Positions 1 to 23,549 of a DNA stretch of 23,549 nucleotides are shown piece after piece. Under the pieces are notes generated by a model. That model was given only the letters and a program-made list of their open reading frames with translations. It was not told the origin of the DNA and did not search any database. Each line of letters opens with the position of its first letter. Position 1 is the first letter of the stretch. This stretch comes from a virus: positions 1-23,549 of IMG/VR virus record IMGVR_UViG_3300044647_000609; one strand, given 5' to 3'. The position numbers were made by a program, and so were the translations under genes.

Positions 1-20
1 AGGTCTTGGAGTTTCATAGG

Positions 21-530
21 TCAGTAGTTTATGTAGTAGCCGTACACCGCATCCCCAACGAGCAATTTCAGTTCGGGGTATCTCAACGCCATTACTTCGG
101 GGGTCAGGTCGGGTTGCCAATGCGTTTCGTACACATTCCCTTCCCATTCGCCCTGCCTGTACATATAAGGCACGGCAATCATGACCCTCTTGCCATTCAT
201 TCGGGTAAGCAGGTCCCTCGCCTCGTTAAAGGTTAAATGCTCAAAAACATCGCCCATAATCAGGTAGGTGTAGGCCGAAAAATCGAACTCACGAATATCC
301 CCAATATGCAGGGTTTGGTAAAGGTCCTGCAAACCGAATCGGTTGACATACGGCTCGTGAATCTCGATGCCGTCCATCTTGATTTCGGGAAGCAGCAGGG
401 CGTAAGTTCCGCAACCGCATCCAATGTCAAGCACCCGGTCGGATTCAGTTAGAACCGATCGGATATGGTTGCCAACAAAGTCCTTGTGGAATGGGTGTGA
501 GTAGGGCATATTATCCGATTTGAAGTCCAT
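21..530 (-). CDS. Class I SAM-dependent methyltransferase
   Basis: This 169-residue protein has the start of a Rossmann-type methyltransferase fold. The SAM-binding motif I VLDIGCGCGT is at residues 33-42, an acidic residue at the end of strand 2 is in DGIEIHE (53-59), and LIMGDVFEHL (90-99) matches the motif IV region. The family transfers a methyl group from S-adenosylmethionine. The substrate cannot be read from the sequence, but the two genes just upstream look like glycosyltransferases, so a sugar or a small metabolite is likelier than DNA. There is no DPPY-type motif. The start overlaps the end of the upstream glycosyltransferase gene by 20 bases, which supports one transcript and coupled translation. 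Confidence 0.85.
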   Translation of the reverse strand: MDFKSDNMPYSHPFHKDFVGNHIRSVLTESDRVLDIGCGCGTYALLLPEIKMDGIEIHEPYVNRFGLQDLYQTLHIGDIREFDFSAYTYLIMGDVFEHLTFNEARDLLTRMNGKRVMIAVPYMYRQGEWEGNVYETHWQPDLTPEVMALRYPELKLLVGDAVYGYYINY

Positions 531-1254
531 CGGCTATCTTCTTGGCCGTGCTGGAGTGGTTTGCTTTGTCAAGGTACTGCCGAAACTCCCAGTCCGAGTT
601 CATCTCAACGGGCGTGATGTAGTAGGGCAGATGCCTCACCTCATAGGGGGCCAAAGTCCTCGCACCGCTAATGCATACTTGGTAGGTGTCGGCATGGTAG
701 AAGGCGAAGGTCGTATCAACTGGAGCCAAGCGAAGGTTGCCATAGGTCGGCTGCTTGTGGTAGCGATGTTCAGCAGGTTGGAAGAATAGGGCGTTTTCGG
801 GAACGTCGTCAACACGAATGCCGAGGCCAATTTTGTCCTTGACGTTGAACTGCACCCCATTGAAGTCCTTGGCTTCTTCGTCCCGATAGATGTAAGGGTA
901 GGAAGGTGAATCGTACCAAAGTTCACGCATTCGAACGATGGTGTCGTCAGGGCATCCCGAAAGGTCGAGGTCGGGGTCGGTTACGATGTAATCGGGGTAG
1001 CCAAAGTCGGCTTTGATGCGTTTGTCAATGCCGAGTCTCCATGCCACAAGATGTCCCAAGTTCTGCCCGGTACGGACCACCGAAACGTCCTCGTTACCTT
1101 TGAGCGATTCGTACCACTCCAAGGTAGGGCCGTAAGTTGAACCGTTGTCAATGATGATGATGGGACCGCATTCCTTCATCCGTTGCAGTTCCTTGACCAT
1201 TGCCTTGGGCCAAGTGAAAAGATTAAAGTTGGTAATGAGGATAGGGACCTTCAT
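511..1254 (-). CDS. Glycosyltransferase, GT-A / family 2-like
   Basis: The 247-residue product begins with a short beta strand (VPILITNFN) and has the layout of a GT-A enzyme: IIIIDNGST at 32-40 for nucleotide binding, NLGH at 65-68, and an acidic DPDLD at 93-97 in the place of the metal-binding DxD motif. Such enzymes move a sugar from a nucleotide donor to an acceptor. The C-terminal half is not recognised in detail. It sits in a run of three surface-chemistry genes, one base downstream of another glycosyltransferase-like gene and overlapping the SAM methyltransferase gene. Donor and acceptor are unknown; virion protein, phage DNA or host polysaccharide are all possible. Confidence 0.8.
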   Translation of the reverse strand: MKVPILITNFNLFTWPKAMVKELQRMKECGPIIIIDNGSTYGPTLEWYESLKGNEDVSVVRTGQNLGHLVAWRLGIDKRIKADFGYPDYIVTDPDLDLSGCPDDTIVRMRELWYDSPSYPYIYRDEEAKDFNGVQFNVKDKIGLGIRVDDVPENALFFQPAEHRYHKQPTYGNLRLAPVDTTFAFYHADTYQVCISGARTLAPYEVRHLPYYITPVEMNSDWEFRQYLDKANHSSTAKKIADGLQIG

Positions 1255-1255
1255 G

Positions 1256-1909
1256 CTAAAACGTGATTACAAACTTTTCGGGACCCGGCCATCCGGGGTT
1301 GGAGTCGTGGACCTTGGTGTCGGGTTTCTTCCCTATCCAATGCTCGGCCTGCCAGCGTTGCTTGCGTTCCGGCTCACCCAGTTCCTTGATGTGGGACGAC
1401 TTGGCCCACCAATAGGTCCCCCCAAAATAGGGGTAGCCTTCGGGGTTGTTGTGGTCAGCCATGTGAGGGAATTGTTCTTTTGTAATCCAATGGCATCCCA
1501 CCGCATCCACGCCTTCCAGCAGTTGCAAGCATCGCTCCCAAGCCACGACGTTGAAGAAGGTCATGCTGCGATTCCAAAGTTGGTTGATGAGGGACGGGTC
1601 GCTTGCCCCCTTGGTGTGGGCGTACATGTACACGGCTTCTTCTTCTTGACTTGCCCGGTACATCTCGGTCAGGGTCGCCTGCTCCCAAGCGTTGGTCCGG
1701 GTAACCACGACTTTGACCTTATCGGCTATCATCGAGTTTTCCAGCACCTCCTTGACCGCCTTGCGTTGTTCGGGTGGTCCGACGATGCCGACACGGATTT
1801 CGTCCAAGACATTGATGAGGCCGTAATTGCAAACCGCCATCATATGCTGGTTGAGTATTAACTGCCAGTTGCCTCCGCAGTAGATGTGGTAGTAGTGAAC
1901 GACTTTCAT
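1256..1909 (-). CDS. Glycosyltransferase-like protein with HTKG motif
   Basis: Starting from the ATG at 1909 gives 217 residues. I prefer this start to the TTG at 1918 because it forms an ATGA overlap with the upstream small gene. The sequence has YMYAHTKG at 94-101, DAVGCHW at 135-141 and YFGGTYWWAKSSHI at 161-174. These resemble the HxKG and GxxWW blocks I recall from a group of glycosyltransferase-like proteins often labelled rhamnan synthesis F-like; this is family knowledge, not a search result. It probably acts with the GT-A gene one base downstream on a shared glycan. Exact chemistry is not shown by the sequence. Confidence 0.65.
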   Translation of the reverse strand: MKVVHYYHIYCGGNWQLILNQHMMAVCNYGLINVLDEIRVGIVGPPEQRKAVKEVLENSMIADKVKVVVTRTNAWEQATLTEMYRASQEEEAVYMYAHTKGASDPSLINQLWNRSMTFFNVVAWERCLQLLEGVDAVGCHWITKEQFPHMADHNNPEGYPYFGGTYWWAKSSHIKELGEPERKQRWQAEHWIGKKPDTKVHDSNPGWPGPEKFVITF

Positions 1910-2010
1910 AAGGTCCAAAGGAGGGTTAGAAGGGTGAGGATGAAGAAAACGGCTGCAAGCGTCTTGCCGATTTCGATTAGCAGGTCAAGGATTTGTTCCT
2001 TGTTCATCAT
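1906..2010 (-). CDS. Small single-pass membrane protein
   Basis: A 34-residue reading frame starts at a double ATG (2010 or 2007). It has a short polar N-terminus with MNKEQ, then a hydrophobic run including TLAAVFFILTLLTLL that would span a membrane once, with almost no C-terminal tail. Its stop forms an ATGA overlap with the glycosyltransferase start at 1909, and its start lies inside the 3' end of the 82-residue gene by 26 bases. The tight packing and the clear membrane segment make it more than a chance frame. A role cannot be assigned; small phage membrane proteins of this kind include holin-like and superinfection-related peptides. It is shorter than most gene finders accept. Confidence 0.5.
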   Translation of the reverse strand: MMNKEQILDLLIEIGKTLAAVFFILTLLTLLWTL

Positions 2011-2233
2011 TGAACCTTGCACTTGTTGCACTTGTAAATTCAATAAACTCCTCTGGCGCATACTTCTTGCCAACTCCAATCGGGTCTTTGGTGTATGCCA
2101 CAAGTTCTGCCATCGCTTCCTCAATGCTCTCAGAGGCAAATGACTTGCATCCCACCTTGACAAGGCATCCTCGGTCAAAGAATATGATTTCAACATTCCA
2201 TTGCTTTAATCGTCTGATTTGTTCCTGTGTCAT
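1985..2233 (-). CDS. Hypothetical protein, 82 aa
   Basis: This ATG-started frame encodes a soluble, mixed charge protein. It opens with MTQEQIRRLKQWNVEIIFF, has two cysteines in RGCLVKVGCKSF, an acidic helix SIEEAMAELVAY, and a polar C-terminus. I do not recognise a family. It lies 25 bases downstream of the large terminase gene and overlaps the start of the small membrane gene by 26 bases, so it is probably transcribed with both. Another frame through this stretch has more rare residues and no convincing N-terminus, so this frame is preferred. Confidence 0.6.
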   Translation of the reverse strand: MTQEQIRRLKQWNVEIIFFDRGCLVKVGCKSFASESIEEAMAELVAYTKDPIGVGKKYAPEEFIEFTSATSARFNDEQGTNP

Positions 2234-2258
2234 TGTTTAGGGGTTTAGTACTGCAAAG

Positions 2259-3431
2259 TTACACCACAACATACTTCCCTGAGTTGCTAACCCTCAATTT
2301 GTTAAGTGCCACATACCGCATCGCATCGCAGGCGTGGTTGAAGGAATCAATCGGGACCCCCGTGTTCTTGCCCTCCTTATCCGTAGCCCAAGTGTAGGAC
2401 CGCAGTTCCTTGATGAGGTTGGTGCTATCCTTGGTTACCTGCAACTTAAAGCGTTTCAGGATGTCGATGCCGTTCCTGACCGAATCGGGGCCTTTCTCCG
2501 CCGGCTTGATGTTAAAGCCTAACCGATAGATTTCCTCGATGGACTTGGGTTCTGCTGAATCGGCAACTATCTCCCAAGCCCTTGTAATGCCGAGCGACCG
2601 CAACTTATCTGCGATGTCTTGGTTAGTCAGGCCCGTGGAGTAGATCAGTTCCTGAATCAGCAGGCAGTCCCCTTGGCGATAGATAGCGACCAATGCCGTA
2701 GGGTCGTTGCTAAAGCCCCAGTCAAGCCCAAGGGCAACGAATTTGGCTCGGCTGACATCTATACCCTCCACGACCTCGAAGTCCTCGTATATCGCACCCT
2801 GAAGCGTCCCGACCTGACCGAGGCCGTACACCTTCCACCAGTTCGCCCAATACGCAGAGGTTTCGGCTTTGGTGCGGTTTAGTTCGATGTCCCTCCTAAT
2901 CGTGTCGGGCAAAGCCTCGTTGTCGTTGTAGGTAAGGATGACCAGTTCTGCATCCTGTTCGGGCAGGACCTCCGTATGCGCCCAAAACTCGTGGGTCGGG
3001 TTGAAGTCGATGTAGATGGCCTCGCTGGTACGAATGGCGAGTTGGTAGTAGGACTCGAAGTCGATGTTGTTCGCCTCGTTGATGTAAACGACCTGCCTCC
3101 TTGCACCTCGGAGCCTTGCCTCGGAATCAGCCGAAAAGAACTCGATGATTGAACCGTTGGCGAAGTGATAGGTGAGCAGAGTCTTGTTCCATCGGTCTGC
3201 GACCCATCGGCCCGTCCATTGCATGACCTTGGCGAAGTCTTTGATTGCACCCCTCCGTAGGTGGGGGATGGATTCGGAAACCACCGATATCTCGGTCTTG
3301 TTCTTTGCTGCGATGTCTATGAGGACCGCAAGGATGGCAAGGGTCTTGCCTGCACTTGTTCCGCCTTGGATGACCTTCTTCCGGGCCGTCATCCGACGGA
3401 TTCGGCTGATAGCGGTCGTGAGGGTAAACAT
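2259..3431 (-). CDS. terL: Terminase large subunit
   Basis: This 390-residue packaging motor has both expected halves. The ATPase part has a Walker A motif GGTSAGKT at 23-30, a Walker B VVYINEA at 114-120 and a coupling segment around IDFNPTHEFW (141-150). The RNase H-like nuclease part has its metal ligands in LGLDWGF (D237), IVADSAEP (D291) and SFNHACDAMRY (D369). It would cut concatemeric phage DNA and pump it into the prohead through the portal. Its start overlaps the stop of the DNA methyltransferase gene by one base (TAATG), and the small subunit lies beyond that gene. The length is near that of compact terminases of the PBSX/P22 type. Confidence 0.95.
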   Translation of the reverse strand: MFTLTTAISRIRRMTARKKVIQGGTSAGKTLAILAVLIDIAAKNKTEISVVSESIPHLRRGAIKDFAKVMQWTGRWVADRWNKTLLTYHFANGSIIEFFSADSEARLRGARRQVVYINEANNIDFESYYQLAIRTSEAIYIDFNPTHEFWAHTEVLPEQDAELVILTYNDNEALPDTIRRDIELNRTKAETSAYWANWWKVYGLGQVGTLQGAIYEDFEVVEGIDVSRAKFVALGLDWGFSNDPTALVAIYRQGDCLLIQELIYSTGLTNQDIADKLRSLGITRAWEIVADSAEPKSIEEIYRLGFNIKPAEKGPDSVRNGIDILKRFKLQVTKDSTNLIKELRSYTWATDKEGKNTGVPIDSFNHACDAMRYVALNKLRVSNSGKYVVV

Positions 3432-4708
3432 TAAAGCAAGCCGACTGCGGATTGAATGCGAGCCTTGGCGATGTCGATGTATTCCGCTTCCCGTTCTATC
3501 CCGACAAACGCAAAGCCTTCCAGCATCGCTGCCTTGCCTGTTGAGCCTGACCCCATGAACGGGTCGAGGACGATTCCGCTTGGTGGGGTTACAAGTCGGC
3601 AGAGGTATCGCATGAGGTCGGTGGGCTTGACGGTTGGGTGATGGTTGCGTGATCCGCTTGTCCTGCCTGCCCCTGCCCTTGGGCTTTCCATCCCTGCGCT
3701 TCCTTCAACCCGATCCACGCATTCGCCCGCAGAACGCTCTTGCAATTTATCACACCCCTCATCCCTATCCGCTTTGCTTGCTTTGGCGCAGTAGAAGAAA
3801 CGAGCCGAAGCCCCAAGCAGGTCGGTGGCTTCCTCGCTCCCATCGTGGATGAAGTTGGCGGGCCAGCGTTCTCCAACCCTTCCCCCATCCACGTTAATCG
3901 CACCCGTCCCGTGTTGCAGCACGTTCTCGGCTACCGTGCCAATCAAGGGCTTGCGAGCCACTGTAATCGGTTCGAGTGCGGGTTTGAGTGCAGTCCCCCA
4001 GCCTTGCCATTGCTTTGCTTCGGGGGTGGCGGCTATTGTGATATCGCCTCCTTTTTGTCCTAACCTTTCGCCACCAAGTCCCCCCATGTCGGTTTGATGT
4101 TGCCCCACCACCTCACGCTCGGCAAAGTTCTTGCTCTCAACGCTACGAATGTCTGCCTCACGCTCCACCCATTCAGGAATATCTCCAAGCAAATGACGGC
4201 AAGCCTCCAAATGCTCACGGGTCATTATTGCTGGTTGGCTTGCTGCCGTAGTGTAGTGGCCTCCCATATTCGTTTGGGTTGCATCGTCAATCTGCTTTGA
4301 TGTGATACCCGTTGACCTAACCCACTCCGTGAATCGGTATCGCCTCGCCTGCTGCTCTTGCGCTGCATCCATCTTATCAATCGCCTTGCTTACGTCCAAC
4401 GACTTCGGAAACCCCGACCCATACACCCAAGCAATCATGTCCCGAATCTCAAAGCCTGCGTCCTCAATCCGCACCGCCATTCGGTGCTGCGTCCTTGTTC
4501 CTGCAAACGCAAGCAGATGACCGCCCGGCTTCAAGACCCGAAGGCACTCGGCCCAGACCTCAACGCTTGGCACATCGTAATCCCACCGCTTCCCCATGAA
4601 GGACAACCCGTAAGGCGGGTCGGTTACTATCGAATCAACGGAGCAGTCAGGTAGTGAACGAAGCACCTCCAAGCAGTCGCCATGATGCAGGGTTAGTTTG
4701 TCAGTCAT
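3431..4708 (-). CDS. DNA adenine/cytosine-N4 methyltransferase, beta class
   Basis: From the ATG at 4708 the protein has 425 residues; the extra 33 residues of the longer frame are the shadow of the terminase small subunit. The catalytic motif TDPPYG is at 29-34 and the SAM-binding motif DPFMGSGSTG at 382-391. Catalytic before SAM-binding is the order of beta-class N6-adenine or N4-cytosine enzymes. The block TVKPTDLMRYLCRLV before motif I is typical of phage and restriction-type methyltransferases. A long middle region of about 270 residues would hold target recognition. It sits between the terminase subunits, overlapping TerS by eight bases and TerL by one. Likely roles are protection from host restriction or marking DNA at packaging. 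No partner endonuclease lies next to it. Confidence 0.9.
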   Translation of the reverse strand: MTDKLTLHHGDCLEVLRSLPDCSVDSIVTDPPYGLSFMGKRWDYDVPSVEVWAECLRVLKPGGHLLAFAGTRTQHRMAVRIEDAGFEIRDMIAWVYGSGFPKSLDVSKAIDKMDAAQEQQARRYRFTEWVRSTGITSKQIDDATQTNMGGHYTTAASQPAIMTREHLEACRHLLGDIPEWVEREADIRSVESKNFAEREVVGQHQTDMGGLGGERLGQKGGDITIAATPEAKQWQGWGTALKPALEPITVARKPLIGTVAENVLQHGTGAINVDGGRVGERWPANFIHDGSEEATDLLGASARFFYCAKASKADRDEGCDKLQERSAGECVDRVEGSAGMESPRAGAGRTSGSRNHHPTVKPTDLMRYLCRLVTPPSGIVLDPFMGSGSTGKAAMLEGFAFVGIEREAEYIDIAKARIQSAVGLL

Positions 4709-5114
4709 TGTCGGGGAATAGGGGTTGCTCGATGTGGACCGTGTTCTCCTGCTTGTCAACCAAGCCAAGCAGACGAGAGGCGATGTTGGCCGAGTAAACC
4801 CCGGCACTTGAACCCTCCAGCATATCCTTGTCGCAGGTCAGCCTTATGCGTGTAATGATTGATAAGAATTCCTTGTGATGGTCGCTATCTCCATTTCGAT
4901 ACTGCGATAGGTTATGGCAAACGCCATTTTCTGCAAGGTATCCCTCAAAGCCCCGAAAGGTAATCGGACGCTCTTTATCCCTGTAAACCATGTTCCCATC
5001 CTTGCCGACATAGTCCTGCACCCGGTAAGGGTTGGCCTTATTCTCGGCTCGGTATCGTTCAAACGCCTCCCATAGTTCTTCGGGGGTATTCCAAATTGGG
5101 GGTCGGCCTGCCAT
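4701..5114 (-). CDS. terS: Terminase small subunit-like protein
   Basis: The chosen ATG at 5114 gives 137 residues and an N-terminus (MAGRPPIWNTPEELWEAFE) usual for small terminase subunits of Bacteroidota phages and prophages. It is followed by RPITFRGFEGYLAENGV, a likely helix-turn-helix for DNA recognition, and a C-terminal part rich in helices. The longer frame starting at 5222 overruns upstream genes and looks like a shadow. The family binds the pac or cos region and hands DNA to the large subunit. Here TerL is one gene further downstream, with the DNA methyltransferase between. The start shares one base with the stop of the upstream 46-residue gene. Confidence 0.75.
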   Translation of the reverse strand: MAGRPPIWNTPEELWEAFERYRAENKANPYRVQDYVGKDGNMVYRDKERPITFRGFEGYLAENGVCHNLSQYRNGDSDHHKEFLSIITRIRLTCDKDMLEGSSAGVYSANIASRLLGLVDKQENTVHIEQPLFPDND

Positions 5115-5254
5115 CAGTATTCGATTTTGTCGATTAGGTCGCTTATCTTGTTTACGATTTTGATTTTCACTTCGTACTGGTTCGGGGCATTGGAATCGTC
5201 CACCGCTCCGATGCAGTCGCATAGGGTCGTTATGACCATCATAAGCGAGTCCAT
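5114..5254 (-). CDS. Small hypothetical protein, 46 aa
   Basis: From the ATG at 5254 this encodes 46 residues: a hydrophobic segment MMVITTLCDCIGA, then an acidic linker and a charged helix ending in KISDLIDKIEY. A GTG at 5266 would add four residues. The frame is open further upstream, but that part is antisense-like low-complexity sequence shadowing the neighbour, so a short start is preferred. Its stop touches the TerS start (TGATG) and it begins 22 bases after the upstream gene. I do not recognise it. The segment could be a weak membrane helix or the core of a small coiled coil. Confidence 0.5.
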   Translation of the reverse strand: MDSLMMVITTLCDCIGAVDDSNAPNQYEVKIKIVNKISDLIDKIEY

Positions 5255-5276
5255 CCGAGCCTGCACTTGGGCTTCG

Positions 5277-5747
5277 TCATCCTTCGCCTTCGAGTTCGCC
5301 AAGTTCCCGGAGTTTATTTCTTGACCACGAGAGAGCCGACTTGCCACCCCACAACAAGTACGAGATGTAACCGCAGTCGGAGGTGTCGTCAGCGTTGTCG
5401 TAGTAGGTTTCAGCACGGGACAGGTAGGAGTGCATCCGCTTGATGGTTTCGACCGATATGGCTTCCCCGTTGGCTAACTGCTGCGCCCGGACCTTACCCG
5501 TCTGCGTCGCACACTTGTTGCCGTTGCGTTCGTTGAGTTCAATCCCCCGTTTGGCATTCGACCGAATCTCTTGGCCATAGTCCGCATATGACTCGAACTG
5601 CTGCCTTTTGTGGTTCTCCCATGTTGAGCCGCAAACGGCCAATCGTTGAGCCGTATCGGGGAACTCCGTGTTGACGTTGTTGTTGGACATACAACGACCA
5701 ATGAAGCCTTCTCTTGACTCGTTATTGTTCGGGATTGGCAGGGGCAT
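5277..5747 (-). CDS. Conserved phage protein, head-morphogenesis-associated type
   Basis: The 156-residue protein has two conserved-looking blocks. Near the N-terminus are MPLPIPNNNESREGFIGRC and FPDTAQRLAVCGSTW. From about residue 60 there are AKRGIELNERNGNKC, GKVRAQQLANGEAISVETI and SYLSRAETYYDN, ending in CGYISYLLWGGKSAL. I recall this kind of second block from proteins attached to, or encoded near, phage prohead proteases and other capsid proteins in Bacteroidota. That is recollection, not a search. No protease motif is seen here. The gene overlaps the upstream gene by 26 bases and lies just before the terminase module, which fits a role in head assembly or packaging. Confidence 0.55.
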   Translation of the reverse strand: MPLPIPNNNESREGFIGRCMSNNNVNTEFPDTAQRLAVCGSTWENHKRQQFESYADYGQEIRSNAKRGIELNERNGNKCATQTGKVRAQQLANGEAISVETIKRMHSYLSRAETYYDNADDTSDCGYISYLLWGGKSALSWSRNKLRELGELEGEG

Positions 5748-5994
5748 TGCTTAGTGGGATTGTAACGGTGTTTTGGTTGACTTCGAGGAACAAGTCCGCT
5801 TGCATGTAAATGTATTGGAGGGCCGATTTTACGCAGTCAGCGCACCACCAATTCGTGGGCGGTCGTCCGTGAGCGGTCAGGATGGCTTGCAGTTCACCAA
5901 CCGCATCAGGTGGCAGTCGCATCGTCAGCGAGGCCACATATTGGTCCCAATACTTGCGGTGCTTTTGGGCAACGATGAACTGCTCGGCGGTCAT
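5722..5994 (-). CDS. Hypothetical protein with CxxC motif, 90 aa
   Basis: I place the start at 5994 (MTAEQFIVAQKHRKYWDQYV) because that ATG forms an ATGA overlap with the stop of the upstream membrane gene; an ATG at 6006 would add four residues. Upstream of that the frame only shadows the membrane gene. The protein is soluble and has WWCADCVKSALQYIYMQ, where the two cysteines could bind metal or form a disulphide. The C-terminus is rich in Asn, Thr and Pro. No family is recognised. It overlaps the next gene by 26 bases, so the cluster from 6759 down is probably one transcript. Confidence 0.6.
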   Translation of the reverse strand: MTAEQFIVAQKHRKYWDQYVASLTMRLPPDAVGELQAILTAHGRPPTNWWCADCVKSALQYIYMQADLFLEVNQNTVTIPLSNAPANPEQ

Positions 5995-6242
5995 TTGAAG
6001 GTCCATTCCCGGATGATTATTGCGGTGGCTGAAGATGCGAGGCCGAGGATAGGGGCCAAGTACCATTGGCAGGTCGGCAGGGTCAGGGCAAAGCCAAGCC
6101 AAAACCCGAAGCAGGTCATACACGAAAACGGCTTCCGCTTCGCAAAGGGCAAAGCGTAGAACCACGAAGGCAGGACCCGGAACTCCACGACCGCAAGGGT
6201 CGCTAAGGCACTAATCAGGATGGGATAGACCAGTATATCCAT
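5991..6242 (-). CDS. Small membrane protein, DUF1360-like
   Basis: This 83-residue protein starts with a hydrophobic segment (ILVYPILISALATLAVVEF), has a basic loop AKRKPFSC, and continues with CFGFWLGFALTLP and a last hydrophobic stretch near LAPILGLASSATAIII. The pattern of CxxC followed by GFW inside a membrane segment recalls the small DUF1360 membrane proteins found in many phages. Function in that family is not established. Its start lies 32 bases inside the 3' end of the sigma-like gene and its stop overlaps the next start by four bases, so it belongs to a compact operon. Other possibilities are a lysis accessory protein or a superinfection-related membrane protein. Confidence 0.6.
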   Translation of the reverse strand: MDILVYPILISALATLAVVEFRVLPSWFYALPFAKRKPFSCMTCFGFWLGFALTLPTCQWYLAPILGLASSATAIIIREWTFK

Positions 6243-6759
6243 TGGACTCGATTGCGGTTTTGATTTTGGCCTTGGCCTGCTCGATGGAGTAAATGATGGA
6301 CCTGTACGGGATGCCCGTTTCCCGACTCATAGCCTTCATATTCCCGGTCTGCATCAGCAGGTTCAGCAGTTCTTTGTCGTAAGGGAACGCCCCATCCTTG
6401 GCCCACGAATCCATCTCTTGCTGAGCAATAGCCCAAAGGTCATCGAGCAGGGTGTCGTAGTCCTTCCCTTCTTCTTGGGTTTCGGGGTCCACCTCGACAC
6501 GCTCGTCGTGATGGCGGTACTTCTTCGCAAATTGGTTGTTGTTGCCCCGGTACAGGTTCATGATGAGCCGAACGATGTAGAAACGCAGGTAGCCTTGGAC
6601 CTGCATCTTGGTAATCTTGTCGGGGTCTTTTTCGAGCAGAATCAGGACGACCTCTTGTTCGAGGTCCTTCCAAAGCGGATTGCCCCCCGTGATGGTGAGG
6701 CAAGCCTTGCGGATTTCACCGCTGCGATAAAGGTCAAGGACGATGCTCTCTGCGTTCAC
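6211..6759 (-). CDS. Sigma-70-like RNA polymerase factor
   Basis: The frame opens with GTG at 6759 and gives 182 residues. Residues 30-80 (LWKDLEQEVVLILL, then GYLRFYIVRLIMNLYRGNN) look like region 2 of small sigma factors, with the aromatic and basic helix that binds the -10 strand. After an acidic linker, residues 137-172 (GNMKAMSRETGIPYRSIIYS) look like a region 4 helix-turn-helix. It would redirect host RNA polymerase to phage promoters. Similarity is moderate and a non-sigma regulator of similar fold is possible. The gene is the third of a minus-strand run with the DnaA-like gene 26 bases upstream, and it overlaps the membrane protein gene by 32 bases. The start codon choice is supported by lack of an ATG near the N-terminus. 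Confidence 0.7.
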   Translation of the reverse strand: MNAESIVLDLYRSGEIRKACLTITGGNPLWKDLEQEVVLILLEKDPDKITKMQVQGYLRFYIVRLIMNLYRGNNNQFAKKYRHHDERVEVDPETQEEGKDYDTLLDDLWAIAQQEMDSWAKDGAFPYDKELLNLLMQTGNMKAMSRETGIPYRSIIYSIEQAKAKIKTAIESNGYTGLSHPD

Positions 6760-6785
6760 TGACGCAAAGATGGAGGGGGTTCTCG

Positions 6786-7085
6786 CTAATGTTGCAAAAA
6801 ATCCCGTGTCCTGTTGAGAACCTGTGTACGAAGGAACTTGATGTCGGGCCTTGCCCTCATGTTTTTGGCAAGGATTTCGAGGTTGTGCATGACCGTTGCG
6901 TGGTTCCTCTTGATGATACGCCCGATTTGGCAGTAGGTGTAGAGGTATTCCGAGTAGGCGATGTCTGCGAAAATGCTTCGAGCAAGGACCAGTTCTTGAG
7001 TTTTTACGTCGCTCAATATGTCATCGGGGCTGACTCCGACGACCTCAGCGGTATAGCCGAGGATGGTGCGTGAGATTAGGTCCAT
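6786..7085 (-). CDS. DnaA domain IV-like DNA-binding protein
   Basis: The 99-residue protein resembles the C-terminal DNA-binding domain of DnaA: a helix around LARSIFADIAYSEY, then YCQIGRIIKRNHATVMHNLE (residues 51-70), which matches the DnaA signature in which R-(D/N)-H-(S/A)-T-V-x-H contacts the DnaA box. There is no AAA+ domain, so it cannot load helicase itself. It might bind DnaA-box-like sites in the phage or host genome, either to compete with host DnaA or to act as a repressor. It is two bases downstream of the 116-residue gene and 26 bases upstream of the sigma-like gene, in a regulatory cluster. Confidence 0.75.
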   Translation of the reverse strand: MDLISRTILGYTAEVVGVSPDDILSDVKTQELVLARSIFADIAYSEYLYTYCQIGRIIKRNHATVMHNLEILAKNMRARPDIKFLRTQVLNRTRDFLQH

Positions 7086-7087
7086 GA

Positions 7088-7438
7088 TTACGCTGTCTTG
7101 GTTGAAAGTTCAATTAGTTTTTTAAGGCAGGCAAGTTCTGCTTCTTCGTATGTGGTTACTGATTCGTTATCCTTTACAGTTCTACCATATTGCAATATTG
7201 TGTAGAAATACCTATCCATGTGGGTATGATACACCCAACTGCTTAATCCATGCCTCTCCCTGAACCACTTGAATGCTTGTTCGTAGAGGGGGGCCAATAT
7301 TCTATAATATCCTTGATTAACATATTCACCTATATCCAAGAACTTGCCGGCTTTTAAATAAGCAGCAAGACAAGGCTCGTCAAACCCAAGTTCTTTTAGT
7401 GCAAGTGCTTGTTCGTAGGGGATAAATTCGTTTTTCAT
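7088..7438 (-). CDS. Conserved phage hypothetical protein, 116 aa
   Basis: The product has three recognisable segments: an N-terminal LALKELGFDEPCLAAYL, a central APLYEQAFKWFRERHGL and a C-terminal TTYEEAELACLKKLIEL. I have seen this arrangement in many small proteins of Bacteroidota phages and prophages, but its function is not known to me. It is soluble, helical and rich in aromatic residues. The leader contains AACCAAACCG before the ATG, typical of this genome. It is followed after two bases by the DnaA-like gene and preceded by the DUF551-like gene with an eight-base gap. Confidence 0.7.
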   Translation of the reverse strand: MKNEFIPYEQALALKELGFDEPCLAAYLKAGKFLDIGEYVNQGYYRILAPLYEQAFKWFRERHGLSSWVYHTHMDRYFYTILQYGRTVKDNESVTTYEEAELACLKKLIELSTKTA

Positions 7439-7446
7439 CGGTTTGG

Positions 7447-7626
7447 TTAAAAAGGGTTAGGGGGTAGGGGCATCCAATGGCTTACTTCGATTAGGAACCA
7501 AGTTTGGTGTTCGTAGTACCAACGTCCATCGCCAAGCCATGCGTAGGCTTGATTCATGTCAGTCGTGAATATCAGGACAGGCTCGTAAGGTTCCGGCATC
7601 CTGTCGAGGCATTTAATCCATTCCAT
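7447..7626 (-). CDS. DUF551-like protein
   Basis: Starting at the ATG at 7626 gives 59 residues that match the usual short form of this family: WIKCLDRMPEPYEPVLIFTT at the N-terminus, a middle AWLGDGRWYYE, and the closing VSHWMPLPPNP, which fits the conserved HWMPLPxPP ending. The 19 extra residues of the longer frame shadow the upstream small gene. Proteins of this family are common in phages and have no agreed role. The gene begins two bases after the stop of the 50-residue gene upstream, so the two are probably translated from one message. Confidence 0.75.
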   Translation of the reverse strand: MEWIKCLDRMPEPYEPVLIFTTDMNQAYAWLGDGRWYYEHQTWFLIEVSHWMPLPPNPF

Positions 7627-7628
7627 GA

Positions 7629-7781
7629 CTAAGCGTTTTTGGCTTGAAGGATACGACCGAGCAGGGTCCAGTTGACGGACCAAGGCTTGATGGTTTCGGA
7701 ATGGTCAGGCTTTGAGCAGTTGACGCAAGCCTTGCGGATATGCAGTTGCCAGCGTCTGAAATCGGTTGGTGTGGTTTTCAT
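7629..7781 (-). CDS. Small protein with CxxC motif, 50 aa
   Basis: Translating the minus strand from the ATG at 7781 gives 50 residues with a TAG stop at 7629: a start MKTTPTDFRRWQLHIRKACV, then NCSKPDH, and an end around WTLLGRILQAKNA. The CVNC pair with a nearby histidine (CVNCSKPDH) could bind zinc. The frame fills the space between the repeat-bearing intergenic region and the DUF551-like gene exactly, ending two bases before that start. That packing and the balanced composition support a real gene. No family is recognised. It is the first gene after the TATAGG direct repeats. Confidence 0.55.
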   Translation of the reverse strand: MKTTPTDFRRWQLHIRKACVNCSKPDHSETIKPWSVNWTLLGRILQAKNA

Positions 7782-7836
7782 GGAGTTGGGGTTTATATGG
7801 GACAATTTGCGAGGTTTTGGGTAATTTATGTCAACT

Positions 7837-7881
7837 TATAGGCTGACGCTGGGGGAGGTTTGGTAAGACTATAGGCTGACG
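7837..7881. repeat. Two direct copies of TATAGGCTGACG
   Basis: The 12-base word TATAGGCTGACG occurs at 7837-7848 and 7870-7881, 33 bases apart, in the 133-base gap between two minus-strand genes. The second copy continues with ATTTGT. Thirty-three bases is about three helical turns, so bound proteins would face the same side. A third, longer copy with one mismatch is at 8216-8233. In the direction of transcription the element reads CGTCAGCCTATA and sits 56 and 89 bases before the start at 7781. It could be an operator or part of a phage promoter. Confidence 0.6.
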
Positions 7882-7914
7882 ATTTGTTCACGAATGAGCG
7901 AATTATATGCAAGG

Positions 7915-8187
7915 CTAACTGACCGCTTCGTAAGTAGCTTCAAAAATTGACTTTTCAACGAGCCACCGTTCACCTTTTACTCCAACGCAAACATAGTGTT
8001 GACAAAATTTACCTTTATAAAATTGGTTTTCCAATGTGCTTATATATGGCACTAAATCAGTTTGTATTCCATATTTAGCATCTTCCATAGCCCCAAGCGT
8101 ACCATCACAATGAACAAAACCATCTTCGTCACCTTTTTCAAATAATTTAGCCTTTACTGTGGCTGTCTTTCTGTACTCTTTAAACAT
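7915..8187 (-). CDS. PGDYG-like phage protein
   Basis: I use the ATG at 8187, which gives 90 residues; the TTG at 8196 would add three. The C-terminal half fits the PGDYG family of small phage proteins: YISTLENQFY, then HYVCVGVKGERWLV and IFEATYEAVS, corresponding to the usual TLEG, GVKGE and IFxxTYExV blocks. The PGDYG block itself is replaced by GKFCQHY, so the match is partial. Function of the family is unknown. The gene is AT-rich compared with most of the window and is bracketed by the direct repeats at 7870 and 8216, which may mean it came in as a unit with its own promoter. Confidence 0.6.
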   Translation of the reverse strand: MFKEYRKTATVKAKLFEKGDEDGFVHCDGTLGAMEDAKYGIQTDLVPYISTLENQFYKGKFCQHYVCVGVKGERWLVEKSIFEATYEAVS

Positions 8188-8215
8188 TGTTTTCAAATTT
8201 AATTTTTGGTTAGGT

Positions 8216-8233
8216 TATAGGCAGACGATTTGT
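8216..8233. repeat. Third copy of the TATAGG repeat
   Basis: The sequence TATAGGCAGACGATTTGT matches the 18 bases beginning at 7870 at 17 positions. It lies 29 bases upstream of the PGDYG-like gene start (8187), while the copy at 7870 lies 34 bases past its stop. An 18-base near-identity in two intergenic sites is unlikely by chance. A shared regulator site or the footprint of a gene insertion would both explain it. Confidence 0.6.
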
Positions 8234-8281
8234 AGGCTCCTTGTCAGGTTTAAACTGACTAAAGCGGTATGATTCATCATT

Positions 8282-8346
8282 CATTATACCCGATAATGGT
8301 GCTTATTGACCGATTTCTCATTCATTGTATGCTTTTGCGTAAAGCA
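8282..8346. promoter_or_regulatory. Two small perfect hairpins in the longest gap
   Basis: The 195-base gap 8188-8382 holds two perfect inverted repeats with five-base loops: CATTAT/ATAATG at 8282-8298 and TGCTTT/AAAGCA at 8330-8346. Around them the word CATTCATT is repeated (near 8278 and 8318). Neither hairpin has a T-tract on either strand, so they are not ordinary terminators. They may be operator half-sites for the leftward promoter suggested just upstream. Evidence is only the symmetry and the location. Confidence 0.3.
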
Positions 8347-8354
8347 CAAATATA
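8347..8354 (-). promoter_or_regulatory. Possible Bacteroidota -7 element
   Basis: Read on the minus strand this is TATATTTG, a full match to TAnnTTTG. I could not find a TTTG at the expected 19-base spacing upstream, so only half the promoter is supported. It sits about 160 bases before the PGDYG-like gene, directly before the small hairpins and downstream of the PD-(D/E)XK gene. Confidence 0.3.
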
Positions 8355-8382
8355 CACACTTATTCAACGAATATAATCTCTG

Positions 8383-8880
8383 CTAATTTTTTAACTTATC
8401 TAAATCTTTGACTTGAAGGTTCCAGCAATCGCCCTTAAAAACCCACCCATTTATATCGGTGCTTCCTTTTGTATTGAATTTAGCGTTTTTGAAAAAGTCC
8501 TCTTTTGATTTATAGCCCAACAAAAACCCGATTTGCATATCCTTTAGCACCCTAACAAAAAAATAGAAGTCGCATTCTTGATTTATATTATGGTTTGAAA
8601 TACTGCACAAAAAATGCGGTTCAGGATAAACGGTTGTTTTTTTGGTTTTTATATCAACTTTAAAATCACTAATAATTAAGTCGTAATGATATATATCCTC
8701 TCCTATAATTTTATTATTTATATCCAAACCCTTGTTTTTGTAATAATCATAAACAATTATTTCTCCAATCGCTCCGTAAATGTTGCTTTTCCCTTCTGTG
8801 ATTGAGTTGTTCAAAACGTTAAATTCGTACAACTCCTTGGCTCTTGCCCTTTGTTCGTTTGAAATTTGTATGATTATCAT
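8383..8880 (-). CDS. PD-(D/E)XK-type nuclease-like protein
   Basis: The 165-residue protein has a plausible restriction-endonuclease-like core: E40 in YGAIGEIIVYDYY, D67 in YHYDLIISD, and D76-I-K78 in FKVDIKTKKT, matching the E...D...(D/E)xK pattern. The following segment FLCSISNHNI and DFYFFVRVLK fit the later strands. It might act as a structure-specific nuclease, a Holliday-junction-type enzyme, or a restriction-like or homing nuclease. Base composition is much more AT-rich than the helicase gene upstream. Despite that, its start forms an ATGA overlap with the VRR-NUC gene, so it is well integrated into the operon. No close family is recognised. Confidence 0.6.
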   Translation of the reverse strand: MIIIQISNEQRARAKELYEFNVLNNSITEGKSNIYGAIGEIIVYDYYKNKGLDINNKIIGEDIYHYDLIISDFKVDIKTKKTTVYPEPHFLCSISNHNINQECDFYFFVRVLKDMQIGFLLGYKSKEDFFKNAKFNTKGSTDINGWVFKGDCWNLQVKDLDKLKN

Positions 8881-9203
8881 AGTTGAGTAATTATTCTTTG
8901 AAAATCCTCAACGCTCCTGATTACCTCGTATCGATACCCTGCCTCTTGAACCACTCCCTGCCACCACTTCTGCGAGAGCGACTGCTTGCCCTTATTGGCT
9001 TTGAACTCAAGGAAGATTGCCCCGTTGTCGGATAGGTAGGTCATGTCTGCAACCCCAGCGGTCAGGCCGATGCCCTTGAGAAAATGACCGTTGGTTCGGC
9101 TTCGAGGGTTGTTGAGGTTCAGGAACAACCGCCCTTCTTCGTGGGGCTTCAAGAGTTTGAACAACTTGACGCAGGCGGCTTGCAGGGTGTATTCGGGGGT
9201 CAT
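8877..9203 (-). CDS. VRR-NUC domain nuclease
   Basis: Starting at the ATG at 9203 gives 108 residues, the normal size for stand-alone phage VRR-NUC proteins. The catalytic pattern is clear: D53 in AGVADMTYL, E66-x-K68 in GAIFLEFKANKGKQS, a conserved Q in LSQKWWQ and a closing YEVIRSVEDF. These are PD-(D/E)XK nucleases thought to work in phage DNA processing or recombination. The start overlaps the helicase stop as ATGA, and the stop overlaps the next nuclease start the same way. The longer frame to 9242 shadows the helicase. Confidence 0.88.
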   Translation of the reverse strand: MTPEYTLQAACVKLFKLLKPHEEGRLFLNLNNPRSRTNGHFLKGIGLTAGVADMTYLSDNGAIFLEFKANKGKQSLSQKWWQGVVQEAGYRYEVIRSVEDFQRIITQL

Positions 9204-10468
9204 AGCGGATATTCGTTTGCTTTGGTGTATGGCAGTTGGCATTGGACTTGGGCGATTCCAAGGCTACCGTTCCTGTTCTTTCGGAAGATGACCTCCATCA
9301 GGTCCTGCTCTGCGTTCTTGTCGTGTTCGTAGGGTCGATAAACGAAGGCAATTTTATCAGCATCGAACTCCAGTTGCCCTGTTTCCCGAAGGTCGGACAT
9401 AATGGGCCGATGGTCGGCCCTGCCTTCCGTTGCTCTTGAGAGCGAAGAAACCACGACCCCAAAGACCTTTTGGCGTTTGCAGATTGCCTTGAGTTGCTTG
9501 CTGATATTGGTCATCTGCTCAATCTTGGGCTTGGGCTTATCAATCTTCGCAGGTTCTACGAGTTGCAGGTAGTCAAGGTAGAAACCAACGATTCCGAATT
9601 TGGCCTTGAGTTTTGCTATCTCGCCTTCGATTCGGTCAAGGTTTGCTTGGTGCAGGTCAACGATGTAGAGAGGCTTCCCTTTGAGTTGGTCGGCCTTTTG
9701 GGCCAAGGTCAGGTACTGCTCGGTGCTGATTCGCTCGTCGGGCTTGAGGAATGCAGAGCCGTCCATCGTTCCGAGGTTGGAAAGCATCCGCTGGGTCAGT
9801 TGGTCAGCAGACATCTCCATCGTAAAGAACACGACGGGAATCTCGGCCATTGCTTGGTTCATAGCTATTTGCAGAGCAAGTAGGGTCTTACCCATTGCGG
9901 GACGACCACCCACGAGGATGAACTCGGAGGGCTTAAACCCGGTGCAGATGTTGTCGAGCGGTCGGATTAAGGTCGGGTAGATTTGGTCCTTGCGTCTGCC
10001 TTCCCGGACCTCGTTCATGTTGACAAGAAAGTCCTTTGCCAGTTCATGGGCCGATGATTCGGACGCACTTGACTCAACCGCTTGAATGGACTGATAGCGT
10101 TGGAATGCCTTGGGTATGTCCCGGTCATGGGCCAGTTCTTCCATGATTCTCGCTTCCTCACGTTCCTTCCAAAGGTCGTGAAGGTCGGATGCGTAGGTCT
10201 TCCAATTGCTGACAAGCCCTGCTTCGGGGTCAATGCCTTCGAGCAGGACATGGGCTTGACCTTGGTCTGCGAGGTGTTTGTAAACGGTAACGACATCCAC
10301 CTCTCGCTCTGCTTTGTGGAGCGACTCGATGGCCCGGTAGAGCAGTACGTTGTTGCCTGTGAACAGGCGTTCCGGGATTTGGGTCAGGAGGATAGTTCGG
10401 TTTACGAACTTGTCCATTAGGCATCCGAGCAGTTTTCGCTCAGCGGACAATTGGTAGGGGTTCATCAT
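9200..10468 (-). CDS. dnaB: DnaB-family replicative helicase
   Basis: The 422-residue product has an N-terminal helical domain (residues 1-110, beginning SAERKLLGCLMDK) and a RecA-like motor. Motifs seen are GRPAMGKT (188-195, Walker A), FFTMEMSADQL (H1a), IVGFYLDYLQLV (293-304, H2), VVVSSLSRATEGR (338-350, H3), LRETGQLEFDADKI (360-373) and VIFRKNRNG (393-401, H4). It would form a ring and unwind the phage fork. No primase domain is fused. The start at a double ATG lies 29 bases inside the end of the initiator-like gene, and the VRR-NUC gene follows by ATGA overlap, so initiator, helicase and nucleases are one unit. Confidence 0.95.
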   Translation of the reverse strand: MMNPYQLSAERKLLGCLMDKFVNRTILLTQIPERLFTGNNVLLYRAIESLHKAEREVDVVTVYKHLADQGQAHVLLEGIDPEAGLVSNWKTYASDLHDLWKEREEARIMEELAHDRDIPKAFQRYQSIQAVESSASESSAHELAKDFLVNMNEVREGRRKDQIYPTLIRPLDNICTGFKPSEFILVGGRPAMGKTLLALQIAMNQAMAEIPVVFFTMEMSADQLTQRMLSNLGTMDGSAFLKPDERISTEQYLTLAQKADQLKGKPLYIVDLHQANLDRIEGEIAKLKAKFGIVGFYLDYLQLVEPAKIDKPKPKIEQMTNISKQLKAICKRQKVFGVVVSSLSRATEGRADHRPIMSDLRETGQLEFDADKIAFVYRPYEHDKNAEQDLMEVIFRKNRNGSLGIAQVQCQLPYTKANEYPL

Positions 10469-11180
10469 CTTGGGTTAGGTTTGAGTAGGCGAAGTTAGGT
10501 GTACGTTGGATGGCTTGGTCCTCCCATCGTTTGCCGTTGAGGTAGGTGGAAGGGTGAGGAACAAACTGCACGGGTGTTTGAGAGTAGAGCCTTGCGATGT
10601 TGTTCATGGCTTTCTGTTGGTCTGCATTGGACAACTTTGCAAAGGATTTTGACGCTGCCTGCTTCCCGGTCTTCCGTGGATAGATAGCCCAAAATTGGTC
10701 AAAGATTGCACAAGTGTTCTTAATCTCTTCTTTGTTTGTTATCTCTTCTATTCTTATCTTATCTAATCTTATCTTATCTGCTTCCATTTGCTTAGCACTT
10801 GCTTGGTTTTGCTTAGCACTTGCTTCAGTTTGCTTAGCACTTGCTTCGGTTTGCTTAGCACTTGCTTGGCTCTTTATTTCACCTCCTTTACGACCTGCCT
10901 CCCTCCTTCTTTCGCTTAACCTGTTAAGGCCCTCCATCTGCAAATCAAGGAAGTCGATGCGGATTTCATCGCCTTCGGTCTTAATTATTTCGGACTCAAT
11001 CAGTTTTTGAAGGAGGTCTTTGCCTATCTCAAGGCTTGCTTGATGGGCCGTAAACTGCCCGTGCTTGACCCAGTAGAGTTGACAAATGTGGATGAAGGCC
11101 CCTTGGACTTCAAAGGATTTGCGACTGATTCGGCCTGCGAGCCAATCGCTTGGGGAGTGTTTGTACCAACTATTTTCCAT
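10440..11180 (-). CDS. Replication initiator-like protein with embedded repeats
   Basis: The N-terminal 90 residues (SWYKHSPSDWLAGRI, then VQGAFIHICQLYW and a wing-like IIKTEGDEIRIDF) resemble the winged helix start of phage replication proteins of the DUF1376/Lin1244 type. Residues 104-133 contain four near-identical heptads of the form ASAKQTE. After a charged segment (DKIRLDKIRIEE) the C-terminus has FDQFWAIYPRKTGKQAASKSF and HPSTYLNGKRWED, a block found at the end of many O- or DnaD-like phage proteins. It likely binds the origin and recruits the helicase encoded next to it. The gene starts three bases after a terminator-like T-tract, and the heptad-coding DNA may itself be the origin. 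Confidence 0.8.
   Translation of the reverse strand: MENSWYKHSPSDWLAGRISRKSFEVQGAFIHICQLYWVKHGQFTAHQASLEIGKDLLQKLIESEIIKTEGDEIRIDFLDLQMEGLNRLSERRREAGRKGGEIKSQASAKQTEASAKQTEASAKQNQASAKQMEADKIRLDKIRIEEITNKEEIKNTCAIFDQFWAIYPRKTGKQAASKSFAKLSNADQQKAMNNIARLYSQTPVQFVPHPSTYLNGKRWEDQAIQRTPNFAYSNLTQDDEPLPIVR
10720..10780. other. AT-rich pyrimidine-biased tract, candidate unwinding element
   Basis: On the plus strand this stretch is nearly all T, C and A with very few G, and the word TTATCT occurs five times. It adjoins the four 18-base repeats at 10787-10867. The lambda origin has the same pairing of iterons with an AT-rich, strand-asymmetric element within the initiator gene. Here the tract encodes the charged DKIRLDKIRIEEITNKEE part of the protein. 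It is proposed as the duplex-unwinding element; this is inference from layout. Confidence 0.5.
10787..10867. repeat. Four 18-bp direct repeats (iterons), candidate origin
   Basis: The word TTTGCTTAGCACTTGCTT occurs exactly at 10787, 10808, 10829 and 10850, a strict 21-base period with a variable triplet between copies (GGT, CAG, CGG). Each copy contains GCT-T-AGC symmetry. The repeats lie inside the initiator gene and encode the heptads. All synonymous positions are the same in every copy while the spacer triplets change residues, so the DNA sequence rather than the protein seems constrained, or the array is young. Two turns of helix per unit would align bound initiators on one face. Confidence 0.8.
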
Positions 11181-11183
11181 GGT

Positions 11184-11221
11184 AAAAAAAAAGCCCCCAA
11201 CTGATTCCGGCAGTTGAGGGC
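11184..11221 (-). terminator. Rho-independent terminator or attenuator before the initiator gene
   Basis: In the leftward transcript GCCCTCAACTG and CAGTTGGGGGC (11193-11221) can pair over 11 positions with one mismatch that could be a G-U pair, around a seven-base loop, followed at once by nine T residues (11184-11192). It is a strong intrinsic terminator for transcripts from the recombination operon. The T-tract ends three bases before the ATG of the initiator gene, leaving no room for a separate promoter after it, so a role as attenuator is plausible. Confidence 0.8.
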
Positions 11222-11280
11222 AGGGTTAAGTGGAGGAACCCTTTTGTCTAACACCTGCTTGGCCGGAATTACAAGCGGAT

Positions 11281-11298
11281 GCGTTTAATTGTAAATGT
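11281..11298. repeat. 18-bp intergenic repeat, copy A
   Basis: GCGTTTAATTGTAAATGT is found exactly here and at 17615-17632, both times between minus-strand genes. In the transcription direction it reads ACATTTACAATTAAACGC. Here it is about 100 bases upstream of the initiator gene, between the SSB-like gene and the terminator hairpin. A ten-base core, ACATTTACAA, is also found just before the gene starting at 21823. A shared promoter or leader element is the likeliest reading. Confidence 0.65.
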
Positions 11299-11308
11299 AG
11301 TATGCCTG

Positions 11309-11316
11309 CAAATTTA
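11309..11316 (-). promoter_or_regulatory. Possible Bacteroidota -7 element
   Basis: On the minus strand this reads TAAATTTG, matching TAnnTTTG. It is placed just after the SSB-like gene stop and would start a transcript through the 18-base repeat and the terminator hairpin into the initiator gene. No TTTG was seen at the -33 position, so the call is weak. Confidence 0.3.
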
Positions 11317-11318
11317 CA

Positions 11319-11552
11319 CTAAAAAGGCAGGTCCGAGCCTTGTTTTTGTGAATTTTCTTGCTCTTGCATAGGCTCCATTTTGCCTGACAGGAACTTCTTG
11401 CCGTTGGCTGCTTCTTTGAGCCAGCAGGAAAGTTTCATCTTGGTTCCGTCAGGAAGGACCGCATCGCCTCGGTAATCCGGGCGTTTCGGGTTGTCGCCTT
11501 TGTCGTTGGCGAATAAAGTGAAGGTGTTGGGTTGGGGAGTGTAACTGCTCAT
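11319..11552 (-). CDS. Small SSB-like single-strand DNA-binding protein
   Basis: The 77-residue protein opens with FTLFANDKGDNPKRPDYRG, followed by strand-forming segments AVLPDGTKMKLSCWLKEA and GKKFLSGKMEP, then a polar Q/E/S-rich tail ending in SDLPF. The first part is a small all-beta domain I have seen in phage and plasmid proteins of unknown role, sometimes near replication genes. The last residues mimic the acidic-proline-phenylalanine tip of bacterial SSB, which binds partner proteins. Placed at the end of the annealing-protein operon and before the initiator and helicase, it probably coats single strands at forks or recombination ends. The start overlaps the winged helix gene as ATGA. 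Confidence 0.6.
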   Translation of the reverse strand: MSSYTPQPNTFTLFANDKGDNPKRPDYRGDAVLPDGTKMKLSCWLKEAANGKKFLSGKMEPMQEQENSQKQGSDLPF

Positions 11553-11752
11553 GATTGTGGGTTTTGGGTTTTGGTTTTAATTGAGTAAGTGCAAAGGTTT
11601 TTCTCTACGACCTCTCCTGAGGCCCGTAAATCCCTTATGATTCGGTAGGTGGCCCCTTTGCTTGTCCCAAGAATATCTTGCAACTGAGAGGCTCTGAGAG
11701 GCTTCTGCGATAATAGACGCAAAGCCTTGATGGTGTTGATTACTTGCTTCAT
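11549..11752 (-). CDS. Winged helix-turn-helix DNA-binding protein
   Basis: This 67-residue protein is almost entirely one winged helix domain: a first helix VINTIKALRLLSQ, a helix-turn-helix RASQLQDILGTSKGATYRII with the recognition helix at the end, and a short wing GEVVEKNLCTYSI. Such domains bind specific DNA and act as repressors or activators. It lies inside the ATGA-linked recombination operon and could regulate that operon or the nearby initiator leader. A role in a nucleoprotein complex at the origin is also possible. The family resembles IclR- or MarR-type folds only at the fold level. Confidence 0.65.
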   Translation of the reverse strand: MKQVINTIKALRLLSQKPLRASQLQDILGTSKGATYRIIRDLRASGEVVEKNLCTYSIKTKTQNPQS

Positions 11753-12198
11753 CGGAACGATACGGCTATGGACGCTTTGGTGGCCTTGGCGGTGCAGACT
11801 GGAACCTGCTCGCCCGTGGACTCGTCAAAGATAGCGGTCTTCCCGGCTTGCCGAAAGGCAATCTTCAGCAGTTCCTCCCTCGCTTTGAGTTGTGCTTTGA
11901 GGTCGGCATACACTTCGTCTTCCTCGTAGTTCGGGGTCAGGCTCCCTTCCTTCAGGGTAATCTCTGCTCCGAAGGCGGAGAAGGTCTTGCCGTGCTTGCC
12001 GGCTTCGTCGGCTACGGTCTGCTCGGTGGCCTTGATGGTTGCTTCAAGAGCCTTGACGATGGCCTTGAGTTTGATATGGGCCTCCACCGGATTGACCTCA
12101 CCATCATTGATTCGGTCGGTCAGTTGCTGGGCGATTTGGGCGATTTCTGCCTTGCAGATATCAGCCTTTGGTATTGTGATGAGAGTTGGGTGAATCAT
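11749..12198 (-). CDS. Coiled-coil phage protein in the recombination operon
   Basis: The 149-residue protein is mainly helical. It has a heptad-like helix from about 17 to 70 (IAQIAQQLTDRI, LKAIVKALEATIKATEQTV), a conserved-looking turn with HGKTFSAFGAEITLKEG, a short acidic stretch NYEEDEVYADLK, and a second helix with LKAREELLKIAF. I recall proteins of this shape from many phage recombination clusters, lying near annealing proteins or exonucleases, but no biochemical role is known to me. Both ends overlap their neighbours by ATGA, so its amounts are probably tied to those of the Rad52-like protein and the SSB-like protein. Confidence 0.6.
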   Translation of the reverse strand: MIHPTLITIPKADICKAEIAQIAQQLTDRINDGEVNPVEAHIKLKAIVKALEATIKATEQTVADEAGKHGKTFSAFGAEITLKEGSLTPNYEEDEVYADLKAQLKAREELLKIAFRQAGKTAIFDESTGEQVPVCTAKATKASIAVSFR

Positions 12199-12416
12199 GG
12201 TCTGGATTTAAAAGCGTCAAAGATTTGGTTGCAATACTGCCCGTAATGGATTCCGACTGCGTTAGAGAGGTCGATGCACTCCCCTAAGGTCAGTTGGATT
12301 GGAAGGGTTTTCTCGGTCAAGGCTTTGACCAAGTCAAGGCCAATGGTCGGAAATTTTTCTTTGAACTCAAGGAGTTTCCGAAACTCTTCAGCGTTCATTT
12401 GTTCGAGTAGGTTCAT
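12195..12416 (-). CDS. Small protein, tandem paralogue B
   Basis: Starting at the ATG at 12416 gives 73 residues that align without gaps to the product of the gene just upstream; by eye 42 of 73 positions are identical. Shared blocks are MNLLE, EF.KLLE.KEK.P near the start, and PIQLTLG in the middle, with FKS at the end. The protein is helical and soluble, with no known domain that I recognise. Start and stop both make ATGA overlaps, so it is translated in series with its paralogue. The longer frame to 12497 reads through the paralogue and is rejected. Confidence 0.7.
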   Translation of the reverse strand: MNLLEQMNAEEFRKLLEFKEKFPTIGLDLVKALTEKTLPIQLTLGECIDLSNAVGIHYGQYCNQIFDAFKSRP

Positions 12417-12634
12417 GGTTTGGATTTGAAAGTTTGGAAGATGTCGTGGATAGAGCCTCCCCAAGGGGCATCGAGTGCCGTTGAAAGCATGACGCAATCT
12501 CCCAAGGTCAGTTGAATTGGAAAGGATTTAACGGTTAATTCTTGGATTAAATCCTCGCCAAGGGCCGGGTACTTCTCTTTGTACTCAAGGAGTTTCTTAA
12601 ACTCGTCTGCATTCATTTTTTCAAGTAGGTTCAT
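12413..12634 (-). CDS. Small protein, tandem paralogue A
   Basis: A 73-residue protein of the same length as the next gene product and clearly homologous to it. The conserved part is the N-terminal helix (MNLLEKMNADEFKKLLEYKE) and the core PIQLTLGDCVMLS; the segment LDAPWGGSIHD before the last helix differs most between the copies. That fits duplication followed by change of one surface. It may form homo- or heterodimers with paralogue B. The gene begins in an ATGA overlap with the Rad52-like gene, which suggests a role in annealing or strand handling, but the sequence itself does not show one. Confidence 0.7.
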   Translation of the reverse strand: MNLLEKMNADEFKKLLEYKEKYPALGEDLIQELTVKSFPIQLTLGDCVMLSTALDAPWGGSIHDIFQTFKSKP

Positions 12635-13281
12635 GGTCTTGCAAGTTGGTTTTGGATGAATTGGATGCCTTTCTCGAAGCGTGCAGGGGTCATGTGGTCG
12701 ATGTCCTTCATGAACTTCGCCTGCTGCTCGGCTGGGAGTTTCTTCACGAGTGCAAGGAAATCAGCCTTTAGCGTTGCGGTGGTCAACTCGTCGTAGGAAG
12801 GGACCAGTCCGAGTTTGTCGTTGAGGTCCAGCAAATTGGCGTTGGCAGGCTTGGGGGCTGCTCCGTGCTTGCCCTTGTACACATCAATCCCAATCCCAAT
12901 CCAAGAAGCGATTTTGGTGATGGCATCGGTGGTCGCTCCCTTCGCTGCATCACCGGGGTCGTCGTTCATAGACGAAGCGATGCACTCGTAGTAGATTGCG
13001 TATTCGGGAACCGTGAAGATGGTCTTTAAGACTGCCGTGTATTCGGTTCTTTCTTTGCCGAATTTTGTTGTCCTTGTGGCTGATGCAATGGGGCTTAACA
13101 GGTCGGTCTTAACTGACCAAGCACCAACACCAAAGACTTGGTTTAGTCGCTCGGTTACGAAGATTCCCTTGATTGTTGAGAGGTTGTCTTTGGTTGGATG
13201 TGGTGCAATGGCTTCGGGTGGTAGAGGCTCGGTAATCTTGGCGAGTTGCTCAGGGGTTAACTTGTTGGGCACTATTGTCAT
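12631..13281 (-). CDS. Rad52-family single-strand annealing protein
   Basis: The 216-residue product carries the usual marks of phage Rad52/Rad22-type annealing proteins: LSTIKGIFVTERLNQVFGVG (residues 34-53), strands ending in AIYYECIASS, and the helix DAAKGATTDAITKIASWIGI (111-130) followed by DVYKGKHG. These proteins form rings on single strands and pair complementary ends. The C-terminal 75 residues are a helical tail with LPAEQQAKFMKDID, less conserved in this group. It is the first gene of a six-gene chain of ATGA overlaps that ends with the SSB-like gene, making a compact recombination module. The leader repeats that of the small membrane gene upstream. Confidence 0.8.
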   Translation of the reverse strand: MTIVPNKLTPEQLAKITEPLPPEAIAPHPTKDNLSTIKGIFVTERLNQVFGVGAWSVKTDLLSPIASATRTTKFGKERTEYTAVLKTIFTVPEYAIYYECIASSMNDDPGDAAKGATTDAITKIASWIGIGIDVYKGKHGAAPKPANANLLDLNDKLGLVPSYDELTTATLKADFLALVKKLPAEQQAKFMKDIDHMTPARFEKGIQFIQNQLARP

Positions 13282-13442
13282 GGCTTTGAGGTTTGGTTTG
13301 GGTTTAGTTGGTTAGGAGTGCGAATAGGAACCTTCCGAAGAAGGCGATGCCGGTCATGGTTGCCAGCAGAATGTAGCCTGTTGTGAGGGCTGCTTTGAGT
13401 TTGGCTTGGGTTTGGTTGTTCATGGTTTTGAGGTTTGGTTTG
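13279..13442. repeat. Repeated start-site leader
   Basis: The 22 bases spanning the start codon and leader at 13279-13300 (CATGGCTTTGAGGTTTGGTT plus TG) recur at 13421-13442 with one change. On the minus strand both genes are thus preceded by CAAACCAAACCTCAAA(A/G)CC. Similar AACCAAACC-type leaders precede other genes (for example at 7438 and 12413). This takes the place of a Shine-Dalgarno sequence and fits Bacteroidota-style initiation. Confidence 0.55.
13304..13423 (-). CDS. Small single-pass membrane protein, 39 aa
   Basis: From the ATG at 13423 the product has a short basic, glutamine-rich N-terminus (MNNQTQAKLKAAL) and one hydrophobic segment TGYILLATMTGIAFFG running to FLFALLTN. It is the first leftward gene after the divergent promoter region, so it is probably expressed early. 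The same leader sequence as in the Rad52-like gene supports this start; the longer frame from 13504 is less convincing because it lacks that leader. Function is unknown; inner-membrane peptides made early by phages often alter host physiology or block superinfection. Confidence 0.5.
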   Translation of the reverse strand: MNNQTQAKLKAALTTGYILLATMTGIAFFGRFLFALLTN

Positions 13443-13514
13443 TAAAGCAAAGATAATGCAGTCAAATCCATTTTGTGCCACCTCGTAGCAAAAAAATTAT
13501 TCATCCCCCGTTTT

Positions 13515-13545
13515 ATTGCGATTTGGGCCTATTTCCATACATTTG
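13515..13545 (+). promoter_or_regulatory. Rightward Bacteroidota-type promoter
   Basis: ATTG at 13515-13518 and TACATTTG at 13538-13545 are separated by exactly 19 bases, one mismatch from the TTTG-N19-TAnnTTTG consensus. Transcription would begin near 13550, ten bases before the first plus-strand gene (13560). It lies in the divergent gap between the leftward early genes and the only rightward genes. Confidence 0.65.
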
Positions 13546-13559
13546 TACAAACCTAACCC

Positions 13560-13817
13560 ATGCACGAATACCACTCCCTCCGACCTGCCAAGGCCCTGAC
13601 CAACGCCTTGGAACGGCTCATGATAGCCATTGACAATGCTGATCTTGAAGGCAACCACGCCCTCCTGCTTGAATACCGCAAGTGTTGCGAGTTACTCGGA
13701 TACGATCCTGCTATGGCTCAATGGGCGACCCACAACGAGGTCAACCTATCCAGCGGTCCCGATGTTGCCGACCCTGTTGCGGTCAACTACTTTCACAAAC
13801 TAAACCCCGAAGAATGA
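13560..13817 (+). CDS. Hypothetical protein, 85 aa
   Basis: The first rightward gene, with leader ACAAACCTAACCC before its ATG. The 85-residue product is soluble: an N-terminal segment MHEYHSLRPAKALTNALERL, a helix with LLLEYRKCCELLGYD, and a C-terminal DPVAVNYFHKLNPEE. No family is recognised. Its stop overlaps the start of the amidase gene as ATGA, so the two proteins are made together. A lysis accessory role is therefore a possibility, but there is no signal peptide or membrane segment to support one. Confidence 0.65.
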   Translation: MHEYHSLRPAKALTNALERLMIAIDNADLEGNHALLLEYRKCCELLGYDPAMAQWATHNEVNLSSGPDVADPVAVNYFHKLNPEE

Positions 13818-14266
13818 GAACCATCACCCACCTCGTCGTCCATTGCACGGCCACCCCGAAGAACACGACCATCGCATCCATCCGCAAGCATTGGAAGGAG
13901 GCCCTTGGATGGAAGTCGGTGGGGTATCACAAGATTATAGACTCAACCGGGAACGTAACGGTCTTGGCTCCTGATAGTGCCATCACCAACGGAGTGCAGG
14001 GACACAACGCTACGAGCCTTCACGTGAGTTATATCGGAGGCAAAGACAAAGACGACCGAACTATCGGCCAGCGTCAAGCGATTGCCGTGGTGCTGCTGGA
14101 TTGGCTTAAGAAGTACCCTACCGCAAGGATATGCGGACACAGGGACTTCCCCGGTGTTACCAAGGCCTGCCCCCAGTTTAATGCAGAGAAAGAGTACGGC
14201 TACCTATACCTGACCGCTGCCGGTGTAGAACCTGTCGCAGGGGGAGAAGGAAGCAAAGACCTGTAA
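13814..14266 (+). CDS. N-acetylmuramoyl-L-alanine amidase (endolysin)
   Basis: From the ATG at 13814 the enzyme has 150 residues, about the size of T7 lysozyme. Zinc ligands are H10 in LVVHCTAT, H109 in ICGHRDFPG and C119 in TKACPQFN; K117 sits two before the cysteine as in T7 lysozyme, and GYHKIID and GHNATSLHVSYIGG are the other family blocks. It cuts the bond between MurNAc and L-alanine in peptidoglycan. There is no signal peptide, so release would depend on the holin coded on the other strand. The last 63 bases overlap antisense to the end of the metallophosphoesterase gene. The extended frame to 13682 shadows the upstream gene. Confidence 0.92.
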   Translation: MRTITHLVVHCTATPKNTTIASIRKHWKEALGWKSVGYHKIIDSTGNVTVLAPDSAITNGVQGHNATSLHVSYIGGKDKDDRTIGQRQAIAVVLLDWLKKYPTARICGHRDFPGVTKACPQFNAEKEYGYLYLTAAGVEPVAGGEGSKDL

Positions 14267-15100
14267 TTCGGGACCTCTGCGGTCCTTGCCCGCAAAGCGT
14301 CCTGCTTCAAGAGTCATCCAATATCCACCCAAAGGCTTCGGGCCTCTTCCACGCTCAACGTGAAAGCCCATGTAGCCTCCTGCCCATTCTTCTTTGTACG
14401 TTGCCGTGCGCACTTGATGAATAGATTTTTGAATGAGAGTTTTGGTTGAGCGGTCATAGCGGTGAATTATATTTTGATGGTAGTATAATTCGTGAACGTG
14501 GCCCTGCCATGTGCAGTCGTAGCCTTCAATGCTTGCAAGGATACGCTGGTCTTGGATGACTCCCTTTGTTACGGGTCCACCGCCCCCGGAGCCGTGATAG
14601 TAATGAGTAATAAAATTGCACGAACGGATGTCGTCGTACTGCATCTTGAAATCAATAACACCGCCATAGCCTCCTACCTGAACGTCGGTCTTGCAGGTGT
14701 GGTTGAGGATTGTAGCAAATCGAAGTAGGATGTCCGTTTCTTGGTGCTGAATTATTGATGTTTCGTGGTTCCCGTAGCCGAGGACCAGCAAGATGTCTGC
14801 GTATGGCTTGAACCATTCGACTGCCGTGTCAACGATGGAATCCAAGTAACGCCCGTTGTTGTGTTCGGGTCGGATGTCGTCCTTGGACCTGCGAGGGTCG
14901 CCTTTGCCTTGCATTAAACAAAAAAAGTCCCCATTTACGAGGACTTTCGCACCCCTGCGTTTTGCTTCTTCGAGGTGGTTGGTAAGCAATGCCCTGTCGC
15001 ACTTGGGGTTGTCCCAGTGCAGGTCGGAGAGCAAAAGAAATTCTTGGGTCCGTCCGCACTCGATGGCGTGGACGTTTTTGGAATGCTTGGTTACTTTCAT
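14204..15100 (-). CDS. Metallophosphoesterase
   Basis: The 298-residue protein has the full calcineurin-like motif set: LLLSDLHWD (D26, H28), VNGDFF (G57-D58), GYGNHET (110-115), THYYHG (H166) and QGHVHEL (199-205). These bind two metals and hydrolyse phosphodiesters or phosphomonoesters. The substrate is unknown; phage members may act on DNA ends, nucleotides or signalling molecules. A spanin-like gene is directly upstream with an ATGA overlap. The 3' end runs 63 bases into the oppositely oriented amidase gene, so the final residues (FYTGSGQV) are coded antisense to the amidase C-terminus. A terminator-like hairpin lies within its coding region at the NGDFF motif. Confidence 0.9.
   Translation of the reverse strand: MKVTKHSKNVHAIECGRTQEFLLLSDLHWDNPKCDRALLTNHLEEAKRRGAKVLVNGDFFCLMQGKGDPRRSKDDIRPEHNNGRYLDSIVDTAVEWFKPYADILLVLGYGNHETSIIQHQETDILLRFATILNHTCKTDVQVGGYGGVIDFKMQYDDIRSCNFITHYYHGSGGGGPVTKGVIQDQRILASIEGYDCTWQGHVHELYYHQNIIHRYDRSTKTLIQKSIHQVRTATYKEEWAGGYMGFHVERGRGPKPLGGYWMTLEAGRFAGKDRRGPELQVFASFSPCDRFYTGSGQV
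14920..14947 (-). terminator. Terminator-like hairpin inside the metallophosphoesterase gene
   Basis: On the minus strand AAAGTCC pairs perfectly with GGACTTT around a ten-base loop, and the second arm runs into a run of seven T residues (14920-14926). It codes for the AKVLVNGDFF part of the enzyme, so codon needs may explain it. If active it would cut many late transcripts before the antisense overlap with the amidase gene. Confidence 0.35.
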
Positions 15101-15372
15101 ACGAGGGTTTTAAGTTTGGCATTCTCGGCTTGGAGGGCGTGGATGGTATGTTCCATTTCCTCAAGTCGTTGACGCAAACTTACGACCTCATTGCGAAGTT
15201 GTGTTAATTCCTTGTTTTGGGACTCGCTGGTAGCCTGCCACATAGCGAGGACCGCTTGGGCCTGACGAACTTGCAGGGAGTCCGATTCGACACGGCCCTT
15301 GGTGAACCAAGCGACCGCTCCACCGACGATTGCTGCAACGCTCCCGACGATGGTGGTTTCGATTAGGTTCAT
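15097..15372 (-). CDS. Membrane-anchored coiled-coil protein, i-spanin-like
   Basis: The 91-residue product has an N-terminal hydrophobic segment TTIVGSVAAIVGGAVAWF, then a long helix with clear heptads (LTQLRNEVVSLRQRLEEMEH, HALQAENAKLKTL). One membrane anchor followed by a periplasmic coiled coil is the layout of inner-membrane spanins (Rz-like). It is next to the holin gene, sharing one base (TAATG), which fits a lysis role. No embedded o-spanin with a lipobox was recognised. The metallophosphoesterase gene follows by ATGA overlap. An alternative is a general membrane tether without lysis function. Confidence 0.55.
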   Translation of the reverse strand: MNLIETTIVGSVAAIVGGAVAWFTKGRVESDSLQVRQAQAVLAMWQATSESQNKELTQLRNEVVSLRQRLEEMEHTIHALQAENAKLKTLV

Positions 15373-15596
15373 TACTTGTTCGGCTCGCCCTTTGTTTTAT
15401 CCAAGGCCATCCAACCTACTGACAACAAGGTCAATACGGAACCGATAATTTCGGTGAGCGTGGCTGCATCAATGATACCTTTGGCGACGAGGGTTCCACC
15501 GATGAAGGTTAACAGGTGGCGGAGTAAAGCGATGACTGCTGATTTCATAAAAGGGAGTTTTGGGGTTTCGGGGTTGCGTTTGCGAAATAATCTCAT
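15372..15596 (-). CDS. Holin-like membrane protein
   Basis: I choose the ATG at 15596 (74 residues), which makes an ATGA overlap with the gene upstream; an internal ATG at 15548 would give a shorter form, and such dual starts are known in holins. After a basic N-terminus (MRLFRKRNPETPK) come hydrophobic segments AVIALLRHLLTFIGGTLVA and LTEIIGSVLTLLSVGWMAL, then a charged tail DKTKGEPNK. That is the usual shape of a two-helix holin. It would open the inner membrane to let the amidase out. The endolysin is not next to it but 1.1 kb away on the opposite strand. Confidence 0.7.
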   Translation of the reverse strand: MRLFRKRNPETPKLPFMKSAVIALLRHLLTFIGGTLVAKGIIDAATLTEIIGSVLTLLSVGWMALDKTKGEPNK

Positions 15597-15859
15597 AGTG
15601 ATTTGTGTTGGTGGTAGTCCTCGGTGTACTGCTCGTCCCATCCGAGGAAGGAGTGAACACCGCAGGGGTCGGGCCAAGTTTGGTCTTTTGTCCAGTTCTT
15701 CGGTTCGTCGCCTTCCCATAGAATGTCAACGCACCAAGCCTTTGGATTTGCAGGGTTGATATGTCCAAGTTCAACAACGGTGCGAGGCTCGACCTCCGAG
15801 TCGTTAATGGTTCGGAAGTCAGCGTAAACTGCAAATTCGTATTTTCGGAATGTAGCCAT
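15593..15859 (-). CDS. Conserved hypothetical protein, 88 aa
   Basis: A soluble 88-residue protein rich in Trp and acidic residues: start MATFRKYEFAVYADF, a middle VVELGHINPANPKAWCVDIL with WEGDEPKNW, and an end with FLGWDEQYTEDYHQHKSL. I have seen similar small proteins beside fibre and lysis genes in Bacteroidota phages but know no function. It shares one base with the fibre gene stop (TAATG) and overlaps the holin start as ATGA. A fibre chaperone or baseplate-associated role is possible from position alone. Confidence 0.6.
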   Translation of the reverse strand: MATFRKYEFAVYADFRTINDSEVEPRTVVELGHINPANPKAWCVDILWEGDEPKNWTKDQTWPDPCGVHSFLGWDEQYTEDYHQHKSL

Positions 15860-17160
15860 TAGAGGGTCGTAAGGGCAGCGAGTTCTGCGTTGGTTAAGCG
15901 AGTGGTGTAGAGGGCCAAGGACCGAATGCGAGTGTCGTAAAGCCTATTAGCGTGAGAACTCATATCAATCAGAACCCTGTTTAATTGAGTAATTACCTGC
16001 GAGCCTCCATTTGTCAATGTGTATTGAGTGCCATTAATAAAGCAGACAACTCCTGATGCATTGTACGCCCAAGCGATTTTAATACCCGATGTGTCTGGTG
16101 GTGAGCCTGCTAAATTATCGCTCTGCCCATTAACTATTGAGCGAATAAGACTACCGAGTGCTAATCCAATCGAGTTTGATATACCCAAGACCGAAAACCA
16201 AACAGTAGCAGTAGAGCCTACTGCGTCGTATGTTGCGTCCAAATAAATAGTCCCTTCGCTCTGCCCGATGCATCCGCTGACTGCGCCTGTTACGCTTATG
16301 ACTTCTGCGTTGCGTGTTGCTGCTGCGGTTGTTGTGGGGATGTAGGAGGTGGCGATGGAGCCTGTTTCGGTCTGCGCTCCCCAGCCGTAAAGGACATCCG
16401 TTGTGGTTCCAGCAAAAGATGGCGCACGAGTATCACCACTTGCGGTTATTAAAGTAGCCGTAAATCCATTACCAGTTCCTGTGTTATTGCAAGTTGCCGT
16501 AAGCCTGCAGCGATACCATCCGTTGCCATAATTTTCAATGCTTGCAGCCCTATTTGAGTCTGCGGTTGTTCCACTTACAACTGCAACCGTTCCAAGTTGA
16601 AGGTCAAAATTGGCATAGCCTTCTTGCGTAAATCTTCCGGCTGGGTAAGTTAATTGAACGTACCTTCCGGCATTACCTGTTCCTTGCTTAAAAAATGCGC
16701 TTTCCGTGTAAATAGTCCCACTTGTAAAACTTAGAGAACCATCATTTCCAACTTTTAAATGAACTGCGCTTCCGCTTGTCGGACTGATTGCATTGGCCGT
16801 GTTTGTTCCCAATGGGTCCACTGTTCCAGTAGTACCTGTTATTGTTATTGTAAACCCAGTCGCATCCGAACGCCAACCACTTGCAAGCCAGTTTTGGCTT
16901 TGAACGATTAAATTCGTCCCAGCAGGCTCAACGAGCAAAGCAGGGCAGCCACCGCCAAGAGGATAGTCCAACCTCGGAATCCCCGAAGCGACAACCTCAA
17001 TCAATCCGCTTGCGTTGACCCTTGTTGCCGTAGTTGCACGGGTTACATTGAAGTCGCCCGATGCTCCCAAGACCACACCGCCCGAAGTTGTTGCTAAGGG
17101 TGTGTAGAGTTTGCCTGTCTTAAAGCGAGCAGGCACAAGGATTAGCGATGGTGTCGGCAT
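15859..17160 (-). CDS. Tail fibre / receptor-binding-type virion protein
   Basis: The 434-residue product from the ATG at 17160 is rich in Thr, Ser, Gly and Ala, with beta-strand character throughout. The N-terminal part has TRATTATRVNASGLIEVV, then IPRLDYPLGGGCPALLVEPA and TNLIVQSQNW (residues 39-91), a motif series seen in phage structural proteins in which it precedes one or more lectin-like (concanavalin or LamG type) domains. The rest would hold carbohydrate-binding modules with repeated aromatic-glycine strands. It probably contacts the host surface glycan. The longer frame to 17202 adds residues that shadow the upstream gene. Confidence 0.75.
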   Translation of the reverse strand: MPTPSLILVPARFKTGKLYTPLATTSGGVVLGASGDFNVTRATTATRVNASGLIEVVASGIPRLDYPLGGGCPALLVEPAGTNLIVQSQNWLASGWRSDATGFTITITGTTGTVDPLGTNTANAISPTSGSAVHLKVGNDGSLSFTSGTIYTESAFFKQGTGNAGRYVQLTYPAGRFTQEGYANFDLQLGTVAVVSGTTADSNRAASIENYGNGWYRCRLTATCNNTGTGNGFTATLITASGDTRAPSFAGTTTDVLYGWGAQTETGSIATSYIPTTTAAATRNAEVISVTGAVSGCIGQSEGTIYLDATYDAVGSTATVWFSVLGISNSIGLALGSLIRSIVNGQSDNLAGSPPDTSGIKIAWAYNASGVVCFINGTQYTLTNGGSQVITQLNRVLIDMSSHANRLYDTRIRSLALYTTRLTNAELAALTTL

Positions 17161-17162
17161 TC

Positions 17163-17333
17163 TTAGAAATTGTAGATAACTGCAAAGTGATTGAAGAGGC
17201 ATCCATCCACGGCAGCCTCGGCAGCGGTTGCACCGTCAGCCGTAGCCCTTGCGTTGAACAAGGCCCAAACTCCAGCAGCAACGCCACCTTGGAGCATATT
17301 GGTTGGATAGCCGTAGCCGTAGCCGATGAGCAT
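17163..17333 (-). CDS. Small virion-type protein, 56 aa
   Basis: Translating from the ATG at 17333 to the TAA at 17163 gives 56 residues: MLIGYGYGYPTNMLQGGVAA, then GVWALFNARATADGATAAEA and an end HFAVIYNF. Composition is Gly/Ala/Tyr-rich as in small structural proteins. The start shares one base with the upstream stop (TAATG) and the stop lies two bases before the fibre start, so the gene fills the gap exactly. No family is recognised. Placement suggests a fibre or neck accessory protein. Confidence 0.6.
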   Translation of the reverse strand: MLIGYGYGYPTNMLQGGVAAGVWALFNARATADGATAAEAAVDGCLFNHFAVIYNF

Positions 17334-17608
17334 TAGAGGAAGGTATAACCGATGACCGAACCTGCGCTTGGAGTAACGGCCGTAATCTTACCGCCATTGC
17401 GTCCTGAAATCACGATGCCTGCGGAAACGGATTTGCCACTCAAAGCGTAAGCGGTTAGTAGGTTCTCGCTTCCAGTTCCAGTAAGGGTTGTAAAAGTCGC
17501 AGCGGTGTTGACTACCAAGAAGTCATAGTTTTTGCCACTCACGGCAGCATCGACAAACTCCATCGTACCGCCCTGACCGAGCATTTGTTGCAATATGGGT
17601 GTAGGCAT
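17333..17608 (-). CDS. Small beta-rich virion-type protein, 91 aa
   Basis: The protein starts MPTPILQQMLGQGGTMEFVD and continues with alternating strands (YDFLVVNTAATFTTLTG, AGIVISGRNGGKITAV), ending GSVIGYTFL. It looks like a small trimeric fibre or decoration domain, but no specific family is recognised. The 18-base repeat copy B and an A-rich leader come just before it, so it may begin its own transcript unit. The opening residues MPTP are shared with the fibre gene product two genes downstream, which may be a coincidence of short N-termini. Confidence 0.6.
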   Translation of the reverse strand: MPTPILQQMLGQGGTMEFVDAAVSGKNYDFLVVNTAATFTTLTGTGSENLLTAYALSGKSVSAGIVISGRNGGKITAVTPSAGSVIGYTFL

Positions 17609-17614
17609 TTTTTA

Positions 17615-17632
17615 GCGTTTAATTGTAAATGT
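17615..17632. repeat. 18-bp intergenic repeat, copy B
   Basis: Exact second copy of GCGTTTAATTGTAAATGT, here only seven bases upstream of the start at 17608. On the transcribed strand it reads ACATTTACAATTAAACGC followed by TAAAAA and the ATG. The close spacing to the start suggests that it is within the leader or is the promoter of a short leader message. Confidence 0.65.
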
Positions 17633-17635
17633 CTT

Positions 17636-18139
17636 TTAAGTTGGAATTTCACAAACTGAATGGCCGAACGGAATCTCAAAGGTCATCGTCGCCTGCCACC
17701 CTGCGGTTCGGTCGTCCCTGCTCTCTACAAAGCGTGTAAGCGATACGCTTGACGAAAGGGTCCAGTCCTCGCTTGGGTCGTTTGTAAGCGACGATATGAA
17801 GTCCTGTGCGATTTGCAACTGGTCGCTTAGGACCTCGTCCTCATTGTCCTGCCAACCCAGCGTAGGGCTGCCCGAAACCACTCCGCCCATCGGCTTGATG
17901 GACTCCACCCTGTCGCTAAAATAGACACCGACCACAAGGTCCAAAGTCCCAGCGTCAGTAGTCGCCGACTGAACGTCCGCAAAGACCAAAGGATAGACGA
18001 TTCGCTCACGGCTTGGGGTTCGTAGGTTGATGGTGTTGTCCGTGCCGATTGCAAGAGGGTCGCCCGTCCCGAACGAGTTTACTTGCGGATGGTTGTTGGC
18101 AAGGTCCAGCAGGGCTTGCTTGATTTTGATCCAAGACAT
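17636..18139 (-). CDS. Conserved phage virion-type protein, 167 aa
   Basis: The product has an N-terminal helix (SWIKIKQALLDLANNHPQVN), a FGTGDPLAIG turn, YPLVFADVQSAT, and a helix DEVLSDQLQIAQDFISSL, followed by strands up to AGWQATMTFEIPFG. I recall this arrangement from Bacteroidota phages near connector genes, and the fold suggested is that of a tail-completion or tail-terminator protein; this is inference. It lies 42 bases downstream of the connector-like gene with an A-rich leader between. It probably sits at the head-tail or tail-end interface. Confidence 0.6.
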   Translation of the reverse strand: MSWIKIKQALLDLANNHPQVNSFGTGDPLAIGTDNTINLRTPSRERIVYPLVFADVQSATTDAGTLDLVVGVYFSDRVESIKPMGGVVSGSPTLGWQDNEDEVLSDQLQIAQDFISSLTNDPSEDWTLSSSVSLTRFVESRDDRTAGWQATMTFEIPFGHSVCEIPT

Positions 18140-18181
18140 AGGCTTGTAGTTTCAGTATGTTTTTTTTATGCGCTCCCATGC

Positions 18182-18763
18182 TTAGCAGTCATTACACGCC
18201 CCGAATTGACCGTAGGGGTAGGGGTAGTCAAGGTTGCTGATTCCCATTCGCCTGTTGCGGTCAAGGACCATCCCGGTTCGGTAGTTGGTTGCGTTCGGGT
18301 AGATCGTATCCAAAGCAGATGGAGGCGAGTTCCACAAGGGGTATGAATTGCGGTTCTCCATGAGGTAGCGGGTAATTCGCTCGGAGTACCACTCGGCATC
18401 GTTCTTGACCTTATCGGTTAGCCGTGTGATTTCTTCCATGCTCATTTGGGAGGATTCCTCGCTTGTTCTGCGGACCATTCCCTTGTTCATATACTTGAAT
18501 GCAAGGACCATCGGCAACTCGTAGTAGAGCCATTGAATCATTGCAGGCTGGATGTAGTCCTCCAGCAGGGTTTGGTTCAGGGCCGTAGTTGAACCGCTGA
18601 CAACCTGCGTAACTAATTCCCCATACAACGGAGAGCCAACGATGGGTTGAATCCGCATCTCCTGCACCTTCACAACCGTTGGCCGAATTTGGGTGTAGGA
18701 TACGTTCTCGTTGATTATCGAGTTGTCCAAGAGCGTTTCTTCGCTTATAAAGAGTGCCTTCAT
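18182..18763 (-). CDS. Head-tail connector-like protein
   Basis: The 193-residue product is mainly helical: IRPTVVKVQEMRIQPIVGSP, then LLEDYIQPAMIQWLYYELPM and a long helix through MSMEEITRLTDKVKNDAEWY with SERITRYLMENRNSYPLW. Proteins with this pattern follow the portal gene in many phages and prophages of Bacteroidota (a DUF6712-like pattern, from memory) and resemble gp6-type connectors, which form the ring under the portal. The start overlaps the portal stop as ATGA. The C-terminus has GQFGACNDC with two cysteines, an unusual ending. Confidence 0.7.
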   Translation of the reverse strand: MKALFISEETLLDNSIINENVSYTQIRPTVVKVQEMRIQPIVGSPLYGELVTQVVSGSTTALNQTLLEDYIQPAMIQWLYYELPMVLAFKYMNKGMVRRTSEESSQMSMEEITRLTDKVKNDAEWYSERITRYLMENRNSYPLWNSPPSALDTIYPNATNYRTGMVLDRNRRMGISNLDYPYPYGQFGACNDC

Positions 18764-20883
18764 GCCTTGCTGATTTTATTGCCTTTGCGGATAACGAGTT
18801 GCTGCTCCCAAACGTGCCTGCATTGTGGGCGATTCACTCCGCTCGGTGTGTGATACCAACCGCCTCTGCGATTCCATACGGAATAGCCCATGATCGCACT
18901 AATTCCGTCGATGTCCTCCCTCGTGTAAACCTTGCCTTGCCCGGCCAAGTCAAGCATGACCTTGCAGAACTCACGGCTGGAGCCTTTGTCCTTGTTGCTG
19001 AAACCTGTCGCCCATGCGTATTTATAGCGGACCTCCAGTACAGGCTCGGCAACTTCCTTCACGTTCTTGGGCAGGTTCTGCTCGGCTATCTTGTCCACGG
19101 CTCTGCTGATTGGGTAGCGGTCCTTGGTGATTAGGTAAGCGACTCGCTTGGCGACCTTCGCCTTGCTGACCCCGAACTCCTTTGCCATTTCTTCAACGCT
19201 GGCGTCCCGGTTCTTCTTGCGGTATGCTTCAATCTTCAGGTCAAGTTCTTTCTCTTCTTCGCCTAATTCGGCAAAGGCCAAGCGGATGTTTTCGTCAATG
19301 TTGGCATCAAACCGCATCGGCTTTGAGTGCATCACGTGGTAGTCGTCGGCATGGCTTCCAAACTTGCTTGCAACCACTTCCAAGACCTTGAACTCTTCGT
19401 CGCCCCATCCGTAGTCCTCATCGTCTTCTTGGCCCCATTGAGGCTCGCTGAACTCTTGGGACTGAACGCCCAGCATCGTGTCAATTTCTTGGGATGATAG
19501 ACCGAACCCTGCTGATAGCATGGTCCGAGCCATCTCCAGCGTGATTTTCTCTTGCATATACTGACGCACGATTCGCATCAGGTTTTGGTACTCACGGCCT
19601 GACAACTTCTTGATGTTGTCATTGCTCTGCAAGGCTTCCACGGCTTGCGGTTGCTCGTCGGGTTGGGGATTAGGTCCAACCACGTCGGCAGGTTTCTCAA
19701 GCGGTTGCAGACCTGCTTTTTCCCTCAATTCGTCTTGGGTCATAATCTGCAAGAGGGCTTGTTCGCTTAGTCGCTCCGTGATGGGTTCCACAGGTATCAG
19801 TTCCATCCCTTCCACGCCATTAAACGAACCGAGGTAGTTAATCATCCGCTCCACTTTGCGCACTCTGTCGTTGACGTAGGTGGCCTTGAATAGTTCGTAA
19901 GCCTCGACCAATTCGTTGCGACCACCTAATTGGCCCTCGGTCTTCACCCCGAAAAGCATTGGGTTGGTTACACGGTGTGCGATGAATATCTCTTGCTGAA
20001 TAGCCTTGTTCAGGATTTCGAACTGCTTATCCATGTCGCTCGGAGTGAGCGGTTCAAGTGTCGGGGCCTTGGCTGCATCGTCGTTGAAGGTTACCACAAA
20101 GCGACCAGCGTTGTCGGTTCCTGAAAACTTGCGTTTGATTTGACGCTCAATGTCGCCTTGCTCTTCGGGGGTCGGGATGCCGTTGTTGAAGTTTATTAGA
20201 TATCCCCCCCAAAAGTTGTTGCGGAGGTTGTTGTTGTGGAAGTTGGCGACCTGTACGTCTGCCTCAATCCAAGCGTTGCCACCGATGTATTCGGGGAGAG
20301 GATAGTGCTTCACGCCTGCTGCGTAGACCCGATAGTAGAACAACTGCTTTCCGAGGCGGTTCTCGGTGTCAAAGGCTGGAATCTTCTCGATGTCCCCGAC
20401 CTTGGGGAAGAGTTGCATCATGTCATCGTTGTACCAGTCAGCGACTTGGAACATCTTCTCCTCCTTGTCAACCCGAATCTTTTCGAAGGGAACGTGTTCC
20501 ATCTTAGCGATGGTCCCCAACTTGGACCAAGTAATCGCAACGGCAAACCCGTTGAAAATCTCTAAGTCCAAGACCAATTTCTCCGTGATGTCGTTCAGGT
20601 CCTCCGTGCTGGAAAGTCCATCGAAGAACTTGATGAGCCGGGCCTCTTGCTCGACAGTCAGGTTGTCCCCTGCCTGCCATCCACCGCCCATGATGTAATT
20701 GACCTTACCATTCACAATAGCGTTGTGCTTGCTTGACCTGCGATAGTTGTCCAGCAGGTAGTAGGGGTATTCGTTGGCAAAACCATAGGTGATGTACTTG
20801 CCGGACCTGTTTTCCAGCATCACTGGGACCTTATGCTCTATCCCAAGCCATTGGGTAAAGTGTTGAGTAGATTTATTACTCAT
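18760..20883 (-). CDS. Portal protein with long C-terminal extension
   Basis: Residues 1-400 of 707 have the portal pattern: an N-terminal LLDNYRRSSKHNAIVNGKVN, FFDGLSSTEDLNDITEKLV, wing segments, FHNNNLRNNFWGGYLINF and the stem and crown part TNPMLFGVKTEGQLGGRNEL followed by a long helix to MINYL. It forms the ring through which DNA enters the head. The remaining 300 residues are unusual: a helical part (430-470), an acidic linker (480-495), a helix-turn-helix-like segment ASVEEMAKEFGVSKAKVAKR (561-580), and a Cys/His-bearing domain from about 615 with REFCKVMLDL, YTREDIDGIS and QCRHVWEQQLVI. The last domain resembles the C-terminus of some head-morphogenesis proteins. It starts in an ATGA overlap with the next gene upstream. 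Confidence 0.85.
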   Translation of the reverse strand: MSNKSTQHFTQWLGIEHKVPVMLENRSGKYITYGFANEYPYYLLDNYRRSSKHNAIVNGKVNYIMGGGWQAGDNLTVEQEARLIKFFDGLSSTEDLNDITEKLVLDLEIFNGFAVAITWSKLGTIAKMEHVPFEKIRVDKEEKMFQVADWYNDDMMQLFPKVGDIEKIPAFDTENRLGKQLFYYRVYAAGVKHYPLPEYIGGNAWIEADVQVANFHNNNLRNNFWGGYLINFNNGIPTPEEQGDIERQIKRKFSGTDNAGRFVVTFNDDAAKAPTLEPLTPSDMDKQFEILNKAIQQEIFIAHRVTNPMLFGVKTEGQLGGRNELVEAYELFKATYVNDRVRKVERMINYLGSFNGVEGMELIPVEPITERLSEQALLQIMTQDELREKAGLQPLEKPADVVGPNPQPDEQPQAVEALQSNDNIKKLSGREYQNLMRIVRQYMQEKITLEMARTMLSAGFGLSSQEIDTMLGVQSQEFSEPQWGQEDDEDYGWGDEEFKVLEVVASKFGSHADDYHVMHSKPMRFDANIDENIRLAFAELGEEEKELDLKIEAYRKKNRDASVEEMAKEFGVSKAKVAKRVAYLITKDRYPISRAVDKIAEQNLPKNVKEVAEPVLEVRYKYAWATGFSNKDKGSSREFCKVMLDLAGQGKVYTREDIDGISAIMGYSVWNRRGGWYHTPSGVNRPQCRHVWEQQLVIRKGNKISKA

Positions 20884-21434
20884 AGCGTATGAACTGTGAA
20901 TGAAAGGGCTGAAATCGTGATACTTGCACCGCTATCGATTGCGTTGATGTAGATGGTGAACTCATCGTTGACCGCACCTGTAACGTAGGCCTCCGTATAA
21001 ATCGCATGGCCGTTCGTGTGGGTCGTCGTGATGTCAGTCATTGACTGGTCGATGGTCGTGCCGTTCTTGGCGATGTAGACCTTGATTTGCGTGTTGTTGT
21101 TTTGCGCCAAGACCATGGATGCAGCGATGCGAAGGGTAGCATTTGTTGTGCCTGTGTAGGTTATCGAGTTCGTAGTCCTTGTAAAATTATAGGTTGACAA
21201 AACGCCCGATTTCATCGTGCTTGTCAACTTGACCCTTTGCCCTTGTGTTGGTGCGAAGGACGTATCGGTGTCAATGTAAAGGTTTGCAAAGCCTCGCTCC
21301 CGGTCAAGCGTTGCGGTGTCTGCGAGGTCATCGAATAGACCACCAACCCTTGTAGCGGTGTTGGCAGCGGCAACGGTTTCGTTGGCAATGGTCGCAGAAC
21401 TCGCTTGAAGTTGCGCTCTTGTTTGTACGCTCAT
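20880..21434 (-). CDS. Beta-rich virion protein, fibre-type
   Basis: The first 45 residues are helical (TRAQLQASSATIANETVAAA, then RVGGLFDDLADT) and probably form a trimeric stalk or attachment coil; this start is often seen in small fibre proteins. From about 50 on there are beta strands rich in Thr, Asn and Ser, including STYNFTRTTNSITYTGT, AQNNNTQIKVYIAKNG and the final ITISALSFTVHTL. The shape fits a short stalk with a jelly-roll type head. It could be a tail fibre, head fibre or decoration protein. It lies directly upstream of the portal gene and shares overlaps with both neighbours. Confidence 0.6.
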   Translation of the reverse strand: MSVQTRAQLQASSATIANETVAAANTATRVGGLFDDLADTATLDRERGFANLYIDTDTSFAPTQGQRVKLTSTMKSGVLSTYNFTRTTNSITYTGTTNATLRIAASMVLAQNNNTQIKVYIAKNGTTIDQSMTDITTTHTNGHAIYTEAYVTGAVNDEFTIYINAIDSGASITISALSFTVHTL

Positions 21435-21823
21435 TAGTTAAAGGTTTGGTCAAAAGTTGGGTCAAATATGCCCCCGGCATAGACGTTGTAAGTAATTGAA
21501 TTGGCGTAGGTGTTGAAGCCTATTGCTTCGGTTTGTACAAATGCCAAGCCCGTTTCAACGACCGCCAAAGCCGAGGCAACCGTGCTATTGGTATCGTAAA
21601 CTTCATATTTATACGAGCCTGTTTCAAGCGACCCCACGGCAATCGAAAATTGGTCATAGCGGTTGGTATAAGATGACAGGTTTGCGGATTTCAGCAGGGT
21701 GAAATCGGTCGTGGTGTTCTTGGCGATGCTCGTAAGGCGCAGGATGTACCTGCTCCCCGTACTGGCTCGCTCGGTCCAAGTAACGGTTATCGTGTTGGTC
21801 GTGTCAGGGTTCAGGTAAAGCAT
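21434..21823 (-). CDS. Small beta-sandwich virion-type protein, 129 aa
   Basis: The product reads like one beta-sandwich: LNPDTTNTITVTWTERA, YILRLTSIAKNTTTDFTLL, SYKYEVYDTNST and an end AGGIFDPTFDQTFN. The pattern of alternating Thr/Val strands is close to fibronectin III or Ig-like modules used as adhesive parts of virions. It shares one base with the next gene (TAATG) and is preceded by the core of the intergenic repeat (ACATTTACAA) five bases before its start. Probably paired with the fibre-type protein that follows. Function is inferred from composition and place only. Confidence 0.55.
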   Translation of the reverse strand: MLYLNPDTTNTITVTWTERASTGSRYILRLTSIAKNTTTDFTLLKSANLSSYTNRYDQFSIAVGSLETGSYKYEVYDTNSTVASALAVVETGLAFVQTEAIGFNTYANSITYNVYAGGIFDPTFDQTFN

Positions 21824-21827
21824 CTGC

Positions 21828-21837
21828 TTGTAAATGT
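21828..21837. repeat. Ten-base core of the intergenic repeat
   Basis: TTGTAAATGT (ACATTTACAA on the transcribed strand) recurs here, five bases before the start at 21823. Together with the exact 18-base copies at 11281 and 17615 this gives three leftward genes or gene groups with the same core in the gap ahead of them. The short length makes this copy weaker. Confidence 0.35.
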
Positions 21838-21853
21838 GCGATGCCCCCGAATT

Positions 21854-22930
21854 TCACAATTTGCGCCCAATCTGCCTGTATAGTTCGGCCCGTTTCTTCG
21901 CAGTTTCGGCCACATTAAACCGCTTCTTGATGTCGGCTGTGAGGTTGTCGGCCAAACCTTTGCGCAGGTCGGGGTCAAGAATCAACTGCTTAATGTACTT
22001 GTACCAGTCCTTGGGCTTGTTGTAAGGCACGAGAAACCCGTTCTCTCCGTGTTTGATTACGTCCGTGTAAGGGATGGTTTCGCTTGCAATGATGGCCTTA
22101 TTCATCCACCCGGCCTCAACGACCTTCAACTCGGACTTGAGTTTGTTAAACTTGGTGTCCCGAAGCGGTGCAAGGGTAACGTTCACAAAGTTGTAGCCAC
22201 CGACGTAGGAGTAGATGTCCGCTGCTTGGATTCGTCCGTAGTTCGGGTTGTTGCCTTGGTCGCTGATGATCTTCTCGTAGCCTTCATAGACAGGATTATT
22301 ATCGTTCCACCCTCCGAGGTAGAGCCTGTACTTGCCGTCCAAGTTTGCATCCCAGCGTAACTTCTGCATCCCCTCTCGGAGTAGTTCCATGTCCTCTCCG
22401 TGCTGCGCACCCCCGAACCAACCGAACTTGACGAGGTGTTTATCAGGTTCTTCGTCAGGATTCGGAATAAACTGCTGATAGGCTTCGTAGGGTTCGTTTT
22501 GCAATATGCTCACATTGGCGTTTAGAGGCCGTATGCGGGCAGCAAGATGCTCGGTGGTACAAGTTACCCAATCGGCTAATTTGATGTGCTTACGGATGAC
22601 CTCTGCGAGTTTGGTCTGGTGATAGTGGCGGTACATGATGTGGCCGCTCTCAAGGACCCAATAGTCGTCCAAGTCAAGGATGACTTTCGCTCCGTATTGG
22701 GTCAGGGCCTTGTAAACGTTCTCCACTTGCTCCATCGTGCCTTGACACCACAAACGGCTGAACAGGAACAGGTCTATTGAACGAAGCCCCTCGTCGCTGA
22801 TAGTCGTGATGTTCTCAACGCAGACGTAATCAAACTCCGGGTAGTTGTCGCCAAGGTAAGCGTTCGGCATTTCGAGGCGATAGAAACTGCAACCCGTTGG
22901 GTGAGCGTTATAGACAATGCAAATCTTCAT
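21854..22930 (-). CDS. Glycosyltransferase, GT-B / family 4-like
   Basis: From the ATG at 22930 the enzyme has 358 residues. It begins MKICIVYNAHPTGCSFYRLE, a GT-B N-terminal strand and loop, has ILDLDDYWVLE in the N-terminal half, and carries the donor-site block KAIIASETIPYTDVIKHGEN with GENGFLVP at 295-302 as in GT4 enzymes, then a C-terminal helix region with FNVAETAKKRAELYRQ. It transfers a sugar from a nucleotide donor. It stands between virion genes, which suggests that a virion protein or the host surface is the target. A terminator lies directly upstream, so expression is set apart from the tail gene. The longer frame to 22975 is rejected because it crosses the terminator. Confidence 0.85.
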   Translation of the reverse strand: MKICIVYNAHPTGCSFYRLEMPNAYLGDNYPEFDYVCVENITTISDEGLRSIDLFLFSRLWCQGTMEQVENVYKALTQYGAKVILDLDDYWVLESGHIMYRHYHQTKLAEVIRKHIKLADWVTCTTEHLAARIRPLNANVSILQNEPYEAYQQFIPNPDEEPDKHLVKFGWFGGAQHGEDMELLREGMQKLRWDANLDGKYRLYLGGWNDNNPVYEGYEKIISDQGNNPNYGRIQAADIYSYVGGYNFVNVTLAPLRDTKFNKLKSELKVVEAGWMNKAIIASETIPYTDVIKHGENGFLVPYNKPKDWYKYIKQLILDPDLRKGLADNLTADIKKRFNVAETAKKRAELYRQIGRKL

Positions 22931-22936
22931 GGCCGT

Positions 22937-22970
22937 AAAAATAAGAAGGGCAGCCATTGCTGACTGCCCT
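22937..22970 (-). terminator. Rho-independent terminator after the tail tube gene
   Basis: On the minus strand AGGGCAG (22964-22970) and CTGCCCT (22947-22953) form a perfect seven-pair stem around a ten-base loop, followed by TCTTATTTTT. It ends transcripts coming from the gene at 23008-23535. The T-rich end is six bases before the glycosyltransferase start, the same tight placement as at the initiator gene. Confidence 0.7.
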
Positions 22971-23007
22971 CCCAAACCTCAGATGATGAAAACCTGATGC
23001 GAAGATA

Positions 23008-23535
23008 CTATGAACCCGTGATTTGTGTGGCCAACGGTGTAAAAGTTGTTGACGCAATCAAAAGCATTGGGTCGGGTTCCATCCCGGTCAGCGTCATTTC
23101 GTAGCCGTTTCTATCTCCGAAGGCAGTACCAGTTCCAGCGGTTCCAGCAGTTGCCTCAAGGCCGTTAGCAGCACCCAACACCCAATAGCGGTTGTTGTTG
23201 TCTTGGACGATGACCAGCAAGCGGTTGCGAGCAAGCAGACGGAGTTCGTTGCGGACTGCGACTTGCAGTTTGTTAATCGTGAAGGTTACTTCGGGAGTGT
23301 AGTAAAGCGAGCCGTTCTCGATGCTTGCATTCAAGGTTTCAGTCAAAGATGACGTAGCCTTGGTCAAGTCGTACTCGTAGAAACCCGAAGAGAAACCGGT
23401 GAAGCCTGTAACAGTACCGGAGCCATTGGTGTTAACGGTTCCCGTAGCATTCCAGCCTTGGACGTAAATTGTTTTGATTCCACCTACGGAATCACGGCAG
23501 CCGAGGGCGTAGCCAGTTGTTAGGGAGCAGGACAT
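23008..23535 (-). CDS. Tail tube-like virion protein
   Basis: The 175-residue product begins MSCSLTTGYALGCRDSVGGI, an N-terminus I associate with an abundant structural protein of Bacteroidota phages. It has strands and turns fitting a tail tube or hexamer-ring protein: VTFTINKLQVAVRNELRLLA in the centre, LLVIVQDNNNRYWVLG, a loop with GTAFGDRNGYEMTLTGME, and a last strand with LLIASTTFTPLA. An alternative is another major structural protein of the same abundance. It is followed by its own terminator, as expected for a highly expressed single gene. The start is 14 bases from the window edge, so its promoter is outside. Confidence 0.6.
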   Translation of the reverse strand: MSCSLTTGYALGCRDSVGGIKTIYVQGWNATGTVNTNGSGTVTGFTGFSSGFYEYDLTKATSSLTETLNASIENGSLYYTPEVTFTINKLQVAVRNELRLLARNRLLVIVQDNNNRYWVLGAANGLEATAGTAGTGTAFGDRNGYEMTLTGMEPDPMLLIASTTFTPLATQITGS

Positions 23536-23549
23536 ATGTGTATTTGGGG

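Follow-up and report, generated by a model that had tools for sequence, protein, structure and literature searches.

A conserved attenuator-like RNA leader with complementary loops ahead of phage replication genes

Introduction

In ColE1, the 7-nt kissing loops of RNA I and RNA II are fully paired, while the c4 immunity leader RNA of phage P1 carries complementary segments and controls premature termination. To our knowledge, control by a leader RNA has been described for few phage replication operons, apart from such P4/P1-type immunity RNAs. The attenuator of pT181 governs repC, the gene of its replication initiator. Here control involves a terminator leader and loop-loop kissing, and the 5′ portion of the stem of the terminator is sequestered by an anti-terminator (PMC4878617). 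In P4 the leader-derived CI RNA leads to premature termination ahead of the phage replication genes, and it is a processed RNA that acts in lysogeny on seqA and seqC (PMC4825925).

The locus analyzed here was the subject of a preliminary description, which saw an attenuator-like leader ahead of the gene of a replication initiator and suggested that the leader could control the supply of the initiator, either by antitermination or by hiding the start region in the RNA. Herein this leader is compared with those of related viral sequences in IMG/VR and with the systems described above.

Results

The replication locus

The window, by which we mean the entire 23,549-nucleotide stretch of viral DNA under study, is that of a tailed phage, marked by a terminase and a portal protein, and its promoter type and gene families point to a host within the Bacteroidota. 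On the minus strand an SSB-like gene (11552-11319) is followed by a gap of 138 bp, the initiator gene (11180-10440), and the gene of a DnaB helicase (10468-9200). The start of the initiator reading frame (11180-10440) is judged to be sound because the N-terminus MENSWYKHSPSDW is common to the relatives and the PHROG match begins at residue 4. The features of the locus, in the direction of transcription, are as follows.

11319-11552, minus strand: SSB-like protein with a DLPF tail, the usual neighbor upstream of the leader in relatives
11309-11316, minus strand: −7-like promoter element, TAAATTTG here and TAANTTTG in relatives of the main class, from sequence
11292-11299, minus strand: second −7-like element, TACATTTA, 17 bp on from TAAATTTG
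11281-11298, minus strand: 18-base repeat ACATTTACAATTAAACGC, with a second copy at 17615-17632
11251-11282, minus strand: leader hairpin P1, whose loop (11262-11271) contains ATTCCGG (11263-11269), from fold and covariation
11222-11242, minus strand: small hairpin P2 (AGGGTT/AACCCT) between P1 and P3, variable among relatives, from fold
11193-11221, minus strand: intrinsic terminator hairpin P3 of 11 bp with the 7-nt loop CCGGAAT (11204-11210), from fold and covariation
11184-11192, minus strand: U-tract of the terminator, nine T, from sequence
10440-11180, minus strand: initiator/primosomal replication protein (PHROG 9327, 270)
9200-10468, minus strand: DnaB-like replicative helicase, the next gene after the initiator in the same direction

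Several other regions of the window are recorded here in their own right. The middle of the initiator protein contains ASAKQTE-like units encoded by 21-bp tandem repeats (10779-10883). A tandem duplication at 12195-12630 consists of two 218-bp copies that are 71% identical, each encoding a small MNLLE(K/Q)MNA(D/E)EF-like protein of no known family. An N-acetylmuramoyl-L-alanine amidase (Amidase_2), a probable lysis gene, lies on the plus strand at 13817-14263, opposite to its neighbors, and the minus strand has glycosyltransferase matches at 511-1254 (family 2, weak) and 21854-22975 (group 1, clear). Around the gene at 8383-8880, whose function is unknown, the GC content falls locally to 31-35% (8000-9000), which suggests a recent acquisition.

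The terminator and its predicted pairing partner

Read on the minus strand, the leader ends with GCCCTCAACTG-CCGGAAT-CAGTTGGGGGC (11221-11193), T9 (11192-11184), ACC, and the ATG of the initiator. The preliminary description of a strong terminator, with a stem of 11 positions and nine T, three bases before the ATG is correct in its coordinates and particulars, as is its statement that no promoter fits between U-tract and ATG, an interval of 3 bp. With its GC-rich hairpin and the U-tract behind it on the transcribed strand, it has the form of an intrinsic terminator; termination itself is predicted. The window contains a single hairpin of this grade (a stem of 9 or more with 6 or more GC pairs, and 7 or more T), and none arose in 200 dinucleotide shuffles. 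From the end of P3 to the initiator AUG is only 12 nt, hence the hairpin could possibly hide the start region in the RNA, as had been proposed.

What the earlier description did not include are P1, P2, and the complementarity between the loops of P1 and P3. ATTCCGG in the P1 loop (11269-11263) has its exact reverse complement in the P3 loop, CCGGAAT (11210-11204), and the kissing helix predicted between them has 7 bp that could be extended by at most one C-G pair. In 49 distinct combinations the complementarity likewise reaches no more than 1 nt into the 5′ arm of P3. Folding of the leader prefix that ends at the P3 loop predicts a long-range helix instead of P1 in nine of 14 representative loop types, including GTCGCAG, ATTCCAG, ATTCCGG, and TTCCGG; the helix of the prefix stage is compatible with P3. 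For most combinations of types a mismatched loop pair is predicted to form a weaker helix, although some pairs, such as GTCGTAG with CTGCGAC (−8.5 kcal/mol), cross-pair well in the prediction.

Promoter elements and the 18-base repeat

Promoters of Bacteroidota have TAnnTTTG at −7, to which Bacteroides fragilis adds TTTG near −33 (PMC7366714). Both elements that the preliminary description had placed in the leader are there, the −7-like element as TAAATTTG (11309-11316) and the 18-base repeat as ACATTTACAATTAAACGC (11281-11298). By itself the −7-like element is not above chance in the window, with 15 found and 12.4 expected. In 142 of the 143 distinct leaders the 75 nt ahead of the P1 loop contain a perfect TANNTTTG, as in Bacteroidota −7 elements. 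In nearly all leader classes the −7-like box nearest to P1 is TACATTTA, TACATTTG, or TATATTTG, situated 25-30 nt ahead of the kissing 7-mer of P1. Only one of the 143 has an antisense TANNTTTG, which is therefore not conserved, at least as far as promoters of the −7 type are concerned.

The 18-mer is present in at least 120 viral stretches. The copy at 17615 is preceded by a stop codon and followed, six bases downstream, by the ATG of the gene at 17608, and TTTG of the −33 kind is found 18 nt before its box but is not clear at the leader. The minus-strand segment 17615-17655 is kept in many viral contigs with two common preceding sequences, TAAAAG or TAATCT, and is probably the promoter of a structural gene with a very short 5′ UTR. 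At both the leader and the gene at 17608 the 18-mer looks like a shared promoter module made up of a −7 box and a start region. The idea that the 18-mer regulates the terminator was considered and rejected, as the second copy stands alone before a structural gene without hairpins.

Related leaders

The relatives in IMG/VR keep the promoter, P1, P2, and the terminator P3 between the SSB gene, with a DLPF or DMPF tail, and the first replication gene. An initial set was retrieved by similarity of the initiator protein alone, others were added by scanning for the 18-mer and for the terminator pattern, and two further protein-anchored retrievals, which served as an unbiased test, used the primase-helicase and the DUF6291 protein found behind the leader as queries. 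The initiator-based set contains the loop pairs ATTCCGG/CCGGAAT, GTCGCAG/CTGCGAC, ATTCCAG/CTGGAAT, ATAGCAG/CTGCTAT, and GTAGAGG/CCTCTAC, and there are about 17 distinct loop pairs in all. In 143 of 143 distinct leaders, 8-11 of the 11 nt after the stem are T.

A terminator within approximately 45 nt upstream of the gene is present at 149 loci, and by an automatic rule the exact complement of its loop lies upstream in 142. Five more are complementary by inspection, with a 7-bp match involving an 8-nt loop (L406, L409) or a 6-bp match (L451-L453). The remaining two are mismatched: L407 with six of seven pairs and L415 with five of seven. The leader of L415, which is on the same contig as L223 (L223:6275-6390), combines a P1 and a P3 of two different loop types, and L407 belongs to a second leader class (L202:1903-2010, L225, L242, L263, L406), which has a P2 of its own and a TATATTTG box. 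Both mismatched leaders could be recombinants or assembly chimeras, and L407, with its single mismatched kissing pair, is possibly caught between two loop types. Of 17 loci that fail the terminator rule, L401 and L402 do have the layout, with the loop pair GTAGCAG/CTGCTAC and stems that are unrelated in sequence; in most of the others the gene is not the first after the leader or the locus is a different one.

In a blind control with other terminators, 2 of 20 had a complement, and both turned out to be additional versions of the leader, L406 and L447, the latter with the pair TGACCG/CGGTCA between an SSB gene and a ParB-like gene. In unrelated viruses, terminators with the same 3′ arm and a different first loop base had an upstream complement in 0 of 34 cases. 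Each genome record has one copy of the leader; the two matches in G007 are identical and located at the two ends of the record, and are hence taken as terminal repeats. The leader of L231 has an insertion of about 30 nt, so that the spacing of the arms varies. A different terminator, GCCCTGACCTAACCAGTCGGGGC-T7-ATG, lies directly before the ATG in many unrelated viral contigs (L298-L330, e.g., L301:8373), where it is without a kissing partner.

Covariation and evolution of the loops

The kissing helix is paired in 98.5% of the cells of an alignment of 19 distinct loop/terminator combinations, one of which is the mismatched L223, compared with 21-53% in slid-structure controls. Both sides have changed in five of its seven pairs, and in no pair is a change confined to one side. 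When P1 is added (24 distinct rows, again including L223), P1, the kissing helix, and P3 are 99.2, 98.8, and 98.3% paired, and over all three there are 84 double-changed cells versus 22 in shuffles, with the stems of P1 and P3 covarying as well; these counts refer to sequences rather than events, and they overstate the number of events because related loci are not independent. The loop pairs change almost exclusively as matched pairs and never through G-U, whereas the stems of P1 and P3 do use G-U pairs.

There are at least two clear compensatory events. L219, L221, and L235 differ from L254 at none of 80 bases outside the loops and yet have a compensated C-G to G-C swap, while L211 and L258 differ at one base outside the loops and by two compensated pairs. 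On a neighbor tree of 56 distinct leaders, in which edges with up to six changes were considered, the short edges have 95 changes, of which six are in the loops and all six are compensated. Taken together, covariation and compensated changes indicate that the P1 and P3 loops are held complementary by selection. The many loop types might lead one to expect diversifying selection, but on the tree the loops have fewer changes than average, all of them compensated. They do not outpace the remainder of the leader in evolution, so that a diversifying arms race finds no support.

Genes behind the leader

The first genes after the leader are of at least five unrelated kinds:

PHROG 9327-type proteins, which include the initiator of the window and a sister initiator (MKQISWFKF...)
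DUF6291 protein
BT4734/PriCT_2/VapE primase-helicase
ParB-like methyltransferases
DUF3223 protein

One loop type is found before several kinds of gene and one kind of gene behind several loop types. The leader would therefore serve the replication operon rather than one initiator, and it appears to behave as a separately exchanged module that is not read by any single initiator. Its description as attenuator-like is well supported, given that the terminator, the U-tract, the leader hairpin, and their position before the first replication gene are kept at some 150 anchored loci. The terminator is in a 5′ leader between a promoter, as judged by sequence, and a gene, and is conserved with that gene, which is the arrangement of an attenuator. 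The proposal that it controls the supply of the initiator is too narrow, since the leader precedes at least five kinds of first gene, and gating would be operon-wide.

Searches for known families

Neither the leader nor its relatives matched Rfam 15 at the gathering score, the best of the sub-threshold hits having an E-value of 0.03. Annotated phage records contained only distant C-termini of the initiator and no related leader. A scan of genomes by terminator pattern gave two matches in Streptomyces and one in Flavihumibacter, none with the layout of the leader, and a covariance model gave none in 395 Bacteroidota genomes, a set searched with stricter filters and containing no positive control. 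Domains of tyrosine integrases (PF00589) and serine recombinases (PF00239) were absent from the window and six related records of 31-44 kb, which are possibly incomplete. The titles and abstracts that literature searches yielded describe nothing that resembles the leader. That it represents a genuine, apparently undescribed switch on phage DNA replication is almost certain, given that related phages retain the loop match while its letters change.

Discussion

We propose that the leader is a cis-acting RNA attenuator that gates the phage replication operon, in which the P1-P3 kiss coexists with the terminator, and we give this reading a probability of roughly 0.62. The transcript would begin near 11303-11287, giving a leader of about 100-120 nt in which P1 forms and then P3, where RNA polymerase would usually stop. 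The kiss would form together with P3 and tune the passage of the polymerase, and kiss and P3 might also tune the access of ribosomes to a start codon that is 12 nt past the hairpin and crowded by the terminator. With a stop at P3 and passage tuned by the kiss, the replication genes would stay low until readthrough is allowed. Because the complementarity ends at the edge of the loop, the kiss can coexist with the terminator, and we lean toward kiss plus terminator as a state that is OFF by default. The same property argues against a classical antiterminator, and the suggestion that control is by antitermination has thus not been borne out, the conserved pairing being confined to loops. P2 and the linkers vary, so that no conserved ligand pocket is visible.

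The extent of the pairing also bears on kinetic antitermination, in which the P1 loop would grab the emerging P3 loop and delay the folding of P3, so that readthrough is the default and a factor that masks P1 would bring about termination. The long-range helix as the predicted fold of the prefix in nine of 14 types makes this a serious rival, but the complementarity extends at most one base into the 5′ arm of P3, while the classical antiterminator of pT181 sequesters a stem arm (PMC4878617), and on balance we regard it as unlikely, if the most plausible of the alternatives. Control could instead be exerted in trans, as with P4 CI RNA or the incompatibility RNAs of plasmids: terminated leader RNA would kiss the nascent leaders of genomes that share its loop code, be they sister genomes or co-infecting ones, and so limit replication. 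The many loop pairs, the predicted weakness of most mismatched combinations, the position before replication genes, and a promoter element and terminator within one leader, from which a discrete small RNA is expected, are what one would look for in such a system. Nevertheless, pairing in cis should outcompete pairing in trans, some types are predicted to cross-pair well (GTCGTAG with CTGCGAC, −8.5 kcal/mol), loops evolve no faster than the rest (6/95 changes), there is one copy per genome, the seven records have no tyrosine integrase or serine recombinase, and the antisense −7 element is not conserved (1/143), which together leave this reading improbable. A little more doubtful still is the combination in which the leader is both operon gate and source of a trans-acting, loop-coded small RNA that limits co-infecting phages of the same code, with no obvious lysogenic stage; if true, it would be an RNA incompatibility system in phages.

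Two readings dispense with a regulatory RNA fold, and we consider both very improbable. The loops could be an inverted repeat in DNA that is bound by the initiator or acts as an origin, the RNA fold being incidental, and indeed the repeats are perfectly Watson-Crick without G-U and adjoin the initiator gene. Yet the stems of P1 and P3 use G-U pairs and covary, the transcribed strand is the one that carries the U-tract and promoter element, the arm spacing varies (the insertion of about 30 nt in L231), and the same repeat occurs before unrelated first genes and the same initiator behind different repeats, so that the G-U pairs of the stems and the swapping of modules disfavor a DNA-bound repeat. 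The least likely explanation of all is that P3 is an ordinary end-of-operon terminator of the SSB transcript that stands before the initiator by chance. P3 does come after the SSB gene, but the few bases that separate it from the next start codon could not accommodate a promoter, the stretch from the SSB gene to P1 contains a promoter-like element, and P1 and the loop match are conserved.

If the leader is the cis-acting gate that we favor, it represents a conserved control element behind which one replication gene has been exchanged for another. A terminator loop that is strictly selected to pair upstream also provides natural matched variants for studying the effects of loop contacts on termination, and the leader is an entry point to the study of gene regulation in uncultured phages, whose hosts are probably Bacteroidota.

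Comparison with known systems

Like riboswitch-type leaders, the phage leader is structured and ends in an intrinsic terminator, but it is without an Rfam match, and its variable linkers and P2 leave no conserved ligand pocket visible. With ColE1 it shares 7-nt loops that are fully paired with each other, although in ColE1 these are on sense and antisense RNAs and here on one transcript, with a terminator as one of the partners. Complementary segments in one leader before phage replication genes are found here as in P4 CI and P1 c4. The differences are that the pairing partner in the phage leader is the loop of an intrinsic terminator, unlike in P4 CI, and that the lysogeny functions of both systems were not found, neither PF00589 nor PF00239 being detected in the seven, possibly incomplete, records. 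As in pT181, a leader with an intrinsic terminator precedes a replication initiator gene and loop-loop kissing is involved, in the phage leader as predicted from sequence; in contrast, pT181 uses an antisense RNA and sequesters an arm of the terminator stem, whereas the phage leader has both complementary loops on one RNA and pairs the terminator loop only. An antisense attenuator of the pT181 type was rejected on the basis of the antisense −7 element (1/143) and of an extension into the 5′ arm that, over 49 combinations, never exceeds 1 nt. By analogy, the systems closest in function would be the leader attenuators of replication genes, of the pT181 type and P4 CI.

Follow-up and report, generated by a model that had tools for sequence, protein, structure and literature searches.

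Small phage proteins that resemble bacterial SSB in sequence in the C-terminal tail only

Phage single-strand DNA-binding proteins (SSBs) with a bacterial-like C-terminal tip are a known kind of protein. The HK620 SSB, a member of the DUF669 family, is encoded beside an annealing protein and recruits it through such a tip; it ends NDYPPF, and loss of these six residues, according to the cited part of PMC5928155, prevents the recruitment of Sak4 to coated ssDNA and blocks annealing. The SSB tail is modular, since its fusion to PriB results in stronger ssDNA binding and stimulation of PriA (excerpt of PMC8509808), and the final residues of the host SSB have been credited with setting the host range of single-strand annealing proteins (SSAPs; excerpt of PMC10711431).

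Here, a 77-residue protein (designated mini-SSB) was analysed, which is encoded on a viral DNA of 23,549 nucleotides (IMG/VR record IMGVR_UViG_3300044647_000609, positions 1 to 23,549; this whole stretch is referred to as the window). A first-pass annotation, made from the sequence alone, had proposed that it may be an unusually small SSB that recruits host SSB partners.

The mini-SSB gene and its operon

The features of the window considered in this study are as follows:

9200..10468, minus strand: DnaB-like helicase (PF03796, E 2.3e-60)
10440..11180, minus strand: replication initiator-type protein (phrog_9327, primosomal protein, E 4.7e-23; phrog_270, replication initiation protein, E 1.9e-17)
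11193..11221, minus strand: terminator-like GC-rich hairpin with T9, in the gap between the mini-SSB and initiator genes, located a few bases ahead of the start codon (ATG) of the latter
11319..11552, minus strand: mini-SSB gene, an ORF of 77 aa with an ATG start and the C-terminus SDLPF
11322..11363, minus strand: predicted flexible acidic tail, residues 64-77, with the SSB-Ct-like tip SDLPF (low pLDDT, tip conservation)
11364..11552, minus strand: predicted beta core, residues 1-63 (AlphaFold2 model and alignment)
11549..11752, minus strand: small winged-helix/HTH-type protein (HTH matches are weak: none reaches its Pfam cut-off, the best having E 5.4e-5)
11749..12198, minus strand: 149-aa protein of the same operon, with no convincing family in Pfam, PHROGs or NCBIfam
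12195-12634, minus strand: a pair of neighbouring small genes (73 and 100 aa) that are related to each other, between the SSAP and 149-aa genes
12631..13281, minus strand: Rad52-like SSAP (PF04098, 20.8 bits with a cut-off of 20.3)

The ORF at 11319..11552 was confirmed to encode a 77-residue protein ending SDLPF, as originally read, and the [DE]-x-P-[FWY] ending is unique to it among the 111 ATG ORFs of at least 40 aa in the window. The order of the genes, i.e. SSAP, two small genes, 149-aa gene, HTH-type gene, mini-SSB and, after a gap of 138 bases, initiator and DnaB, bears out the earlier statement that the gene closes a recombination operon and precedes the initiator and helicase. Four-base overlaps join the 149-aa gene to the HTH-type gene and the latter to the start of the mini-SSB gene. 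The Rad52-like protein displayed further weak PHROG matches (DNA repair/exonuclease), and at E 1e-5 the phage collection contained nothing that matched it. No PF00436 SSB was found in the window, which is a genome fragment.

A widespread family with a conserved tip

The window mini-SSB matches phrog_18154 (E 4.5e-6, residues 9-67) and phrog_7364 (E 0.0053, residues 8-67), both of which carry the name 'single strand DNA binding protein' and were matched at E<=0.1 by 18 of the 18 members of an alignment chosen for diversity (A1). The family is therefore already named, and the SSB proposal agrees with existing annotation because the PHROG families matched are already called SSB. No Pfam family was matched at E<=1 and no NCBIfam family at E<=5. 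Comparison by tblastn with 50,697 phage records retrieved 17 records at E<=1 when the window protein was the query; a group-C query retrieved 140 at E<=0.001. Many of these records are annotated as SSB. Scans of viral contigs yielded 220, 346 and 32 relatives, of which the best 80, the best 80 and all 32 were retained as groups A, B and C, respectively; the scan patterns excluded the last four residues, and relatives were confirmed and ranked by whole-protein tblastn. A full coding sequence was obtained from 191 of these 192 loci, representing 103 distinct proteins. A search with the protein of Acinetobacter phage DMU1 as query returned no relatives.

The mini-SSB family is thus widespread and not unusual. 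Of the idea of an unusually small SSB, a very small SSB-type protein stands; 'unusual' does not, given a widespread family that is labelled SSB in PHROGs and many phage records. Named-phage relatives span 72-159 aa, and the tail of the window protein comprises 14 residues. One relative was located in a Herminiimonas contig (prophage). Plasmid-borne relatives with an extra N-terminal stretch were observed in Caballeronia (L239) and Paraburkholderia (L245), with the tips EDEDIPF and EDDEIPF, respectively. In Vibrio phage VP2 (L229) and K300 (L237), two tandem cores are followed by one tail, as if two binding units had been fused.

A search of the homologues for the tip, named beforehand as a test that could refute the SSB reading, did not refute it and revealed that [DE]xP[FWY] is retained at the end of 98 of the 103 distinct proteins, with the stricter [DE]xPF ending 96 (group A, best 80 of 220 loci; group B, best 80 of 346; group C). 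The linker ahead of the tip is hypervariable, with positions -7 to -15 being mixed, and the tip codons vary synonymously (GAT/GAC for D, CCT/CCG/CCA/CCC for P and TTT/TTC for F), showing that the D-x-P-F-like ending that had been noticed in the window protein is more than chance. At the level of distinct DNA sequences, F occupies position -1 in 146 of 151 and P position -2 in 147 of 151. The 47 distinct group-A tips (best 80 of 220 loci) consist of 23 DLPF, 22 DMPF, one DFPF and one DLPY (L045), DVPF was found in 31 of 31 group-B tips (best 80 of 346 loci), and the 25 distinct group-C tips include eight DIPF and six EIPF, with DIPW at the end of L178. Among named-phage homologues, PF ends 19 of 19 and [DE]xPF 17 of 19; an acidic residue at -4 is absent from K300 (GIPF), Mae-JY35 (TIPF) and the Herminiimonas prophage (DDKPPF). 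Five of the 103 proteins do not end in [DE]xP[FWY]: L200 is devoid of any tip, L180/L181 end SIPF, L184 has one residue beyond DIPF, L171 has residues beyond DDDVPW and L201 (2971-3162) has an in-frame stop at the start of the linker, with an in-frame SDLPF after this stop. When 3932 mechanically called ORFs of at least 50 aa were inspected in the loci collected at that stage, 129 were found to end [DE]xPF, of which 27 fell outside the tail list: eight more family members, 18 bacterial SSBs and the SSB of Flavobacterium phage Fpv5.

The core is better conserved than the tail in the family alignment. Residues N16, K23, P25, G29 and W44 are invariant in a 48-sequence alignment (A2); the Trp is missing in L186, a partial protein outside this alignment. 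The net charge of the core is +3 for the window protein and +1.8 on average across 102 proteins (range -1 to +4).

The genomic setting of the relatives was examined next to that of the window. In group A (best 80 of 220 loci, many of them partial), the Rad52-like SSAP is present in 57 of 80 loci and the 149-aa protein in 66 of 80. Two matches to the pair of small genes occur in L001 too, and a single match in L007 and several other listed loci. Of 56 distinct regions downstream of the gene in group A, 50 were predicted to contain a hairpin of less than -8 kcal/mol directly before a T run, and among the 22 group-A regions listed the stems vary in sequence yet still pair; the element may represent an attenuator or a terminator that separates the recombination from the replication genes. 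Five other viral-contig loci that were scanned encode Erf plus exonuclease (L124 and L154), a Sak-like protein plus exonuclease (L173 and L182) or a DNA polymerase (L190).

Fourteen of 19 named phages have an annealing (Erf, Sak) or DNA polymerase gene nearby: Erf or Sak adjoins in five (MW202481, C72C1, MW202484, Mae-JY35 and C75C1), and an annotated DNA polymerase is next to or near the mini-SSB gene in nine (DMU1, BUCT555, VP2, VpV262, PSA28, K21lambda1, ZP6, Bm1 and K300). No SSAP or polymerase is annotated in the stretch examined for the remaining five (MW202825, pB23, Kokobel2, phiEcoM-GJ1 and Myduc); MW202825 has an exonuclease nearby, and the neighbours in pB23 and Kokobel2 are unnamed. 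PF00436 was detected in none of 20 phage records (19 with a mini-SSB gene; PSA28 is a partial genome), with the control being positive in 10 of 14.

Tail and core compared with bacterial SSB

A profile of the family without its tail scored <=0.2 bits on the OB domains of 18 bacterial SSBs (best of 3600 shuffles, 8.9), and alignment of the family core with the OB domain by hhalign gave a score of 7.1, equalled by 196 of 200 column-shuffled controls. Conversely, the tail scored 6.6-20.4 bits on these phrog_18154-linked bacterial SSBs in one comparison and 7.6-23.6 bits in a second, in which the tail profile exceeded all 3600 shuffled tails (best 9.6) in 15 of 18 SSBs. The profile that retrieved 17 of these 18 SSBs itself covers the tail and thereby favours a tail match, so the test was repeated on SSBs picked by their OB domain (matches to PF00436 across 36 genomes of that class; 30 loci, of which 28 were parsed, L269 and L273 being the others). 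In this second set, the tail profile scored above all 5600 shuffles (best 11.2) in 23 of 28 SSBs, the core profile scored <=0.7 bits, and 26 of 28 SSBs end [DE]xPF. Judged by sequence, the mini-SSB family thus resembles bacterial SSB in the tail only, and its core is without relation to the OB domain.

The notion that the core is a shrunken OB domain, with the invariant Trp corresponding to Trp88 of E. coli SSB, was found to be unsupported at the level of sequence, the core bit scores being negligible and the hhalign score no better than those of shuffles.

The shared tail has a consequence for annotation. The phrog_18154 profile matches 242 of 369 genomes of one class because the tail resembles that of the host SSB. 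Twenty loci from these 242 genomes comprised 17 full-length bacterial SSBs, two family members (L207 and L208) and one remaining locus (L210). Matches to phrog_18154 in bacterial genomes can therefore be host SSB tails, an annotation trap and a possible source of wrong annotation. The tail likeness also concerns how the labels of phage records arose: that of VpV262 ORF24 reads 'similar to single strand DNA binding protein C-terminus', naming only a C-terminal similarity, that of VP2 gp29 names similarity to V. cholerae SSB and that of phiEcoM-GJ1 gp15 names similarity to VP2. As only the tail resembles bacterial SSB, the likeness of VP2 gp29 to V. cholerae SSB was taken to be a tail likeness. 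The VpV262 genome paper dates from 2003 (as given in the reference list of PMC3391216). The SSB labels in phage records are not independent of one another and so provide no independent proof of DNA binding; a search of the open-licence literature found no DNA-binding results for any family member.

AlphaFold2 predicted four strands (residues 10-15, 27-32, 38-47 and 53-61), and two models built from different first sequences exhibited the same four strands, a confident core and a flexible tail. Mean pLDDT per ten-residue block was 66 for residues 1-10, 82-90 for residues 11-60, and 55 and 52 for the tail, in agreement with the small beta domain and disordered tail that had been read from the sequence. 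The models have four strands, an OB barrel five, and the structural matches are weak. Foldseek searches against the PDB returned nothing below E 0.28 for either model, and searches by sequence found no convincing solved relative: one gave nothing, and two others gave two unrelated chains each at E 0.5 to 1.2. In a viral structure library, nine matches at E<=0.001 were unnamed or uncharacterized phage proteins, and a protein of Vibrio phage JSF9 that carries an SSB label matched more weakly (E 0.11, TM 0.60).

In a VIA comparison, the best Z scores for the two models were 4.0 and 4.4, which are weak. The top rows for both models include four-stranded sheets of similar size, i.e. Borrelia Pur-alpha (Z 3.9, rmsd 4.8, 60 aligned; and Z 4.4, rmsd 4.3, 53 aligned) and the T5 PC4 homologue (Z 3.8, rmsd 4.1, 54 aligned; and Z 3.7, rmsd 4.3, 53 aligned), both weak matches. 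However, Z for the PUR-alpha/PC4 sheets is only 2.7-4.4, unrelated rows such as DDB1 reach equal Z, and the mini-SSB models are without a helix. The predicted likeness is thus a lead only, and may reflect a common arrangement of four strands. The 50 rows that VIA listed for each model include no OB-fold SSB, although an OB-fold relative may still exist.

A further candidate relative is DUF736 (PF05284), a family of plasmid/ICE proteins. Aligned with the core by hhalign, it gave E 0.0033 (probability 9.6%, 44 columns), a score reached by none of 200 column shuffles; 16 of 48 family members match the Pfam model at E<=1 (best E 0.0016), the window protein not being among them, and one family member (G103) scored 20.6 bits, below the cut-off of 22.1. 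DUF736 may thus be distantly related to the core. None of four full-length typical members has an SSB-like tip (two others are incomplete), whereas the Caballeronia plasmid protein (L239), annotated as DUF736, carries the tip and has a core that belongs to the mini-SSB family.

The tip itself seems to follow the host group. FDDDIPF ends eight of 14 relatives with gamma- or beta-proteobacterial hosts, with MDFDDDIPF in three of 14. When 28 SSBs from that host class were chosen irrespective of their tails, 13 were found to end FDDDIPF as well; E. coli SSB ends MDFDDDIPF (excerpt of PMC7145534). Exceptions are two Acinetobacter phages among the 14, which end DDDLPF, as does a fifteenth relative, Acinetobacter phage 53. 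The terminase of the window is closest to those of Flavobacterium psychrophilum phages (50.5% identical over 98%), and the SSBs of F. psychrophilum and Psychroflexus torquis end DLPF, the same as the window tip, in Table 1 of PMC3991886, the host tip for the window resting on these two species; in the same table, SSBs of Psychrobacter, Psychromonas and Photobacterium end DIPF and that of Desulfotalea DVPF. The pattern of these tip sequences would fit tuning to the host group, for the few hosts compared.

A protein labelled SSB in Flavobacterium phage Fpv5 (BOW79_gp31; L204 26642-27025) has a different core and ends HDDLPF. As in the window, a DLPF end (here DDLPF) is found in an SSB-labelled protein of a phage with a related terminase, but on a 127-residue core that is unlike that of mini-SSB; presumably, it resembles DUF3127. 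Given this other core with a DDLPF end, the tip is common to unrelated SSB cores of phages with related terminases.

Proposed function and comparison with known systems

The family, its genomic context, the conservation of the tip, the tail-only similarity to SSB and the absence of a canonical SSB from the named carriers are established here. The most probable reading of these data is that mini-SSB is a minimal phage SSB, in which an ssDNA-coating core is joined to a tip that recruits partners. We infer ssDNA binding, oligomerization and each of the partners: the basic beta sheet of ~60 residues, probably oligomeric, would coat ssDNA at recombination and replication intermediates of the phage, the short flexible tail would display the bacterial-type SSB tip D-L-P-F, and this tip would dock first on the neighbouring annealing protein and also on host SSB-interacting proteins. 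The initial suggestion of recruitment is hence retained in a broader form, as the partners need not be host ones only; the HK620 SSB recruits the phage's own Sak4 (cited part of PMC5928155).

A rather unlikely alternative is that the protein is an SSAP-specific cofactor, which binds ssDNA only at recombination intermediates and loads the annealing protein, with host SSB covering the ssDNA of replication. The gene is linked to SSAPs of three kinds, frequently together with an exonuclease gene, which is consistent with such a role, as is the stimulation of Sak4 by HK620 SSB through its tip (cited part of PMC5928155). However, other members lie beside a DNA polymerase gene, the stretch fetched having no annotated SSAP, and in the window the mini-SSB gene is followed by those for the initiator and helicase.

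It is more doubtful still that mini-SSB is a decoy, whose tip titrates host binders of the SSB C-terminus such as RecO and PriA, with the beta core as a mere carrier; exonuclease I and RecQ also bind the SSB C-terminus. Its tip resembles that of the host class and a protein this small could be made in excess, but the core is better conserved than the tail, carries a net positive charge on average (+1.8) and is duplicated in VP2 and K300, which suits a binding domain better than a carrier. Acidic tails are common in phage proteins, but with the exact [DE]xPF present across unrelated linkers in 96 of 103 distinct relatives, and with all 27 [DE]xPF ORFs outside the tail list being family members or SSBs, it is scarcely credible that the ending arose by chance or from the composition of the tail, in a protein with an unrelated function.

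Within the preferred reading of a minimal phage SSB, it may be proposed, tentatively, that the protein is modular, combining a non-OB, PUR/PC4-like sheet with an SSB tip tuned to the host group (DLPF of the Bacteroidota type, FDDDIPF in many proteobacterial cases), such that only the tip is shared with the host; the database name 'SSB' may then have rested on the tail since VpV262 in 2003. What is new here is that, by its sequence, the core is unrelated to the SSB OB domain and the tail is related; neither this nor the correspondence of tip and host group was found in print among open-licence papers. If the core binds ssDNA, mini-SSB would be, to our knowledge, among the smallest SSBs, and would offer a natural case for testing how small an SSB can become. 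Phages with a tip-bearing SSB of their own beside the SSAP would, moreover, supply pairs ready for testing in recombineering, in this case for Bacteroidota-type phages.

Compared with bacterial SSB (PF00436), the flexible acidic tail with its [DE]xPF tip is common to both, whereas the core differs, mini-SSB having no sequence match to the OB domain (no Pfam hit at E<=1). The HK620 SSB is a 21 kDa protein of another family, and the window protein has no DUF669 match (Pfam, E<=1). The nearest described proteins are the members of phrog_18154 and phrog_7364 (VP2 gp29, phiEcoM-GJ1 gp15 and VpV262 ORF24), which have the same core motif (LFxND...PDYxG...SxWxk...GkfxS), the same kind of tip and, in most records examined, recombination or polymerase neighbours; the window protein differs in being short and ending DLPF, and VP2 and K300 in carrying two cores.
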